Part shown: piece by piece, positions 1-64,000 of the stretch | Layout of the letters: each line of letters opens with the position of its first letter | How positions within the stretch are numbered: the stretch's first letter is position 1 | Assembly: GCF_002005205.3 (NCBI RefSeq) | Contig: NZ_CP019702.2 | Span: forward strand, 62,001 to 126,000 | Direction: 5' to 3' | Length of the DNA: 64,000 nt | DNA from: Rhizobium rhizogenes | Lineage (GTDB): Bacteria > Pseudomonadota > Alphaproteobacteria > Rhizobiales > Rhizobiaceae | The notes under the pieces: model-generated | What the model saw: the letters and a program-made list of their open reading frames with translations, nothing else | The model's database searches: none | Told to the model about the DNA's origin: nothing | Made by a program: the position numbers and the translations under genes

Positions 1-103
1 TGGCGTAGAGAGAGGGAAAGATCATCTTATAGGCAAGATCGCCCGTGGCGCCGAACACCACCAGCACGTCCGATCGCTGCCTGTCCGTGGCTGAGGTCTT
101 CAT
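1..103 (-). CDS. zwf: Glucose-6-phosphate 1-dehydrogenase, N-terminal part (runs off left edge)
   Basis: Only the first 34 codons lie in the window. They contain the NADP-binding glycine motif FGATGDLAYKM around residues 17-27, which is diagnostic for G6PD: the enzyme oxidises glucose 6-phosphate to 6-phosphogluconolactone in the cytoplasm and makes NADPH. The ATG at 103 overlaps the TGA of the upstream 6-phosphogluconate dehydrogenase gene (ATGA), so the two are translationally coupled. In Agrobacterium-type genomes zwf is more often met with pgl and edd, so this may be a second copy, which I infer from context only. Confidence 0.93.
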   Translation of the reverse strand, partial: MKTSATDRQRSDVLVVFGATGDLAYKMIFPSLYA

Positions 104-1104
104 TTGGCTTTCTCCAGATGGCCACCAAAGGCATTGCGCATGGCCGACAGCACCTTACCGGCGAATTCGGCCTCGCCGCGCGAGGAAAAACGCTCGAAAA
201 GGGCCGATGCCAAAACGGGGGCCGGCACGCCGGTTTCGACGGCCGCCTGCAGGGTCCAGCGTCCTTCACCGGAATCCGACACGCGCCCGCCATATTGATC
301 GAGGTTCGGGTCCTGTTTCAGGGCCTGCGCCGTGAGGTCAAGCAGCCACGAGCCGATGACCGAGCCGTGCCGCCAGACCTCCGTAACGGCGGGAAGATCA
401 ATATCGAACTGGTAATATTGCGGATGGGCGAGAGGGGCGGTTTCGGCGTCCGCCTCGCGGTGTTGTGTGCCCGCATTGGAGGCTTTCAGGATGTTGAGAC
501 CCTCCGCATAGGCGGCCATGACACCGTATTCGATGCCATTGTGGACCATCTTGACGAAATGCCCGGCTCCCGACGGGCCGCAATGCAGATATCCCATCGG
601 TGCCGTTCGGGTGACCGGGTCGGCGGCGATCCCCAGACCTGCGCCGGGCGCAAGGGAGGCGAAGATCGGGTCGAGACGCTGGACCGCAGCCACAGGCCCG
701 CCGATCATCAGGGAGTAACCGCGCTCCAGCCCCCAGACGCCACCGGATGTGCCGGTATCGATGAAATCGATGCTGCGAGGCGCAAATTCGGCGGCGAGAT
801 CGATCGCGTCGCGGTAAAATGAATTGCCGCCATCGATGATGGCATCGCCCGCCTGAAGTTTGCCCGCAAAGTCCCGCGCGATTTTCCGCGTGATCGCGGC
901 GGGCAGCATCAGCCACACGGCGCGTGGCGGTGAGAGGCTGGCGACGAGATCGTCCGGCGAGGTTGCGCCCGTTGCGCCTTCTTTCACCAGCGCCGCGACA
1001 TTGTCGGGGTTGACGTCGAAAACCACGCAATCATGCCCGTGTTTCAAAAGGCGGCGCACCATGTTTGCGCCCATCCGCCCAAGCCCAACCATTCCAATCT
1101 GCAT
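100..1104 (-). CDS. gnd: 6-phosphogluconate dehydrogenase (decarboxylating), short GndA-type
   Basis: A cytoplasmic enzyme that converts 6-phosphogluconate to ribulose 5-phosphate and CO2. The chosen start gives a protein of about 334 residues beginning with the dinucleotide motif IGMVGLGRMGANM, and AGGAGTG sits just upstream of this ATG. The substrate motifs DGGNSFYRD and GPSGAGHFVKMVHNGIEYG are present. Long E. coli-type Gnd is about 470 residues; this length fits the short family, many of which prefer NAD, but cofactor choice is inferred. It lies 36 bases after the glucoamylase gene and overlaps zwf by ATGA, so glucan hydrolysis and the oxidative pentose phosphate route appear co-expressed. 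A few codons upstream are open, but the ribosome site favours position 1104. Confidence 0.93.
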   Translation of the reverse strand: MQIGMVGLGRMGANMVRRLLKHGHDCVVFDVNPDNVAALVKEGATGATSPDDLVASLSPPRAVWLMLPAAITRKIARDFAGKLQAGDAIIDGGNSFYRDAIDLAAEFAPRSIDFIDTGTSGGVWGLERGYSLMIGGPVAAVQRLDPIFASLAPGAGLGIAADPVTRTAPMGYLHCGPSGAGHFVKMVHNGIEYGVMAAYAEGLNILKASNAGTQHREADAETAPLAHPQYYQFDIDLPAVTEVWRHGSVIGSWLLDLTAQALKQDPNLDQYGGRVSDSGEGRWTLQAAVETGVPAPVLASALFERFSSRGEAEFAGKVLSAMRNAFGGHLEKAK

Positions 1105-1140
1105 CCTGACACTCCTTTTGTGCAACTCGGTATTGCTGGT

Positions 1141-3543
1141 TCATTCACCGAGGCGAACGGTAAAGTCCTCGTTTTCCCACACTCCAGCATCTCGCCAGTA
1201 GAAGGTGAACACAATCGTGCCGCCGGCCGCCAGTTGCTGCACGGGCAAGTCCGCAAAATGCGTGCCGAGACCGGAGGCCGTCGTGCTTGTATCTGTGGTT
1301 GTCGCCCAGCCGTCAGCGCTCCAGTGCACGATGGCATTATCCGCTAGGTCAAGCCGCAGAACCTTGCCGGCGGGCATGGCTGATATCTTGTTGTTGAAGC
1401 ACCAGATTCGAAGATGCGACGGCGTCTTGTTGCGGATGTAGCGCTCCACACCCTGCGGCGGCATGTCGAAAACGGAACCATCGGCAAGCGAACGCAGAAG
1501 CTTGATATGTTCTGCATGCGCCCAGACCAGCGGCATTGCGCTGCCCGACGGGTGGCCATAGAACAGCTCCCTGTCGAGACGATCGGGTTGATCCCAGACC
1601 TGCTCGGGGAAAAGGCCGCTCTGCCCCGCCGATTTTTCCATGGTCGTCAGCAAGGCTTCCGCCGCCCCGCGTCTACCCGCAGCAAGTTCGTAATGGGCAC
1701 GCTCGCCGGTCAGAAGGGGCCATGGCCTGCCCTGACCCGTGCCGTCAAATGCTGTTCCATCAGCATGCTCACCATATCCGTCGCCCGTGTACCTGTACCA
1801 GACCGGCCCCTGCGGCAGGTCGGCGCGCAGGCAATGATCGATCGCCTTGACCGTTGCGACAATATGGGGATCGTCCGGTGCGCGCAGGCCGAAGCGGACC
1901 AGCGCGAGTGCATCAGGGCTGATGACATCGCTTGTTGGCAGGAAAGCGCGATCCGGTGTCTGGTTGAGGATGGGCGTCATGCCCGAGGGCTGAACAGAAT
2001 CGGTGGCACCAGGAGAGGCGATGCGAACATAATGGCCCGAAATACCAAGTTGCGCGCACAGGGTCTGGTCACCGGCAAATGTCCACCTTTCAATCTGCTC
2101 ATTCCAGCAATCGGCTGTCTGCCGCAGATGCGTGGCTTCGGCCGCATCGCCCTCCATATCCAGCAGATCAGCGGCGGCAAGCAGCGCGGCGATCTCGACG
2201 GCAAGCGTGAACGGGCTATAGCCTGCATCCTCCTCCCACCTGTCCTCGCCGGTCGTTGGGCCGTTTGCCAGAATATAGGCCGCAGCGCTGCGGATCATCG
2301 GCATATAATCCGCCCTTGCAGCGTGATCGAGGTGGCCGTGCCGATGCAGGATATCCGCAAGCAGGATTGGAAAGGCGCATTCGTCCATCTGAACGCCCGG
2401 CCAATAGGGCTTGCCATCCAGCCAGAGATTTTGCGGCCACCGCCCCGAGGGCTGCTGCACCTGGCGCAGATAATCAAGGATGGCCAAAGCCTCATCGTGA
2501 TCGCCGGCCGCCAGAAACCCGCCAGCGGCTTCCACCAAATCTCGCGGCCATATTAGATGATATCCGCCAAGATCGTCATCGCCCTTGGAAGCTCCCCATG
2601 GGATCGATAGACTGGCCACGACAGCTCCGGGCCGGTCTGCGGCACGATGCGCGGCAAGCACAGCGGTCGAGACGCGATAGGAATTAACGCCGTGATGGGT
2701 ATCGCGGTCGAGGGGGCCAAGACTGTCCTGCCAGCTACGCCAGTTGTCGATATAGGCATCGTGCGTGCGTCTGAAGCCGGACTTCAGACTTGCGACAGCA
2801 CAGGCTGCAGCTTCATATTCAGTCTGGCCGAAACCGAGCGCCAAGGTCGCCGTATCGTGGTTTTCGCTAAAATCGATTTCCGCAGCCAGCGAAACATTGC
2901 CGTCATCCGCCCGCTGGTACTCCTCAATAAGGCGTCCGTGCCGGCGCAATTGTTGCCAGCCATCGGAAACGCCAACAAAACCCGCACTTGCAGCGCGCCA
3001 GGGACAATTGCAGACCAGAGCGAGATATCGTGAGCGGCCGACCGCAAACAGGACCCGACGCCCCTCATAATCCCCTATCCAGGCGGAGTTGAGATTACCG
3101 GCATTGACCAGATGCGGCGCCAGAAGGACGCTTACACGATAATCCCCTTTCTTACCGTTCAGTGGGAAGAAGGAGACATGCTGAAGAACACAGGCCCGCG
3201 CCGGATCGGTGATGACCTGTTTTTCGATCCGGTAGGCTCCATCTGTCGCCGTATTGGTGATGTGGAACGCGGGAATTCCACTCTCGAAAGGGCAGGTAAC
3301 GGAACTACAGTCTCGTTTCTCTTCCGAAAAATATCCGTCGTCTCTGGTGACCACAAGACCGAGATCGCGGGTACAGGCACTATCGATCCGCGGGTAATAG
3401 ACCTCGTTGAGGATGCCGTGGCTGAGCGTAAACCAGATCGGTGAATTTTTCGACAGCGCGGTTCCCACGCCATTCTTGGCGCTCGACGTCCAGCGTGCGT
3501 CAATGCCGGGTGCGCCGGGTGCGAAATCAAGTGCGGCACGCAT
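1141..3543 (-). CDS. GH15 glucan 1,4-alpha-glucosidase (glucoamylase / glucodextranase type)
   Basis: An 800-residue exo-acting glucosidase expected to release glucose from alpha-glucans. The N-terminal third is an all-beta domain typical of prokaryotic glucoamylases (SHGILNEVYYPRID near residue 43). The (alpha/alpha)6 catalytic domain starts near residue 300 with IPWGASKGDDDLGGYHLIW, followed by QNLWLDGKPYWPGVQMDECA, which carries the family's acidic residue. No signal peptide is visible, so it probably acts in the cytoplasm on glycogen or imported oligosaccharide. It is the first gene of an operon with gnd and zwf, suggesting that released glucose is routed to NADPH production. The ribosome site before the ATG at 3543 is weak (AGAGG about 13 bases upstream), so the exact start is less sure. 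Confidence 0.9.
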   Translation of the reverse strand: MRAALDFAPGAPGIDARWTSSAKNGVGTALSKNSPIWFTLSHGILNEVYYPRIDSACTRDLGLVVTRDDGYFSEEKRDCSSVTCPFESGIPAFHITNTATDGAYRIEKQVITDPARACVLQHVSFFPLNGKKGDYRVSVLLAPHLVNAGNLNSAWIGDYEGRRVLFAVGRSRYLALVCNCPWRAASAGFVGVSDGWQQLRRHGRLIEEYQRADDGNVSLAAEIDFSENHDTATLALGFGQTEYEAAACAVASLKSGFRRTHDAYIDNWRSWQDSLGPLDRDTHHGVNSYRVSTAVLAAHRAADRPGAVVASLSIPWGASKGDDDLGGYHLIWPRDLVEAAGGFLAAGDHDEALAILDYLRQVQQPSGRWPQNLWLDGKPYWPGVQMDECAFPILLADILHRHGHLDHAARADYMPMIRSAAAYILANGPTTGEDRWEEDAGYSPFTLAVEIAALLAAADLLDMEGDAAEATHLRQTADCWNEQIERWTFAGDQTLCAQLGISGHYVRIASPGATDSVQPSGMTPILNQTPDRAFLPTSDVISPDALALVRFGLRAPDDPHIVATVKAIDHCLRADLPQGPVWYRYTGDGYGEHADGTAFDGTGQGRPWPLLTGERAHYELAAGRRGAAEALLTTMEKSAGQSGLFPEQVWDQPDRLDRELFYGHPSGSAMPLVWAHAEHIKLLRSLADGSVFDMPPQGVERYIRNKTPSHLRIWCFNNKISAMPAGKVLRLDLADNAIVHWSADGWATTTDTSTTASGLGTHFADLPVQQLAAGGTIVFTFYWRDAGVWENEDFTVRLGE

Positions 3544-3791
3544 CGTTACATGCCTCTGGCAGGGAGATGATGAAGGCGAAAGTGAATGTGTTGTCGTATT
3601 GAAAACTCATGGCGGAGATCTCGACCTTGAAGGAAGGGTCTTTCCGGGATGAGACGGAGACGGGATGCGGTTCCCGTCTTTAATCTCAAATCCGATACGG
3701 CCTCGTCATTAAGCTAGGTATTCGCGAAGGGGTGCACAACTAAAGATTTGGTAATTGAGCGTGTGGCGAATTCCTTCTTATCTGTGGCTCG

Positions 3792-4055
3792 CTATATGGC
3801 CCGGACGCACATACCCTGCTTTAGTGCTAGCGAAAATGACAGCCTCTCCGAAACCCTTACTGCCGAACCGAGCTTGGATTGGCGTATCTGATGCGCTTCC
3901 CCATCGGTAAAATAGAACCCGGATGTCGGCCCGAACACCCATTGGAGGGCATTGCCAGCCGGCAATCCGATTTCATCCAATTTGTCGAGTTTACCGCGTT
4001 CTTCGAGGATCGCCATCGTGGTGGTGAGTTCGTTTAAATTCATGAGGCTTAGCAA
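3792..4055 (-). CDS. Small protein of unknown function
   Basis: An 87-codon frame opening with TTG at 4055; an internal ATG at 4043 gives a shorter protein starting MNLNELTTTM. I do not recognise the family. The sequence is soluble, with no signal peptide or membrane segment, and contains LPAGNALQWVFGPTSGFYF in the middle. It lies directly after the IS110-derived chimeric frame and may itself be the end of a gene broken by that insertion. The composition is plausible for a real protein but there is no strong ribosome site. Confidence 0.35.
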   Translation of the reverse strand: MLSLMNLNELTTTMAILEERGKLDKLDEIGLPAGNALQWVFGPTSGFYFTDGEAHQIRQSKLGSAVRVSERLSFSLALKQGMCVRAI

Positions 4056-4057
4056 GC

Positions 4058-4459
4058 TTAACGTTCACCATCGTCAAATCGATGCGTCCACCATTGCGTA
4101 TACTCCATCTCATCGACACCGTAAGGCGCTTGCAGATAGGGATAATCCCAAGCCTCGTAACGCAGGGGCTTGAGAAAATCGTTGACCGCGCGGTACGCCG
4201 CAGGCACCCGCCCCTTGTTCAAGTCGCCGAGCACAGGCCGTTCACCCGCCTGGAAAACGACGCCGCCCTCGTAGGGATGGAGGAAAAGCCGACCAAGGTA
4301 GTGAGCGCCGCAACATGCTTCCATAGCAATGACACAAGTTGGCGTCTTGCTGGCAAACTCAATGGGCGTCTGCCGCCGCATCGTTCGACGGATGATCACT
4401 GCACCGTGGTCGTCAACACCGACAACGCTGCAGCTATTCTTGCCTATGTCGACACCCAA
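4058..4459 (-). pseudogene. IS110-family transposase 5' fragment fused to unrelated C-terminus
   Basis: The first 57 or so codons (GVDIGKNSCSVVGVDDHG, then VIAMEACCGAHYLGR) match the start of the DEDD domain of IS110 transposases. After RLF the frame continues into a sequence that is not transposase (LNKGRVPAAYRAVNDFL, later MEYTQWWTHRFDDGER). A full IS110 transposase is about 320-400 residues, so the element is truncated and the frame is a junction of two sources. The transposase reading frame stays open upstream to about 4489. The C-terminal half may come from a chromosomal gene that the element or a deletion cut. I see no element ends. Confidence 0.6.
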
Positions 4460-4706
4460 AAATTGAAATCGTCTTGGGTCGGCTCCTCTTCCTTCAATGA
4501 CGGACCATCATACTCCATGTCCTCTGAAGGGCGGCCCATCCCATAATCAACAGCCATGGCGTTTCTTTTCGCTCTCCGCAAATACAGAAAGCGTAGCATA
4601 TATTGTCAATATTCATTACAGCGTTACGAAACTCGCGCACCCCTTACACAGTCACGTACATGCACATCCGGCCATTGTGCAGCGCACAAAATTCGGAGGA
4701 ATAGGC

Positions 4707-4754
4707 ATGAAATTCGGATTTTTAGATACATATCATCCGAAAAAATTCGTCTAA
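4707..4754 (+). CDS. Candidate 15-residue leader peptide upstream of MFS exporter
   Basis: A 16-codon frame, MKFGFLDTYHPKKFV then TAA, has a strong ribosome site (GGAGGA, about six bases before the ATG) and ends 27 bases before the MFS start. Its own sequence contains a 7-bp inverted repeat (TTCGGAT at 4713-4719 and ATCCGAA at 4735-4741). The layout resembles short upstream ORFs that control exporters by translation, but function is inference and no family match is known to me. Confidence 0.35.
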   Translation: MKFGFLDTYHPKKFV

Positions 4755-4781
4755 AACTCTCCCAACTCAAGGAGAGAGACC

Positions 4782-5990
4782 ATGACGGACACGACATCTG
4801 AATTTGATGGGTCAACAATTGCCCTGGAGGCCGCCGAGGAACCCGCATGGACCGCTGCGACCTGGTTCGCGGTTCTTTCGATGGCGGCCACCAGCTTTGC
4901 GCTTGTATCGGCCGAGTTTCTGCCAGCGGGATTGTTGACGCCCATGGCGCGCGATCTCGGCATTACCGAGGGTACGGCCGGACAGGTTGTTACGGCGACA
5001 GCTTCCGTGGGCGCCGTGACGGCTTTGCTGAGCAATGTTCTCATCGGTAAACTGAACCGCAAGAGCGTGCTTGTCGGTCTCAGTGCGCTGGCGATCGGCT
5101 CCAACATTCTCGCATCGGTTGCTGCCGATTTCTGGCTATTGTTATTGGGCCGGGCCGGATTGGGTATCGCGCTCAGCGGTTTCTGGGCGCTTTCGGTTGC
5201 CGTTGTGGCGCGGCTCGTCGGCGCGAATTCGACCGGGCGCGGCATGGCCATCGTTACCCTCGGCGTTTCGCTCGCCACCATCGCAGCTCCTTCGATGGGC
5301 GCCTTGATCAGCGACTGGCTGGGATGGCGCATCGCCATGTCGATGACGGCGGGACTTGCCGTCATTGCCATGCTGCTGCAGATACTCAGCCTGCCGTCGC
5401 TGCCGGCAAGTACGAGCAACAGTCTTTCCGATGTTCTGCGGCTGACGCGTCGGCGCAGCGTTCAACTGGGGATGCTTGCAATCCTGTTGCTGATGACGGG
5501 GCATTTTGCCGGTTCGGTCTATGTGCGTCCCTTCCTCGAACAGGTGACGCTGCTTGAGACCACGCCGATTGCCCTCGCCCTGCTCGGCTTTGGCGTCGCC
5601 TCCGTAATCGGCAATGTGCTGGGGGGCCGGATGGCTGACACCAGTATCCGCCTCGCGCTCATCGTTACCGCCGCTCTGATGGCATTTGCGACGATCGCCC
5701 TTGTTGTCTGGGGTGTTCATACCGGTGCCGCATTTGCTCTCGTCGCACTTTGGGGCCTTGCCTTCGGCATGGCGCCTGTGGTGCTGCCGACCAACCTTTC
5801 CCGCGGCGCACCCGACGCGCTGGAGGCAGCAGGCAGCCTGATGGTCGTTTCCTTTCAGGTGGCCATCAGCATCGGTGCGGTTTTCGGCGGTTATATCGTC
5901 GATTCCTACGGTGCTACCGCTCCGTTGGCGCTGACCGCGATACTGGCTGCATCCACGGTCGCTCTGGCCTTGCTGCAGCGTCCTGATTGA
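4782..5990 (+). CDS. MFS exporter, NepI/AraJ-like (DHA1 drug:H+ antiporter family)
   Basis: A 402-residue inner-membrane protein with about 12 hydrophobic segments and a cytoplasmic N-terminus. The first segments read AATSFALVSAEFLPAGLLTP, with MARDLGITEGTAGQ following, which resembles E. coli NepI, a purine ribonucleoside exporter, and related sugar or drug efflux proteins. The loop 2-3 region (IGKLNRKSVLVG) and the segment GRAGLGIALSGFW are typical of DHA1 members. AAGGAGAGAGACC before the ATG is a good ribosome site. The gene stands alone. Substrate cannot be told from sequence; arabinose, nucleoside or drug export are all possible. Confidence 0.88.
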   Translation: MTDTTSEFDGSTIALEAAEEPAWTAATWFAVLSMAATSFALVSAEFLPAGLLTPMARDLGITEGTAGQVVTATASVGAVTALLSNVLIGKLNRKSVLVGLSALAIGSNILASVAADFWLLLLGRAGLGIALSGFWALSVAVVARLVGANSTGRGMAIVTLGVSLATIAAPSMGALISDWLGWRIAMSMTAGLAVIAMLLQILSLPSLPASTSNSLSDVLRLTRRRSVQLGMLAILLLMTGHFAGSVYVRPFLEQVTLLETTPIALALLGFGVASVIGNVLGGRMADTSIRLALIVTAALMAFATIALVVWGVHTGAAFALVALWGLAFGMAPVVLPTNLSRGAPDALEAAGSLMVVSFQVAISIGAVFGGYIVDSYGATAPLALTAILAASTVALALLQRPD

Positions 5991-7371
5991 TCGTTGCTTT
6001 TTTCTCCTTTTGCCGCCTGAAGGCAAGGCGCTCGGACGCATCGCGGAAAAGGCTGATCTCGCCACAGGCGTGATGAGATTTCCGAGCGGCCGAGCGCCGC
6101 GCGATGCCCTGCGGCAAATGGAATATCTGCCGAAAGTGCTTTCACGGCACCAGAGAACCGCCTTTCCGTGGGCAAGGCAATTGCCGCCTATGGGTGGCGG
6201 CATGCAGGGACCACAACCTGAACACGGGTCAAAAATCAGGAGCGGTCCTGCCTTGCGTCAGTCCACCTTTGCGTTACGCTTGCGCAGGGATTTCTTATGT
6301 TTGGATGCGCCTCGCGATGCAGGAAGCGTCTTGCTGCCTGAATGAGTGATCGGGTGCATACAGGTTTCAGACCCCGTATTGCGGCCATGACATGTCGCGG
6401 GTCGGTATGGTGATACGCAGATCCAACTCCACATCAATGGACCAAGCTCTCGACCCCTTGAGAATTACTGGTTTATCCGATCCCGATCTGATCGATCATC
6501 TACCCATGCGGATATTATCCTCCTCACATCGCCGGCACTCCAATCAGAACAGCTGCCGTTCGCAGACCGCACCGATTGGATCCCGGCAATCTTGATTGCG
6601 CATGAGCCTTGCCCGAACGATCCGCGCCTGTCTGTTAGCCATTGCGATCACCATTAGAATACGTGGCTTTTGGTCCAACATACTGGATAGCCGAGACCCC
6701 CGGCCTTCCGCCACCTCGGCCCTTACAGTGAACGATGGACATCGCTCCAATAATCATAAGCCGACGAATATCGCACCGCCCATCTTCGATGGCATGGCCG
6801 AGCCTTTGGTCACCACCACACGAATGAGTGTCGAAAGACGAGGCCAAGCCAGGCAGCAAAGGCACGTTCGCTTCGAAACCCCTCTATCGACGGCGCGAAA
6901 GCTGTGATCGCCACAGCACAGACGAGCCTGATATTTGGCATCTTATGGAGCGGTCGCATGATATCGTTTGTTTTGCTTCAGCAGCGACACGGCGATCGAT
7001 TTTTTGCTCTCTGGCAGATCTTGTCAGAAGCAAAACCGTCTTGCTTCAATAACACACCAGCCAAACGTTTCCGGTGGTGCGATGCATCCAGAATCATATT
7101 TGACGATGGGGCTTACAAGTTTGGCGGGAGCTTCCTATCTACGGCAGCACAGGCTCCAGGCACCCTTTAAAGAGCGCCCTCCGACCACGAGGTCGGAGGG
7201 TATGCCGGAGGTCAATCGTACGACGTCCCACTTTCGTCGATTCGTCCAACACATAACCTTCTGATCTGGTTACGTGAAATGAAAAGATAACAACAACACA
7301 ATCCTGGGTCTACATAAAATATGTGGAGAATTCCGATTGTGATTAGCCACACTGAAATTAAACCACCCATC
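5991..7371. other. Long intergenic stretch with no recognisable gene
   Basis: About 1.4 kb between the MFS gene and the porin terminator. Short frames exist on both strands but none has a believable ribosome site, known motif or protein-like composition. The only clear structure is a perfect 10-bp inverted repeat with a 4-base loop (CCCTCCGACC at 7177-7186, GGTCGGAGGG at 7191-7200), which lacks a T run on either side. A weaker 7-bp hairpin lies at 7027-7047. The stretch may be decayed coding sequence or hold a small RNA; I cannot decide. Confidence 0.5.
7177..7200. repeat. Perfect 10-bp inverted repeat in gene-poor stretch
   Basis: The arms are fully complementary, GC-rich and separated by ACGA. 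No T tract follows on either strand, so this is not a standard intrinsic terminator. It could be the terminal stem of an unannotated small RNA or a protein-binding palindrome. Confidence 0.6.
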
Positions 7372-7398
7372 AAAAAACCCGGCTTTGCAGCCGGGTTT
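7372..7398 (-). terminator. Rho-independent terminator of the porin gene
   Basis: On the minus strand the arms AAACCCGGCT and AGCCGGGTTT pair perfectly over 10 bp around a GCAA tetraloop and run directly into six Ts. It lies 29 bases after the porin stop codon. Confidence 0.93.
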
Positions 7399-7427
7399 CA
7401 TATTCTCAGAAATGTGGTGCTAGCAGC

Positions 7428-8444
7428 TTAGAACGTGCGCTGCAGACGAACAAAGCCGGTAACCTGATCGTCGCTATTGTCTTCATCGTAATAATTCGCA
7501 GTGATCTTCGTCGTAAGACCGTCGGTGATCTTGTAGTCAACCGTCAGACCAGCAGTCCAGGCGTCATTGTTGGTCCAGTCAGCGTTCAGGTTACCCACAA
7601 AGTTCGGGGCAACGTTGCCGAGATACTGGAAAGCAGGCGTGATCGTGAGACGGTCGGTTGCTTTGATCGCATATTCTGCGGCAACTGCCCATTCCGATTC
7701 CGCGTAGTATGCGTTCGCACCGGAAGCCCAAACACCGGCGAGGCCAAGCGTGCCAGGACCTACATCAGCGAAAACAATAGCGCGGATCGCACCTTCTTCA
7801 AGGTCTGTATCATAGGAGCCAACGATGGTTGCCGCGAATGCGCCAACATTCGCGCCAACTACAGCCGTGATGCCGACATTGTTGTCCTTGGAGGTCAACG
7901 TACCTTCCAGCTCATCAACAGAGAGGGTCGCCTTGAACGAGCCGGTATCGTAGGTATAGGCAATCGAGTTGAACAGGGCGTTGGTGGACAGGATGTCCGT
8001 TTCACCGTTGAGGTCGTTATCCCACTCGCTGTAGAACTTACCGACCCTCAAACCACAAAGCTCGATGAAAGCCTGATCAACGTGAACGCCGGACGAAGAG
8101 GACGAGCCGTTGTCAGCGTTGCCGCGGAAGCCGATGAAGCCACGCAGAGCGCCGAGCTCGGTGTCGGTGCGGGTATCAACTTCGAACTGGGCGCGCGTGA
8201 AGGAGTTCCAGTCAGACGTGCCGGAGCGGTCGCGACCGAAGTCGGTCTGGAAGCGGATGTAACCGCCGAACTTCAGGCAGGTTTCGGTGCCGGGAATGTA
8301 AAAGAATCCGGTGCCGAAAGCATCGCAAACGCGAACGTACTCCAGGGGCTCTGGCTCGGCAGCGACGATAGCGTCAGCGGCCTGTGCGCCGGATACTGCT
8401 GCGAGAGCTGCAGCGGAACCAATCAGAAGGCTCTTGATGTTCAT
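7428..8444 (-). CDS. Outer-membrane porin, rhizobial Omp2/RopA family
   Basis: A 338-residue protein with a signal peptide (MNIKSLLIGSAAALAAVSGA, cleavage after AQA at residue 22-23). The mature part opens with the porin_2 signature EPLEYVRVCDAFGTGFFYIP and TCLKFGGYIRFQ, has alternating beta strands throughout, and ends in phenylalanine (LQRTF), the outer-membrane assembly signal. It forms a general diffusion channel. GGAG lies eight bases before the ATG, and a strong intrinsic terminator follows the stop, so it is a single-gene unit. Brucella Omp2a/b and rhizobial RopA are the nearest families I can name. Two internal cysteines (VCDAF and TCLKF) are conserved in this group. Confidence 0.93.
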   Translation of the reverse strand: MNIKSLLIGSAAALAAVSGAQAADAIVAAEPEPLEYVRVCDAFGTGFFYIPGTETCLKFGGYIRFQTDFGRDRSGTSDWNSFTRAQFEVDTRTDTELGALRGFIGFRGNADNGSSSSSGVHVDQAFIELCGLRVGKFYSEWDNDLNGETDILSTNALFNSIAYTYDTGSFKATLSVDELEGTLTSKDNNVGITAVVGANVGAFAATIVGSYDTDLEEGAIRAIVFADVGPGTLGLAGVWASGANAYYAESEWAVAAEYAIKATDRLTITPAFQYLGNVAPNFVGNLNADWTNNDAWTAGLTVDYKITDGLTTKITANYYDEDNSDDQVTGFVRLQRTF

Positions 8445-8642
8445 TCGGGAACTCCATTGCTAGTTTCATTAAAGAGTGGGAACGTGACGCCCACCCGCGT
8501 CTTAATATCGGCTTTAGACAACCATCGCTGGCGTCGATCAACCTACAGGGTCAAAAAAATGGTAGATGCGTATTTTATGAAATTGCTCATGTTGCCGAAG
8601 CAACACACTTTGGAGCGTTTCAGGGCAAAAACGCCCAACAAC

Positions 8643-8831
8643 TTAACAGGGCATTAACGACCTGGGCTCGACCTGTTCGGCAATGACAAAGGCAACACCG
8701 CAACGAGCAGCGAGGGTCTTATGGGTAATGCCATACTTGATCGGGTCGCCCCGATCCGTCTTTGCATTCACGTAGCCGCCCTCATGACCAAGCATAAGGT
8801 CGAGAGCGACGGGAAGCGTTTCCCGAGCCAT
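8643..8831 (-). pseudogene. Truncated GH108 muramidase (N-terminal fragment)
   Basis: From the ATG at 8831, preceded by AGGAGAG, the frame reads MARETLPVALDLMLGHEGGY and later GDPIKYGITHKTLAA, the start of the glycosyl hydrolase 108 (ZliS/secretion-activator, phage endolysin) family. The catalytic glutamate in HEGGY is intact. The frame stops after 62 codons, whereas the family needs about 170-260 residues including a C-terminal peptidoglycan-binding domain, and downstream sequence does not restore it. It is probably a phage or secretion-gene remnant. Expression as a stable protein is unlikely despite the good ribosome site. Confidence 0.7.
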
Positions 8832-8911
8832 GGTGCTCTCCTGATGATTGAAACAAGCCACACACAAGCGTGCGGCACTAATGCTGCCCTTAAGAGAAGC
8901 GGAGGGCAGAA

Positions 8912-9259
8912 ATGAAATCTGGATCGTGGGACAACACTGTTACGATCGAGCTGGGTGGCAGAAGCAAGACCTACGCGCGCATCTCCACAACCCGCCGGGC
9001 TGCGTCATATCTTATTGATCAGTGGCCAGGATCTCGTGACTTTGCCTACAAAGAAGCAATCGTCTCCTGTACGCAGGCGCTCAAAGGAGAGGTGAATGAT
9101 GAGGCCGCTTTCAACAGTTTCGTCCAAGCAGCGTTGGTGTCTGGCTTGAAATATACGAGCGTGCCCAGCTATGCGCCCAACGAGTTTGAACGCGATATCG
9201 CAAGTGCCTTAGCTCAGTCTCTGCTGAACGATCTGCGTCATGCAACCAGACAAGCATGA
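8912..9259 (+). CDS. DUF982 family protein
   Basis: A 115-residue soluble protein with the DUF982 layout common in Rhizobiales: a strand-turn-strand start (NTVTIELGGRSKTYARISTT), then a helix with AASYLIDQWPG and a stretch around YKEAIVSCTQAL. The function of the family is unknown; copies are numerous on rhizobial plasmids and linear chromosomes, often near mobile DNA. AGAAGCGGAGGGCAGAA gives a good ribosome site. The next small frame starts inside its last codons. No signal peptide or membrane segment is present. Confidence 0.8.
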   Translation: MKSGSWDNTVTIELGGRSKTYARISTTRRAASYLIDQWPGSRDFAYKEAIVSCTQALKGEVNDEAAFNSFVQAALVSGLKYTSVPSYAPNEFERDIASALAQSLLNDLRHATRQA

Positions 9260-9431
9260 CAGGGTGAACCGTATGCTGAACAAGCAACTTGAAATACCGG
9301 AAGACATTATGATGCTGGCGTGGGTAATCACGGCCCGTCACCTGACAAGGGGCCAAAAAGACGTTACGAAAATCGTAGCGGACGCAATATGGGAAGAGCG
9401 CAAGCGACATATCCGTTCGAAATGCCTATAA
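9240..9431 (+). CDS. Small hypothetical protein overlapping the DUF982 gene
   Basis: A 63-codon frame whose ATG lies 20 bases inside the end of the DUF982 gene. It is helical and charged (RVNRMLNKQLEIPEDIMMLA, then WVITARHLTRGQ), without signal peptide. A later ATG at 9273 is also possible. The overlap suggests translational coupling, but the ribosome site is poor and I recognise no family. Confidence 0.4.
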   Translation: MQPDKHDRVNRMLNKQLEIPEDIMMLAWVITARHLTRGQKDVTKIVADAIWEERKRHIRSKCL

Positions 9432-9690
9432 GCCGATGGCAGCAAAACCATTCGTGAATTTATCATGACACTTCCGCATTATAAAATTGCGACCCTCTAA
9501 GAACGCAATAATGCGAAAGTGCCGCGCATCCCCTGAAACAAGCCGCGGTGCTGAGGCGTCAACGCTTCGAAGCGACGGTCCTCCGTCACCCTACAGGGCG
9601 CAAAGCACAGGTGAACAACATTGCGTTGGGACGTGGGCTCTGCTAGCAAGAAACCCTTCAAACAACCAACGCGAGTGCATTGGAACGACT

Positions 9691-10740
9691 ATGCGCACGA
9701 ACTCCCCATATGCGAAGCTACCTGACACATCATTTTGGAAGAGAAGTGTTTCTGGATTGAGCGCTCAGGACGTTGACCCACTAATCGCTACTCCATTCAC
9801 GATTGGAACGCAGAGCGCAGTGGCAACGGCAGGTAGTTGCTTCGCCCAACATATCTCCAGGACCCTGTCAGAAAAAGGATTCAACTACCTCGTCCCCGAG
9901 ACTGGACCGGCAGATAAAAATTATGGTGTCTACCCATGCAGGTTTGGGAATATCTACACGGTTCGGCAGTTGCTTCAGACGTTCGAAAGAGCCTATGGAT
10001 TGAGAGCATCGATGTCCAGCGCTTGGCGACGGGGCGATGTTTTCATAGATCCATATAGGCCTCAAATCGAACCAGATGGTTTCGCTTCCTTAAAAGAACT
10101 AGAAGATGATCGATTTACGCACCTCGAACATGTTCGAGCAATGTTCGAAAAATGTGACGTTTTTATCTTTACGCTTGGCCTGACCGAAGGATGGGAAACA
10201 AGCGAAGGTACCGTAGTTCCGCTCGCGCCCGGAGTGGCTGGATACCCTGAAGATACGGAGACATATCAGTTCAAAAACTACAATGTTCTCGACATGGTTT
10301 CTGACTTCTCAGCTTTCATGGCAAAATTTCGCCGAGTGAACCCCTCGGTGAAGGTACTCCTAACCGTTTCACCTGTTCCCCTCATTGCAACATTCGAAAA
10401 ACGGCATGTTCTTGAAGCAAATGTTTATAGCAAATCAGCTCTTAGAGTTGCCGCCGATATGATATGTCAATCCGATGAAAACGTTCACTACTTCCCATCC
10501 TATGAAATTATCACTGGTCCACACAACGGGTATCGGTATTTCGAATCCGATCTTCGTTCTGTGTCTCCTGCCGGGGTTGCGCAGGTAATGTCGATATTCT
10601 CAAAGCATTTTTTGACGGACATAGTTCTTGACGAACAACCAAGAGCAACACCAACCATTGCAATACCAACAACCCAAAATGATGAGCCTCGTCACGAGTT
10701 GTATGAGATAATCTGCGATGAGGAGGCTATCGACCCATGA
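9691..10740 (+). CDS. GSCFA domain protein (putative SGNH-like surface-polysaccharide modifier)
   Basis: A protein of about 349 residues with the family-naming motif TAGSCFAQHI at residues 46-55, plus FTLGLTEGW and VLLTVSPVPL further on. GSCFA proteins resemble SGNH/GDSL hydrolases, with the serine of GSCFA as likely nucleophile, and are found with capsule or exopolysaccharide genes. The open frame extends to 9487, but that extension is low-complexity and lacks a ribosome site; GGAA ten bases before 9691 and the protein-like sequence from there decide the start. It overlaps the WcbI-family gene by ATGA, so both products are made together. The region is more AT-rich than the flanks, pointing to transfer. 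Confidence 0.8.
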   Translation: MRTNSPYAKLPDTSFWKRSVSGLSAQDVDPLIATPFTIGTQSAVATAGSCFAQHISRTLSEKGFNYLVPETGPADKNYGVYPCRFGNIYTVRQLLQTFERAYGLRASMSSAWRRGDVFIDPYRPQIEPDGFASLKELEDDRFTHLEHVRAMFEKCDVFIFTLGLTEGWETSEGTVVPLAPGVAGYPEDTETYQFKNYNVLDMVSDFSAFMAKFRRVNPSVKVLLTVSPVPLIATFEKRHVLEANVYSKSALRVAADMICQSDENVHYFPSYEIITGPHNGYRYFESDLRSVSPAGVAQVMSIFSKHFLTDIVLDEQPRATPTIAIPTTQNDEPRHELYEIICDEEAIDP

Positions 10741-11588
10741 AGATTGGAGTATTTGGAAACTGCCAAACGGAAGGGTTCGCGACATCAGTCAAGAACATGA
10801 CTGGTGCTGAGGTGGTAGAGTACACAGTTCAGAAGGCTCGGTCCGCTTCTGAAGAAGAACTTCAATCGCAAGCGCTCAAGCTCTCTGAATGCGATACGGT
10901 TTTCACTCAGCCGTCAATAACCAACAACTTTGGTCCGTTGTCATTTGATAAACTTTCACTGATCTGCAAATCCCTGGTACCGTTCCCTCACATCGCCACA
11001 ACATCTCTTCATCCAGATTGTCACTACATTCGCGATAACGGAGTTGCTCTTGAAGGCCCTATGGGACCGTATCACTCAGCAATCATCGCGGGCGCATTTC
11101 TCGCTGGCCTATCATCAAGCCGTGCAGTAAGCTTGTTTAACAAGTACGTGTACGTGACTTTGAAATACACATCGGTTCTGGTCAGCCGTCAGCCAATGTC
11201 CGTTGATGCAGATGATATGGGGTACGATTATACCGCGTTTCTGTCTGGCGATAGAGGTGTATTCATGCACACACCCAATCATCCCAACGCAGACGTTATC
11301 TTCGATACCGCTAGACAGGCTCTTGGGAAAGCGGGGATCTCACACACCTACGCGAATCCCCCAGAGGATAAGTTGGCAGAACTCGGTGTGTGGCCCGTAT
11401 ATCCTGAGATAGCGACCTCTCTTGGTATGAGGGGCGACATGATTTTCCGGCAACGAAAATCAAGAGGCGGTGTTTTCGATCTAAGCGAAGTGGTAGATGC
11501 TTTCTTTACATCATACGCTGTCTCAAAGATTACAGAAACGCCTCAGATTAAAGCCGCATCTGCGTTCATCAGAAGCGAGTTAGTCTAA
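10737..11588 (+). CDS. WcbI-family polysaccharide acetyltransferase-like protein
   Basis: A 283-residue protein starting MKIGVFGNCQTEGFA; the GNCQ motif at residues 7-10 is the signature of WcbI, a capsule protein of Burkholderia whose structure binds coenzyme A and which is proposed to acetylate capsular sugars. The middle carries HIATTSLHPDCHYI and GPYHSAIIAGAFLAGLS, matching the family's conserved Pro/His-rich core. It is coupled to the GSCFA gene by a 4-base overlap, so the pair may form a two-enzyme acyl-modification unit (one transfers, one hydrolyses), which is inference. A hairpin at 11640-11665 follows. Confidence 0.8.
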   Translation: MKIGVFGNCQTEGFATSVKNMTGAEVVEYTVQKARSASEEELQSQALKLSECDTVFTQPSITNNFGPLSFDKLSLICKSLVPFPHIATTSLHPDCHYIRDNGVALEGPMGPYHSAIIAGAFLAGLSSSRAVSLFNKYVYVTLKYTSVLVSRQPMSVDADDMGYDYTAFLSGDRGVFMHTPNHPNADVIFDTARQALGKAGISHTYANPPEDKLAELGVWPVYPEIATSLGMRGDMIFRQRKSRGGVFDLSEVVDAFFTSYAVSKITETPQIKAASAFIRSELV

Positions 11589-11639
11589 TCGACATCAACT
11601 ATCTCCCCCAAAATGAATACCGAGCGCGTAATGCTCATT

Positions 11640-11665
11640 GATGGAGAGCCGCAAGACTCTCCATC
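11640..11665. terminator. Hairpin between convergent genes, probable bidirectional terminator
   Basis: GATGGAGAG (11640-11648) pairs perfectly with CTCTCCATC (11657-11665) around an 8-base loop, in the 89-base gap between the WcbI-family gene and the convergent glycosyltransferase. T tracts are weak on both sides, so termination strength is uncertain. Confidence 0.6.
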
Positions 11666-11677
11666 TAAAGGTTAGCT

Positions 11678-13033
11678 TTAGAAAGACTGGGACAATGATT
11701 TCAGCCGGGCAAAGTGGCTCTCCCAGAGCCACGGCTCAAACTGAGATGCCGTTTCTGCCATCTCCTCTGCACCGTCAGTGTAACTTTTGAGTAGCAACGC
11801 ATGGAGTTCTTCCTCGTTGTTGAACTCAAAGAAGCTTGCCTTACCCCTAGTGACCTCCCGGTGAGCCTTCACATCACTGCATATGACAGGCGTCCCCAAG
11901 GATAGACTCTCCGCCAGCGGCATTCCCCAGCCCTCAACCTCTGCGGCTGTCAGGTATGCCCTTGAACGCTTCAACTCTGCAACCACATCCTCATCACTAG
12001 CGCCATGAATCATTTCAACATTCGAAGAAGATTCAATTTCCTCCTTGAGCCTTTCCAAATTAGACCCATTCAACCAACCGCTCGCGCCAAATATGTTGAG
12101 TTTTTCGCCTTTGACGATATCCGGATATTTTTTACAAAATGAAATCCACGACGTTACTAGCCAGAGGTAGTTCTTGCGCGGCTCTACCGTGCCGATAGAA
12201 ACAAATCCAGTTCGCTCACCTAAATGAGACGGAACCCTTGTCGATGCCTCCGATCCAATCTCAAGCACAGCATCGACTTTCCTCTTGTAAAGTCGCTCCG
12301 TCTCCTCCGCGGTAAAGTGAGAGTTCGCAAAGACAATATCCGAGAATTTTACAACATTGCGCATCCTCACGTCATGTTTTTGTTTGGTACCATCAACAAA
12401 AAGATGCGGGTGCGTGATCGGGAGGACATCATGAACGTAAATTGCAGTCTTCCAATTGGGATTTTTTTTGAGATTCCCCAGCAAGCGATCTTTTTCTAGT
12501 CCCGTGTGCCCAACGTTAAGATAAACGTTGCTCAACGAAACAGGCGAAAAGAGCACCTTTGCGGAAGACTTATGGTCGGACGTCAACGCTTTCTTGAATA
12601 AGAATGGCACCGCAGCAACTGCTATAGCAGAAATCCCCGCAGGCACTATGGGCGCCTTCTTCGCCATATAAGCTCTCTCAGAGCGAGTGATCTTTAGCCT
12701 TGCACTAAAGCGTTTGCCCTCCAGAGACCTGAAAAACTTATCGATGTTACTGACCGGTCGAGGAACTCTGACTTGCTTCCTCCATCGCTTCACTCGCTCG
12801 TCAAGTTCTTGGTCGTGATCTCCGCCTTGCGACCACCGTTTATCAAGATGTCCTACGACTTGCTCAGTCAGCCACCGGGGCGCTAAAGCAAGGCAATCGC
12901 CAATCTGTACAACGAAGTGCCCACCATCGGCTAAAACATGCTTTGCATACTCAAGCTCGACTCTGTCGATCCCTGTTGGAGAAGGCGCGGCTGACCGAGA
13001 AAGAATTCTAGTTACATCCAGGTGAATCCTCAT
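11678..13033 (-). CDS. Glycosyltransferase, GT4-like (group 1)
   Basis: A protein of about 451 residues. The C-terminal half has the GT-B signature of family 4: the loop FVSIGTVEPRKNYLW, then NIFGASGWLNG, and the donor-binding motif EVEGWGMPLAESLSLGTPVI containing the EX7E pair. It should transfer a sugar from a nucleotide donor to a growing surface glycan on the cytoplasmic side; donor and acceptor are unknown. The start at 13033 (MRIHLDVTRI) was chosen because it matches the beginning of GT4 proteins of this type and lies five bases after the stop of the upstream gene; an open extension to 13111 overlaps that gene. The ribosome site is weak. It forms a two-gene unit with the unknown gene upstream. 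Confidence 0.82.
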   Translation of the reverse strand: MRIHLDVTRILSRSAAPSPTGIDRVELEYAKHVLADGGHFVVQIGDCLALAPRWLTEQVVGHLDKRWSQGGDHDQELDERVKRWRKQVRVPRPVSNIDKFFRSLEGKRFSARLKITRSERAYMAKKAPIVPAGISAIAVAAVPFLFKKALTSDHKSSAKVLFSPVSLSNVYLNVGHTGLEKDRLLGNLKKNPNWKTAIYVHDVLPITHPHLFVDGTKQKHDVRMRNVVKFSDIVFANSHFTAEETERLYKRKVDAVLEIGSEASTRVPSHLGERTGFVSIGTVEPRKNYLWLVTSWISFCKKYPDIVKGEKLNIFGASGWLNGSNLERLKEEIESSSNVEMIHGASDEDVVAELKRSRAYLTAAEVEGWGMPLAESLSLGTPVICSDVKAHREVTRGKASFFEFNNEEELHALLLKSYTDGAEEMAETASQFEPWLWESHFARLKSLSQSF

Positions 13034-13037
13034 ACCA

Positions 13038-14054
13038 TCAACCCCACGACAAGCCGGATGCCATTCTAAAAGGCGCCGGAGGTAATGGATAATGCGGTTC
13101 TGGAACACCATCGCCGTTCAAGATGAAGTTCCAAATTTCAGCCTCGTAAAGATTTGCTGGCATCATAGAATACGATCCGAGCCCTCCGTCAGTGCCTATC
13201 TGAGGGAAATCTTCTGGTGGGTGAAACACGGTAGGCCGTCCCCCGAAATACGCCGCTTCGTGGCACACACTCGAAGAAAGCGCGCAGACCCTTAGACCCT
13301 CGACGCTCAGCAAATCATAAGAAGCAGTCTTTGTTTCCTTCGCGCCAAGCTTTGACAGAGATGAAGCCAACTCTTTCCTGATGGGTTCATGAGGATGCGA
13401 TTTAAAGTAAATGTTCTTTGGGTTTTCTTTTTCCAGATAGCTTTCCAACGCATCAACGATATAGGAATCGTCCAACATCTCTCCATTTCGGATGCGCGAC
13501 GAATCGAATGCTGTCTGCGCAAAAAATACTACACCGAAGTCCGGATCTAGCCGTTTCTGATACCGCCTTGCGGCTCGGGCTTTGTGCATGAATGCACTAG
13601 TGTCGACATACTTTTTGGGAGGGGCGAGTGAGACCAGTCTTTTATGTATCTCGATATCGTTGGTCCCTGCGCTAAGGTGATAGTCGGGCAGGAAGCGTAT
13701 CGGGTGAGTTCGCAGATCAATGTACGTCTTGCCTAGATTCGTCAAAAGCCTACGTTGCGCCCTTGATAGCTCGTAGCCGATGACAACATCTGAGGAGCAG
13801 TTTTCCATGAAGAAGTCGATTGCCGCCGGAAAGCTCTCAATCCGATCATAGAGATAAGCCCAAGAGTATTGGTTTACAGCCATATTCATCACGGAGAAGG
13901 TAAATTTAGACCGCCTAAATTTATCGAGAAGGTCACCTTGACCACTGACCACCCCCGATGGGCTCAAATAGTTATAGAGCCACGAGATATTTCGACCGAG
14001 GATGCCATTGTCGCCGTCTATGTTTCTGAACCAGTCAAAGTTTAACGATACCAT
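13038..14054 (-). CDS. Unknown protein, possibly surface-glycan biosynthesis
   Basis: A 338-residue soluble protein I cannot assign with confidence. The segment PKNIYFKSHPHEPIRKELA resembles the Lys/His-Pro-His donor-binding motif of bacterial sialyl-, Kdo- and CDP-polyol-type transferases, and CALSSSVCHEAAYFGGRPTV resembles the C-terminal glycine-containing loop of those enzymes, so a GT-B-like fold is plausible. It is followed five bases later by a GT4-like transferase. The start at 14054 has GAGG 11 bases upstream, which is acceptable but long. Base composition is AT-rich, like the GSCFA/WcbI pair. Confidence 0.55.
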   Translation of the reverse strand: MVSLNFDWFRNIDGDNGILGRNISWLYNYLSPSGVVSGQGDLLDKFRRSKFTFSVMNMAVNQYSWAYLYDRIESFPAAIDFFMENCSSDVVIGYELSRAQRRLLTNLGKTYIDLRTHPIRFLPDYHLSAGTNDIEIHKRLVSLAPPKKYVDTSAFMHKARAARRYQKRLDPDFGVVFFAQTAFDSSRIRNGEMLDDSYIVDALESYLEKENPKNIYFKSHPHEPIRKELASSLSKLGAKETKTASYDLLSVEGLRVCALSSSVCHEAAYFGGRPTVFHPPEDFPQIGTDGGLGSYSMMPANLYEAEIWNFILNGDGVPEPHYPLPPAPFRMASGLSWG

Positions 14055-14922
14055 CAGTGAAGGCGCCTCTAAAAAACTACACTCTAGGCGCTTTACAAAC
14101 TACGCAATCTTTGCGCAAGGCCATCTTCGGTCAGCACACGTCAGGAATGCATTTCTCTTCGAATGGCATCGACTGTGTCGCACTAAAGGAAGGCGCTTTG
14201 GAAAAGCAAACGACGAATTCCATCATCACCCGGCGCGGTATCGATCATCGGTGGATTTACGCCAATGGCTGGCACGCTGCGTCAGCCTTTGGATTTGTTT
14301 CATGCGTTGCCTTTCCCTTTTTCCGTCCCCTACTGCCTTTTCTTTCTCGCGGTGGGGGTGCAGCCCCAAGGGCTGCATCGATTCGCTTGAGCAATTCATT
14401 GTCCCAATCGAGAAAGGTTCGGCGAGAAATGAAAAGCTGGCGGCCTACCAACCGAACACCATCTCCTGGCTCCCACGCATATAGGCCCACGCGAACATCA
14501 TCCGGCTATGGCAGAGGCGGGAGATGGGCAACTTTTATCGTCGTTGTTACGGCCTGAATCAGGAAAATCCCGTGGCACCAGTCGAACTCATAGGCCTCGC
14601 CGGGCGTAACTTGAAGTCGATCTCAACGCAGCCGTCAATCAGAAAGCGCTCGAAGACTTCCAGCGCTTGATGGTATGCCGGAGAGCTCAGGCTATAACGT
14701 CAAGTGGGTCAATTTGCTGGCTTACTTTCAAAAGCCCGCCTCGCGCGATTTTATGCTCAGCCAGCAGACAAGCCAAGTTTCAATGAAGCCGAGACTCCCT
14801 GACAAGACAACGCCAGACACCGGTTAATGCTATAGAAATAAATAATAAAAACCAATAAGAAGAAAAAACGTGGCCGAGAAGCCAGATACTGTCAGGTGGT
14901 AATTTCACTTCACCCATGATGA
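14055..14922. other. Gene-free stretch holding insertion-sequence debris
   Basis: About 870 bases between the AT-rich island and the capsule locus. No intact gene is seen. It holds an IS21 istA fragment (listed separately) and a perfect 8-bp hairpin (TGCAGCCC at 14359-14366, GGGCTGCA at 14370-14377). A minus-strand frame at 14257-14490 with WDNELLKRIDAALG is open but unrecognised. The last 100 bases are AT-rich and without a terminator I can name. Confidence 0.5.
14445..14616 (-). pseudogene. IS21-family IstA transposase fragment
   Basis: Read on the minus strand, one frame gives VTPGEAYEFDWCHG and VTTTIKVAHL, and then, after a +1/-1 frame change, RLCHSRMMFAWAY and SQEMVFGW before a stop. 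These are the consecutive blocks of the IstA catalytic domain (the TPGEAYQFDWSHE ... VKVAHVRLCHSRM region). Only about 57 codons of a roughly 500-codon gene remain, with a frameshift, so it is dead. No istB or terminal repeat is seen nearby. Confidence 0.72.
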
Positions 14923-16230
14923 TCAGGGATTGCCTAACGGGTATATTATTCGCCCGATCATCCGGAAACGAATATCAGACAACTCTCTAAAGAACCCAGC
15001 CGGATTACTCCGGTATTGCACGGCATCCCGTTCATTTCCCACCCTTGCCACCATGCGGGCGACAATGGGGGTCAACAAATGACGCCAGCCGAGCAGCCCA
15101 TAGGTGCCGTAAGGCTGCCACTTGACCCTTCCGGCCAATGATACACGGGGCTTCACCAGCGGATCTGCGAGGCTATCTATCGTTTCCTCAAACGTGGAGG
15201 CGCGACCGGTGCCGGGATCAAAATACATGGGATACAAGATATAGGCTGCGGCAAACAGCGCCTCCACCGAGAGCGTCCTGCCACGGCGGGTCTGAGGCTG
15301 CCTGTCATCCGTCAAACCCCAGCCAGCATAAAAAGGCGCGCCGACAGTCGTGACTTTCTTTCCCCGCATCAAAGCCTCAAAACCCGCAAGAGACGTGATG
15401 GTATAGATGTGGTCCGCATGCTCCAGCGCATCCGGCAAAGAAACCTGCCCCTTCATGATGGTGCACAGGTGCGCCACCTCATCCGGGTTCGAGACCTCCC
15501 GGCGCATCCGGCTCAACACATCCGGGTGTGGCTTGTAAACGATATCCGCATGAGGGTTTTCCTGCGCAGCCAGACGCACGAGGTCATTATTCGTAAACGG
15601 ACGATCGCATCCATAAAGAATAGAAGCATCCTCCTCCACCTGGCCGACAACCAGGACGCGGGCGCGATGGCCCTGGCCGCTATTCTGTTGGGCGGCGGGT
15701 GGCGCCAGGCGGCCGTTATACTTCGTCAGCCTCTGCTGCAATATGCGCCGGATGCCCTCCCGTGCACGCTGGATCAGCGCCGGGTCACCATCAAAGTCAT
15801 GATGCAGAAGAAGCTGCTCCAGATCACTGGGGCCACGGCTGTCGAAATACGGCCGGAGGCTATCCAGCGACAAAGAGAATGGGACCGAATAGCCCGCATG
15901 CGCTTCCAGCGAGCGTATGAAGCCGTCCTCCATGAAATAAACCTGAAGGCCAAGGAGCTCGATCTCATGCAGCGCGAAGGAGGGAAGATTATTGCTCCAC
16001 ACAAGGACTACCGGCTTCTGTGGCGCTGCCATAAGCGGCAATATCCTGCGGCGAAAATCGCGCTCCGTGATCCGGAACGGGACGAAATGAAACTGTTTGT
16101 GCGGAAAAAACTGCTGCAGGAAGGGGTGTTTCCACGCCTTCATGTGAAAGGCGATGACTGGACCTGGCCGGGTGAGCGCCTCCGCGCGCACCGCAAGCGG
16201 ACTACGCCAGTTGTTCAGGGAAGCATCCAT
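14923..16230 (-). CDS. Capsular polysaccharide Kdo transferase, single-module KpsC-like
   Basis: A 435-residue protein with the C-terminal KpsC signature: DIVYKPHPDVLSRMRREV, then TITSLAGFEALMRGKKV followed by APFYAGWGLTDD. KpsC adds Kdo residues to the lipid-linked linker of group 2 capsules. E. coli KpsC is about 675 residues with two transferase modules of alternating specificity; this protein is one module long. The ATG is four bases after the KpsE stop, so it ends the export operon. The N-terminal part (VVLVWSNNLPSFALHEIEL) is the usual acceptor domain start. Either another gene supplies the second linkage, or the linker here is simpler; this is inference. Confidence 0.85.
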   Translation of the reverse strand: MDASLNNWRSPLAVRAEALTRPGPVIAFHMKAWKHPFLQQFFPHKQFHFVPFRITERDFRRRILPLMAAPQKPVVLVWSNNLPSFALHEIELLGLQVYFMEDGFIRSLEAHAGYSVPFSLSLDSLRPYFDSRGPSDLEQLLLHHDFDGDPALIQRAREGIRRILQQRLTKYNGRLAPPAAQQNSGQGHRARVLVVGQVEEDASILYGCDRPFTNNDLVRLAAQENPHADIVYKPHPDVLSRMRREVSNPDEVAHLCTIMKGQVSLPDALEHADHIYTITSLAGFEALMRGKKVTTVGAPFYAGWGLTDDRQPQTRRGRTLSVEALFAAAYILYPMYFDPGTGRASTFEETIDSLADPLVKPRVSLAGRVKWQPYGTYGLLGWRHLLTPIVARMVARVGNERDAVQYRSNPAGFFRELSDIRFRMIGRIIYPLGNP

Positions 16231-16233
16231 CGG

Positions 16234-17517
16234 TCAGTTGCGATCGCGAATATTATAATAGGCCATGGTGATGACGCCCCACAGGAACAGACCGCCCAGA
16301 AACACCAGTGCCACATTCATGAGGCGTGAAGGATATTGCGCCAGTTGCGACAACGTCGGCTCAATGAAAGTCGCGAGATATCGTTGCTGGTTGTTGGCAT
16401 CCATCCGGGCCTTTTCCAGCCCGCCAAGCGCGGCGGTATAAGCCTTTTCCGCAAATTCACGTTCCGTTTCCAGAGATTCATATTGCAGAATCCGGGTAGC
16501 GACATCGCCGGACTGATTGCCCCCCGTATTGCCGCTGCCGAAACGCTGTTTTTCCTGCTCCAGCTGCTTTTCCAGACTTTCGATCTGCGTGGTGATGACA
16601 CGGATGCGCGGCGAGTTCGGCGCCATTCGCGTCAGCGCGGCCGTCAGTTCCGCTTTCAGTTGCGTCAATTGCTGCTCCAGGGAGCCGACGAGCTGCGCGG
16701 CAAGCTTTGCGGCTTCGACGGGGTCAGCCTCCTGCGACACATCCCGGAAATTGCGTAATGCCACGCGGGCCGCGGAAAGACGACCTTCCGCAAGCGCAAC
16801 CTCATCCTGAGACGCCTTCAGAACGCCGTTTCGCGCATTGAGCGACAGATCGTTGATCAGTCTCTCGCTTTCCATAATCACGGCCGCAGCAATGGTTTTC
16901 GCCGTCTCGGGATCAAATGCCTTGACGGTGATATTGAGGATCGATGACGTATGGTCATAATCGACCTTCACCATATCCTTCCAGTAAACAAGCTTTTCTT
17001 CGATGGGCAGATTCGGCTCAAGCGCATAAAAGAAATCCATGCCGCGACGCGCAAAAGCCTTCTCGAGATCGATCGTCTGCGAAACGGCCTCGATCATGCG
17101 CTCGCTGCGGATGTAATCGAGCAGCATATATGAATCGGCACCGGTCGTGCTGCCGCCCGCGCTTTGCGTGAACATGCCAAGAATATCGCCGCTCACCTTG
17201 CCATCGATGCTGCGCACGGCGAAGGCCGCGGAGCTGTGATATTGATCCGCCGCGACGAATGCCATGTATAATCCGGCGACCGTGGTGGGAAGCGCAACAG
17301 CGAGCAGGAAACCGGCGCCAATCACCGCATGGCGGAGCTTGAGGCCTTTCAGCTTCTTCCGCTTGTTCGGCGACGCTTTCGCCTGACGTGATGTGTTGTC
17401 ACGCTCAGCCTTCAGATCAACCTTCAGCAGATTATCAATCACCGTGGTATTGGCGCGTTTTGCCGGAAGCTGAGCGCTCTCCACCTTGTTGCTGGAACGC
17501 TGTTGATCGTCGCTCAT
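16234..17517 (-). CDS. kpsE: Capsule export inner-membrane/periplasmic protein, KpsE/RkpU-like (PCP-3)
   Basis: A 427-residue polysaccharide co-polymerase. A basic cytoplasmic tail is followed by one membrane helix (AVIGAGFLLAVALPTTVAGL, about residues 65-90), a long periplasmic region rich in Leu/Glu/Gln helices that should form coiled coils (LSAARVALRNF to QIESLEKQLEQEKQRF), and a C-terminal helix (VALVFLGGLFLWGVITMAYY). The protein bridges the KpsMT transporter and the outer-membrane channel. Its ATG overlaps the KpsT stop by four bases and KpsC follows at once. Length and topology match KpsE, WcbD and rhizobial RkpU. Confidence 0.9.
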   Translation of the reverse strand: MSDDQQRSSNKVESAQLPAKRANTTVIDNLLKVDLKAERDNTSRQAKASPNKRKKLKGLKLRHAVIGAGFLLAVALPTTVAGLYMAFVAADQYHSSAAFAVRSIDGKVSGDILGMFTQSAGGSTTGADSYMLLDYIRSERMIEAVSQTIDLEKAFARRGMDFFYALEPNLPIEEKLVYWKDMVKVDYDHTSSILNITVKAFDPETAKTIAAAVIMESERLINDLSLNARNGVLKASQDEVALAEGRLSAARVALRNFRDVSQEADPVEAAKLAAQLVGSLEQQLTQLKAELTAALTRMAPNSPRIRVITTQIESLEKQLEQEKQRFGSGNTGGNQSGDVATRILQYESLETEREFAEKAYTAALGGLEKARMDANNQQRYLATFIEPTLSQLAQYPSRLMNVALVFLGGLFLWGVITMAYYNIRDRN

Positions 17518-18179
17518 TTTCCACTTCCTTTCATATTGCGGTCATGAACGCGGATCGCATCCTCGACATCATCGAAATATGTCAGTTTTCCATTTTCGAG
17601 AACGACACCGCTCTGGCAATAATCGCGGATCGTTCCCGTGCTGTGAGATACCATTATCACATCGGAGTCCTGCAAGCGATGCTGGAAAACCTCGTGACAC
17701 TTCTGCTTGAAGTTGGCATCGCCAACCGCCGTTATTTCATCGACCAGATAATAGTCGAACTTGACGCCCATGCTGACGCCAAATGCAAGCCTGGCCTTCA
17801 TTCCCGAAGAATAGGTGCCGACCGGCGCTTTGTAAAAGGCTCCCAATTCGGCAAATTCTTCGACATATGCGACCAGTTCTTCGGTATCGACCCCATAGAT
17901 ACGCGCGACGAACCGGACATTCTGTTCACCCGACATGCTCGGCTGGAAACTGCCCTGGAAACCGAGCGGCCAGGAGATGCGGCCGCTGCGGACAATCCGC
18001 CCCCGGTCCAGCTGCAGGGAGCCGGCGATCAGCTGCAGCAAAGTCGATTTGCCGGCGCCGTTGCGGCCAAGCAAACCAATGCTGCGGCCACGATTTATCA
18101 CAAGCGACGCGTTCTCAATGATCGGTTTCTTGAAACCTTTGACACGCGCATATTTCGTTGCCTGTTCCAGTCTGATCAT
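17514..18179 (-). CDS. kpsT: Capsular polysaccharide ABC transporter ATPase, KpsT/RkpS-like
   Basis: A 221-residue ATPase, the normal length for KpsT. The Walker A motif GRNGAGKST is at residues 38-46, the signature loop is YSSGMKARLAFG, and the Walker B region reads FDYYLVDEITAVGD. The segment QPSMSGEQNVRFVARIYG is typical of polysaccharide exporters. It powers export of the lipid-linked capsule chain through KpsM. It overlaps both neighbours by four bases (ATGA), a tightly coupled M-T-E set. No Wzt-type C-terminal carbohydrate-binding domain is present, consistent with a group 2-like capsule rather than an O-antigen system. Confidence 0.94.
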   Translation of the reverse strand: MIRLEQATKYARVKGFKKPIIENASLVINRGRSIGLLGRNGAGKSTLLQLIAGSLQLDRGRIVRSGRISWPLGFQGSFQPSMSGEQNVRFVARIYGVDTEELVAYVEEFAELGAFYKAPVGTYSSGMKARLAFGVSMGVKFDYYLVDEITAVGDANFKQKCHEVFQHRLQDSDVIMVSHSTGTIRDYCQSGVVLENGKLTYFDDVEDAIRVHDRNMKGSGK

Positions 18180-18946
18180 CGGCTCCTCAACACGGACGCT
18201 GAGCGGGTGAACAGAAGAAGACCCATGAACAGGATCGTCAGAGCGAAGGAATAGAGATAGGTCATGTTCATCATGTCCGCCCGGTATTCTGGATAAAACC
18301 CTTTTCGGAACAACATGACGACATGAACCAGCGGATTGAGCAAAACAATATCGCGGATCGGGGCGGGAAGCGCGTCAGGCAGGAAAAAGACGCCGGAAAT
18401 CAGGAACATCGGCCTGTTGATGATGTTGAAGACCTGCTCGTAAAGCGGAAACCGCAACGTTGCGACATTGTTGAATATGCCGATCCCCAGGCCGAGCACG
18501 GTCGCCGCGAAAGCCGCCTCGATAATCGCGGGCCAATTGAGGTATACCGGCTGATCGACCGTCAACAGGATCACGCCGAGGACGCAGAAGGACACGACAG
18601 AGGTCGTTCCCGCCTGCAGAATATAGCGGGCGACAATGGTGTCGATCGGCGCGACGTTGGGATAGCTGAGCAATGTCCGGTTGGCTTTGATCGCCCCGTT
18701 CAGGAAACCTGCCATCGCCGCGTAGAACTGAAAGGCGAGATAACCCGTCGCAAAAAAGAGCGCAAAGCTTTTCCCGAGAGCGGGCGTATGCGTTATCGCC
18801 ATGAAAATCAGCGACATGAATGCTATGTGGCCGGCCGGGTCAATGATTGCCCAGACATATCCGCCGGGCTTGCTGCCAAATCGCGTCGACATCTCGCGGA
18901 TCAGGAGCGCACCAACCACGCGGATATGAGCCTTCAGATAATACAC
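18176..18946 (-). CDS. kpsM: Capsular polysaccharide ABC transporter permease, KpsM/RkpT-like
   Basis: An ABC-2 permease of about 256 residues with six predicted membrane helices. Family marks include LLIREMSTRFGSKPGGYVW near the start and INRPMFLISGVFFLPDALP in the fifth helix region. The frame opens with GTG at 18955, but GGAGG lies eight bases before a second GTG at 18946, which I prefer. With KpsT it moves the finished chain across the inner membrane. A 118-base gap separates it from the outer-membrane export gene upstream, so it may have its own weak promoter or depend on read-through from rkpA. Confidence 0.9.
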   Translation of the reverse strand: MYYLKAHIRVVGALLIREMSTRFGSKPGGYVWAIIDPAGHIAFMSLIFMAITHTPALGKSFALFFATGYLAFQFYAAMAGFLNGAIKANRTLLSYPNVAPIDTIVARYILQAGTTSVVSFCVLGVILLTVDQPVYLNWPAIIEAAFAATVLGLGIGIFNNVATLRFPLYEQVFNIINRPMFLISGVFFLPDALPAPIRDIVLLNPLVHVVMLFRKGFYPEYRADMMNMTYLYSFALTILFMGLLLFTRSASVLRSR

Positions 18947-19073
18947 TCCCGGCACCTCCGCATCTCACTCAAACCGCAGAAAAAAGTGCCCGCGATGGGC
19001 AAGAGTCGCGCACCTTTCGCATTCCTGGCACGATCTGCGGTATTTATGACACTCAACGGCAACGGAAGAAAGC

Positions 19074-20339
19074 TTAATCAACCAGATTTCTAACCTGGTA
19101 TGCGGTTCCTATCGGCCGCCCGACGAGCTGCAGGAAGCGATCCAGATCAACCACGGGGTGACGGGAAACATAGATAACATCGCGGCTCTTGATCGGGAAC
19201 GTCTGCCCAACGATGAGACTGTCGGCGCGGGTCATGTCCAGGCGATAGACCAGCGGGTAACGCCCGTCATTGTTCGGGTTCATGCCCTTGTCACGCAGCT
19301 GCCGGAAACGCTCCGCACCAAGCAGATCCGCCACGATTTCGGGTTCTTCATAACGGAACACAAAATAGCCGGCAGCATTGGAACGATCGGAGGCTCCACC
19401 TCCGGCCATGGCCACGGCCTCCAGAATATTCAGGTCGTTGGCCCCGAACTCGATCCGGCTGTTCTTGCTGACCTCTCCAAGGACGGTAAATGTTCGTGGA
19501 TCCTTGGTGACGAATATCTGGTCACCGGGCTGGACGTAGATATTCTCAGACGGATTTTCGATGACCGTCTTGAGGAGCGCGCTGCCGGTCGCACGCCCGC
19601 GAACAAGGGTAACATAGGATTCATAAGGCTGAGCACTCGGACCACCGGCCTTTGCGATCACCTCGGTAATAGTCTCACCTGTGAGGCTCATCGGCACCAT
19701 GGAAGGGCGCCCCACGGCACCGGAGACGGTAACGTTTCTGGAACTTGTGCCAACACTGGTAACAAGAACGTCCGGCTCGATCGCCTTGTTGGTCAGGCCC
19801 GAGAGAATCTTCTGGCGCGCCTCTTCAAGGGTGGCGCCTGCGAACTTGACAGTGCCGACATAGGGAATTGCCGCGGTTCCGTCTGGCTGCACAACCACGT
19901 CCAGAACCGTCTGCTTGTTCTCGGAACTTGAAAACAGCCCGTTCGCACCGGCTTCGAAAATGGAAATCTTGAGCTGATCACCGACGCCAATCACAACGCG
20001 CTTGGCTGCCCCGCCAATACCGAAGCGCCTGTGGAGTGTCGTCGTGGAGAAGTTCGCAACCATCTGCGCCGAACGATGGCTCACATCGACGACATCGAAG
20101 ACCGTGGAAACGGAATCGCCTTTCACCATTGCCGGCTTGCCGGCCTGTGACTTTATCTCATCAGCAGTGGGCCCGGCGCTCGGCAATGTGTCACATCCGC
20201 CAATACCGATTGTCGAAACGACGATAAAGCAGTTGCGAAAAAGTTTCGAATTCCCCAGAAAACGCAAACCAAATATCCCCAGAAATGCTCGTATTCCAAC
20301 GCGAACGCCGCCCTGTCCAGGCACTCGACACAGTTGCAT
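19074..20339 (-). CDS. Outer-membrane polysaccharide export lipoprotein, Wza/KpsD-like (OPX)
   Basis: A protein of about 421 residues. From the ATG at 20339 a basic stretch and hydrophobic segment (FRNCFIVVSTIGIGGCDT) end in a lipobox cysteine, so it is probably lipid-anchored. The poly_export domain follows (VVIGVGDQLKISIFEAG, then QPDGTAAIPYVGTVKFAGAT) and SLBB ligand-binding repeats (NVTVSGAVGRPSMVPMS; FTVLGEVSKNSRIEF). It forms the channel through which capsule leaves the cell. The open frame runs to 20435, but the first 32 codons lack a signal-like layout. It lies 98 bases after rkpJ and before kpsM. Confidence 0.88.
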   Translation of the reverse strand: MQLCRVPGQGGVRVGIRAFLGIFGLRFLGNSKLFRNCFIVVSTIGIGGCDTLPSAGPTADEIKSQAGKPAMVKGDSVSTVFDVVDVSHRSAQMVANFSTTTLHRRFGIGGAAKRVVIGVGDQLKISIFEAGANGLFSSSENKQTVLDVVVQPDGTAAIPYVGTVKFAGATLEEARQKILSGLTNKAIEPDVLVTSVGTSSRNVTVSGAVGRPSMVPMSLTGETITEVIAKAGGPSAQPYESYVTLVRGRATGSALLKTVIENPSENIYVQPGDQIFVTKDPRTFTVLGEVSKNSRIEFGANDLNILEAVAMAGGGASDRSNAAGYFVFRYEEPEIVADLLGAERFRQLRDKGMNPNNDGRYPLVYRLDMTRADSLIVGQTFPIKSRDVIYVSRHPVVDLDRFLQLVGRPIGTAYQVRNLVD

Positions 20340-20437
20340 AAACCCATGACCTTTTAACCTCAACACGAGATTAATGAAGACCACAAAATATGACACAGCA
20401 ACTCGCCGCCACTTCTTTGTTGACGCATGTGCCATTG

Positions 20438-21748
20438 TTACAACGCTGCCAACTCTCTGGCTTCATGTCGCTTTTCCGGGCGGCGACGTGGGACGGACCC
20501 ACAATCCCCTCCCGGGACGTTGATCTCGTTCCGCAGCAATCTTCCGGCGATTGCGGCCGCTGCGGCGGCTGCCCCTTCCCTTGAATAAAAGTTTCCCCGG
20601 ACGTGAATGGCCGCGGCCAGAAGCTTAAAAAAATCCTCGACCAGCGCCGTGTCCGGCCTTTCAGGCGTCCGCCAGAAATCATCCAGTGCCCCCTGATAGG
20701 TTGCACCGTGGACATCATATACCGCGCAGCCGAGGACCTTGACCGGAATTCCCTGCCGCAGGCCATGCAATACCGCGGTTGAATTCACCGTCACCAGACC
20801 ACGGCTAGCCTCGGTCAATCTGAGAAGGTCGCCACCATCGACATAATGAACCCTGGCTTCGACACCGTTCAACTTTGCCGTTCGAGCAACCACATGGCGC
20901 CACTTCATCAAGCCGTTATCGAGCGGGTGAAGCTTGACGACCAGTTCAGCATCATCTGGGGCATATCGTGAGAAGGACGTGATGATCTCCTCGATCGCTT
21001 CGCTCTGCGTCGAATACGGCGAATGTGATCTCAATTGATAATCCGTCTCGAGCTGAAGCGGATAAACAAAGAAATCGCGGCCGGACCGAACAACCGCCTC
21101 CACGAGCTTCTCCGCCCTGCGACGCTCCCTTGGTGACGTCAAAAACCGTCCGACCCAACCCGCATATTCGGCGATGGGATGAAAAAGGCCGTGGCGGCGA
21201 TAACCGGGATACAAGGCGGAGAGAAACACATTTGGAAGATTATAGGCAAGATCGAGCAAGGCCTCCGTCAAGAAGCTCTGACTGAATTTTCGTGAAAAAT
21301 CCGGCGCAGGAAGTCCCTGCGCCACGCGCCGGATCTCGGCGGGATCATTCGGGAATCTGGAGTTCGACGACATGCCGTCCTTTTCGACGGTAACCCAATC
21401 TGGCCGAAGATACCCCATCTCGATAACGGTCACGGCGACATTCAGCGTTTTGGCAGCATCGATTGCCGCACGATGATAGGGACGCTCCTCGCCCAAGAAG
21501 ATCAGATCGGTAACACCAAAGTCACGCAGAAAGCCATGAATGTAATCCGACCAGTCAGGCCAGGTTCCGCGATAGTTGATAGCCCCCGACCGTCTCCAGA
21601 ACAGCCAGTCACCTGCATTGAGATTGATGCGCAGACAGCGGTGGCCGGCATGTTCCAGACGGCCTGCCAACCTGTAAAACAGCGAAGAAGACGGTCCCTG
21701 CAAGAACAGGAATACCCTCCCCTTCGCTTCTGGGAACTGGTCGTTCAT
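20438..21748 (-). CDS. rkpJ: Capsule Kdo transferase RkpJ/KpsS-like
   Basis: A 436-residue protein of the Capsule_synth family. It starts GRVFLFLQGPSSSLFYRLA, typical of KpsS and RkpJ, and has the transferase motifs DAELVVKLHPLDNGLMKW and GLVTVNSTAVLHGLRQGIPV near the C-terminus. In group 2 capsules KpsS adds the first beta-Kdo to a lysophosphatidylglycerol acceptor; in Sinorhizobium rkpJ is needed for K-antigen. Its start overlaps the rkpI stop by four bases, matching the classical rkpGHIJ order. No signal peptide is present, in line with a peripheral inner-membrane enzyme. Confidence 0.88.
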   Translation of the reverse strand: MNDQFPEAKGRVFLFLQGPSSSLFYRLAGRLEHAGHRCLRINLNAGDWLFWRRSGAINYRGTWPDWSDYIHGFLRDFGVTDLIFLGEERPYHRAAIDAAKTLNVAVTVIEMGYLRPDWVTVEKDGMSSNSRFPNDPAEIRRVAQGLPAPDFSRKFSQSFLTEALLDLAYNLPNVFLSALYPGYRRHGLFHPIAEYAGWVGRFLTSPRERRRAEKLVEAVVRSGRDFFVYPLQLETDYQLRSHSPYSTQSEAIEEIITSFSRYAPDDAELVVKLHPLDNGLMKWRHVVARTAKLNGVEARVHYVDGGDLLRLTEASRGLVTVNSTAVLHGLRQGIPVKVLGCAVYDVHGATYQGALDDFWRTPERPDTALVEDFFKLLAAAIHVRGNFYSREGAAAAAAAIAGRLLRNEINVPGGDCGSVPRRRPEKRHEARELAAL

Positions 21749-23340
21749 GCAAATCGCTCTTTGTATAACTTCGCATGAAGCAGGATCGTCTCGATCAAAT
21801 TCCAGGGCGCCTCCTCCCTGACCTGCACTTTAGAACCGGCATTCTGAGCTGCCGCTCCCAACGGAACGACGAAGTAATCTGTGCGAGGGTCCGGGAACGG
21901 GTCCGCGTAGCTTTTGAGCAGCGGCGCGTGATCACCGTAAAAGGCAAGCCAGACAGGCCGTTCCGAGGTGTCGAGCGCAGCAGCCAGAGTTCCAAGGGCA
22001 TCGTCGGCACGCTGCAGAAGCTCACGATAGATCTCCACGGGCTCAGTCAAGCCTTCACATCGACCAGCTTCCCACGGTCCATGGTTCGCCATCGATGCAA
22101 CGAACACAAACGTGGGCTTGTCGTCATCGATGTCTTCTATCGTTTTCAATACTTTATGCGTGAGATCATGATCCGAGACGTAAGGGTCGGCAGTTGTCGG
22201 CTGGTGATCAAACTCATCCAGCATCGTCAAATGTTCGAAACCCAAAAGCGGCAAGGCTTTATGACGCATGAAAAACGTGCGGTCATAGGGGTGAATGAAC
22301 TGCGTGTGCCAACCGTTCCGCAACAATTTATTCGGCCATGCCAACTCGGCGTAGTGTCCCGCGCGCAAATACGGGTAGGAGGCGTCGACATGAACCTCCT
22401 CGGGTTTCAAGCCGCTCAGAACGGCAAATTCCGTTCGCAGCGTGTAACCGCCTTCAAACACATTGGTAAGCCTGCCCGATTGCGCCGCCCGCTTTTTCAG
22501 CCTGTCGATGGTTGGCAATTCAAGTTGGTTATCACCCAGGTTGCGCAAGTCATAGAAGGATTCCGACTGCCAGACGACAACCAGGGGAGCGCCGTGATGC
22601 TCGCCATCGATCAAATCGTGGATCGCGCGATGCAGGCCATCAGAAATCTCTTTGACCAGCGTGTCACGATTTTTTCCGAGCCAGACGAGGAAGTGCAAAA
22701 CGACAGACGTAAAGGTTCCAAACCGGACCGTGTTTGGCCTCACTTTAAGAGTGACGAGCAGGGCTTCCGACAGGCTTGCGGCAACGCGGTTCACCCGCCT
22801 GACGAAGAGAAGACTTAACAGGCCGATGTAACCGACACACCCGAATATGACCCAGAATGCCTTGTGCCTTGAGGGCAGCACGGTCGGCTCAAAAATCATA
22901 TACAGCGCGGAGACGCCGAAAACATATAGGCCCGCGAGAATCCAGAAGATAATGTTGAATTTCGTCGCGTAGAAAATCGTCTTATATTTAAAAACGTCAA
23001 GGACCAGAGCTATGTCGGAAAACAGCAGCGGCTCGCGAATAAACGCAAATTTGACGCGTGAAATCGCGGTAAAAATAACGAAATAGCTGGCAGCCGCATG
23101 CGCGGCATAGATCGGGCGCCAGGAAATCACAAAAAAGAACGCAAATACCAGAGCGATGACCGGCAAGCGAGCGCAGTTCTCGACAAGAAAACGACGACGA
23201 CTCCGAACCTGAGAATATTTCCTGCGCGCTTCCGCGGGCAATGCGAAACGGTCTGTGGCATATACCACCAAAGCAGCCGCGGCAAAGCATAGCGATGTCA
23301 GCAGAAATGGATGATCTTGAGGCGTCAATGAAATGCCCAT
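21745..23340 (-). CDS. rkpI: Membrane sulfatase-like protein RkpI (LTA synthase-type phosphotransferase fold)
   Basis: A 531-residue protein with about five N-terminal membrane helices (from LLTSLCFAAAALVVYAT to FWVIFGCVGYIGLLSLLFV) and a C-terminal alkaline-phosphatase-superfamily domain outside the membrane. Metal-site motifs visible are VVVWQSESFYDLR, the likely nucleophile region VFEGGYTLRTEFAVLSG, and AFYGDHAPLL. This is the architecture of lipoteichoic-acid synthase and opgB-type phosphoglycerol transferases, so RkpI may add a phospho-substituent to the capsule anchor. In S. meliloti rkpI is required for K-antigen, but its reaction is not established to my knowledge. It overlaps rkpJ and lies 61 bases after rkpH. 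Confidence 0.87.
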   Translation of the reverse strand: MGISLTPQDHPFLLTSLCFAAAALVVYATDRFALPAEARRKYSQVRSRRRFLVENCARLPVIALVFAFFFVISWRPIYAAHAAASYFVIFTAISRVKFAFIREPLLFSDIALVLDVFKYKTIFYATKFNIIFWILAGLYVFGVSALYMIFEPTVLPSRHKAFWVIFGCVGYIGLLSLLFVRRVNRVAASLSEALLVTLKVRPNTVRFGTFTSVVLHFLVWLGKNRDTLVKEISDGLHRAIHDLIDGEHHGAPLVVVWQSESFYDLRNLGDNQLELPTIDRLKKRAAQSGRLTNVFEGGYTLRTEFAVLSGLKPEEVHVDASYPYLRAGHYAELAWPNKLLRNGWHTQFIHPYDRTFFMRHKALPLLGFEHLTMLDEFDHQPTTADPYVSDHDLTHKVLKTIEDIDDDKPTFVFVASMANHGPWEAGRCEGLTEPVEIYRELLQRADDALGTLAAALDTSERPVWLAFYGDHAPLLKSYADPFPDPRTDYFVVPLGAAAQNAGSKVQVREEAPWNLIETILLHAKLYKERFA

Positions 23341-23401
23341 GAGAGATGTCGTTCGGTCATATCGGTGTCCCTGATTGCGAAAATAGTCACTGATTTTCCG
23401 G

Positions 23402-24193
23402 TCAGCATTTCCTTGCGTGAAGTGAAACAGACCGCTTCAGCTGCCAGTACAGCACAGGTTTGATGAAGCTGCCCAGCATAGCCAAAACCTTCAGCTTTAA
23501 ACCAAAATGGACTTCCCGCCTGCGGCGGGAGATGCCGTCGAAAATCTGCCGGGCAACGGCTTCTACAGACCAGGGACTTGTGTTTCCCATCAATGTCTTG
23601 GCGAGCGGCGGCCTCTTCGGCAGCTCATTCTGAAGCTGCGGCGTGCAGGTATCGGGCGGAAAACTTATGCCGATGTAGATTCCGGAACAGACCTCACTGC
23701 GAAGGCTCTCGGCAAATGTGGCCAGGGCCGCTTTGGAGGCGCAATAGGCGGAGTATCCCGGGATACCAATAAAAGCGGCGGCAGAGGAAATCATCATGAT
23801 GTTTCCCCTGCCACGACTTTTCATCCCGGCGTAGATCGCTCTCACGGCATTGACCGTGCCTGAAAAATTGATGTCCATCTGCATTTCAAAGTGCGAAGGA
23901 ACCAGTTCTTCAAAAAAAGCAGGCTCAACGACACCGGCCGACGTGATCAGTAGATCGCAAACACCGAACCCGCGCTCGCATTGTTCGAAAGCCTCGCGGA
24001 GTAGATCCATCCGCCTGACATCGGCCGAAACCGCATTCACCCTGCCTGGTCCAACCTGCCGCAGGTTTTCACAGGCGATGCGGAGCGCATTTTCATCTCT
24101 GGCGACGAGCGAAACGTCATAACCATTCAGGATGCACAGTCGGGCGATCTCCAATCCGATGCCACTCGAACCACCCGTAATGATCGCGTGCAT
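23402..24193 (-). CDS. rkpH: Short-chain dehydrogenase RkpH
   Basis: A classical SDR of about 263 residues. The NAD(P)-binding motif TGGSSGIG is at residues 6-13, the active-site serine lies in MMISSAAA, and the catalytic pair is Tyr150 and Lys154 in YSAYCASK. The sequence most resembles 3-ketodihydrosphingosine reductases, which reduce the product of alpha-oxoamine synthases; this fits with RkpG just upstream and suggests that a keto-lipid made by RkpA/RkpG is reduced here. The start at 24193 is set by GGGGTGGAG before the ATG; the frame is open 15 codons further but overlaps rkpG. A C-terminal hydrophobic tail (VLAMLGSFIKPVLYWQL) may touch the membrane. Confidence 0.9.
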   Translation of the reverse strand: MHAIITGGSSGIGLEIARLCILNGYDVSLVARDENALRIACENLRQVGPGRVNAVSADVRRMDLLREAFEQCERGFGVCDLLITSAGVVEPAFFEELVPSHFEMQMDINFSGTVNAVRAIYAGMKSRGRGNIMMISSAAAFIGIPGYSAYCASKAALATFAESLRSEVCSGIYIGISFPPDTCTPQLQNELPKRPPLAKTLMGNTSPWSVEAVARQIFDGISRRRREVHFGLKLKVLAMLGSFIKPVLYWQLKRSVSLHARKC

Positions 24194-24206
24194 ACTCCAC
24201 CCCGCC

Positions 24207-25619
24207 TCAACGATTTGCGACGATGCGCTGCAGCTCATCCAGATTCAGGGACGCGGCTGAGATGTTTTGTGCGACAAGCTCTTCGAGAAGCTGTGCAGTT
24301 GTTTCAACGGCACGGCAGATCTGCTCTTCCGTGTGTTCAGCCGTCAGAAAGAACCGGATTCTAGCGAGGCGTTCAGGCACGGCGGGATGAATAATGGGCA
24401 GCGCATTGATACCCGCTTCAAAAAGGCGATTGCTCAATTCCACAGCGCGCAGAGAATCACCGACAATGACCGGAACGACCGAAAAGCCGGCACTCGTACC
24501 CGTATCCAGTCCTCTATTCTTCGCCGTATCGAGAAACAGCTGTCCGTTACGGTAAATCTGACGGACACGCTGAGGCTCCTGCCGCAAGACAGCCAGGCTA
24601 CCAATCGCTGCGGCCGCCAAAGGAGGGGCTAAGCCGACGCTGTAAACGAAACCGCCTGCGTGCCCTTTGAGAATTTCCACCAGAGCCCCGTTTCCGGCGA
24701 TATAACCACCACAGCTCGATGATGTTTTCGACAGCGTTCCCATCCAGATGTCGATTTCGGTCGGGTCGATACCGAAGTGTTCAAACGTTCCCCGCCCCTG
24801 CGCTCCCAGCACACCAAGCGCATGCGCCTCATCAACCATCAGCCAGAAAGGATATTCATCGCGAAGACGCAGTATGGTCGGCAGATCGGCAATGTCACCG
24901 TCCATGGAGTAGACCCCCTCGACGATCACGAGGACATTTCGATAGTCCTGCGCGGCACCGGAGAGGATACGCTCCAGATCGGCCATGTCATTGTGCTTGA
25001 AAACCAACCGCTTCGCGCCGGATAACTGCGCGCCCGTAAGCGCACTGTTGTGAATGAACTCATCATGAATGATGAGGTCCTGCGGCGTCATAAGGCAGCT
25101 TATGGCTGAAAGATTTGTCAGATACCCGCTTACAAAACAAACGGCTGCCTCAACGCCGTAATTTTCCGCAATGGATTTCTCCAGCTCGACATGCAACGGC
25201 CTCTCCCCGGCGACCAATCTGCTTGCCGAAGAGGAAACTCCAAACTGTTGAATGGCGCGTCTTACCGCCTCATGAACGTCCGGATGAGTGTTGGTTCCCA
25301 GATAATCATAGGATGCGAAATTGATCAGCTTTCGACCATCTATCATGGTCTCCGCTCCGGCAGCGATATCATGCGAGCGATGGAAGGGGTTTTTCACGCC
25401 TGCAAATTTCGCAGCAGCCTTCTGTATCTGAAGGGACTTGTAGGCAGGATGGTCTTCAAAAGCCCCACGCACCTTTTTCTGCGACGGTGCATTCTTCTCC
25501 GTGGTTCTGAGATCGCGTTTTTTCTCGACCTTGCCACGCTGCTCACGCAGTTTCTCCAGCATCCCTGCCGAGAGCATCGGTTTGGCTCCGCCACGACCTG
25601 AACCGTTTCGTGTGCTCAC
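24207..25619 (-). CDS. rkpG: Alpha-oxoamine synthase RkpG (8-amino-7-oxononanoate synthase-like)
   Basis: A 470-residue PLP enzyme. The PLP-binding lysine is Lys298 in MGTLSKTSSSCGGY, and the cofactor aspartate is in VDEAHALGVLG (residue 263). The family, which includes KBL, AONS and serine palmitoyltransferase, condenses an amino acid with an acyl thioester. A basic extension of about 85 residues precedes the catalytic domain and is absent from BioF. Because RkpA is an iterative fatty-acid/polyketide synthase, RkpG probably off-loads its acyl chain onto an amino acid; this is a family-based inference. It overlaps rkpA by ATGA. Confidence 0.92.
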   Translation of the reverse strand: MSTRNGSGRGGAKPMLSAGMLEKLREQRGKVEKKRDLRTTEKNAPSQKKVRGAFEDHPAYKSLQIQKAAAKFAGVKNPFHRSHDIAAGAETMIDGRKLINFASYDYLGTNTHPDVHEAVRRAIQQFGVSSSASRLVAGERPLHVELEKSIAENYGVEAAVCFVSGYLTNLSAISCLMTPQDLIIHDEFIHNSALTGAQLSGAKRLVFKHNDMADLERILSGAAQDYRNVLVIVEGVYSMDGDIADLPTILRLRDEYPFWLMVDEAHALGVLGAQGRGTFEHFGIDPTEIDIWMGTLSKTSSSCGGYIAGNGALVEILKGHAGGFVYSVGLAPPLAAAAIGSLAVLRQEPQRVRQIYRNGQLFLDTAKNRGLDTGTSAGFSVVPVIVGDSLRAVELSNRLFEAGINALPIIHPAVPERLARIRFFLTAEHTEEQICRAVETTAQLLEELVAQNISAASLNLDELQRIVANR

Positions 25620-28600
25620 TGGACGGCCTCCGGAATCTTCTGAACACCATGCCTGTTTGCCAGCCCTTCCAGCAAATCATCAACGGCATCGTCGTTCGTA
25701 TCCTGGGGTTGGCGACTCAGCAACTTTTCGCGAAGCTTCCCAACAATCGCACCAACCGTCGTGTTATCGGAAATGCTGCTCAACGGGAGATCAATCCCGG
25801 TTTTCTGCTGAAAACTCGTACCCAGCTCCATGGCCATCAAACTATCCAGACCAATATCCCTGAGAACCTTGTCCGGGGTAATGTTGTTTTCAGCCATTTT
25901 AAGGATCGAGGCCAGTTCCGCCGCGATCAGCGAGTGCAGAATTACCTCCGCATCCTCAGCGGATTTATCGGCAACCATCGAATAGAGATCTATCTGCTCG
26001 CCAACGGCAACCTGCTCGTGCATCTGACTATTCGAAATTGCCGAAAACAAGGGTTGTTTCACGGTCTTCAAGGTTCCAGCCGCTGCCCAGTCGATGTCGG
26101 CAATCATCACCGTGGCACCGTCGACATCCGCCGGCATGGCAACGAGATATTCCTCTACAAAACGCAAGGCGTCGCGCGCTTTCAGCGCCGTCTTGCCGAT
26201 CCGCTTGGACAACAGCTCGTTCACCTGCATATTGCGGGCTAGGAATCCCGTATCCGCTATCGCGCCGAAACCAACGGCCAGGGCGGGCTTGCCCCGCAGG
26301 CGACGGGCCCGTGCAAGGCCTTCCAGATACCCGTTTGCGGCGACATAGTTGGATTGCCCCGGGTTCCCGACCATCGTGGTTGCGGACGAAAACAGCAGGA
26401 AGAGATCAAGATCGTCTCCCTCGGTCAGCTTATCCAGAAGCACGGCACCTTCGACCTTGGTGTGCACCACAGGCCTGTTACGTTCGCGGTTGAGATTTGA
26501 AATCAACGCATCATCCAGCACCATAGCAGCGTGTACGACGCCCTTCAGAGGGGCCGCTTTTCGCAGATCCGCCAGCAACGCACGAAGTTGCGTCTCATTG
26601 GTAACATCGCAGGCATGGACTGACGCCTCGATCCCCATCTCCTGCCAGCGTGCAATGGCATCGCGCGTATCGTCATCCAGAGTGCCGCTGCGCGTTGCGA
26701 GAGCCAGATGCGAAGCCCCCTTCTCCGCCAGCCAATTGGCCGCCTCAAGTCCAAAACCGCCAATGCCGCCGATGACGAGATAGGTACCGGGCAAAACACG
26801 GAAATCGGGCCGACGCCCCTGCAACACGGCTTCTCTTCCGCGTGCCGGCGGCGTAACGAGAATCTTGCCGATATGACCGGCGCTTTGCATCAGCCTGAAA
26901 GCCGTGGAAATCTCGTCATGGGAAAAGGCTCGGTAAGGTAGCGGCTTCAGCGCGTTTTGCGCAAAAAGAGCCGAAATTTCCTCGAATATCTTCGAGGTGA
27001 TATGCGGTGCCTCCACCAGCAGCTGATCCGCGTCGATGCCGAAATAGGAGATATTCTTGCGGAACGGTCGCAAGCCGATCTTGCGATCGGCATAATAGTC
27101 GCGTTTTCCAAGCTCCAGGAAGCGTCCGAACGGTTTCACCAGTTCCAGACTGCGTTCCATGGCCTCCTGGAAGAGAGAATTGATGACGACATCCACGCCC
27201 AGACCGTTTGTCACGCGCAGGACATCATTGAAAAACTCGAGGGAGCGAGAATCGAAGACAAAGTCGACGCCGAGGCTGGCCAGCAAATTCCGTTTTTCCA
27301 CGGTGCCGGCCGTGGCGATAACCGTCGCACCCTTGAGTTTCGCGATCTGCAAGGCAGCAAGTCCGACACCGCCCGCAGCACCATGGATGAGAACCGTCTC
27401 GCCGGCACGCAAACCCGCAAGCTGCACAAGCGCATAATAGGCCGTCAGGAATGTAACAGGCAGCGTCGCCGCCTCGACAAGTCCGATGGTGTCGGGAATA
27501 CGCGTCACCCCCTTTTCAGGGACGACGACATGGGTCGAAAACGCATTCGGCCCGATGCCCATCACCCTGTCGCCCGGGCCGACATGATGCACATCGCTCC
27601 CAACCGACAGAACTGTTCCGGAAAACTCCATGCCGATCGTGGCGCCTGCAAAGCCGTCCTCAAGCGCCTCTTCCGGCAGCATCCCCATGGCCCACATGAC
27701 ATCGCGGAAGTTCAGGCCTGTTGCCGAAACTTCCACAACGACATCACCGGAGCCCGCGACCGGCAGGCTGTTCTCCTGCCACTCGATGGTCTCGATGCGG
27801 CCAACCGTGCGCTGTACGATTGAAGCAGCCTGAAATGTCTCTGTATGCTGCTTTGACCGTTTAAAGGGACCGGAAACGACCCTTAGCGGCTGCCATGATC
27901 CATCGACGGCATCATGGAGCAGTTCGTTTTCACCCTGCGCCTGCAATGTCAGAAATTCGCGCCAGAGCTTCTCGGTCAGCCCGCCGCCGGCAACATCGAT
28001 CGTAACGACGTCGATCTCGTCATATTCGTTTTGGAGAACCCGTGCGAAAGTCCAGACCGCGTGGGCAACCGGATCGACGCAGGTTCCATTCGTCGGCGCG
28101 CCGCCCGGAGCGACGATAATCAGCCGCGGCGGATATTTCCAGGCTCCCGCAGAGCAATGCCGCAGGGTTTCAGCCATGTCGCCCAGAAGACAGATATAGT
28201 CCTGAAGGCTCGACGAATGGGTCGCCGGCGCAGAATGATCCGGCAGAACCAGTATGATATCGAGGTCACCGGAGCCCAGTTCGGCCAGGGCATCCTGCAA
28301 AATCCCTGGGGTCAAATCCGGACCGCACTCAAGTTCGACGTGCTTGCCTGCCTGCAGATCAGGAAACGGCGTTTCTTTCGGCTTGATCGTCAAAAGGTTT
28401 TCACGCGCCTGCAACGGCCGGGATTCATTGATGCCGATTTCACCGCGAGCCGTCAGGATGGCCAGTGATCCATCCTCGAAATCCGCCCGCACAACGGCGC
28501 CATCGGCAAAACCGAGCTCGCCGATCCGGCCCAGCATCTCCTCATTGGAAAGCATTTTTCCAACCGGCAACTCCGACAGAACGCTCTGCCTGAACCACCC

Positions 28601-31600
28601 TTCTTTCAGCCCGAAGACGAAATCCGCAAGCGAAGCGTATTGATGCTCGACAAAACAAAGCTCGGCGCCCGCCTTTGCGATTGAAGTCAGTGCCGAATTC
28701 AACGCTTCGCTGTCTTGCAGACGTCCGAGGAGAAAACCGTTGGCGCTGACGACAAAATCGACGCACCGGCTCAAACCATCGGCGTCACAATCCACGACAT
28801 CGACCCGCGGATTTTTCGCAAAACCTGTCGCCAGATTGCTCTTCAGATTCTCGTCGTCTTCAACGATCACGAGCTTGGCGTCATAACGTTCGGCAAGGGC
28901 TGCAAGCCGCGTGCTGACAGCGACCGAAGTCGCACCTACTTCAGCGATCACCAGCCCCTGGCGATCCGGAGCAGCCTTCTCCAGGAAGGCTTCGACCAGA
29001 TGGCACGCTTCATCAATGCGTTTGCGCGCAATCGCCGTTCCGTTCCGGAAATGATCGACAGTCGCTTCAGGAACGTCATAGCCCGCCAATTTCGCGCGGT
29101 CTCCATCTGCCAGCAACAGATCCAGACTGTTCATGGCAAAATGATAGGCGTCGTTGACGAGGATGGCCGCAGGGCTGATTTCGGGAGATTCCGCAATCAA
29201 TTCGCGAATGATGTCGGCAAAAGCCGGCAGCCCCGGATCGGAAGCAAGCACCCAGCGTTCTTCTTCAAATGTCGCCAGCCCGCAATCCTCGAGAATGAAG
29301 AAACAGTTAGCGAGATAAGACCTGAACGACCGATGCTCATCCAGAACAGATGCATCAACACTGCCGAAAGCCTTCTGGACCTTTTGCGCTATGTCATAAG
29401 ACGCGCGATAGACCGCGGCATCCAGCACAAGGACCGAGACGGCGGTTTCGGCCGCTTCGTACTGGGGAACGAGGCCAGGCAAAAGCGCATCCTGAGCCGA
29501 ATTGCGCGAGCTGATTATCCGCTCATAATGGAAAGAGACAGTTTCGAGGTTGTGATGCACTTTGAGGAATGTGCGTCTGAACCGGCAGTCATCCAGACTT
29601 GCAACGAGTTCGCCGTTTTCGTCCATCAGTTCCACGCGAATTTTCAATGAAAACGGCGAGGCCCGCAATATCTCAATCTGCGCCGAACGTATGTCAGCCA
29701 TATCCGTTCGCGATCGGATTGCGCCAAATCTGACCGGAATATAGGGCGCACCGGACAAGTCGCCCGTCAGATCGGCGAACAGGGCGACAAGACCATGAAA
29801 CGCCGCGTCAATGGAAATCGGGTTGAGGTTGTAGGAAAGATAGGGATGGGCAGGTTTGCCCGCTTCGAAAAGTTGCACATGAAGCTTGCGATCAGGCAAG
29901 ACACTAACATTTTCCAGAAGCCTGAAGTCAACGCCGTAATCCAGCCCGAACTGCCGCGCAGTCCTGTAGGCGGCTCCGCCGTCAATTGTCCGGGCTTTTG
30001 ATATCTCGGCGCCCGATTGAGCAATCTGACGCGCAAACTCCGCGACCGGCCTGCGAATACGGCCTACGGCATGAACGCTCCAGTCGTCTTCGCTCAGATA
30101 TTCGCGGGACCGAATTTCAATTTGGCCTGTTTCGGGCGAAATCACGGTGGAAAGTTCCGCCAATCTGTTTTCGTGCAGCTCCAGCGGTCGAATAATTTCC
30201 AGATTTCTTAATTCCACATCCGACGTCGCGAAAAATTGCCGTGCCGCCTGCACGGCGATTTCTATGAAAGCGCTGCCCGGCAGAATGGACTTCCCGTCAA
30301 CAACGTGCTGCGCGAGGTCGGGAAACAGGTTCGCATCGATGTGGTTCTTCCACGATGCGGCATTGGGGTCCGTGCGCCATCCCAGCAATGTGTAAGCCGC
30401 GTCGGCATCGCCGCGACCGAACAGGTTTAGGTTATCGGAGGTGGCCTGCACTTGCAGGCGCTGCGGCTCAAAAGGCAGAGGTGGCAATGCGACATCGGCA
30501 TGACGATGGCAAACATCATCCGTCCATACCGAAGCGCCGCAGGATACGGCCTGCGCCACGATGTGAGGCAGAGGATTGGTGCTCAGCGCCGGTCGCGTCA
30601 ATGTCGGCAGGATGGAAACCGACACGCCCGCCTGACGGGTATTCTCCGCCAGATACGAGGAAAGGATCGGGCGAGGACCGATTTCGATGAAGAGATTGCA
30701 TCCCTGTTCAAGCGCTTCCGCCGTTGCGTCCGCAAAACGAACGGCATCCCGGACATTTCTCCACCAGTAAACAGCATCGAGCTTATCACCGCTTTCGATC
30801 GTCCCGGTAACGCTGGAGATGAACTTTATGTCGCCGGACCGGGGCTGGTAAGCCGGAATCTCGGCAAGGAAGGCATCCCGCTCACGATCAATGATCGGAT
30901 GATGAAATGGATAATCGATATCCAGGATGTGGACGGGAATGTGCTCCTTGCGACCAATATCCTTGAATGCTTTTATTTCAGCGACAGGACCGGAAATAGT
31001 GACCGAGGAGGACGTGTTGATCGCGCCGACCTCAATTCCCGACAGGCCATTCCTGCGTGCAACCTCTTGCGCCCTGTCCGCAGACAGAGCGACAGCAGCC
31101 ATTTTCCCTTCGCCGGCAAGCGCGTGCTGATGGCGCGATCGAACGGCAACAACCGCAACTGCGTGTTCAAGAGAAAGCGCCCCTGCGCAATAGGCGGCCG
31201 CGATTTCACCAACCGAATGTCCGAACACCATCCAGGGCCTGATGTTTCGGCTGATCAAACGATCTGACAGGGTGGCCTGGATGGCAAACAGGAGGGCCTG
31301 GGCAATCCTCGTGTCCGGTAGCGAAGCGGCAAGATCCTGCGACACGAACAAGGACACCAGATCGACGTCAAACCACGGTTTGAAAGCCGCGCAAATCTCG
31401 TTGAAGCGATCGAAGAAATCGCGGTCGTATCGGTAGGCGTCCTGCGCCATGCCGATCCATTGCGAACCATTTCCGGAAAAGGCGAAGGCAATCCGGGTTT
31501 CTCCGGCAGGAGCTTCCCCAACGCGGCCCAAGCCGGTCGAGGATCCCGCCAGAAACTCCTCGGCACCTTTGCGAACGACATCGGGGTCTTCACTATCGAC

Positions 31601-33058
31601 TGCGAAACGATGTTTATGGCGCGTTCTGTTCAGAGCCGATACGGCGACAAGTTCGTGGCGATCCGGACGGTCGCCTTTCAACTCCTGAACATAATTTTCA
31701 AGCAGCCCCTCAAGGGCTGACCGCGTTTGTGCACTCACCATAAAAGGCCCGGAAGGCAAGGTACCTGCATCAGAAACCGCTGCTTTTTCGGGATCAGCAA
31801 GTACGATATGCGCGTTGGTTCCACCGAACCCAAAGGAATTCACGCCGGCAAGGCGCCGCCGTTGTCCACGCGACAATGAGTGACCAGATCGATTGATCTC
31901 GACGTTCAACCCTTCGAAGTCAATTTCGGAATTCAACTCGGGGGCATGGAGCGAGGCAGGAAGAAAATCATGCTGAAGCGCGAGAGCGGCTTTTATCAGA
32001 CCAAACATTCCTGAAGCGGGTTCCGAATGACCAACATTCGATTTTACGGATCCCACCAGCAGTCTCTGATTTCGTTTTTGCCCCAGTTCCGTTCCGATTG
32101 CCCACAATTCGGCCGGGTCTCCGACTTTCGTCCCCGTGCCGTGACCTTCGATAAAAGCGAGGTCATTTGGATCGAGATCATGACGCCGATAAACGTCACG
32201 CAGAAGCGATGCCTGCATCTCGCGCGATGGCAATGAAATGCCGTTTGTCCTCCCCGCAGAGTTCAATCCCGTCGCGAGGATAGTCGCATAACTACGGTCC
32301 CGGCTGGATCTCGTCCTTTCCGTTGTTCGCAGGACGACGACCCCTCCCCCCTCCGATCGGACATAACCCTGACCGCCCTCACCATAGGCCCGGCACAATC
32401 CTTCGGGAGACAGCATGCGCGCTTGTGAAAAGCCAACAAAGGAAAAGGGGTGCGCGAGAACATTCACGCCGCCGACAATCGCGGTGTCGATCTCACCGCT
32501 CTGGAGCGCACGGACGGCCTGGTCCAGTGCGACAAGGGAGGACGAACATGCCGTATCGATCGTCAGACTAGGCCCGTTCAATCCGAATACGTGCGAGATG
32601 CGGTTGGCAATAATCGACAGGGTATTGCCGGTCATAAAATACGGGCTGCCGGAAGCGGGGTCCTCGACAAACGTATTGCCGGAATCCAGGCTCGATGCGC
32701 CAATATAGACGCCAACGCGCTCCTGCTGCAGCATGGGAATGGTGAGGGAAGCATCCTCCAGGGCGCGCCACGCAAGCTGCAAAATCACGCGCTGCTGCGG
32801 ATCCATATATGTGGCTTCGCGGGCAGTCAGATTGAAAACTGCGGGATCGAAATCATAGACATCCTCGATCACGCCGGCAGCGAACGTATATGCCTTTCCT
32901 GGTGTACCGGCGACGGGATGCCAGAAACGGGCATGACTCCACCTGTCTTCGGGAACGCTGGTTACAACACAACGCTCATCCTTCAACAATTGGAATAACT
33001 CGTCTACGTTCCGAGCTGACGGGGTGCGGACGGATCGCCCAATAATATCAACTGACAT
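25616..33058 (-). CDS. rkpA: Type I polyketide/fatty-acid synthase RkpA
   Basis: A 2480-residue modular enzyme expected to build a specialised acyl chain for the capsule lipid anchor. Domains in order: ketosynthase (1-425; Cys171 in DTACSSSL, His306 in EGHGTGT, His344 in NVGHSEP), acyltransferase (about 520-830; Ser615 in FGHSVGE), dehydratase (about 895-1180; HxxxGxxxxP with His918), a central region of about 550 residues with no intact motif, enoylreductase (about 1755-2080; LNFRDVMWAMG, IHGAAGGVGLAAL), ketoreductase (from 2091; VIGGIGGFGLEAA, Tyr2238), and acyl carrier protein with the phosphopantetheine serine near 2406 in IGLDSLMAMEL. The complete reducing loop implies a saturated chain. 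There is no thioesterase, consistent with release by RkpG, whose gene overlaps. The first codon follows a 250-base gap to a divergent gene. Confidence 0.94.
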   Translation of the reverse strand: MSVDIIGRSVRTPSARNVDELFQLLKDERCVVTSVPEDRWSHARFWHPVAGTPGKAYTFAAGVIEDVYDFDPAVFNLTAREATYMDPQQRVILQLAWRALEDASLTIPMLQQERVGVYIGASSLDSGNTFVEDPASGSPYFMTGNTLSIIANRISHVFGLNGPSLTIDTACSSSLVALDQAVRALQSGEIDTAIVGGVNVLAHPFSFVGFSQARMLSPEGLCRAYGEGGQGYVRSEGGGVVVLRTTERTRSSRDRSYATILATGLNSAGRTNGISLPSREMQASLLRDVYRRHDLDPNDLAFIEGHGTGTKVGDPAELWAIGTELGQKRNQRLLVGSVKSNVGHSEPASGMFGLIKAALALQHDFLPASLHAPELNSEIDFEGLNVEINRSGHSLSRGQRRRLAGVNSFGFGGTNAHIVLADPEKAAVSDAGTLPSGPFMVSAQTRSALEGLLENYVQELKGDRPDRHELVAVSALNRTRHKHRFAVDSEDPDVVRKGAEEFLAGSSTGLGRVGEAPAGETRIAFAFSGNGSQWIGMAQDAYRYDRDFFDRFNEICAAFKPWFDVDLVSLFVSQDLAASLPDTRIAQALLFAIQATLSDRLISRNIRPWMVFGHSVGEIAAAYCAGALSLEHAVAVVAVRSRHQHALAGEGKMAAVALSADRAQEVARRNGLSGIEVGAINTSSSVTISGPVAEIKAFKDIGRKEHIPVHILDIDYPFHHPIIDRERDAFLAEIPAYQPRSGDIKFISSVTGTIESGDKLDAVYWWRNVRDAVRFADATAEALEQGCNLFIEIGPRPILSSYLAENTRQAGVSVSILPTLTRPALSTNPLPHIVAQAVSCGASVWTDDVCHRHADVALPPLPFEPQRLQVQATSDNLNLFGRGDADAAYTLLGWRTDPNAASWKNHIDANLFPDLAQHVVDGKSILPGSAFIEIAVQAARQFFATSDVELRNLEIIRPLELHENRLAELSTVISPETGQIEIRSREYLSEDDWSVHAVGRIRRPVAEFARQIAQSGAEISKARTIDGGAAYRTARQFGLDYGVDFRLLENVSVLPDRKLHVQLFEAGKPAHPYLSYNLNPISIDAAFHGLVALFADLTGDLSGAPYIPVRFGAIRSRTDMADIRSAQIEILRASPFSLKIRVELMDENGELVASLDDCRFRRTFLKVHHNLETVSFHYERIISSRNSAQDALLPGLVPQYEAAETAVSVLVLDAAVYRASYDIAQKVQKAFGSVDASVLDEHRSFRSYLANCFFILEDCGLATFEEERWVLASDPGLPAFADIIRELIAESPEISPAAILVNDAYHFAMNSLDLLLADGDRAKLAGYDVPEATVDHFRNGTAIARKRIDEACHLVEAFLEKAAPDRQGLVIAEVGATSVAVSTRLAALAERYDAKLVIVEDDENLKSNLATGFAKNPRVDVVDCDADGLSRCVDFVVSANGFLLGRLQDSEALNSALTSIAKAGAELCFVEHQYASLADFVFGLKEGWFRQSVLSELPVGKMLSNEEMLGRIGELGFADGAVVRADFEDGSLAILTARGEIGINESRPLQARENLLTIKPKETPFPDLQAGKHVELECGPDLTPGILQDALAELGSGDLDIILVLPDHSAPATHSSSLQDYICLLGDMAETLRHCSAGAWKYPPRLIIVAPGGAPTNGTCVDPVAHAVWTFARVLQNEYDEIDVVTIDVAGGGLTEKLWREFLTLQAQGENELLHDAVDGSWQPLRVVSGPFKRSKQHTETFQAASIVQRTVGRIETIEWQENSLPVAGSGDVVVEVSATGLNFRDVMWAMGMLPEEALEDGFAGATIGMEFSGTVLSVGSDVHHVGPGDRVMGIGPNAFSTHVVVPEKGVTRIPDTIGLVEAATLPVTFLTAYYALVQLAGLRAGETVLIHGAAGGVGLAALQIAKLKGATVIATAGTVEKRNLLASLGVDFVFDSRSLEFFNDVLRVTNGLGVDVVINSLFQEAMERSLELVKPFGRFLELGKRDYYADRKIGLRPFRKNISYFGIDADQLLVEAPHITSKIFEEISALFAQNALKPLPYRAFSHDEISTAFRLMQSAGHIGKILVTPPARGREAVLQGRRPDFRVLPGTYLVIGGIGGFGLEAANWLAEKGASHLALATRSGTLDDDTRDAIARWQEMGIEASVHACDVTNETQLRALLADLRKAAPLKGVVHAAMVLDDALISNLNRERNRPVVHTKVEGAVLLDKLTEGDDLDLFLLFSSATTMVGNPGQSNYVAANGYLEGLARARRLRGKPALAVGFGAIADTGFLARNMQVNELLSKRIGKTALKARDALRFVEEYLVAMPADVDGATVMIADIDWAAAGTLKTVKQPLFSAISNSQMHEQVAVGEQIDLYSMVADKSAEDAEVILHSLIAAELASILKMAENNITPDKVLRDIGLDSLMAMELGTSFQQKTGIDLPLSSISDNTTVGAIVGKLREKLLSRQPQDTNDDAVDDLLEGLANRHGVQKIPEAVQ

Positions 33059-33310
33059 GCCTTACTCACAATCCTAGATAGCCTGAATGCAACAAAGCTC
33101 CCTGTTGATCAACCCAATATCAGCAAATTCACTGGTAATAAGGTATCCAATGTATATGACAGCAACGCCGCCCCGCAACTCACGCGGCATCCCTCCCGAA
33201 ATACATCTGAAAATCAGCTTGTCCGGTCATCGGCCACGCCGCATCTCACTTGATTATAAGCTGTAAAGCACACCGACTTCACACTTTAAACAGCAAGAAG
33301 CGGGGAGAGA
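33059..33310. promoter_or_regulatory. Divergent intergenic region upstream of the capsule operon
   Basis: About 250 bases between rkpA (minus) and a small membrane-protein gene (plus). It is AT-richer than its surroundings near 33100-33180 and must hold the promoter for a capsule operon of some 18 kb, because the genes downstream are mostly overlapping. I could not single out convincing -35/-10 boxes or an operator by eye. Confidence 0.45.
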
Positions 33311-33637
33311 ATGAACTGGAACTATCTGCAACAGCACTGGGATTGGGCGGGCCACATCGTCGAAGCCCTGTTTATGGCCGCGATTGTCGCCATGATCGTC
33401 CGGATTTTTCTTTCATGGCGCATATCGTGGATCGTCGGCCTGGCCTTCGCTGCCGGACATTTTCACGGCCGCGAAAAAAGAGACTACGAAGTGTCGGTCC
33501 ACATGAAACCGCCCCATCTGGAAGGGTATTACTTCTGGCGCTGGTCGTGGGACGGGGCGACGGATTTCTGGCCCACCGCGATCATCTGTTTTGCGCTTAT
33601 TTTCGTCGTTGTGAAAAATTCCGCTGGACCTCGATGA
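33311..33637 (+). CDS. Small membrane protein of unknown function
   Basis: A 108-residue protein with two or three membrane helices (AALFMAAIVAMIVRIFLSW-like segment at about 18-37, a second at 39-50 and PTAIICFALIFVVVKN near the end). Between them lies a charged, Trp/Tyr-rich segment (HFHGREKRDYEVSVHMKPP). GGGGAGAG directly precedes the ATG. No family recognised. The length and Trp-rich start (MNWNYLQQHWDWAGH) recall small phage- or plasmid-borne inner-membrane proteins. It is divergent from rkpA and begins a plus-strand block of unknown genes. Confidence 0.65.
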   Translation: MNWNYLQQHWDWAGHIVEALFMAAIVAMIVRIFLSWRISWIVGLAFAAGHFHGREKRDYEVSVHMKPPHLEGYYFWRWSWDGATDFWPTAIICFALIFVVVKNSAGPR

Positions 33638-33768
33638 GTTGCGTTCCTTTTTAGCGAGCACGCCTCAAGAATAAGAATTCATAGACTAAAATCGAAAGTT
33701 GTATCGTTCCAGCATTTATTGCACGGTGGGCAGAATTATCTCATTGCTGATTTTTGGCCGGGGAGCGG

Positions 33769-34932
33769 ATGGTACGCGAAGAGATATGCCGTTCTTTTGC
33801 CTGTGCGATTGTCGTGGCGTCGGTCGTGGTTACGATATTCGCCGGAACAGGTTTTGCACAGGATAACAATGGCGCCGTTCAAAAAGCCGTCCCGGCGACG
33901 AGAACATTCGATTTCTCAGCGCCCGCCCTCAATCTTGAAGGCACGGTTCCCCAGGATGCTACGGTCGAAACCGTACCAATGAGCCCGACGGAACCTGGCA
34001 CAATCGGAAATTTGAAGGTCATTGGAAAAATCAGTTCAGGTTCATCCGAGCCGAAAATCGAGACGACCTTTGTCGGCTACGATCTGCAGGCACCCTCGGC
34101 GGCGTTCCGGATTTGCACGTACCAGGCAGACACTGCCGGATACACAACACGCGCCTCAAAGGTCGCATCGGACCTGACAGAAGCCATGCTTCTGGGTACC
34201 AGGGATGAAAACGGAAAACCACATAGCGCGCTCATCAGCTATTGCTTTTCACGCGGAAAGCAGGTGCTGGGTATTAATTTCATTGCAGGTGTCAGCAACG
34301 CGGCGGATGCCTACGCCGCTTATGATCTGGTAGTTCGAGCTGACAAATACGCTGCTGCGTTTATTGGCAGTCTTTCATGGGAAAACGGCGAGGAATCGAG
34401 CTTTGGACAGGAGCTGCAATCGGTTCCTGTTCGGATAGGCAACCAGCAAGTCACACTCCACATCCCGAACCAGTGGGATATCCCGATCAACGATTTTCAC
34501 GGCCCTCTGCCGGCCGAGCTGCATATGATCAGGCGCAAGGGTGGAAAAGATGTCGGTCTGGTGTGGCTCTTCGTTCAGGACATGAAGAAGAAACCCGACC
34601 TCGAAATGACCGGAGCGACAATCGTGAAGGATTACTTTGTCAGGCAGACACCCGACACACATCCTCCGGTACTGGTATCGAGCGAAGAGGACGCCATATT
34701 GGCGGAACAGGGAATTCCCGCACGCACCTTCCGGTTTTCAGTGGAAAACAAAAATGGTCAGGACAGCGGCGAAATCGAGGCGACCGCCATATGGCGGAAT
34801 GGTCGCCTGCATGTCCTCACGCTCTGGTCAGCTTGGTCGTCCGTTGCCGATGAAAACACGTTCTTCTCTCGTCTTCCGGGTCTTACTGTCTACGATATCG
34901 TGCGGCAGGCCATGGTAACGACGCAGCAGTAA
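33769..34932 (+). CDS. Exported protein of unknown function
   Basis: A protein of about 387 residues with a clear signal peptide (CAIVVASVVVTIFAGTGFAQ, cleavage after FAQ near residue 31). The mature part is soluble and appears to hold two similar-size halves, the second starting near LQSVPVRIGNQQVTLHIPN. I recognise no domain. The ATG at 33769 with GGGGAG just upstream is preferred over a TTG at 33754. It is probably periplasmic. It precedes two DKNYY-repeat genes in the same direction, 74 bases upstream of the first, and could be co-transcribed with them. Confidence 0.7.
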   Translation: MVREEICRSFACAIVVASVVVTIFAGTGFAQDNNGAVQKAVPATRTFDFSAPALNLEGTVPQDATVETVPMSPTEPGTIGNLKVIGKISSGSSEPKIETTFVGYDLQAPSAAFRICTYQADTAGYTTRASKVASDLTEAMLLGTRDENGKPHSALISYCFSRGKQVLGINFIAGVSNAADAYAAYDLVVRADKYAAAFIGSLSWENGEESSFGQELQSVPVRIGNQQVTLHIPNQWDIPINDFHGPLPAELHMIRRKGGKDVGLVWLFVQDMKKKPDLEMTGATIVKDYFVRQTPDTHPPVLVSSEEDAILAEQGIPARTFRFSVENKNGQDSGEIEATAIWRNGRLHVLTLWSAWSSVADENTFFSRLPGLTVYDIVRQAMVTTQQ

Positions 34933-35005
34933 GATTCTGCGCCCCGGTTTGCGGGCAGGCAACCTGCGGCGCTCGGAGAATGTCGATAGAGGGAGTGCGG
35001 ACGCA

Positions 35006-36151
35006 TTGACTGAGCGATTTGATCATCAGGTTGGGTCCACTTCCGTACCCGTCATTCCCTATGACACATTCGAAGCCGCCGCTCTGTTCCTTGCAACGGG
35101 GCGCTCGCCGGAAGAAGTGCTGCCGAAACTCGGCCTGACAGCCACGGAATGGGATAGGCTGCATGACGCCTACAAGTGGTTTCCCTATTCCCTGGGGGAC
35201 GATTCCAGACGACATTATTTCGGCGGGCTTGACGATGGCGCGATCTGCAGGCTTGTCCTGCCGCCGCGATGGCAGATGGAAGGCGGGGACAAGCCCGATC
35301 TACGCTCGACAGCGTTTGTTCGCGACACCGTGCGCCACAATCCGTATATCGGACCGTTTATCGATTGCGGCTGGCCCTTGACATGGATCGCATCGCACCC
35401 CGAGGCGACGCTGTGCTCTTATACACATGATGGTCGCACCGTATATTTCAACGGCGAGCCGCTGGCTGACCGTAACGGTAACCGGATCGGAGTGGATGTT
35501 GCCAGCTTCAAGGCGGTCGGAGGACGCTGGTTATACGACAAGGGCCATGTGTATGGCCAAGGCAGGTATGGCGTATATCACAGGGCCTACTGGTTTGTGC
35601 TCGAGGGGGCGGATGCCGCGACGTTCGAAGCGCTGAACCTGCGTTATGCCCGCGATAAAAATCAGGCCTATTACATTACCGGCAAGACACTCCGAACCAG
35701 AAGTCCCGGGGCTTTCGAGATCATACCCGATGTCAGGCTGAACTATCGTGACAACAGCTGCGACCTCCTTCACGATGACAGCCACACCGCACGGGACCGT
35801 GAGGCTGTCTACTTCTACGGTGCCCGCCTAAGGGGCGCAAAGCCCGAAGGGTTTCGACACCTGGGGCATGGCTACGCGAAGAACAATGAAAAGGTCTGGT
35901 ATCTCGACGAAAAGAAACTCATCCAAGGCGCAGACGCGGCGACCTTCACAGTACCCGGCCCTGGAGAACCTGATGTGAAGGGCCTCACAAGCGGCCATTT
36001 CGTCACCGACCGCCATCGTCCGTATGTTCGCGGTGAAGCGCGTGACCCGATCGAGTGGTTCGAGGCCTGGCGATCGTTCTTCGAGGCGAGACCGGATATC
36101 AGGGACTGGTGGTGGCACAAGATCGAGAAGACCTTTGCAGCTTCAAGATGA
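35006..36151 (+). CDS. DKNYY-repeat family protein (shorter paralog)
   Basis: A protein of about 381 residues built from beta-rich repeats of the DKNYY family: RYARDKNQAYYITG, GYAKNNEKVWYLDEKK and YDKGHVYGQG, each followed by a phrase such as GADAATFEAL. The family's function is unknown; members are frequent in polymorphic-toxin and immunity neighbourhoods, which is why a protective role is sometimes guessed. No signal peptide is visible, so it is probably cytoplasmic. TTG at 35006 with GGGAG upstream is the likeliest start; the frame is open to 34949. It is clearly paralogous to the larger protein at 36506-38449 over its whole length (shared IGPF, GHVYGQG and terminal WWH motifs), so the pair arose by duplication. 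Confidence 0.72.
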   Translation: MTERFDHQVGSTSVPVIPYDTFEAAALFLATGRSPEEVLPKLGLTATEWDRLHDAYKWFPYSLGDDSRRHYFGGLDDGAICRLVLPPRWQMEGGDKPDLRSTAFVRDTVRHNPYIGPFIDCGWPLTWIASHPEATLCSYTHDGRTVYFNGEPLADRNGNRIGVDVASFKAVGGRWLYDKGHVYGQGRYGVYHRAYWFVLEGADAATFEALNLRYARDKNQAYYITGKTLRTRSPGAFEIIPDVRLNYRDNSCDLLHDDSHTARDREAVYFYGARLRGAKPEGFRHLGHGYAKNNEKVWYLDEKKLIQGADAATFTVPGPGEPDVKGLTSGHFVTDRHRPYVRGEARDPIEWFEAWRSFFEARPDIRDWWWHKIEKTFAASR

Positions 36152-36247
36152 GTTCGGCGGATCAGCAGGAACCTTCCGCAATGGGGGACAATCAGCATCT
36201 CAGGATGGCTTTCGGATTCGACCAGACGAACGCAGGAATGTGCATCA

Positions 36248-36439
36248 ATGAAAATCAATATGACCAAGAGGGAAGCGATGTTCCTGTTTTTGCCCTTGTC
36301 AGCGCTGGCGACCACGGCCGTTTCCTGGTTGGCTGGCGTCTACAGCTTCTCCTGGTTTGTAGGTATTTTCGCTATTTTCGTTGGTGGGAGAGTGTTCATA
36401 CGCAACCACGTAACCATTACCGACAGAGACGAAAAATAA
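36248..36439 (+). CDS. Small two-helix membrane protein
   Basis: A 63-residue protein with two hydrophobic helices (FLFLPLSALATTAVSWLAG and FSWFVGIFAIFVGGRVFI) and a charged tail ending TDRDEK. CAGGAA lies eight bases before the ATG. It sits between the two DKNYY paralogs, in the same direction, 96 bases after the first. No family recognised. A membrane partner or toxin-like role is possible but unsupported. Confidence 0.55.
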   Translation: MKINMTKREAMFLFLPLSALATTAVSWLAGVYSFSWFVGIFAIFVGGRVFIRNHVTITDRDEK

Positions 36440-36505
36440 GGCAAGATAGACAGGCGGACTGGCTGGGAACCATGGCCGGCATTGACACCGTAGATCGGAG
36501 CGGAC

Positions 36506-38449
36506 TTGAGCGGAATGAAGCTGACTGAACTTTTTCCCCTGCCCTATGCCCATTGGTATGCGGCCACTCTTTTTGCCGAAGCTGGATATGCTGCGTCGCA
36601 GATATTCGATCGTCTCAGCATCGACCCCCCGCGCTGGCAACGGTCCAGAGAGCGCTATGGCCAGCTCCATTACGCCAATACAAGTTGGGTCGCGGCTGCG
36701 TTCGGGCGGGACGGGCTTCCCGAGCCCGAACAGGATCGGGCGCTTTTCCAGCATCTGACAGCGAATGACGGTATCGGCCAGCCCGTAACAGAACCCTTCG
36801 GCATGCGCAGGGAGCTTGCGGCTTTGCGGCGCGCAGTCGAAGCCAATCCCCGTATCGGTCCCTTCGCAAATGTCGACTGGATCGCGCATTATATCGGAGA
36901 AAGACGCTTCCCGACCATCCGCTATGTCCACAATGGCTATCAGGTCCATGTCGACGGCGCACCGATCCGCGACCGCAAGGGCGTCCCGCTGGCCGGGATC
37001 GACCCCTTCACCTTTCGACAGCTCGGTGACCGCTGGTTTTGCGACGACGGACATGTCTACGGCCAGGGCGAGACGCCAACGAAGCTCTTCTGGTTCATAG
37101 CCCGTGGCGCCGATCCGGACAGCTTCACCGTACTGAACCAACGTTATGGCGCCGACAGGGCCGCCGGTTACTACATTACCAACCTGCGCCTTCCCACCGA
37201 GGAGCCGGGTACATTCGGGATCGTCGGTTATTATTACGGCAGGGGCCAGAAACCGGGTATCCATATCGAAGAGAGCCACTACGCAAAAGACAGCCGCAAG
37301 GTCTATGCCTACGGCGTCGCGATCGAAGGCGCGGATGCAGCCAGTTTTCATTCCATCGGCGACGAAGGCAGATATTTCGCCGACAGCAAGCATATCTATT
37401 GGCAGAAGAGCCCCGTTCCCGATGCGGACCGCGAGAGCTTTGTCTGCGCATCAGAAGCGGGCCAATATCGCGCTTACGACAAAGAGAGGCCCTATTATGC
37501 CGGGCAACCTCAATCCGTTTCGGCTGAATTCGAGCCCTGGAGCGATTATTTCGAGGCGCATCTGGAGATCACCGACAGCTGGTGGCATCGGGAACAGGCG
37601 CGGAGAACAGCAAGCCCGGCCGTCGTGAATGAGCCGGTTCCGGTCGGCGGCCCCTATTATAGCGACGGAAGCAGGATACTGGTGAGGCCACAACGCCCGC
37701 AGGACAGCGAATGGGTATCGCTCGATCATTTCGACCACGACAGTTTTCGACATATTATCGATGTATTCGGACGGGATCGACATGGTCTTCGCTATTTCTC
37801 ACCCGGCCTCGAACGCTATGGGCATGAGCCTGTGAAGGGAGCCGACGCGGCAAGCTTCGAAAAGCTCGACGGACCCTGGTTCAAGGACAAGCGGCAGGCC
37901 TATTACATTGATAGCGACGCCCCGATGCCGGAGCTTGCCGTCGTCAAAGCCGATATGGCGAGCTTCGAGGTGCTGGGCGACGCCTATGCCCGCGATGCGA
38001 AAGGGCTGATCGTTGAAGGCGTGCGCAAGCGCGGCATCGATAATCCCGCCGCCGTGGAAGCACTCGGCCGCTCTTTCGCCCGAATGGGCGACATTCTGCT
38101 TTATCGCGGCAAGCCCGTCACCAGACCCGGCAAGGTCGACCCTGCCACGGCGCGCGGTGTCCATGACCAGCTTCTGATCGACGCAAAGGGCGAGATGCTG
38201 TTCGGCGGGAGCTACCGCAAGATGATTCCGGGAATTGACCCCGCCACGTTTAATTTCCTCAACCGTGTGTTCGCCGTGGATATGCGCCATCTTTACGCAA
38301 TGACCGATACGGGACTGCAGCTGATGCCGGATATCAATCCCAGCGAAGTCCAGGCTGCCGGCCTCTACGCTATCCGGGTCGGCAACACGAAGTTCCATAT
38401 TTCCGGCGGCACCATGCGGCAGTCTCCATTTGAGGAGATGAGCGGATAA
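36506..38449 (+). CDS. DKNYY-repeat family protein (longer paralog)
   Basis: A 647-residue protein. Residues 1-375 align by eye with the protein at 35006-36151 (IGPFANVDWIAHYIG, DDGHVYGQG, GYYITNLRLPTEEPGTFGI, terminal DSWWHREQ), and about 270 further residues add more repeats (GPWFKDKRQAYYIDSD, GDAYARDAKGLIVEG, FLNRVFAVDMRHLYAMTD). Modules of 45-60 residues alternate a GADxASF phrase with a Tyr-rich strand pair, which predicts a beta-propeller or solenoid fold. GGAG five bases before TTG at 36506 favours that start; an ATG at 36515 is also possible. No signal peptide. The function is unknown. Confidence 0.72.
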   Translation: MSGMKLTELFPLPYAHWYAATLFAEAGYAASQIFDRLSIDPPRWQRSRERYGQLHYANTSWVAAAFGRDGLPEPEQDRALFQHLTANDGIGQPVTEPFGMRRELAALRRAVEANPRIGPFANVDWIAHYIGERRFPTIRYVHNGYQVHVDGAPIRDRKGVPLAGIDPFTFRQLGDRWFCDDGHVYGQGETPTKLFWFIARGADPDSFTVLNQRYGADRAAGYYITNLRLPTEEPGTFGIVGYYYGRGQKPGIHIEESHYAKDSRKVYAYGVAIEGADAASFHSIGDEGRYFADSKHIYWQKSPVPDADRESFVCASEAGQYRAYDKERPYYAGQPQSVSAEFEPWSDYFEAHLEITDSWWHREQARRTASPAVVNEPVPVGGPYYSDGSRILVRPQRPQDSEWVSLDHFDHDSFRHIIDVFGRDRHGLRYFSPGLERYGHEPVKGADAASFEKLDGPWFKDKRQAYYIDSDAPMPELAVVKADMASFEVLGDAYARDAKGLIVEGVRKRGIDNPAAVEALGRSFARMGDILLYRGKPVTRPGKVDPATARGVHDQLLIDAKGEMLFGGSYRKMIPGIDPATFNFLNRVFAVDMRHLYAMTDTGLQLMPDINPSEVQAAGLYAIRVGNTKFHISGGTMRQSPFEEMSG

Positions 38450-38489
38450 ATGGTCGCCACCCTATCGACCGATATTCCATGGCAGCCCT

Positions 38490-39419
38490 TCAATAATGGA
38501 GGGCTGCGCGTGTAGGCGCTATAGCCGTAAAGCGTGCGGCGCTGAAATCGTGAAGGCACCGGAGCACGTCTTGCAACTTGTCGGCGCTAAGTCGAAAATC
38601 GCTCTTTGCAAGCCGGTAGAGACAACCACCTCGCGCAAACACCAGATCACCACCGTCCCACTCGGCCCAATCCGTTTCCGGCAGGTCAAGGAGCAGCATT
38701 CCGTCCCGATCAACCACACGGTAATCCAGCCCGTACCACGCCTTCTGGCTGCGACCGATCGAGTGGAGAATCATCTGGAGCCGCCGGCCATTCGCGCCTA
38801 CCTTTTCGAGAACACGTGATTTGCTGAAGCTGTAAAGGGCCGAGGCATTCAAACCATTGGTCTGACCCTCGCCATGTTCAGCCACCCGCCAGCCTTCGCG
38901 TTCACGCATATAGCCGTTGACGGGCTCGTCCTCTCCCCGGCCCGACCATTCTCCACACGGTTTGACGTGCATCCCCCGCTTCAGCCTGAATCCTTTGGCC
39001 AGCTGGAAGCTGGCATCATCGCCGATTGAATGATTGAGAAGCAGCGTTTTCTCGCTCTCGAAAATACCGCCGCCGCCCCAGGCGTCCCCCTTCGGCCACA
39101 GCGCCAGGGCCGTGAAAAATGGAGGCTTCGATATGGCCGTCCAGCTGCCGTATGGCGCGCGGTTGGTGGCAGCGAAATAGACCAGCAGCTCACCAGATGG
39201 AGAAAGATCGCAACGTCTTTCGTAAATCCGCCCTTTCAACCATTGCCCATGTTCAAAGGTATCGTTGCGCAGGTCCCAACGAATGAGCTGCACCTGACGG
39301 CTTGGCCCACGACGAAATATGACACCTGTTCTCGCTGACCGCGCCAGGATCGCATATAGTCTCGGCGCAGCGGGCACGCCGGCTTTCTCCGGAGCGGAAC
39401 TACCTGTCTCGACGGTCAA
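38490..39419 (-). CDS. Conserved hypothetical protein (beta-rich)
   Basis: A 309-residue soluble protein. The N-terminal half has FRRGPSRQVQLIRWDLRND and GRIYERRCDLSPSGELLVYF, a pattern I have seen in uncharacterised bacterial proteins without a named domain. Repeated Trp/Gly strands suggest a beta-propeller-like fold. It has no signal peptide or membrane segment and converges with the DKNYY gene, their stops being only 40 bases apart. The first 25 codons are weakly protein-like, so the true start may be an internal codon. It may be functionally tied to the DKNYY proteins, but that is only proximity. Confidence 0.6.
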   Translation of the reverse strand: MTVETGSSAPEKAGVPAAPRLYAILARSARTGVIFRRGPSRQVQLIRWDLRNDTFEHGQWLKGRIYERRCDLSPSGELLVYFAATNRAPYGSWTAISKPPFFTALALWPKGDAWGGGGIFESEKTLLLNHSIGDDASFQLAKGFRLKRGMHVKPCGEWSGRGEDEPVNGYMREREGWRVAEHGEGQTNGLNASALYSFSKSRVLEKVGANGRRLQMILHSIGRSQKAWYGLDYRVVDRDGMLLLDLPETDWAEWDGGDLVFARGGCLYRLAKSDFRLSADKLQDVLRCLHDFSAARFTAIAPTRAALHY

Positions 39420-39563
39420 TGGAGCTGCACCCTTCCGACAATATTTCTGCCATTATAACTGCCTCGACACCGCCGTCGACCGCCGATGCCTCGACTGGAC
39501 CCACAACTTCATCACGCCGGAAGCGGAATAGACAACGCTCTTATCCGAAACCTTGAATGCGGC

Positions 39564-39869
39564 TCAATTCAGCAGCACCAGGACCGTTCCTGCACAAAGG
39601 GAAAACAATCCGAGAGAAAGGCTGGGGATGATCAGCGCCGCACGTTGATGGCCTCGGATTTTCATCGCGATCGCGAGAATTTGCGCGACAATAAGCACAG
39701 GTATGCCTGCTCTGTAGGAGATGTCATAAAGCCCGACGATCAGATTGCGTCGGGCCGGGTCGGAAGGCCATTCCGAAAAACCAAGCGCCAGAGGCGACAA
39801 ATACCAGACTGCGCCGAGGATAAAGGCAACAACCGTGGTAGCGAAGAGGAATACTGTCACCGACCTCAT
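39564..39869 (-). CDS. Small membrane protein of unknown function
   Basis: A 101-residue protein with three hydrophobic segments (FATTVVAFILGAVWYLSP, GIPVLIVAQILAIAM, and LIIPSLSLGLFSLCAGTVLV). AGGACA lies just before the ATG, and the ATG overlaps the TGA of the exported-protein gene upstream (ATGA), so the two are co-translated. No family recognised. It may anchor or partner the exported protein. Confidence 0.65.
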   Translation of the reverse strand: MRSVTVFLFATTVVAFILGAVWYLSPLALGFSEWPSDPARRNLIVGLYDISYRAGIPVLIVAQILAIAMKIRGHQRAALIIPSLSLGLFSLCAGTVLVLLN

Positions 39870-40462
39870 TTGCTGTCCTGAATAAAGGCTTCAATCGCGG
39901 CTTCCGACAACCCGATAATGCGGCCGGCAGCAAATCGCCGCACGGAAAAGGCGCTTTCGTCACGGTTTTCGAAAGCCAGATCAAAAGTAGAAGAAAATAT
40001 CCGTGCCCATCCCTCATCATACACGGTACCACCGACGTGGATTATGCTCATTGATGGCCAGTCGACCTGTTGTCGGGTCTCCGGGTCAATGACCATGGCA
40101 CTGCCGACGCGAATCTCCCGTGTGACAAACATCCCAGACGCATGGCCTGAAACGGGTTCCAGCCTGAAACTATAAGTGCCGCCCTCGGGATAGACGAATT
40201 CTACGATCGACGCCGGTGAAGAAACTTTAACCCGGAATTCTTTTTCGTAAGCGTTCGCACTGCCTTCGGTCTCCAGCAAGCGCCAGTCGCGGCCGGAAAT
40301 CGGCCGGGCGGCAACGATAACTGCACCACCCTTTGTAAGCATCGGCTCGTCGACAGCGATACGCAAACGGGTCGATAGCTGCTGTTCGCCCGCATGGCCA
40401 ATTGTGCTCAAGGCCGTAATCCCAGCAACCAAATGAGCCAGGCCGATAAATACCTTAGACAA
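39866..40462 (-). CDS. Exported protein of unknown function (TTG start)
   Basis: A protein of about 198 residues. The frame is open to 40783, but GGGAGG four to five bases before a TTG at 40462 gives a product opening with a good signal peptide (SKVFIGLAHLVAGITALSTI, cleavage after GHA), so I place the start there. The mature domain is beta-rich (LRIAVDEPMLTKGGAVIVAA, then GGTYSFRLEPVSGHASGMFV) and ends in an acidic helix. No domain recognised. It is coupled to a small membrane protein and is divergent from the curlin genes, so an envelope role near the curlin system is possible. Confidence 0.6.
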   Translation of the reverse strand: MSKVFIGLAHLVAGITALSTIGHAGEQQLSTRLRIAVDEPMLTKGGAVIVAARPISGRDWRLLETEGSANAYEKEFRVKVSSPASIVEFVYPEGGTYSFRLEPVSGHASGMFVTREIRVGSAMVIDPETRQQVDWPSMSIIHVGGTVYDEGWARIFSSTFDLAFENRDESAFSVRRFAAGRIIGLSEAAIEAFIQDSK

Positions 40463-40815
40463 TAAACCTCCCGGTCCCGTCAAAAGTGATCTAAGTCCGC
40501 TGCCATATAATCGTCGATCATTGACACCGCAGCAAGCCTGAAGAATTTCCCGGCTCTTGCTGTGATCACAATGACAGACTGGTTGCGGCCAAAGGATCAT
40601 GCATGGCATTCCGGCTGCTCTCTCACGCTGATTAAGGACGGCCGAAAACAATCGACTGAACGTCACCTCAAACTGGCCCCCTGAAAACCACGACGCAGGC
40701 GCCGTTCCCCCGCCAATGAACCCCGACTGAATAATCTCTTCAGCTTCCGTTCCAGCGGAACCGTCTAGAACAAAGACGTTCAACCGCGGTCTTATCCGCC
40801 TGAGGAGACACAGTC
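40463..40815. promoter_or_regulatory. Divergent intergenic region upstream of the curlin cluster
   Basis: About 350 bases between an exported-protein gene (minus) and the first curlin gene (plus). It must hold both promoters. The minus-strand reading frame runs through it but lacks signals, and the deduced sequence is not protein-like. I see no clear palindrome or standard promoter pair. Confidence 0.4.
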
Positions 40816-41253
40816 ATGATCCGGAAGTCTTTCATTGCAAGTGCACTCGTCGCTCTCGTTGGCATCGCTGCCGCGGCACCCGCCATGGCCAATGATGTGC
40901 GCATCGAACAATATGGCTGGTCCAACTCTGCCGGTGGCGCGCAGGAAGGATATGGCAACCGGATCCGCACCTATCAGGACGGCGGTTATAACCGGATTGT
41001 CGGCCACCAATATGGTCGCCACAACCTTTCAGCAGTCGGTCAGGAGGGGCATGACAATTACGGCTCCTCCTATCAGAACGGCAACCGCAACGTGGCGGGC
41101 ATCGGGCAGTTCGGCTCCAGCCACACCACCATCCTTACCCAGGATGGCAATGGCAACATCGCCGCCGGTGTTCAGGTGGGCCGGGGCTGCAGCGCCAATG
41201 TGAGCCAGGGCGGCAACGACAATGTCGCGGCCTTTGTGCAGGCCTGCCCTTAA
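40816..41253 (+). CDS. Curlin-type amyloid subunit (CsgA/CsgB-like)
   Basis: A 145-residue secreted protein with a signal peptide (SFIASALVALVGIAAAAPAM, cleavage after AMA). The mature part is made of curlin repeats with the X6-Q-X-G-X2-N-X-A/I pattern: RIEQYGWSNSA, VGHQYGRHNLSAVGQEGHDN, IGQFGSSHTTILTQDGNGN, VSQGGNDNVAAFVQ. Such repeats stack into amyloid fibres on the cell surface and support biofilm. GAGGAGACACAGTC precedes the ATG. It is followed by csgH and a second curlin. Two cysteines in the C-terminal part (GCSAN, QACP) are unusual for CsgA and could form a disulfide. Confidence 0.88.
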   Translation: MIRKSFIASALVALVGIAAAAPAMANDVRIEQYGWSNSAGGAQEGYGNRIRTYQDGGYNRIVGHQYGRHNLSAVGQEGHDNYGSSYQNGNRNVAGIGQFGSSHTTILTQDGNGNIAAGVQVGRGCSANVSQGGNDNVAAFVQACP

Positions 41254-41311
41254 GCAGCCATGCGCGGTGATGTGAAACGTTGTTGAGATCAGATCATCAG
41301 GGAGACTTGCC

Positions 41312-41710
41312 ATGCCCGATAACATCAGACATCCGCGCCGCCTGACGGCAATCCTTGCGCTGGCACTGCTTCCTTTCGGTGCCGTCGCGGCCATGTCGAC
41401 CGCAAAAGATGCGACCGATGGGCAGTTTTGCGAGATCAAGGCAACACCGCAGGCCGGCATGATGAGGCTGGAGGCCCTTGCCAAGGGTGGCACCGGTGCC
41501 GGTGGAACCTACAACTTTCACGTCGAAAAATCAGGAAACGGCGGCCGCTCCGCCATCAATCAGGGTGGCGACTTCGAGGCCGCCGCCGGACGATCGCAAC
41601 TGCTGAGCTCGGTGACGCTGGATGCAAAGGGAGCCCGCTACAGGGCGGTGCTGGATCTTGTGATCGAAGGCAGGACTTTCAGTTGCAGCAGGCAGGTCGG
41701 CACCGATTAG
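41312..41710 (+). CDS. csgH: Curli assembly chaperone CsgH
   Basis: A 132-residue periplasmic protein with a signal segment (LTAILALALLPFGAVAAMS). The mature domain shows the alphaproteobacterial CsgH pattern: an early CEIKATPQAG, then GGTYNFHVEKSGNGGRSAIN with QGGDF, and a final strand ending in FSCSRQ; the two cysteines probably pair. CsgH suppresses premature curlin polymerisation in the periplasm. GGGAGACTTGCC precedes the ATG. It lies between two curlin genes and is followed by an intrinsic terminator. Confidence 0.85.
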   Translation: MPDNIRHPRRLTAILALALLPFGAVAAMSTAKDATDGQFCEIKATPQAGMMRLEALAKGGTGAGGTYNFHVEKSGNGGRSAINQGGDFEAAAGRSQLLSSVTLDAKGARYRAVLDLVIEGRTFSCSRQVGTD

Positions 41711-41743
41711 CCTGCCGGCATGTCGTGGATTTCCCACCAGAGA

Positions 41744-41770
41744 GGGCGCCGGTTCAGGCGCCCCTTTTCT
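41744..41770 (+). terminator. Intrinsic terminator after csgH
   Basis: GGGCGCC and GGCGCCC pair around GGTTCA, and the stem is followed by C and a T-rich tract (TTTTCT). It would end the first curlin-csgH transcript, so the second curlin gene at 41880 may have its own promoter. Confidence 0.75.
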
Positions 41771-41879
41771 TGATCGTGCCGGAACGACTGAACGACGTGT
41801 GAATGGGCAATTCCGGTCGGGTTCAGTTGCGGGATGCGACAGTGGATCATCGGCACGGCGCTAACAGATGGAGATCAGG

Positions 41880-42293
41880 ATGACCCGCAACATATTGAAA
41901 CTTCTCACCGTCACTCTGCTTGTCGGCGCCATTGCACCCGTGGGATTTGCAGCGCCCGCCCATGCCGGCGGCCGGATCTCCTTCAACCTCGCGCCCGGTA
42001 ACGCGGCAGATGGGGACCTTCTTTCAACCGGGCTGCGCGCCTATTCGCTCTATCGTGGCTTAAAGGATGCCGACATCCGGCAGCTGGGCCGGGGCAATGC
42101 GGCGGGCATCGCCCAGAATGGCGGCGGCAATCTCGGCTTCATCCGGCAGCGAGGCGACGGTCACGCCGCAACCTTGCAGCAGAATGGCAACAACAATGCC
42201 TATGGCATTTTCCAGTATGGGCGCAACACGCAGACCAATGTGGTGCAGGATGGCGATAACGGCAGCGGCGTGACCTTCAGTTATGGCTGGTGA
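41880..42293 (+). CDS. Second curlin-type subunit (CsgA/CsgB-like)
   Basis: A protein of about 137 residues. Signal peptide: ILKLLTVTLLVGAIAPVGFA, cleavage near AHA. The mature part holds curlin repeats (IRQLGRGNAAGIAQNGGGN, IRQRGDGHAATLQQNGNNN, IFQYGRNTQTNVVQDGDN), with a non-repeat linker of about 35 residues before them. I choose the ATG at 41880 because GGAG lies six bases before it; an ATG at 41868 is in frame. The linker and only about three and a half repeats suggest a nucleator (CsgB-like) rather than the main subunit, but this is inference. The ribosome site and spacing are good. Confidence 0.85.
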   Translation: MTRNILKLLTVTLLVGAIAPVGFAAPAHAGGRISFNLAPGNAADGDLLSTGLRAYSLYRGLKDADIRQLGRGNAAGIAQNGGGNLGFIRQRGDGHAATLQQNGNNNAYGIFQYGRNTQTNVVQDGDNGSGVTFSYGW

Positions 42294-42340
42294 GGCAGCC
42301 CAAGGGCGGATTATCCCACCGTGTTTCGGCCGGAGCGAGC

Positions 42341-43336
42341 TCAATCCGCCAGGGTGGCCAGAATCTCTCCCTCTCTGCCCTGCACGAGGCTGCCGGGCGA
42401 TACCGGCCGGGGATCGGCGTCGGGCAGAGGCGGGCTGAGCAGCCAAGCCGCCGGATAATCTTTCCGAAGGTGCCGGGGATTATAGCGAACATGGGTTCCG
42501 GCCGCATGGCGGCGGGTTCCGAGCATTGCCTCCTTTGACAGGACCGCGCTTTTGATTTCGTGGAGTTTTCGTTCGTCATCAAGGGCAATCGTCGCATCGG
42601 AGAGATCGAAATTGTCGATATGAACGATCCGGTCCCGTGGCGTATCGAGAACCCATCTGTCGGAATCGACGAAGCCGTCGATATAGACATTGCCGGTGGA
42701 AGCGCGCAGGGACGTTCCTTCCGGCAGAGTGATGCCATCAACGACATTGCCATCGGCAAGAATGCATCTGCTGAAGGCGGATATGCCGCCATCGGCCCGC
42801 AGATCGAATTCCACCGGCCGGGTCGCGTCGCAACGCCAGCCGCTCTGGGTGGTTACGCCATTGCCGGTTATCCGCATGTTGTCGGGGGTGAAGCCGACCG
42901 TTTCGTAGTTGTCGTTGGTTTTTATCGCGATATAGCGGGCGATTTCGACGGCATCGATATCCGCAACGCGCACGGGATGCGGAAACACCGCCCGGCTGAA
43001 GGCATCCCTGGTATTGGCAATGGCCAGTTCGAGTTTCGTGCCTTTGGGCATATCGATCTGGCCAAGCCGGGTTGGTTCAAGCAGTTCCGGCCGGTAGTTT
43101 GCCGTCCTCTCTCTGTCATAGGCCCGCATCTCGAGACAAAACCCGGCGATCTGCCATAGGGTGAAAACCGCGATGGCGGTCACCAGCCCGTAGGGCAGGA
43201 TCGCCGGGCGCTTCCAGCGACCGCTCGCATACCGAATGAGCAGCCCCAGCGTCCAGACGGCCCAGACAAAGGTCGTGGCAAGAAGGAAGGCGACAAGAAG
43301 CACCGCTTCGACGGACGGGAGTGCGACAGGGATCAT
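42341..43336 (-). CDS. Membrane-anchored protein of unknown function
   Basis: A 331-residue protein with two N-terminal membrane helices (VEAVLLVAFLLATTFVWAVW and YGLVTAIAVFTLWQIAGFCL) and a long soluble domain. The soluble part contains a run of short beta strands (NVVDGITLPEGTSLRASTGN, then VYIDGFVDSDRWVLDT) that suggests a right-handed beta-helix or a similar stacked fold. No domain recognised. It converges with the second curlin gene, 47 bases away, and stands alone. Its soluble part should face the periplasm. Confidence 0.6.
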   Translation of the reverse strand: MIPVALPSVEAVLLVAFLLATTFVWAVWTLGLLIRYASGRWKRPAILPYGLVTAIAVFTLWQIAGFCLEMRAYDRERTANYRPELLEPTRLGQIDMPKGTKLELAIANTRDAFSRAVFPHPVRVADIDAVEIARYIAIKTNDNYETVGFTPDNMRITGNGVTTQSGWRCDATRPVEFDLRADGGISAFSRCILADGNVVDGITLPEGTSLRASTGNVYIDGFVDSDRWVLDTPRDRIVHIDNFDLSDATIALDDERKLHEIKSAVLSKEAMLGTRRHAAGTHVRYNPRHLRKDYPAAWLLSPPLPDADPRPVSPGSLVQGREGEILATLAD

Positions 43337-43519
43337 GCGAATAATGGCCTTGGGCGGATCGTTTCCGATCCCGGGATATCCCGAAGCTTTAGCGCATAAG
43401 AGGTGTTTTCTTCAACTCGCGGATTGCGATCTCTCCCAGCCGCCGGCGCTCATGCGTTATCCGTGCGAGACCAGGCGGCGCCATAAGGCGGCCGCATGGT
43501 CAGCGCGACTTGACGGACA

Positions 43520-44389
43520 TCAGCCGCCGAGGACGAAACGGGAGAATGCCAGGGAGTTGCGGGCATCCTCGTCCATTCTGGCGATGTCAGCGCCGTTGCT
43601 CAGATCACGCCACACCTTGATATCAGAACCGATGGTGCCGCCGGTCTTGACGAAGGGTTCCATGACGACGGCACCGGTGTAATTGATATCGCGAAGCGCG
43701 AGGCCGATTTCCTGCCAGGGCATCCTGCCTTTGCCGGGAACACGGCGATTGCTCTCGCCGGTGTGGAAGTGACCCAGCAACGGGCCGGCCGTGCGGATGG
43801 CTTCGCCGAAACTGTCTTCCTCGATGTTCATGTGGAAGGTATCGAGCATGACCTTCACATTGTTCTTCCCGACATCCTTGACGAAGGCGACACCTTCGGC
43901 CGCCGTGTTGAGCACGTGGTTTTCAAAGCGGTTGAGGACTTCGATGCACAGATTGATGCCGAGATCATTGGCGAAATCGGCAATGCCGTGAATACCCTCG
44001 ACACCACGCGCGTAATCGCCCGGCTTGTCGACCGGCTGCGAATAATCGATCGGCCAGTAGGAATGCAATGCGCCGCCGATGGTGCGGATGTCGAGCTTGG
44101 CGACATTGGTGAGCGTCCGTTCAAAAAACGCCTTGCCCGCTGCGCGCACGGCCGCATCTTCCGACGACAGGTTCTTTGATTTCGACGGGCCGATGCCGGC
44201 AGTGAGGATGATGCCGTTATCCTTCGCGCTCTGCTTGATCGCGGCGAGTTCGGCGTCGCTGTATTCGTTGATATGGTGGGCGGCGACTTCGATGATATCG
44301 AAACCGAGTTTGGCGACCTTTTCGATATAGGGGCCGAACTTGGCGCTCCACTCATGTTCCCAGTAAGAATAATAGATGCCGTGTTTCAT
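43520..44389 (-). CDS. dpe: D-psicose (D-allulose) 3-epimerase
   Basis: A 289-residue TIM-barrel epimerase, the same length as and nearly identical to the characterised A. tumefaciens enzyme as I remember it. It interconverts D-fructose and D-psicose by C3 epimerisation with a divalent metal (Mn or Co). All four metal and catalytic residues are in place: Glu150 (LCIEVLNRFENH), Asp183 (VMLDTFHMNIEE), His209 (GHFHTGESNRR) and Glu244 (VVMEPF). It is the last gene of the ketose operon, 65 bases after the kinase. In this context it should feed imported rare ketohexoses into fructose metabolism. Confidence 0.97.
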   Translation of the reverse strand: MKHGIYYSYWEHEWSAKFGPYIEKVAKLGFDIIEVAAHHINEYSDAELAAIKQSAKDNGIILTAGIGPSKSKNLSSEDAAVRAAGKAFFERTLTNVAKLDIRTIGGALHSYWPIDYSQPVDKPGDYARGVEGIHGIADFANDLGINLCIEVLNRFENHVLNTAAEGVAFVKDVGKNNVKVMLDTFHMNIEEDSFGEAIRTAGPLLGHFHTGESNRRVPGKGRMPWQEIGLALRDINYTGAVVMEPFVKTGGTIGSDIKVWRDLSNGADIARMDEDARNSLAFSRFVLGG

Positions 44390-44454
44390 GGGGATTTCTT
44401 TCGCTTCTGTTTCACTTGGTTGGGATATGGGCGCACGCGGTCGTTCGAGGCGTC

Positions 44455-45120
44455 TCAGGAAGCGGCCCCGCTTCCCGGATTGCCGATGCGAAGATCGGGT
44501 TCGGTGCTCGTCGAGATGATGAAACGGCCGTTCGGAAGATCGTTCTCCTCGACCTTCCGGTTGATCTCATCCTCGGCAAGGCCGAAGCCCAGCCAGCGGT
44601 TTCTCAGCCGCGCACGCAGATCGTCCTCGCCGACATCGACGAAAACCGTCAGATCGAAGATCGGCTTGAGGCGGTTCCACGGCGACTGGCCGGCGAGGAG
44701 ATAATTGCCTTCACAGACGATGATATCGACGGATTGCGGGATTAATCGGCCGCCGGCGCGAGCGATTTCGATCGCCCGGTCAAAGACCGGAACGGCGATG
44801 ACATCATCCTCATTGGCCTTGAGGCGCTCGAGCATGTGTCGCAACCCGTGGGCATCGAAAGTATCGATGGCGCCCTTGAACGGACGGCGGTTCATCTCTT
44901 CGAGCACGGCATCGTCATAGTGATAACCATCCATCGGGAAAAGCGCGGCGGGCTCGCCTCTGCCTGCGTTCAACACATCCACCACACCTTCGGCAATGGT
45001 CGATTTTCCCGATCCCGGGGCGCCGGCAATCGCGATCATCACGCGCCGGCCTTTTGCCCTTTCCAGGCGCCGGAGGGCCAAGCCCGCAATCTCACGGGCA
45101 TTATCGTCAATTGTGCTCAA
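44455..45120 (-). CDS. P-loop sugar/nucleoside kinase (uridine kinase/FrcK-like)
   Basis: A 221-residue P-loop kinase. The Walker A motif GAPGSGKST is at residues 33-41, followed by FPMDGYHYDD, the substrate-binding region of the uridine kinase and pantothenate kinase family, and later VCEGNYLL and RLRNRWLGFGL (lid). In rhizobial sugar operons such proteins (for example FrcK of the fructose system) are thought to phosphorylate the imported sugar. Here the likely substrate is fructose or another ketohexose, by context only. It lies 29 bases after the second epimerase gene. Confidence 0.85.
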   Translation of the reverse strand: MSTIDDNAREIAGLALRRLERAKGRRVMIAIAGAPGSGKSTIAEGVVDVLNAGRGEPAALFPMDGYHYDDAVLEEMNRRPFKGAIDTFDAHGLRHMLERLKANEDDVIAVPVFDRAIEIARAGGRLIPQSVDIIVCEGNYLLAGQSPWNRLKPIFDLTVFVDVGEDDLRARLRNRWLGFGLAEDEINRKVEENDLPNGRFIISTSTEPDLRIGNPGSGAAS

Positions 45121-45149
45121 GGTGGTCCTCGCCCCGATAATGATTGCGG

Positions 45150-45998
45150 TCAGAAAATCCGGTATTGGCTTGCCTTGTCGCGCAGGAAGGCCAGCCCCTT
45201 GTCGAGGACCTCGTCTGCGCCTGACGCGACCGGCCGCCAGGTGGAAATCGCACCCGCCATCTCCTCCGGCATCGCGGCAAAGCTTTCGAGCGTCAGCACA
45301 CCCTTGAAGCCAATCGCCGCGAGTGCGGCGAACACCGCGTCCCAGGCAACGTTGCCGAAACCCGGCGTGCCGCGGTCGCTTTCCGACATATGCATGTATT
45401 TCAGATGGTTACGGGCAACGATAATGCCATTGGCGATGCCCTTCTCTTCCATGTTCATGTGGAAGGTATCGAGATGGACAAAGATATTGTCGGCACCGAT
45501 ACGCTCAACCAGCGCCACGGCCTGTTCGGCTGAGTTGACCAGATGGTTTTCGTAGCGGTTGACGGCCTCGATCCCGAATTGCAGGCCAAGCGTCTTCGCG
45601 TGGCCGGCAGCCTGAGATAGTGCGCGTGTCAGATTGTCGTATTCGGCCTGTGTCGGCGGAAAACCCGTGCGCTCGCTGATGCCGCCATAGGTAACGCCGG
45701 TCAGCGCTTCCGCCCCCATTTCGGCGGCCTTGTCCAGCGCGGCCTTCAGATGCGCGACGGCTGCTTCCGGGCGGACGGAGGCCCAGGCGGGCTCCGGCAG
45801 AACCAGCGAGCAAGCGGCCCGCAGACCGTATTTCTCCAGCAGGGCGCGGGTATGCCGCGTATCGACGGATGGGAGATCGACAAGCGGAATCTCGATGAAG
45901 TCCTGCCCATAATCCGCAGCACCGGCAATGGCCCGCCTGGCGCTTTCATGATCCCAGTTGAGGGACCACATCATTGCGTGAACACCAAAGCCTTTCAC
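45150..45998 (-). CDS. Ketose 3-epimerase (D-tagatose/L-ribulose 3-epimerase family), second copy
   Basis: A protein of about 282 residues in the same TIM-barrel family as the psicose epimerase. The four functional residues are conserved: Glu144 (FGIEAVNRYENH), Asp177 (VHLDTFHMNMEE), His203 (YMHMSESDRGTPG) and Glu238 (LTLESF). It differs from the other epimerase mainly in the first 100 residues, which shape substrate preference, so it may act on another ketose. GTG at 45998 is chosen: AGAAGG lies six to seven bases upstream, and it starts one base after the permease stop. The longer frame to 46064 overlaps that gene. Confidence 0.9.
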   Translation of the reverse strand: MKGFGVHAMMWSLNWDHESARRAIAGAADYGQDFIEIPLVDLPSVDTRHTRALLEKYGLRAACSLVLPEPAWASVRPEAAVAHLKAALDKAAEMGAEALTGVTYGGISERTGFPPTQAEYDNLTRALSQAAGHAKTLGLQFGIEAVNRYENHLVNSAEQAVALVERIGADNIFVHLDTFHMNMEEKGIANGIIVARNHLKYMHMSESDRGTPGFGNVAWDAVFAALAAIGFKGVLTLESFAAMPEEMAGAISTWRPVASGADEVLDKGLAFLRDKASQYRIF

Positions 45999-45999
45999 G

Positions 46000-46995
46000 T
46001 CATACCTTCTTTCTGAGAGATGCGAAGTAACCTGAAAACAGGCCGCGCGCGGCCATGACGACAATCATCAGCACACCCCACAGCGCCGTTGCCAGATGCT
46101 GGTTGGCGCCGAGAAGATTGAGGCCGGACGACAGGAGCTGCAGCACGATCAGCGCGACGAAGACGGGCAGCACACGGCCGAAGCCGCCGAATGGATTGAT
46201 ACCGCCGAGGAACGCCGCCAGTACCGTGATCAGCAGGTAGGATTCACCGTGTCCCACACGCACCGAGTTGAAGCGGGCAAGCATGATGATGCCGGCGACG
46301 GCACACATGAGACCCGAGAGCGTGTAGACGAGCACCTGGATCTTGCGGGTGTTGAGACCGGAATAACGCGCCGCCTCGATATTGGAGCCGATCATCAGCA
46401 GACCGAAACCGAGCTTCGTGCGGGTCAGGAGTACGTGCCACAGCCCGACGCAGGCGATAAAGATCAGCAGCGGGATGGGCAGCCCGAAAAGCGTGCCGTG
46501 ACCAAGCGGCGCCATATAGGCCGGAAAACCGGAAACATCGCCGCCACGCGTCAGGAACTCCCCGAGCCCGCGCAGGAAAATCATCATCGACAGGGTGACG
46601 AGGATCGGGTGCGCGCGGGTATAGGCAATCGCCGCGCCGGTCATGGCGCCGGCAGCACCACCGGTGGCAAGGGCGGCAAGGCAGGCGAGCAGGAAGGCGC
46701 TCGGCGGTGCGTCCACGCCGCCATGGGCCTGCAGCACCCAGGCTGCCGCAAGCCCCGACAGATTGGCGGCGAAGGTGACGGAAAGATTGATCCCACCGGT
46801 CAGCAGCGGCAGCAGCATCGCCAATGTCAGAAGACCGAGTTCGGGCAGCTGGAAGGCGACCGAACCGAATGTGGCGAGCGACAGAAAATTATCCGCCAGC
46901 GTCCCGAAGATGAACATCACCGCGACAAAGGCAATCACCGGCCCGGCCATGTCGGCGCCGAAAATCGCGTTGAGTTTCCGAACGAAGCTGCTCAT
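46000..46995 (-). CDS. Sugar ABC transporter permease (RbsC family), second of two
   Basis: A 331-residue inner-membrane protein with eight to ten helices and the RbsC-family motif LLTGGINLSVTFAANLSGLA early and VLAAFLGGINPFGGFGRVLP later. It forms half of the channel for a ribose-type (CUT2) importer. The ATG overlaps the first permease's stop by four bases. CUT2 systems usually run with one permease as a homodimer or with two; two distinct genes here imply a heterodimer. Confidence 0.9.
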   Translation of the reverse strand: MSSFVRKLNAIFGADMAGPVIAFVAVMFIFGTLADNFLSLATFGSVAFQLPELGLLTLAMLLPLLTGGINLSVTFAANLSGLAAAWVLQAHGGVDAPPSAFLLACLAALATGGAAGAMTGAAIAYTRAHPILVTLSMMIFLRGLGEFLTRGGDVSGFPAYMAPLGHGTLFGLPIPLLIFIACVGLWHVLLTRTKLGFGLLMIGSNIEAARYSGLNTRKIQVLVYTLSGLMCAVAGIIMLARFNSVRVGHGESYLLITVLAAFLGGINPFGGFGRVLPVFVALIVLQLLSSGLNLLGANQHLATALWGVLMIVVMAARGLFSGYFASLRKKV

Positions 46996-48008
46996 CGCTG
47001 CGCACTCCCCTTTCTTGGCGAGGGTCGCAAGGCTGCCGGCAGCAGCTTGTCGAACCGGGTGGAGGACAGCGTGATTGCAATGAGAATGATGGCGCCGACG
47101 ATCATCTTGAATGCAAAGGGAGACACGCCCATCAGGTTGAGGCCGTTCTGGGTGATGGACACCATCAACACCCCAAGCACGCAGCCGATGACCGAACCCT
47201 TGCCGCCGCCAAGCCGCGCGCCGCCAAGCACGGTGGCAGCAAGGACATCCAGCTCGCGGCCATAAAGCGCGTTGGGCACGACCTCCTGCGCGTAATGCGC
47301 CTGCATGAGCCCGGCAATGCCCGCCATCAGGCCGAGCCAGCCGAAGGAAATATAATGCATGGCGCCGATATTGATGCCGAAGCGGCGTGCGCCTTCCGGA
47401 TTGTCACCGAAAGCATAAAGTTTGCGGCCGACCGTGGTGCGAGAAATCATGAACCAGGTAGCGAAGCAGCAGAGGATCATGACAACGACCGGCAATGTCA
47501 GCTCGACCCAGGAACCATCCGGCATCTCGCGCTCATAAAACACCACGCGGGTCGAAAGCCATTCCGGCAGATCGTAGATCGACACGCCCTTGGTGAAGAA
47601 CATCAGCAGGCCGAAGAAGATGTTGAAGGTGGAAATGGTCGCAACGATGGAAATGATATTGAGCCGCCAGACCAGAAAGGCGTTGACGAAGCCGAGACCA
47701 AGGCCGACGGCGCCGGCAATGATGAAACCTTCGGCCCAGTTGCCGCCGCCGAGCGCATTGAGCGCCAGCACCATGACATATTGCACGACGGAAGCGGCAA
47801 CCGCGAAGGAGATGTCGATACCGCCCGAAATCAGCACGACAAGCAGGCCGACCGCAAAGATGATGTTGACCGCCGAGACATTCAGCACATCGAAGGCATT
47901 GGAGATGGTGAGGAAACGGTCGGTTGCAAGGGACAGGCCCGTGCAGAGCAGCACCATGACCACAAGCAGCGTGAATTCGGTCGTATGTCCGAGGATGAGC
48001 CTACGCAT
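46992..48008 (-). CDS. Sugar ABC transporter permease (RbsC family), first of two
   Basis: A protein of about 338 residues with multiple helices and the CUT2 signature VLISGGIDISFAVAASVVQ near residue 65, plus VLGGARLGGGKGSVIGCVLG in the second half. The ATG at 48008 overlaps the last bases of the ATPase gene, so the longer open frame (to 48365) is only a shadow of that gene. It pairs with the second permease to pass the sugar handed over by the binding protein. TM segments begin at LLVVMVLLCTGLSLA. Confidence 0.9.
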   Translation of the reverse strand: MRRLILGHTTEFTLLVVMVLLCTGLSLATDRFLTISNAFDVLNVSAVNIIFAVGLLVVLISGGIDISFAVAASVVQYVMVLALNALGGGNWAEGFIIAGAVGLGLGFVNAFLVWRLNIISIVATISTFNIFFGLLMFFTKGVSIYDLPEWLSTRVVFYEREMPDGSWVELTLPVVVMILCCFATWFMISRTTVGRKLYAFGDNPEGARRFGINIGAMHYISFGWLGLMAGIAGLMQAHYAQEVVPNALYGRELDVLAATVLGGARLGGGKGSVIGCVLGVLMVSITQNGLNLMGVSPFAFKMIVGAIILIAITLSSTRFDKLLPAALRPSPRKGSAQR

Positions 48009-49491
48009 AGATGGCGGACTCCAGTTCGGTAAGCGACACATGTCGCGGATCATGGGTGGCGTGGAACCGGCCTTCGACCATGTGAATGATCCTGTCTGTG
48101 TTGAAATAGACTTCCGGCGGTTCATCGGAGATGACGATGATCGAAAGACCTTCGGCCGCGAGCTTGCGGACGATTTCGAAAATGCCGGCACGCGCGCCGA
48201 CATCGACACCCACGGTCGGCGCATCCAGAATGAGGATTTTCGGCCCGATCGCCAGCCACTTGGCAATGGCGACACGCTGCTGGTTTCCGCCCGAAAGCGT
48301 GCGGATCGGATCTTCCGGCAGGCCGATCTTGACACCGAGCGCTGAAATCCAGCGGGAAACCACATCCGCCTTTTTCGATGGCGAGATAAGGCCGCCCGTC
48401 AGCAACCGGTCGAGCGAGGCCATGACGAGATTATCGGCAATCGACTGGGGCTGATTGAGACCAAGCGCCAGCCGGTCTTCGGAAAGATAGGCGACGCCGG
48501 CCCGGATAGCATCCCGGTTGGAGTGGAAATTCACCTTCTTCCCGTCGATCAGGATTTCACCCGATTGCGGCCGATGCATGCCGAAAAGGGTCAAGGCCAG
48601 TTCGGTGCGTCCGGCTCCCAGCAGGCCGGTAATCCCCAGCGTTTCGCCCTGCCGCAGATCGAAAGACACATCTTCAAACTCACCCGCCCGGCTGAGCCCG
48701 CGCACGGACAGAACGACCGGCTTGTCATTGTGATCGGCAGCTATGACGGCGCTGTCGAAATTGCGGCCGGTCATCAGTTCGGTCACGCGTGACTGGGTCA
48801 TGCCTTCAACCGGGAAGACACCGACAAGCGACCCATCGCGCAGCACGGTGATGCGATCTGAAATCTCAAGCACTTCCGCCAGCCGGTGCGAGACGAAGAC
48901 AACCGCGACACCCGAGGCCGACAGGTTGCGGACGATGTCGATCAGGTAGTCCGTTTCCGATTGCGTCAGCGACGCGGTCGGCTCGTCCATGAAAACGAGG
49001 CGCGCTTCCCCGACCAGTGCGCGGGCAATCGCCACGATCTGACGCTGGGCAATGGGCAGTTCCTTCAGCGGACGGTGAATGTCGATCTGAACGCCGAGCC
49101 GAGCCAGAGCCTTCTCGGCCGCTTTTGCGATCGCGCCCTTGTCGACCAGCCCATATTTTCCATTCACCGCGTACTGAAAGCCGATATTTTCCGCCACTGA
49201 CATTTCATCAAACAGCGCCAGATCCTGCCAGATCACCTGAATGCCAAGCGATTGCGCAAGCGTCGGGGTCATTGCGGCTATCGGCTTGCCGTCGAAATAC
49301 AATTCAGCATCGTTTTCGGGTGTATAAACGCCTGTGATGACCTTGATCAGCGTGCTTTTGCCACAGCCGTTTTCGCCGGCCAGGCAATGCACTTCACCGG
49401 GATTGACCTCGAAAGAAACGCCTTTCAGGGCGCGCACGCCGCCAAAGGTGACTTTGACATTCTTGAGGGACAGGAGCGGTTCTGCGCTCAT
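48001..49491 (-). CDS. Sugar ABC transporter ATPase, two-domain (RbsA/XylG family)
   Basis: A protein of about 496 residues with two ABC domains, typical of CUT2 importers. N-domain: Walker A GENGCGKST (39-47), Walker B RLVFMDEPTASL. C-domain: degenerate Walker A region ITGLLGAGRTELALTLFG, signature LSGGNQQRVAIAKWL, and LILDAPTVGVDVGA. The C-domain aspartate in LDAP replaces the usual LDEP glutamate, common in this family. The start at 49491 gives MSAEPLLSLKNVKV, with GGAGAG upstream; the frame to 49545 is not protein-like. It follows the binding-protein gene across a strong hairpin. Confidence 0.92.
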   Translation of the reverse strand: MSAEPLLSLKNVKVTFGGVRALKGVSFEVNPGEVHCLAGENGCGKSTLIKVITGVYTPENDAELYFDGKPIAAMTPTLAQSLGIQVIWQDLALFDEMSVAENIGFQYAVNGKYGLVDKGAIAKAAEKALARLGVQIDIHRPLKELPIAQRQIVAIARALVGEARLVFMDEPTASLTQSETDYLIDIVRNLSASGVAVVFVSHRLAEVLEISDRITVLRDGSLVGVFPVEGMTQSRVTELMTGRNFDSAVIAADHNDKPVVLSVRGLSRAGEFEDVSFDLRQGETLGITGLLGAGRTELALTLFGMHRPQSGEILIDGKKVNFHSNRDAIRAGVAYLSEDRLALGLNQPQSIADNLVMASLDRLLTGGLISPSKKADVVSRWISALGVKIGLPEDPIRTLSGGNQQRVAIAKWLAIGPKILILDAPTVGVDVGARAGIFEIVRKLAAEGLSIIVISDEPPEVYFNTDRIIHMVEGRFHATHDPRHVSLTELESAIYA

Positions 49492-49558
49492 GATGGCGTA
49501 TCTCTCCTTTCGCCGCGAAAGCATCGCAGACGTGGCGCTCGGCATGTTTCTTGGGATG

Positions 49559-49592
49559 GGCGTCGCGCGAGCATTCCGTCTCGCGCGACGCC
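49559..49592 (-). promoter_or_regulatory. Intercistronic 13-bp hairpin after the binding-protein gene
   Basis: GGCGTCGCGCGAG pairs perfectly with CTCGCGCGACGCC around an 8-base loop, 17 bases after the binding-protein stop and before the ATPase gene. There is no T tract, so it is more likely an mRNA-stabilising or partial-attenuation element that keeps binding-protein levels above those of the membrane parts. Confidence 0.75.
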
Positions 49593-49609
49593 TGCGGCTC
49601 CGGGGAGGA

Positions 49610-50587
49610 TCAGAGGCCCATGGAAACGAGCTTGTCGATGCTTTCCTTGTCGATCTTCAAAAGCTGATCGACGACGATGGTGTTACCCTCGGGATTGATG
49701 GTGCCGAGACCTTCGATATTGTCACCGGCCTTGGGCGTTTCGCCCTTGGCGATACGGTCCGCGAGGGTGATGAAGACTTCACCGGCCTGTTTCGGGTTCC
49801 ACATGAATCCGCCTGTCAACGCGCCCGATTTGATCAGCTTGGCGCCCTGCCCCGGCGAAAACGGGCCGATGACGAAGACCTTGCCATCCTTGCGCCGCTC
49901 TTCGACGGCACGCCCGGCACCGATCGGTCCCTGCGAACCAAAGGCAAGGAAACCGCTCAGGTCGGCATTGGCGGACATCAGATCGAGCGCCGTCGACCGG
50001 CTCTTGTCGAGATCTTCGGCGACGCCGTAGCGATCGCCGACGAGCTTCATGTCCGGATAATTGGCCTTGATATAGGCGATGGCGGCATCGGCCCAGGCAT
50101 TGTGAAGCGGCACGGTGAGCGAACCGACGAAGACGGCATAAGAACCCTTGCCGCCCATCTTTTCCGCCAGAAGCTTGCCATGCGCTTCACCAAACCCCTT
50201 GGCTGAAGCCAGTTCGAAATCCCAGTCGGCGCCAAGCTGTTTGGGCGATTCATGGGTGATGACCTTGATGCCGGCGGCCTGGGCCTTCTTCAGCACCGGT
50301 TCCAGCACCTTCGCATCATTCGGCACAACGCCGATGAAATCGACTTTCTGGGCGATCAGGTCTTCGATGGCACGAACCTGCAGCGCCGGGTCGGCGCTGG
50401 TCGGGCCAACCATGAAACCGTCAACGCCGAGCTTCTTGCTCTGCTCCTTGATGCCGGCCTCCATCGCATTGAACCACGGAATACCGCCGATCTTGACGAC
50501 GACGCCAACCTTCGGCCCTTCGGCGAAGGCCGCGGATGAGAGCAGCGCAAGCGACAGGCCGAGCGCCGCAGCAATAATTTTCTTCAT
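49610..50587 (-). CDS. Periplasmic sugar-binding protein (RbsB/PBP1-type, CUT2)
   Basis: A protein of about 325 residues with a signal peptide (KKIIAAALGLSLALLSSAAF, cleavage after AFA). The mature sequence has the type I periplasmic-binding fold of ribose/allose-type proteins: VGVVVKIGGIPWFNAMEAGI, IEDLIAQKVDFIGVVPNDA, and a C-terminal hinge strand region near MWNPKQAGEVFITLA. Likely ligand, by operon context, is D-psicose (allulose) or a related ketohexose. GAGGAGGAACATC before the ATG at 50587 is an excellent ribosome site. It is the first gene of the operon. Confidence 0.92.
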   Translation of the reverse strand: MKKIIAAALGLSLALLSSAAFAEGPKVGVVVKIGGIPWFNAMEAGIKEQSKKLGVDGFMVGPTSADPALQVRAIEDLIAQKVDFIGVVPNDAKVLEPVLKKAQAAGIKVITHESPKQLGADWDFELASAKGFGEAHGKLLAEKMGGKGSYAVFVGSLTVPLHNAWADAAIAYIKANYPDMKLVGDRYGVAEDLDKSRSTALDLMSANADLSGFLAFGSQGPIGAGRAVEERRKDGKVFVIGPFSPGQGAKLIKSGALTGGFMWNPKQAGEVFITLADRIAKGETPKAGDNIEGLGTINPEGNTIVVDQLLKIDKESIDKLVSMGL

Positions 50588-50709
50588 GATGTTCCTCCTC
50601 AAAAAATCGGCAAACGAAATCCGCCGCAGCCAGTTTTTCCCTGCCGCGCTTCAAATCTCTCATCTCGCTTATTCGAGACTCTCCCTTGCCACTCCCATAG
50701 CAACCACCC

Positions 50710-50749
50710 TGCACAATCGATATTGCCAAACTGCACAATCGATGGTGCA
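50710..50749. promoter_or_regulatory. Paired LacI-type operator between the ketose operon and its regulator
   Basis: The 12-mer TGCACAATCGAT occurs twice, starting at 50710 and 50732, exactly 22 bases apart (about two helical turns). The second copy extends to an 18-bp near-palindrome (TGCACAATCGATGGTGCA), the usual size and central-symmetry pattern of LacI-family operators. The site lies about 120 bases before the binding-protein ATG and about 75 bases before the regulator start, so it can control both. Confidence 0.8.
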
Positions 50750-50824
50750 ATAACCATATCATGAAGCGCCCTTCCGTCAAGGGGATGCGTGCTCTAATAA
50801 TCGGAATCAGCTGGGGAGATCGAA

Positions 50825-51904
50825 GTGACAGGCATAAGTTCCAAGAAAGCCACCATTTATGACTTGTCGCTCTTGTCTGGCGCATCAGCCTCGACAGTGA
50901 GCGCAGTGTTGAATGGATCGTGGCGCAAGCGGCGGATTTCGGAGGAAACCGCAGACAAAATTCTCTCGCTCGCCAAGGCACAGCGCTACACCACCAATCT
51001 GCAGGCCCGTGGCCTCAGGAGCTCAAAATCCGGTCTTGTCGGGCTTCTGGTGCCGGTTTATGACAACCGGTTCTTTTCATCCATGGCGCAGACCTTCGAG
51101 GGGCAGGCACGCAAACGCGGCCTGTCGCCGATGGTGGTTTCCGGGCGGCGCGACCCCGAGGAGGAACGTCGCACCGTCGAGACGCTGATCGCCTATTCGA
51201 TTGATGCCCTGTTCATTGCCGGCGTCACCGATCCCGATGGCGTACACCAGGTCTGCGCCCGCGCCGCCCTTCCACACGTCAATATCGACCTGCCCGGCAA
51301 ATTTGCGTCGTCCGTCATTTCCAACAACCGGCACGGCGCGGAAATCCTGACATCGGCAATCCTTGCCCATGCGGCAAAGGGTGGGTCGCTCGGCCCTGAC
51401 GACGTCATCCTGTTCGGCGGTCATGACGACCACGCCAGCCGCGAGCGTATTGATGGCTTTCATGCCGCGAAAGCCGATTATTTCGGCGTGCAGAGTGGTG
51501 ACGACATCGAGATCACCGGTTATTCGCCGCGCATGACGGAACTGGCCTTCGAACGCTTCTTCGAGCGCAGGGGCCGTCTTCCCCGCTGTTTCTTCGTCAA
51601 TTCATCGATCAACTTCGAAGGGCTGCTTCGTTTCATGGGGCGTCACGACGGGGAAGCGTTTGGCGACATCGTCGTCGGCTGTTTTGACTACGACCCATTC
51701 GCGTCATTTCTTCCCTTTCCCGTTTACATGATCAAACCCGATATTGCGCAGATGCTCGAAAAAGGGTTCGAACTGCTGGAAGAGAACCGCGCAGAGCCCG
51801 AAGTCACCATTATCGAACCGCAGCTCATCCCCCCGCGCACCGCCCTTGAAGGGCCGCTTGATGATATCTGGGATCCGGTCGCGGTACGCCGCATATCAAG
51901 ATGA
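50825..51904 (+). CDS. psiR: LacI-family transcriptional regulator, PsiR-like
   Basis: A 359-residue repressor. The N-terminal helix-turn-helix reads TIYDLSLLSGASASTVSAVL, and the hinge helix region with LQARGLRSSKSG follows near residue 60. The rest is a periplasmic-binding-like effector domain (VGLLVPVYDNRFFSSMAQTF; VILFGGHDDHASRERIDGF). A D-psicose-responsive LacI-type regulator called PsiR is known from A. tumefaciens beside the same epimerase operon, and this gene has that position; I use the name on that basis. GTG at 50825 is preceded by GGGGAG. It reads away from the operon with two operator copies in between. Confidence 0.85.
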   Translation: MTGISSKKATIYDLSLLSGASASTVSAVLNGSWRKRRISEETADKILSLAKAQRYTTNLQARGLRSSKSGLVGLLVPVYDNRFFSSMAQTFEGQARKRGLSPMVVSGRRDPEEERRTVETLIAYSIDALFIAGVTDPDGVHQVCARAALPHVNIDLPGKFASSVISNNRHGAEILTSAILAHAAKGGSLGPDDVILFGGHDDHASRERIDGFHAAKADYFGVQSGDDIEITGYSPRMTELAFERFFERRGRLPRCFFVNSSINFEGLLRFMGRHDGEAFGDIVVGCFDYDPFASFLPFPVYMIKPDIAQMLEKGFELLEENRAEPEVTIIEPQLIPPRTALEGPLDDIWDPVAVRRISR

Positions 51905-51908
51905 AACA

Positions 51909-51927
51909 CTCCGCTCCATCAGCGGAG
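51909..51927 (+). terminator. Weak hairpin after the LacI-type regulator gene
   Basis: CTCCGCT and AGCGGAG pair over 7 bp around CCATC, starting five bases after the regulator's stop codon. Only short T stretches follow, so it is a weak terminator candidate. Confidence 0.35.
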
Positions 51928-52021
51928 GGTTCCTCCGGGGAAGCGCCAATCTTCGCTTGACCTCAACCGCGCTTGACGTCGTATCGATTTGCATGAAGCC
52001 CACCATTGCAATGGAATGACG

Positions 52022-52348
52022 ATGATCGAAAAGCTCCTGAAGATGCTGGAAGACGGTAAAGATGCCCCTCTCCTGCGCTTTTCCCTCGCAAAGGCCCTGA
52101 TGGCCGCGCGGCAATTCGACGATGCGGCGCAGCATCTGCGCGAGGCGGTTCACCAAGACCCCGATTATTCGGCAGCCTGGGCGGCACTTGGCGAATGCCT
52201 TATGCATCTCGGAGACGACGACGGCGCGATTGCCGCGTGGACTGAAGGCAGCGCGGTCGCCATGAAAAAAGGAGACATCCAGGCGAAACGGCAGATGGAC
52301 GTCCGGCTTCGGCGTGCGCAATCGCGGCGCCTCAACAATGCCAGCTAG
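52022..52348 (+). CDS. Small TPR-repeat protein
   Basis: A protein of about 108 residues with at least two tetratricopeptide repeats: PLLRFSLAKALMAARQFDDA with AQHLREAVHQDPDY, then AAWAALGECLMHLGDDDGAI. TPR folds bind other proteins; the partner is unknown. No signal peptide. The start at 52022 (MIEKLLKML) is chosen from GGA six bases upstream; ATGs at 52016 and 51989 are in frame. It sits between the psicose regulator and the sigma-54 activator and has no obvious operon mates. Confidence 0.7.
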   Translation: MIEKLLKMLEDGKDAPLLRFSLAKALMAARQFDDAAQHLREAVHQDPDYSAAWAALGECLMHLGDDDGAIAAWTEGSAVAMKKGDIQAKRQMDVRLRRAQSRRLNNAS

Positions 52349-52513
52349 GTCGCCACGCCGTCATGTCGCAGAAATGACGCACCTTCCGGCAGGCATAAAA
52401 TCCTTCCGTGCGACCTCTTCGCCGCCCGGTAGCCGGAAGATTGGCCAGTTTCCATAAAACTGGCTATGATCGCCGGAAAATCACGGGAGGCGGTCGTTGA
52501 GGGCCGGTGGTTT

Positions 52514-54397
52514 ATGGGCTTTTCGGATCACGTCAGGGAAATCGAAAACGTTGGGCAAGGCCGAAATACCGGCCGGGATGCCGTCGTCCTTGAATCCTGG
52601 CGGCGCTGTCTGGAAACCTACCAACTCGATCCTTCCAAGGCCCGTGAGGCGGTCATCGTTTCCGAGACATGCCTGCGTGAGCATCGCCAGCAAGCCGAAG
52701 ACCTCGTGCACATTGCCCGCTCCGGTCTGGAGCGGCTTTACCGGCAGGTGGCCGAGCAGAATTACGTTCTGCTGCTTTCCGACCGTCAGGGTGTCACGGT
52801 CGAATTCCTGGGCGACCCGTCATTCAACAATAATCTGCGCAAGGCCGGACTATATCTCGGCTCGGAATGGTCGGAACCACGGGCCGGCACCTGCGCCGTC
52901 GGCGCCTGCATCGCCACCGGCGAAGCGCTGACCATCCACCAGACCGACCATTTCGATGTGACGCACACGCCACTCTCCTGCACCGCGGCACCCATTTACG
53001 ATACGCAGGGCGCGCTGACGGCAGTGCTCGACATTTCGCTGCTCAGTTCGCCGATCCTCAAGACAAGCCAGAACATGGCGCGCCATCTCGTCTCTTCCAC
53101 CGTCCGCAGGATCGAGCTGGCCAACCTGATGGCCAGCAGCCGCCACGACCTGGTGCTGCGGTTTGCGGGCGCACCGGAATTTCTGGATGTCGATCCTGAA
53201 GCGGCGCTGGCAGTGGATGGTTCCGGCCGGATCACCGGCATGACGCACGGCGCCGCCCGCCTTCTTGCCGCATCTCGCGGGCTTGACTGGCGTATGCCGG
53301 AACGTCTTCTCGGGCAGCGGGTGGAGGCGTTTTTCGAGGCGGACTTCGATGAACTCGCCTCCCTGACACGGTCAAGCCTTCCGCAGGACAGACGCATCAT
53401 GGTGCGCGACGGAACGGTGCTTTATGCCCATGCAATCGAACCGCAGCACCGGCGGTCGGGCGTGCCGCTTGCACGGGGCAAATCCCTGCCGGTGACGGAG
53501 CGGATCGGAGGCGACGGGCCGGCAATTCGAAGCCTCAGGCGGAAGGTGGAGAAACTCGCACCCGCGAAATTGCCGATCCTGCTGCAGGGACAGACCGGAA
53601 CCGGCAAGGAACATTTGGCCCGCATCATTCATGACGCCAGCGGCGTTTCCGGCCGCTTCGTCGCGGTCAACTGCGCCGCCATTCCCGAACAGCTGATCGA
53701 AAGCGAATTGTTCGGATATCTGCCGGGCGCCTTCACGGGCGCTCTGGCGAAAGGCCGCAAGGGGCTGGTGGAAGAAGCGCAGGGCGGAACACTTTTTCTC
53801 GACGAAATCGGCGACATGCCCTTTGCCGCGCAAAGCCGGCTGTTGCGCGTTCTGGCGGAAGGCGAGATTCTTCCCGTCGGTGGCTCCACGCCGCAGAAGG
53901 TGGACTTCAGGGTTATTTCCGCCTCCCATCGTCCTCTTGGCGACATGGTGCTGGCCGGCGCGTTCCGTGAAGATCTCTATTACCGGCTAAACGCGGCAGT
54001 CCTGACGCTGCCGGCGCTCGGCGAGCGCGATGATTTTCCGTGGATTCTCGACAGGATACTTGAAAAACACGGAATGCCCGGTCGCCCGCTCACGCTTTCC
54101 GACGCTGCCCACGTGATAATCCGCCATCACCGCTGGCCGGGCAATATACGCGAGCTGGACAATGCGATCGCCTTTGCCGCAGCCCTTTGCGACAACGGGC
54201 TGATTACGGTGGAAGATCTTCCCGAGCAGCTTGTCCCCGCCTCCTCAGCGCCCTTGATCGACAGCCGCGGCACCGATCTTCACGCACTGCTGGCTACCTG
54301 CAACGGCAATGTATCCGAGGCGGCCCGGCGGCTCGGTATCGATCGCACAACCCTGCATCGCCGCATACGGCGCCTGGGGATGGGAAAACCTCACTGA
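52514..54397 (+). CDS. Sigma-54-dependent activator, AcoR family (GAF-AAA-Fis)
   Basis: A protein of about 627 residues. The N-terminal part is an AcoR-type GAF sensor (GTCAVGACIATGEALTIHQT and HFDVTHTPLSCTAAPIYD). The central AAA+ domain has Walker A GQTGTGKE (about 359-366), an intact GAFTGA loop that contacts sigma-54 (about 405-410), Walker B LFLDEIGD (427-434) and the arginine-finger region FREDLYYRL. A Fis-type helix-turn-helix ends the protein (NVSEAARRLGIDRTTLHRRI). It should activate the alcohol dehydrogenase/monooxygenase unit immediately downstream, where a sigma-54 promoter lies. The effector is unknown; AcoR proteins usually sense small alcohols or ketones. ATG at 52466 is an alternative start; GAGGG precedes 52514. 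Confidence 0.88.
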   Translation: MGFSDHVREIENVGQGRNTGRDAVVLESWRRCLETYQLDPSKAREAVIVSETCLREHRQQAEDLVHIARSGLERLYRQVAEQNYVLLLSDRQGVTVEFLGDPSFNNNLRKAGLYLGSEWSEPRAGTCAVGACIATGEALTIHQTDHFDVTHTPLSCTAAPIYDTQGALTAVLDISLLSSPILKTSQNMARHLVSSTVRRIELANLMASSRHDLVLRFAGAPEFLDVDPEAALAVDGSGRITGMTHGAARLLAASRGLDWRMPERLLGQRVEAFFEADFDELASLTRSSLPQDRRIMVRDGTVLYAHAIEPQHRRSGVPLARGKSLPVTERIGGDGPAIRSLRRKVEKLAPAKLPILLQGQTGTGKEHLARIIHDASGVSGRFVAVNCAAIPEQLIESELFGYLPGAFTGALAKGRKGLVEEAQGGTLFLDEIGDMPFAAQSRLLRVLAEGEILPVGGSTPQKVDFRVISASHRPLGDMVLAGAFREDLYYRLNAAVLTLPALGERDDFPWILDRILEKHGMPGRPLTLSDAAHVIIRHHRWPGNIRELDNAIAFAAALCDNGLITVEDLPEQLVPASSAPLIDSRGTDLHALLATCNGNVSEAARRLGIDRTTLHRRIRRLGMGKPH

Positions 54398-54410
54398 ATG
54401 TGAGGCACAT

Positions 54411-54438
54411 GCCACAGCTGTAGCGCCACAGCTGTGGC
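54411..54438. promoter_or_regulatory. Tandem palindromic site, probable upstream activating sequence
   Basis: Two abutting 14-mers: GCCACAGCTGTAGC at 54411-54424 and the perfect palindrome GCCACAGCTGTGGC at 54425-54438. They lie 14 bases after the activator's stop and about 65-90 bases upstream of the -24 box, a typical place for enhancer binding by a Fis-type activator dimer. That the AcoR-like protein binds here is inference. Confidence 0.72.
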
Positions 54439-54502
54439 GGAACGGGAAACAGGTGTTTCCGTAAAAGCCCGCGATTTCGGGGTTCCGGCATAAAGGCCCT
54501 TC

Positions 54503-54518
54503 TGGCACGGGCATTGCT
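54503..54518 (+). promoter_or_regulatory. Sigma-54 (-24/-12) promoter
   Basis: TGGCACGGGCATTGCT matches the RpoN consensus TGGCAC-N5-TTGC at every conserved position with correct spacing. It lies 35 bases before the alcohol dehydrogenase ATG and downstream of an AcoR-family activator gene, so it almost certainly drives that gene and the monooxygenase. Confidence 0.92.
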
Positions 54519-54553
54519 CCTTTTCTGGCATCGACAGCCATCGAGGAGGAAAC

Positions 54554-55627
54554 ATGCGCGCGCTCAGATTTCACGCAGCCAAGGATTTGCGGATCGAAGA
54601 CATTCCCGAACCGAAGCAGCCGGGACCGGGACAGGTTCTGGTCCGCAACCGTTTCGTCGGCATCTGCGGAACGGATCTGCACGAATACAGCTATGGCCCG
54701 ATCTTCATACCCACCGAGCCGCACCCTTTCACCGGCGCCCATGGCCCGCAGGTGCTGGGCCACGAGTTCGGCGGCGTCGTTGAAGCCGTCGGCGAAGGCG
54801 TGACCTCGGTAAAGGTGGGGGATCGCGTATCAATCCAGCCGCTCGTGATGCCGCGATCCGGCGACTATTTCGCCGACCGTGGCCTTTTCCATCTCAGCAC
54901 GCAACTTGCGCTGGTCGGCCTCAGCTGGGATGGCGGCGGTATGGCGCAGGCGGCGCTCGTGAACGAATACAATGTCCAGAAGATTCCCGACAGCATGACG
55001 GATGAAGAAGCGGCGCTGGTCGAGCCGTCAGCCGTCGCCGTTTATGCCTGCGACCGCGGCGGTGTTACCGCCGGCAACAGCGTGCTGGTGACAGGCGCTG
55101 GCCCGATCGGCATGCTGACCCTGCTGGCGGCCCGTGCGGCCGGGGCTGCGCAGCTTTTCGTCTCCGATCTCAACGATGCGCGTCTTGAACTTGCCCGCAG
55201 CGTCATTCCCGATGTGATTACGATCAACCCCAAACGCGACACTGTCGGCGATGTCGTCCGCTCGGCGACGGAAGGACATGTCGGCTGCGATGTGGCCATC
55301 GAATGTGTGGGGAATGAACATGCGCTCAAGGCCTGCGTCGATGCGGTGCGCAAGCAGGGCGTCGTGGTTCAGACCGGGCTGCATCCCCACGAAAACCCGG
55401 TCGACTGGTTTCAGGTGACATTCCGCGACCTGGAGATAAAGGGTTCCTGGGCCTATCCCACCCACTATTGGCCAAGGGTCATCCGCCTTATCGCATCCGG
55501 CCTGCTGCCGGCGACGAAGATCGTCACCAGGCGCATCACGCTCGATACGGCGGTTACGGAGGGGTTCGACGCCCTGCTCGACCCCGCCGGCACGCATCTG
55601 AAAATCCTGATCGACCTTTCGAAATAG
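54554..55627 (+). CDS. Zinc-type medium-chain alcohol dehydrogenase, butanediol/sorbitol dehydrogenase-like
   Basis: A 357-residue MDR enzyme most like (R,R)-2,3-butanediol dehydrogenases. Catalytic zinc ligands are present (Cys38 in GICGTDLHEY, His70-Glu71 in LGHEFGG), and the NAD-binding motif VTGAGPIGMLTLLA is near residue 178. The lobe that normally carries four structural-zinc cysteines (about residues 98-115, here MPRSGDYFADRGLFHLS) has none, so only one zinc is expected. TCGAGGAGGAAAC gives a strong ribosome site. It is the first gene after the sigma-54 promoter, 113 bases before a flavin monooxygenase, so it probably oxidises a secondary alcohol or diol to a ketone for that enzyme. 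Confidence 0.88.
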   Translation: MRALRFHAAKDLRIEDIPEPKQPGPGQVLVRNRFVGICGTDLHEYSYGPIFIPTEPHPFTGAHGPQVLGHEFGGVVEAVGEGVTSVKVGDRVSIQPLVMPRSGDYFADRGLFHLSTQLALVGLSWDGGGMAQAALVNEYNVQKIPDSMTDEEAALVEPSAVAVYACDRGGVTAGNSVLVTGAGPIGMLTLLAARAAGAAQLFVSDLNDARLELARSVIPDVITINPKRDTVGDVVRSATEGHVGCDVAIECVGNEHALKACVDAVRKQGVVVQTGLHPHENPVDWFQVTFRDLEIKGSWAYPTHYWPRVIRLIASGLLPATKIVTRRITLDTAVTEGFDALLDPAGTHLKILIDLSK

Positions 55628-55740
55628 GCTTCGGCCTGCGCGTGCCGGGAAGAGGAGCCCGGCCTGTGCAGGCCCGCAAGTCTCGAAGCGGCGATGTCGC
55701 CGCTTCACGATCCAGACCAAGCACCATGGAGGAGATGAAT

Positions 55741-57543
55741 ATGCTTGATGTCAGCCCCGCGACAAAAATCGACACGGTTCTTTCCAAACTCGGCAAGGCG
55801 CTCGAAAGCGGCGACATAGACTCCGCCGTCAACCTGTTTCAGGCCGATTGCTATTGGCGCGATCTGGTGACGTTTACCTGGAACCTGAAGACGCTGGAAG
55901 GCCGGGAGCAGGTCCGCGACATGCTCACAAGCCAGCTTTCCGCGATCAAACCCTCGGGTTTCGCGCAGGATGTGAAGGAGCAGGCCTCGGAAGGAAACGG
56001 CGTCACGGAAGGCTGGTTCGAGTTTGAAACGGCGCTCGCCCGCGGTTATGGCCACATCCGCCTCAAGGACGGCCTGATCTGGACCTTGCTCACCACCATG
56101 GGCGAACTGAAGGGCCACGAAGAACCGAAGGGCATTCGCCGCCCGATGGGCGCGGAACACGGCCACGACCGCAACCGCCGGACCTGGAAGGAAAAACGCG
56201 AAAGCGAGGCCGCTGAACTCGGTTATTCGGAGCAGCCCTATGTCGTCATCATCGGCGGCGGACAGGGCGGCATCGCCCTTGGCGCGCGCCTCCGCCAGCT
56301 GGGTGTACCGACGATCATCATCGAGAAGAACGAAAGGCCGGGCGACAGCTGGCGCAAGCGCTACAAGTCGCTCTGCCTGCATGATCCGGTCTGGTACGAT
56401 CACCTGCCCTATATTCCCTTCCCGGAAAACTGGCCCGTCTTCACGCCGAAGGACAAGGTGGGCGACTGGCTGGAAATGTATACGAGGGTGATGGAGCTGA
56501 ACTACTGGGGCTCCACCACCTGCAAATCCGCGCAATATGACGAGGCGACGGGCGAATGGACCGTCGTGGTTGATCGTGCGGGCAAGGAGGTCGTATTGCG
56601 GCCGAAACAGCTGGTGCTGGCGACCGGCATGTCCGGCAAGGCCAATGTGCCGAAATTCCCCGGGCAGGATGTCTTCAAGGGCGACCAGCAGCATTCTTCG
56701 CAGCATCCGGGTCCGGATGCCTATGCCGGCAAGAAGGCGGTGGTGATCGGCTCCAACAACTCCGCCCATGATATATGCGCCGCACTCTGGGAGGTGGGCG
56801 CTGACGTCACCATGCTGCAACGCTCATCCACCCATATCGTGAAATCGGACTCGCTGATGGACATTGGCCTCGGCGATCTCTATTCCGAACGGGCGGTCGC
56901 AAGTGGCATGACGACACGCAAGGCCGACCTTATCTTCGCCTCCCTGCCCTACAGGATCATGCACGAATTCCAGATTCCGGTTTACGACCGTATCCGCGAA
57001 CAGGATGCCGATTTTTATGCGGCACTGGAGAAAGCCGGTTTCATGCTCGATTTCGGCGATGACGATTCCGGGCTCTTCATGAAATATCTGCGCCGTGGAT
57101 CGGGTTATTACATCGATGTCGGCGCCTGTGACCTCGTGATCGACGGTTCGATCAAGCTTAAATCCGGCGTCGACGTCTCCCACCTCACCGAAAATGCCGT
57201 GGTCCTGAAAGACGGCACGGAACTGCCGGCCGATCTGGTGGTCTATGCAACCGGTTACGGCTCGATGAACGGCTGGGCGGCCGATCTGATTTCACGCGAG
57301 GTGGCGGACAAGGTCGGCAAATGCTGGGGTCTTGGTTCCAACACAACCAAGGACCCCGGACCATGGGAAGGCGAACAGCGCAACATGTGGAAGCCGACAC
57401 AACAGGAGGCCCTGTGGTTTCACGGCGGTAACCTGCACCAGTCCCGGCATTACTCGCAATATCTCTCACTTCAGCTGAAGGCGAGGCAGGCCGGCCTGAA
57501 AACCCCCGTATACGGTCTTCAAACACCGCATCACCTGTCCTGA
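55741..57543 (+). CDS. Flavin-containing (class B) monooxygenase with N-terminal SnoaL-like domain
   Basis: A 600-residue two-domain protein. Residues 1-135 look like a SnoaL/NTF2-type domain (LESGDIDSAVNLFQADCYWR; GHIRLKDGLIWTLLTTMGEL). The rest is a class B flavoprotein: FAD motif IIGGGQGGIALGARL (about 170-184), FMO/BVMO fingerprint FKGDQQHSSQH (312-322), NADPH motif GSNNSAHD (337-344) and VVYATGYGS near the C-terminus. The fingerprint ends in His where BVMOs have Trp and FMOs Tyr or Phe, so ketone versus heteroatom oxidation is open. ATG at 55741 has GGAGGAG six bases upstream. Position after the dehydrogenase under sigma-54 control suggests a ketone substrate. Confidence 0.85.
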   Translation: MLDVSPATKIDTVLSKLGKALESGDIDSAVNLFQADCYWRDLVTFTWNLKTLEGREQVRDMLTSQLSAIKPSGFAQDVKEQASEGNGVTEGWFEFETALARGYGHIRLKDGLIWTLLTTMGELKGHEEPKGIRRPMGAEHGHDRNRRTWKEKRESEAAELGYSEQPYVVIIGGGQGGIALGARLRQLGVPTIIIEKNERPGDSWRKRYKSLCLHDPVWYDHLPYIPFPENWPVFTPKDKVGDWLEMYTRVMELNYWGSTTCKSAQYDEATGEWTVVVDRAGKEVVLRPKQLVLATGMSGKANVPKFPGQDVFKGDQQHSSQHPGPDAYAGKKAVVIGSNNSAHDICAALWEVGADVTMLQRSSTHIVKSDSLMDIGLGDLYSERAVASGMTTRKADLIFASLPYRIMHEFQIPVYDRIREQDADFYAALEKAGFMLDFGDDDSGLFMKYLRRGSGYYIDVGACDLVIDGSIKLKSGVDVSHLTENAVVLKDGTELPADLVVYATGYGSMNGWAADLISREVADKVGKCWGLGSNTTKDPGPWEGEQRNMWKPTQQEALWFHGGNLHQSRHYSQYLSLQLKARQAGLKTPVYGLQTPHHLS

Positions 57544-57584
57544 TTCCATCCGCAGGACCTTTGGGGCGAAGTCGTCCATATCAA

Positions 57585-57615
57585 GCGGCAGCGGCGATTT
57601 TATCGCCGCTGCCGC
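57585..57615. terminator. Strong 14-bp hairpin between convergent genes
   Basis: GCGGCAGCGGCGAT pairs perfectly with ATCGCCGCTGCCGC around a TTT loop. It lies 41 bases after the monooxygenase stop and 42 bases after the convergent ABC-F gene on the other strand. No T tract follows on either strand, so it may act as a bidirectional transcription block or 3'-end protector. Confidence 0.65.
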
Positions 57616-57657
57616 GCATGGCCCATCATTTCCAGCCTCCACATGGAAGAACAGACC

Positions 57658-59244
57658 TCACGGCCCGCCAAGGACAAGCCGCCGGTCGATGCCAATCTTG
57701 CCGAGAAACGCCTCATCATGGCTGACAACCAGCAAAGCCCCGTCATAGGCCCGCAGGCCGACCTCCACGGCCGCGATGGAATCAATATCCAGATGGTTTG
57801 TCGGTTCATCGAGGATCAGCAGTTGCGGCGGCTGCGGACCGCAAAGAACGCAGGCGAGACCCGCGCGCAGCATCTGGCCACCCGAAAGCGTTCCGACGAT
57901 CTGCAAGGCGGCATCGGCACGAAACATGAAGCGAGCAAGCGCTGCCCGGCAGGCGTTCTCCCCGGCCTGCGGGTTGAGCCGAAGGAAATTGTCGCGGATC
58001 GACAGCTTCGGATCCAGCAGGCTGACCTGCTGGTCCAGAAAGACAGACCTCACACCGAGGTGGACCGTCCCTGACAATGGCGGCAGTTCCTTCCTGATCA
58101 CGGAAAGCAGCGTGGTTTTTCCCGATCCGTTCGGGCCTGTCACGGCCACGCGCTGCGGGCCGGTGATTTCGAAGGACAGATCGGCGAATACAGGGTGTTT
58201 TCCCGAATATCCCGCGCTCAGGTTTTGCAGGCTCAGCACGGTCCTGGTCTTGTGCAACCCGCTGGGTGGCAGGGTGACAGTAAGGTCCTGAAGGACTTCG
58301 ATCCGCTGTCGCGCCGTCTGCAAATCCTCGGTCGCTTCGGCTTTCAGGCGACTGGCGAGATTGGCATTGTCGCCGCTGGTCTTTTCGGCTCGTCTTTTCA
58401 TGCCGCCGGCGGCAATGCGGGGCATATCCCCCTTAGCCGCTTTCGCGGCGCCCTTTGCGTCGCGCCGGGCCTTGCGTTCCAGTGCTTCCTGCGACCGACG
58501 TTTTACCTCGGTAAGGCGCTTCCCGGCGCTGGCGAGATCCTGTTCGGCGGCGGCGAGTTCCAGTGCCTTTTGCGCGCGGTAATGGCTCCAGTTGCCGCCA
58601 TAACGGGTTGCGCCCAGCGTCGTCATTTCGACGATCGCATCAAATGTATCGAGAAGTTCGCGATCATGGCTAACGACAATCGCTCCGCCACGCCAACCCG
58701 CCAGAAAATCGGCGACGAACCGGCGACCGTCACGGTCGAGATTGTTGGTCGGTTCGTCGAGGATCAGGAAGTCCGGGGCGGCATGGATTTGGGCTGCAAG
58801 CGCCGCCCGTGTGCGCTGCCCGCCGGACAGTGCCGAAAGCAGCGTTGACGGCGAAGCGTCCAACCCGACCGCAGCCAGCGCATCGGCAATTTTTTCCTCC
58901 AGCATCCAGTCAACGTCGCCAAGCTCTTCGAGTGTGGCCAGCCCCGCCTGGGCGCTGGAAAGAACCTTGAGTGCCTCACGCGCATTGAAAAGATCCGCGA
59001 CGGTCTCCCCGGGCATGACCTGCACGATTTGCCTGAGAACGCCGATCCTGCCGGAGACGGAGACCGTGCCGGCGGACGGCGACAATTCACCGGCAATCAG
59101 CTTCAGAAGCGTGGTCTTGCCGACGCCGTTGCGCCCGACAAGCCCGGCCCGTTCGGGACCGAAGCGAAGATTGATGTTGGAAAAGAGCGGATGACCGTCA
59201 GGCGTGGACCATGAGAGGTCTGAAAGGGTGATGGAACAAGGCAT
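57658..59244 (-). CDS. ABC-F family ATPase (ribosome-associated / antibiotic-target protection type)
   Basis: A protein of about 528 residues with two ABC domains and no membrane part. N-domain Walker A is GRNGVGKTTLLK (37-48), signature LSGGQRTRAALA, Walker B FLILDEPTNNLD; C-domain Walker A GPNGSGKTTLLS, signature LSGGQMLRAGLA, Walker B LLILDEPTNHLD. The linker is long and charged (SQEALERKARRDAKGAAKAA), the region that reaches into the ribosome in this family. Housekeeping ABC-F factors and antibiotic-protection proteins cannot be told apart from the motifs. MPCSITLSDLSW at 59244 is chosen as start; the longer frame to 59370 is not ABC-like. Confidence 0.9.
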   Translation of the reverse strand: MPCSITLSDLSWSTPDGHPLFSNINLRFGPERAGLVGRNGVGKTTLLKLIAGELSPSAGTVSVSGRIGVLRQIVQVMPGETVADLFNAREALKVLSSAQAGLATLEELGDVDWMLEEKIADALAAVGLDASPSTLLSALSGGQRTRAALAAQIHAAPDFLILDEPTNNLDRDGRRFVADFLAGWRGGAIVVSHDRELLDTFDAIVEMTTLGATRYGGNWSHYRAQKALELAAAEQDLASAGKRLTEVKRRSQEALERKARRDAKGAAKAAKGDMPRIAAGGMKRRAEKTSGDNANLASRLKAEATEDLQTARQRIEVLQDLTVTLPPSGLHKTRTVLSLQNLSAGYSGKHPVFADLSFEITGPQRVAVTGPNGSGKTTLLSVIRKELPPLSGTVHLGVRSVFLDQQVSLLDPKLSIRDNFLRLNPQAGENACRAALARFMFRADAALQIVGTLSGGQMLRAGLACVLCGPQPPQLLILDEPTNHLDIDSIAAVEVGLRAYDGALLVVSHDEAFLGKIGIDRRLVLGGP

Positions 59245-59391
59245 GGATATGGTTTCCCCTGATGACAAGGCGTTGCGGCTTTGTGATCGGGTTGAAATCC
59301 ATGGTTCACCATCCTGTTGGCATTGCGGAGAGAACGCCACTAATGGAAAAAAGCGGCGCGTTCGTGGCACTGGTTTGAAGTTGCGGATGAA

Positions 59392-59415
59392 ACGCCGGAG
59401 GATGAACTCCGGCGT
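59392..59415 (-). terminator. Intrinsic terminator after the ABC exporter gene
   Basis: ACGCCGGAG and CTCCGGCGT pair over 9 bp around a 6-base loop, ten bases after the exporter's stop on the minus strand, and the stem is followed by a short TTTC stretch. It separates the exporter from the ABC-F gene, which then has its own leader of about 150 bases. Confidence 0.65.
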
Positions 59416-59424
59416 CTCGTTGTT

Positions 59425-61215
59425 TCAGGCCACCAGGCCCTTGGTCAGTTCCAGCGCCTGCCGCTCGAACAGCCGGCGGTAGATGCCGTCATTGAGGCGG
59501 ATAAGCGCCTGATGGTCGCCTTCTTCGACAATCTTGCCCTTGTCGAACACCAGCAGCCGGTCCAGCGCCCTGACGGTGGAGAGCCGGTGCGCGATGACCA
59601 GCGTCGTGCGGCCATCCATCAGCCGTTCCATGGCCTGCTGGATCTGCACTTCGCTTTCGCTGTCGAGGCTCGAGGTGGCCTCGTCAAGGATCAGCACCGG
59701 CGCATCAGCGAGGAATGCGCGGGCAATGGCGACGCGCTGGCGTTCCCCGCCCGAGAGCTTGACGCCGCGTTCGCCGACCATGGTTTCATATCCTTTTGGA
59801 AGGGACATGATGAACTCATGGGCACTGGCCTGTTTTGCCGCCTGCTCGATTTCACGCCGCGAGGCACCCGGCCGGCCATAGGCGATGTTTTCCGCCAGCG
59901 TGCGGTGGAACAGGATGGGTTCCTGCTGCACGATGGCGATCTGGCCGCGCAGGCTCGATTGCGTCACATCGGCGATATTCTGCCCGTCGATGCGGATTGC
60001 GCCCGACCTGATGTCGTAAAGGCGCTGGATGAGCTTGACGAAGGTCGTCTTGCCCGAGCCGGAATGGCCGACCAGCCCCACACGTTCGCCCGGCTTGATG
60101 GTGACCGAGAAGTCATCATAAAGCGGGGTGGGATGCGCGCCATATTGGAATGTGACGTGATCGAAGACGATCTCGCCCTTGCCGATATCAAGCCGCGCCG
60201 CATCCGGCCTGTCTTCGACGCCAAGCGGCATCTTGTCCAGCAGCACCAGCTCTTCCATGTCGTTGACGGCGCGTTGCAGGTTGCGGATATCCTGCCCCAC
60301 ATCACGCAGGTAACCCTGCAGCACGAAGAACATGGCGAGCACGAAGGTGATATCACCCGGCGTCGCCAGCCCCTGTCGCCACATGATGAGGCCGGTGCCG
60401 AGAATGCCGGCCTGCATGGACACCATCATGAAGCTCTGAATGGTACCATTCAGCGTGCCGCGCCGCCATGTTCTGCGCGTGCGGTTATCCCATTTCACCA
60501 GCACGTGACCCAGCCGCGTTTCCTCACGCGTTTCAGCGCCAAAGGCCTTGACGACCGAGTTGCAGCTGATGGCATCCGCCAGCGCGCCGCCAAGCCTCGT
60601 ATCCCAGGCATTGGCAAGCCGCGCCGCAGGCGACACATAACCCATGGAAAGAGCCACGGTGACACCGACATAGATCAGCGAGCCCAGGCCGACGATGAGG
60701 CCCATGACCGGCCAGTAGCTGCCGAGCACGACGGTGGCGCCGACCAGCATCACCAGCGACGGCAGAAGGGCGATGAGCAGCAGGTCGTTCAGCGAATCCA
60801 GCGCCCACATGCCGCGCGTGATCTTGCGCACCGTGGAGCCTGCAAAGCTGTTGGCATGCCAGTCCGTGGAGAAACGCTGCACCTTGTGAAAGCCGTTATT
60901 GGTGACATCAGCCATGGTTTTCAGCGTAAGCCTGATGATGCCGTTAAAGATGAACCAGCGCAGCACCACGCTGGTGAGACCAAGCGACACCACGATGACA
61001 AAGGCGTGCAGCGCCTTGTCCGCCCCGTTGCCGCCGGCGATGGCATCAACGATCTGACCGGAAAAAACCGGTACCATGACTTCGGCCAGCGTGCTGGCAA
61101 TGACCAGCACGATGATGAAACCCACCAGCGCCGGCCGGTGGCTCCAGTGGTGAAAAACAAAGCCGAGCACATGACGATAGGCATCGGCGCGGAAATCGAG
61201 CTTCTTGCGAGACAT
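59425..61215 (-). CDS. ABC exporter, fused permease-ATPase (MsbA/multidrug type)
   Basis: A protein of about 596 residues. The N-terminal membrane domain has six helices (LVGFIIVLVIASTLAEVMV to GDITFVLAMFFVLQGYL), and the C-terminal ATPase has Walker A GHSGSGKTTFVKLI, Q-loop IVQQEPILFHRTL, signature LSGGERQRVAIARAFL and Walker B VLILDEATSSLDSE. It should work as a homodimer exporting a lipid, peptide or drug; the substrate is unknown. MSRKKLDFRADAY at 61215 is the likely start; the ribosome site is weak. A 16-codon frame with a strong ribosome site lies 163 bases upstream, and a 7-bp hairpin (61283-61306) lies between. Confidence 0.88.
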   Translation of the reverse strand: MSRKKLDFRADAYRHVLGFVFHHWSHRPALVGFIIVLVIASTLAEVMVPVFSGQIVDAIAGGNGADKALHAFVIVVSLGLTSVVLRWFIFNGIIRLTLKTMADVTNNGFHKVQRFSTDWHANSFAGSTVRKITRGMWALDSLNDLLLIALLPSLVMLVGATVVLGSYWPVMGLIVGLGSLIYVGVTVALSMGYVSPAARLANAWDTRLGGALADAISCNSVVKAFGAETREETRLGHVLVKWDNRTRRTWRRGTLNGTIQSFMMVSMQAGILGTGLIMWRQGLATPGDITFVLAMFFVLQGYLRDVGQDIRNLQRAVNDMEELVLLDKMPLGVEDRPDAARLDIGKGEIVFDHVTFQYGAHPTPLYDDFSVTIKPGERVGLVGHSGSGKTTFVKLIQRLYDIRSGAIRIDGQNIADVTQSSLRGQIAIVQQEPILFHRTLAENIAYGRPGASRREIEQAAKQASAHEFIMSLPKGYETMVGERGVKLSGGERQRVAIARAFLADAPVLILDEATSSLDSESEVQIQQAMERLMDGRTTLVIAHRLSTVRALDRLLVFDKGKIVEEGDHQALIRLNDGIYRRLFERQALELTKGLVA

Positions 61216-61377
61216 TTTAACCAGCACGGCGCCAGAAAATCGGCAACCGGTCCTCAAAACGGAAGTTGGATGGCACAGCCCGGACGGGAGACGGAATGAT
61301 CCCGTCAGATCAATCGGGCCATGAAGGAAAAAACCGCATGTCGGGCGCGCGCAGGGCGGGCCGCGAATGGATATGAC

Positions 61378-61428
61378 CTAGTGTCGGGCCATTCCCTGCG
61401 GGAGGATTTCGGTGAATGCTGGTGTCAT
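61378..61428 (-). CDS. Candidate 16-residue leader peptide upstream of the ABC exporter
   Basis: A 17-codon minus-strand frame, MTPAFTEILPQGMARH then TAG, has GGGAGG seven bases before the ATG, a far better ribosome site than that of the exporter 163 bases downstream. A 7-bp inverted repeat (GACGGGA/TCCCGTC, 61283-61306) lies in the leader. Translational attenuation of an exporter is a known arrangement, but it is only inferred here. Confidence 0.35.
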   Translation of the reverse strand: MTPAFTEILPQGMARH

Positions 61429-61618
61429 GCAACGCCTCCCTTTGTTTGATCTGACGCGGTGATACGTTTTGTAGCTGAGTGATTTGAGCTTGCCAAGCCG
61501 ATTTTTGCAACCTTATGGCAAGTGATGCGGAAACGACACATTGGCCGATGCGACAGGCCCGTCTCAGGCCGAGCCATGATGGCAGCTTCGGCTATGGGTA
61601 TTCAGCAGCAGGTGATAC

Positions 61619-61643
61619 TGCGCGCGCCAGAACGGCGCGCGCA
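61619..61643. repeat. Perfect 10-bp inverted repeat downstream of the TctC gene
   Basis: TGCGCGCGCC pairs with GGCGCGCGCA around AGAAC, 36 bases after the stop of the minus-strand TctC-type gene. No T tract follows, so it is a possible 3'-end stem rather than a standard terminator. Confidence 0.55.
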
Positions 61644-61678
61644 GCACGGTATCAACGGACCGGGGTTATCGTTCCCGA

Positions 61679-62668
61679 TCAGTCCATCTGGACATTTGCA
61701 TCCTTGACCACCGGTTCCCATTTGGCGATTTCGGCCGCAACGTGGCTTTTCAGCTCATCGGGTGACGACGCGACGATCTTGGCGCTGAATTCCGCCATGC
61801 GCGCGGCCACGTTCGGATCGGCAAGCGCTTTCTTGGCGGCGGCATTCAGCTTATCGATCGCTTCGGCCGGTGTGCCTGCCGGCGCAAAGAGCGCATTCCA
61901 GGTATAGGTTTCATAACCCGGCACGGTCTCGGCAATGGTCGGCAGGTCCGGGAAGGATGAGGCACGCTCGGCCGTGGTTACGCCAAGTGCCCGCAACGTG
62001 CCGGACTTGATGTGGCCTGACGACGACGGCAGATTGTCGAACATGATCGAAATCTGGTTGCCGAGAAGATCGTTGAGCGCAGGACCAGCCCCCTTATAGG
62101 GAACATGCTGCATGCTGACACCAGCCATGCTCTTGAACAGTTCGCCCGAAAGATGCAGCGGCGTGCCATTGCCGGAAGAAGCATAGGCATATTTGTCCGG
62201 CTCGGCCTTGAGAAGCGCAATCAGTTCCGCAACGCTGTTGACGTTGAGCTTCGGATTGACCACCAGCACATTCGGCACCACCACCAGCAAGGAAACCGGA
62301 GCGAAATCCTTTTCCGGATCGTAAGGCTTTGTTTTGAGGATGAGCGGATTGAGCGCATGGGTCGCAACCGTACCCATCAGGATCGTATAGCCGTCTGGCT
62401 CGGCCCGGGCGACACGGTCGGCACCGAGATTGCCACCGGCGCCGGCAACATTTTCAACGACGATCTGATGGCCAAGCTCATCGCCCATCTTCTGCGCGAT
62501 GACGCGCGCCACCACATCGGTGGAGCCGCCCGCCGCGAAAGGCACGACCAGCGTAATGGTCCGATCGGGAAAACCCTCGGCGCTCGCCGTCATTCCCAGC
62601 ATGCAAAAGGAAGCTGCCGTGGCGGCAAGCTTCAACACCATACGCCGTTTCGAAAACCGGTAATTCAT
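61679..62668 (-). CDS. Tripartite tricarboxylate transporter receptor (TctC/Bug family)
   Basis: A protein of about 329 residues with a signal peptide (LKLAATAASFCMLGMTASAE, cleavage after ASA). The mature start FPDRTITLVVPFAAGGSTDV and VVENVAGAGGNLGADRVARA are the standard Bug-family ligand-binding motifs, followed by PDGYTILMGTVATHALNP. It binds a carboxylate in the periplasm, normally for the TctA/TctB membrane pair, but neither gene is in the window. AGGAGGG precedes the ATG at 62668. Orphan Bug genes are common in proteobacteria, and some act as sensors. The ligand is unknown. Confidence 0.92.
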   Translation of the reverse strand: MNYRFSKRRMVLKLAATAASFCMLGMTASAEGFPDRTITLVVPFAAGGSTDVVARVIAQKMGDELGHQIVVENVAGAGGNLGADRVARAEPDGYTILMGTVATHALNPLILKTKPYDPEKDFAPVSLLVVVPNVLVVNPKLNVNSVAELIALLKAEPDKYAYASSGNGTPLHLSGELFKSMAGVSMQHVPYKGAGPALNDLLGNQISIMFDNLPSSSGHIKSGTLRALGVTTAERASSFPDLPTIAETVPGYETYTWNALFAPAGTPAEAIDKLNAAAKKALADPNVAARMAEFSAKIVASSPDELKSHVAAEIAKWEPVVKDANVQMD

Positions 62669-62844
62669 GAACCCTCCTGTAACATGGCCTCCCCGCCACG
62701 CCGGCATAGTAGCTCAAATGCCCTCGAGAGCAAGCCGTGGGCGCCGCCGCCGGGAAACCGGCGCCAGGAGGGCATCGGACACACGGGCCTGAAGCCGCGC
62801 CCCAACGGGAAAGGCCCTCCCGGTTAAGAGAGGGCCTTGCCTGA

Positions 62845-63183
62845 TTACCAGCGATAATAATCGCGACGGTCGCGCCATTCCCGGTGTTGCCGCCAGTCGC
62901 GGCGGTCTCGCCGTTCCCGCCATTCTCTGCGGGCCTGACGTTCGCGCCATTCGCGGCGCCCTTCCCAGCGGTCGCGCCTGTCCCAGCCACGCTCGTAACG
63001 CGGCGGTCCGTTCGGACGGCAATAGCCGCGCGGCGACAGATGAAAACCGCGGCCGCAGGCATAGTCGACGGTCTGGACATTGGATGTCGCAGGTGCAGAC
63101 GGCTGCCCCACGGGCATGGCGTTCGCGCCGGTGCCGAACAGGGCGCTGAGAATCATTCCTGCGCCAAAAATCATCTTACGCAT
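62845..63183 (-). CDS. Arg/Trp-rich secreted protein with GCG_CRPN-type motif
   Basis: A 112-residue protein with a signal peptide (RKMIFGAGMILSALFGTGAN, cleavage after ANA). The mature part has ACGRGFHLSPRGYCRPNG, the GCG_CRPN-like two-cysteine motif common in Rhizobiales, followed by a tail made almost wholly of Arg, Trp, Asp and Glu (runs such as RREWRERQARREW). The tail is strongly basic and could bind DNA, RNA or anionic polysaccharide; the function is unknown. AGGAGGGAGATGAC precedes the ATG, so it should be well expressed. Confidence 0.8.
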   Translation of the reverse strand: MRKMIFGAGMILSALFGTGANAMPVGQPSAPATSNVQTVDYACGRGFHLSPRGYCRPNGPPRYERGWDRRDRWEGRREWRERQARREWRERRDRRDWRQHREWRDRRDYYRW

Positions 63184-63368
63184 GTCATCTCCCTCCTTAT
63201 GGGATGGCGGGATTTAGCACCCCGGCGGGTGAACTGCGGCTGAATGAATCTGGGTGTTTTCGTGGCAGGAAATCGCACTTCATGGCGAGGATGAGGCCAC
63301 GCAGCCTGACGCATGGTTGCGGCCGCGTGGTTTTGGCCCTAGGTCTCAAGGCGACGGGGAGACAGCGA

Positions 63369-63569
63369 TTGGACATCGATCAGGACGAAAAGCACGACCC
63401 AAAGCCAGCGGGCAGACGCCCGATCTGGCCATGGCTGCTGCTGGGGCTTTTCACGCTGCTCGGCATTCACCTCTATATGGAGGTGAATGCCGCAATCGAC
63501 GATCTCGCCCGCACCTGGAGCGACCTCGTGCAGCTGTTCTGGTGGATCATGCCCGATCCGCAGGACTGA
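63369..63569 (+). CDS. Small single-pass membrane protein
   Basis: A protein of about 66 residues: a charged cytoplasmic start (DIDQDEKHDPKPAGRRP), one membrane helix (IWPWLLLGLFTLLGIHLYM) and a Trp-rich tail (ARTWSDLVQLFWWIMPDP). TTG at 63369 with GGGGAGA upstream is the most likely start. ATGs at 63282 and 63204 are in frame, but the sequence before residue 56 of that long form is not protein-like. No family recognised. Confidence 0.5.
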   Translation: MDIDQDEKHDPKPAGRRPIWPWLLLGLFTLLGIHLYMEVNAAIDDLARTWSDLVQLFWWIMPDPQD

Positions 63570-63580
63570 CGGGCAGCCCC

Positions 63581-64000
63581 TCAGGACTGGATCAGCGCAA
63601 TGCCGCGGTTCTTAAATCCGAGGGTGACATCGCTTTGCGGCGGCAGGCTGGTCTCAACCGCATGGTCGACGATGAAGAGCGTGCCGATATCGGTCTCGAC
63701 TTCATATTCGACATGACCGCCGAGATAAGCGCTGTGCAGCACCCGGCCGGCAACCCCTTGCCCTCCCGGCTGGCCGATGGCAATCGAACCCGGACGCACG
63801 GCAAGCTTGGCCGGACCGGGCCGGGCATTGCGCGCCGAAACCCGATGATCGATGCCGCCGACGCGGATGAGCGCATCCGGCCCCTCAATGCTGATCACCT
63901 CGCAGCCGACGACATTCGCCTCGCCCATGAAATCGGCGATGAAGGCGGAGGCCGGGGCCTCGTAAAGATCGCGCGGTGCACCCGACTGGGCGATCTCGCC
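63581..64000 (-). CDS. ABC importer ATPase, C-terminal part with TOBE domain (runs off right edge)
   Basis: The minus-strand frame is open from the right edge to a stop at 63581 (139 codons). It starts in the end of the ATPase domain (GEIAQSGAPRDLYEAPASAF, then IADFMGEANVV) and continues through a TOBE domain (KLAVRPGSIAIG, GRVLHSAYLGGHVEYEVET), the order in PotA-, UgpC- and FbpC-type importers. VTLGFKNRGIALI near the end fits the spermidine/putrescine or iron group more than the sugar group, but the substrate cannot be decided without the rest of the operon. Confidence 0.88.
   Translation of the reverse strand, partial: GEIAQSGAPRDLYEAPASAFIADFMGEANVVGCEVISIEGPDALIRVGGIDHRVSARNARPGPAKLAVRPGSIAIGQPGGQGVAGRVLHSAYLGGHVEYEVETDIGTLFIVDHAVETSLPPQSDVTLGFKNRGIALIQS

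Follow-up and report, generated by a model that had tools for sequence, protein, structure and literature searches.

A probable mosaic of orphan interbacterial-toxin immunity genes in a 64-kb window of Rhizobium rhizogenes

Do eight adjacent genes of no recognised function form one undescribed system, as the initial annotation of this DNA proposed, or a patchwork of separate parts? We examined the run at 33311..40462 of the window (the whole stretch of DNA analysed, 64 kb). Gene calling recovered all of the eight consecutive genes that had been listed, g1–g8, as plausible coding genes, g4 being the weakest call:

g1, 33311..33637, + strand: 108-aa membrane protein, in a flanking segment
g2, 33769..34932, + strand: 387-aa protein, predicted exported, candidate periplasmic immunity protein
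g3, 35006..36151, + strand: short DKNYY protein (PF13644), ORF open from 34949
g4, 36248..36439, + strand: 63-aa membrane ORF
g5, 36515..38449, + strand: 644-aa DKNYY protein (PF13644), ORF open from 36506
g6, 38490..39419, - strand: 309-aa soluble protein, convergent with g5; its start may lie at 39293
g7, 39564..39869, - strand: 101-aa membrane protein
g8, 39866..40462, - strand: 198-aa protein, predicted exported, candidate orphan T6SS immunity gene

The two DKNYY paralogues first noted, g3 and g5, matched PF13644 with E-values of 5.7e-16 and 6.8e-26 and with 59.8 and 92.0 bits, both exceeding the 25-bit gathering threshold. The statement that the genes have no assignable function also held, as none of the six non-DKNYY proteins had a Pfam match above the cut-off and none of the eight an NCBIfam match above the cut-off; the PADLOC anti-phage defence models likewise matched 0 of 8 at E up to 0.01. 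Hydropathy showed one N-terminal hydrophobic stretch each in g2 and g8, two in g1 and g4, and three in g7. We take g2, g3, g5, g6 and g8 as real genes because their dN/dS values, each computed from one or two relatives, lay between 0.07 and 0.23 (0.13–0.23 for g2, g5, g6 and g8; 0.07 for g3, at which dS was saturated).

Curlin/CsgH genes come after the block, as had been described, and on the opposite, supposedly capsule side we identified an SDR and an aminotransferase; a nearby 2480-aa ORF is, presumably, polyketide-synthase-like, as judged from its sequence. VgrG is absent from the 64-kb window. The replicon is a second large one with the block near one end, and we take it to be the agrobacterial linear chromosome. 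Of the two co-translated sets that had been suggested, g8/g7 stands, with 4 bp shared between the end of g8 and the start of g7, whereas g2-g3-g4-g5 share a strand with gaps of 16–96 bp and no overlap.

The genes are adjacent, and either half of the block has most of its genes on a single strand, which would suit one co-operating, undescribed system. Relatives, however, divide the block into four differently distributed pieces, namely g1, g2-g5-g6, g3-g4 and g8-g7, and three genus genomes (G018, G035 and G004) keep g2-g5-g6 without g3/g4 and with g7/g8 not alongside. In the nucleotide alignment to these three genomes, at 80–84%, only 33683-34942 (33687-34725 in G018) and 36432-39369 were covered. 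On this comparative evidence the eight genes are not one system, and the reading of the whole block as such is very improbable. The scattered, independent occurrence of single genes, named at the outset as the finding that would speak against a system, was seen for g1, g3 and g8, each with a distribution of its own, but not for g5, g6 and g2, which co-occur: full-length g5, g6 (4/39 genus genomes), and g2 above 80% identity all came from one set of four genomes, the search covering 37 genus genomes for g5 and 39 for g2 and g6.

Two of the pieces can be set apart. Relatives of g1 occur at 67–80% nucleotide identity elsewhere in the genus and on ten records of the plasmid collection, rhizobial neighbours were common to the three g1 loci read, and homology to the G018 locus begins only at 33687, leaving g1 outside; we judge g1, from its sequence context, to be a stand-alone rhizobial gene outside the immunity array. 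The g3-g4 pair constitutes an insertion of 1.5 kb that separates g2 from g5, with g3 missing from this position in G004, G018 and G035, and in Agrobacterium vitis a gene adjoining a g2 paralogue is 74% identical to g3.

The clearest indication of what the remaining genes may do came from g8, present in 8 of 39 genus genomes including its own; no g7 relative was found in the plasmid collection. The labels T347, T149, T154, T321, T405, T182 and M92 were coined in this analysis. In two genomes (G012 and G023), the order in a T6SS cargo operon is vgrG, then the g8 homologue, then T347, a putative effector gene with which the homologue shares a 4-bp overlap. At loci L053 and L079, where VgrG, a g8 homologue and T347 stand in this order, the homologue matches g8 at 57% over 171 aa in both cases. 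In these vgrG cargo loci the counterpart of g8 occupies the place of an immunity gene. Intact T347 was found in only 2/39 genus genomes, and in the own genome (G000) T347 had no match at E 1e-3. Four further loci carry, right after g8, just the initial ~32 codons of T347; there a common ~3.2-kb deletion took out the remainder of T347, PAAR and the adaptor, while g8 and T149, the genes at either end of the deleted segment, were retained. Because of the vgrG-T347 position, the T347 remnants and the missing T347 match in its own genome, we read g8 as a likely orphan T6SS immunity gene; by its position, T347 would be the cognate effector, presumably a toxin that g8 would neutralise.

Following g2 and g5 into other genomes, we read flanks of 0.7 to 14 kb around g5 (8.5 kb in L045). 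Outside annotated records, genes were called with a simple caller of our own that misses some genes; in Shinella L095, for example, it took tblastn to reveal g2. Tae4, Rap1a, PAAR, DUF4123, DUF2169 and Lipase_3 were identified by Pfam; what we take to be ClpV, Hcp and VgrG were recognised from their sequences (VgrG also from the annotation of L109), and DUF4150 in L097 is a putative assignment. Outside the window, g2 and g5 were adjacent in 9 of 11 loci, with VgrG nearby in six and Rap1a immunity genes in two more, which gives 8/11 g5 loci with one or the other gene in the flank read. In Rhodobacterales the VgrG contexts were separate ones, and unrelated replicons showed Rap1a, SMI1/KNR4 or MafI neighbours. 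At E 1e-20 g5 was rare, in 1 of 396 other genomes of the order and 0 of 384 other genomes of the class. A protein search for g5, scoring only those 7994 candidates that had most words in common with it, gave 69 homologues; for g2 there were 61. Close homologues of g6 lay on two fetched Rhizobium plasmids with immunity-type genes alongside; its distant homologues lacked such neighbours.

The predicted structure of g2 consists of two tandem PsbP/Mog1-like domains, one of which matches TplEi/Tli4 (PDB 5h7y, 5h7z, 4r1d), Tsi3 (4n80) and PA3488 (7wdk, in complex with PldA), T6SS immunity proteins among which we take PA3488 to belong. Identity to these was, however, just 7–10% over aligned residues, and the fold is widespread and matched unrelated proteins as well. 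When 25 relatives of g2 were compared with Pfam, which presumably contains Tli4 models, no family named Tli4 appeared among the matches (E up to 0.1), and only one g2 relative had Tli4 in its UniRef name. The g5 model (pLDDT 90) has a helical N-terminus followed by beta repeats and found no reliable fold match in the PDB.

Could g5 instead be a T6SS cargo toxin that g2 neutralises in the periplasm, with the immunity gene coming first as in Tai-Tae? These operons do include cases of that order (Rap1a precedes Tae4), three Rhodobacterales loci show a 4-bp overlap of g2 with g5, and g2 is found without g5 in some loci, as immunity genes are. Yet in all six VgrG-linked loci g5 faces against the VgrG operon (which in L097 has a Lipase_3 gene) in a strand run of its own without adaptor or PAAR; g5 also occurs without g2 (L096, L100) and in three of nine tested g5-bearing genomes with no TssB match, and its model has no enzyme-like fold match. 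We regard this pairing as quite unlikely. It is also unlikely that g2, g5 and g6 serve the envelope or metabolism as accessory genes that have nothing to do with toxins and just happen to sit in a variable T6SS cargo hot spot at the chromosome end. The region is indeed variable and, in G000, G018 and G035, close to a contig end, the g2 fold is common, and distant relatives of g6 and DKNYY, like g2 without g5, lack VgrG neighbours; the separate VgrG contexts in Rhodobacterales and the immunity-type neighbours on unrelated replicons argue against it.

The preferred reading is that the segment at 33.7-40.5 kb is probably a mosaic of orphan immunity genes against interbacterial toxins, at least one of which looks to have been kept after the loss of the matching toxin gene. 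Support for the array is strong at g8, comes from context and fold for g2-g5, and is mixed for g6. In this mosaic, g8 would act in the periplasm as the immunity protein encoded by a T6SS vgrG cargo operon; T347, PAAR and the adaptor appear to have been deleted in other lineages, which kept g8 and T149, and in the own genome g8 would persist together with g7. The g2 protein, predicted to be exported and to have a tandem PsbP fold like that of Tli4/TplEi, and the presumably cytosolic g5, its candidate immunity partner, would make up a second, recurrent immunity cassette, to which g6 appears attached in Agrobacterium; g3, g4, g6 and g7 may have roles as well. Each immunity protein would bind and block one toxin arriving from neighbouring cells. 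Tentatively, and somewhat short of an even chance, g2-g5 may be a mobile two-protein cassette of an exported PsbP-fold inhibitor and a large cytosolic DKNYY repeat protein, carried by members of both Rhizobiales and Rhodobacterales, with g5 in Achromobacter as well, and including strains without their own T6SS, that guards both compartments against one class of injected toxin. Of what was first proposed, a role in toxin immunity has good positional support at g8 and reasonable support at g2-g5, an undescribed system of all eight genes is not supported, and envelope protection retains only the predicted export of g2 and g8.

The locus is of a known kind, and some of the protein families in it are undescribed. 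Agrobacterial vgrG loci have already been reported to hold orphan immunity genes and immunity-gene clusters (PMC8546570), in the same bacterial group and the same kind of cargo operon, where recombination strips effectors from immunity genes; the window array differs in having no VgrG within 64 kb, and the main text of that paper does not mention DKNYY. In the 3' immunity-gene arrays described for Vibrio cholerae (PMC5361080), effectors have likewise been displaced or lost while immunity genes remain, but those arrays trail a T6SS cluster, whereas ours lies away from VgrG and its relatives show an internal deletion with a short effector remnant. For Bacteroidales, PMC10470768 and PMC12247911 report on orphan immunity genes and acquired interbacterial defence; those orphan genes, too, protect against T6SS, but belong to a different phylum and apparently to other protein families.

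The four loci that keep g8 and T149 around the deleted cargo segment suggest a rule for finding orphan immunity genes by sequence: search for the brief remainder of an effector gene at a constant junction. No functional report on DKNYY proteins was found in the literature searched; the g2-g5 pair offers them a testable first role, and the mobile cassette, if true, would be the first function for the family. Orphan immunity genes, many of them still unnamed, help determine which cells survive contact with toxin-injecting neighbours.

We found the eight genes under study, g1 to g8, at window positions 33311..40462, where the initial annotation had placed them; the window itself is on a 2.28-Mb contig, 62 kb away from one of its ends, in a genome of three contigs. 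When all eight proteins were scanned, only g3 and g5 matched a Pfam family above the cut-off (DKNYY), and neither the NCBIfam scan (above cut-off) nor the PADLOC scan (E 0.01) of the eight gave a match. Measured against their relatives, g2, g3, g5, g6 and g8 are under purifying selection. Curlin (PF07012 twice) and CsgH genes come after the stretch. At positions 40708-40815, a stretch of about 95-105 bp in length that lies 5′ of the first curlin gene is 84-96% identical in 12 of the 38 other genus genomes, and farther upstream four different genes were found among the five loci read; this stretch is probably a curli promoter region, conserved although the junction at which it lies is variable.

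The initial annotation proposed the eight genes as one undescribed system, perhaps for envelope protection or toxin immunity. The block does not hold together as such, as three genus genomes (G004, G018 and G035) keep g2-g5-g6 without g3-g4 between them and without g7-g8 beside g6. Within the genus, g6 is present in 4 of 39 genomes (these three and our own, G000), and full-length g5 (protein searched in 37 of the 39 genomes, DNA in all 39) and g2 at >80% identity occur in the same four, the g2 match in G018 spanning residues 28-320. Fragments of g5 were detected in G012, G028 and G018, whereas G017 and G021 gave g3 relatives or weak matches to DKNYY. Paralogues of g2 turned up in G034, G016 and G018, with a weak one in G010. 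DNA similarity of the window to G004 and G035 is confined to 33683-34942 and 36432-39369, and to G018 it covers 33687-34725 and 36432-39369. Since the similarity skips the interval between g2 and g5, g3-g4 are an insertion of about 1.5 kb, and since it ends by 39369, g7-g8 do not adjoin g6 in these genomes. In G018 (locus L045, 8669-16784), g2-g5-g6 (window 33687-39368) abuts DNA 91% identical to window 1-3819; therefore, about 30 kb (roughly 3.8-33.6 kb) intervenes in the window and not in G018. This segment holds a polyketide-synthase-like gene, with g1 at its edge, and g1 relatives are found elsewhere in the genus, with neighbours in common across the three loci read, and in ten plasmid-collection records. 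Read from these alignments, the eight-gene block is a mosaic.

The g5 gene is rare, found at E 1e-20 in 1 of 396 other genomes of the order sample and in 0 of 384 others of the class sample. Taking its 69 protein homologues together with the fetched loci, the sources that bear a name include Agrobacterium, Shinella, Brucella/Ochrobactrum, Achromobacter and Rhodobacteraceae; Burkholderia is among those of distant homologues. We examined 11 loci with full-length g5 outside the window (G004, G018, G035, G125, L095, L096, L097, L098, L107, L108 and L109). In L098 a frameshift interrupts the gene, and L095 and L107 represent a single region sampled in two strains of Shinella. Directly upstream of g5 stands g2 in nine of them, the exceptions being L096 and G125, and in the plasmid collection g2 adjoins full-length g5 by coordinates in 6/6 records (L107, L108 and L109 being three of the six). 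VgrG lies within the fetched flank in 6 of the 11 (G004, G018, G035, L097, L098 and L109), of which G004, G018 and G035 represent a single orthologous locus; Rap1a immunity genes neighbour g5 in two more (L108 and L096), and neither was seen in the fetched flanks of L095/L107 and G125. A Yoonia operon facing g2-g5 encodes VgrG, a Lipase_3 protein and DUF2169. Homologues of g2 without full g5 were identified on a Sinorhizobium plasmid (beside SMI1/KNR4, DUF1963 and YcxB genes), in A. vitis (adjoining a g3 relative), on a Devosia plasmid, and in G034 and G016, and VgrG was absent from all five loci. It is plausible that g2-g5 is a new cassette.

TssB was matched in 6 of 9 g5-bearing genomes, namely G000, G004, G018, G035, G816 (Achromobacter) and G818 (frameshifted copy), and not in G125, G815 (Shinella) or G817 (Yoonia), G815 and G817 being of unstated completeness. 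Over the whole set tested the match was found in 14 of 17 genomes, the other eight having been included because they carry g8, fragments of g5, a relative of g3 or paralogues of g2, and the counts include G815-G818, assemblies of unstated completeness. Yoonia ponticola (G817, locus L097) has two VgrG operons, yet no TssB match in its genome, possibly because the assembly is incomplete or because the vgrG islands are orphans.

Four plasmid records, every one of them from Rhizobium, carry close relatives of g6. In one of the two loci fetched, its neighbours are MafI immunity genes and a CdiA-like gene with hemagglutinin repeats; in the other they are SMI1/KNR4, MafI and a gene with the annotation 'colicin'. 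On the Rhizobium plasmid locus L120 (290-10256), a 7.9-kb hemagglutinin-repeat gene is followed by small genes, the g6 homologue and a MafI immunity gene. The wider g6 family is large (2832 matches), its nearest named homologue being from Agrobacterium, which is probably also the genus of the genome studied here, and inspection by eye of the ten other order genomes with a g6 match revealed no neighbours of the kinds just listed.

Relatives of g8 were detected in 8 of 39 genus genomes, our own included. In the vgrG cargo loci L053 (G012) and L079 (G023), VgrG is directly followed by g8, then by T347, a protein without Pfam or NCBIfam matches and, from its gene position, a putative effector, then by PAAR-like and DUF4123 genes, or relatives of these, and other cargo. 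In both loci the g8 and T347 genes share a 4-bp overlap. The same layout on a Rhodobacteraceae plasmid has a small gene, with no detected similarity, overlapping a T347 relative (38% identity), and in the cargo operons of G000 and G004 the genes T154/T321 take that position, also with a 4-bp overlap. An intact T347 was found in 2 of 39 genus genomes, and the search of G000 gave no match to it.

In G018, G004, pAtLMG305 and pAt2788a, a remnant of T347 comes after g8, made up of its first 32-42 codons in a frame with one to three stops, after which the DNA resumes at T149, the final gene of the armed operon. The segment lost (L053 6106-9272, about 3.17 kb) holds the remainder of T347, PAAR, DUF4123 and T182, and the four deletion junctions agree to a few bases. 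They lie at L078 9023, L081 9372, L117 9683 and L118 9496. Two of these loci are chromosomal or on draft contigs and two are on plasmids, and a junction common to both kinds suggests the spread of a disarmed cargo operon. Thus, from the sequences, g8 appears to outlive its neighbour T347. The g8 copies in G018 and G004 stand apart from their g5 locus. At the site where the cargo operon of G000, with its 94%-identical VgrG, is found, the same flanks in G019 enclose g8 (matched from residue 22) and the 92-aa gene, and on pAt1D1460 g8 is followed two genes later by a Rap1a/Tai immunity gene. In the window, g8 is overlapped by g7 and followed by no T347 remnant. M92, a membrane protein of 92 aa, was seen repeatedly where vgrG cargo operons end and next to orphan immunity genes (L046, L047, L049, L053, L076, L078, L080, L081, L095, L107, L108, L116, L117 and L118).

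The window array probably belongs to a kind already known, since the orphan immunity genes and clusters described in PMC8546570 (agrobacterial vgrG loci) and in PMC5361080 (Vibrio) are of the same kind, and g8 would be a well-documented orphan; the sole mention of DKNYY in the literature searched was unrelated. Most likely, each array protein would sequester one incoming toxin, with g8 and g2 acting in the periplasm and g5 in the cytoplasm, and thanks to the array the strain would withstand relatives that attack it with weapons it does not itself carry.
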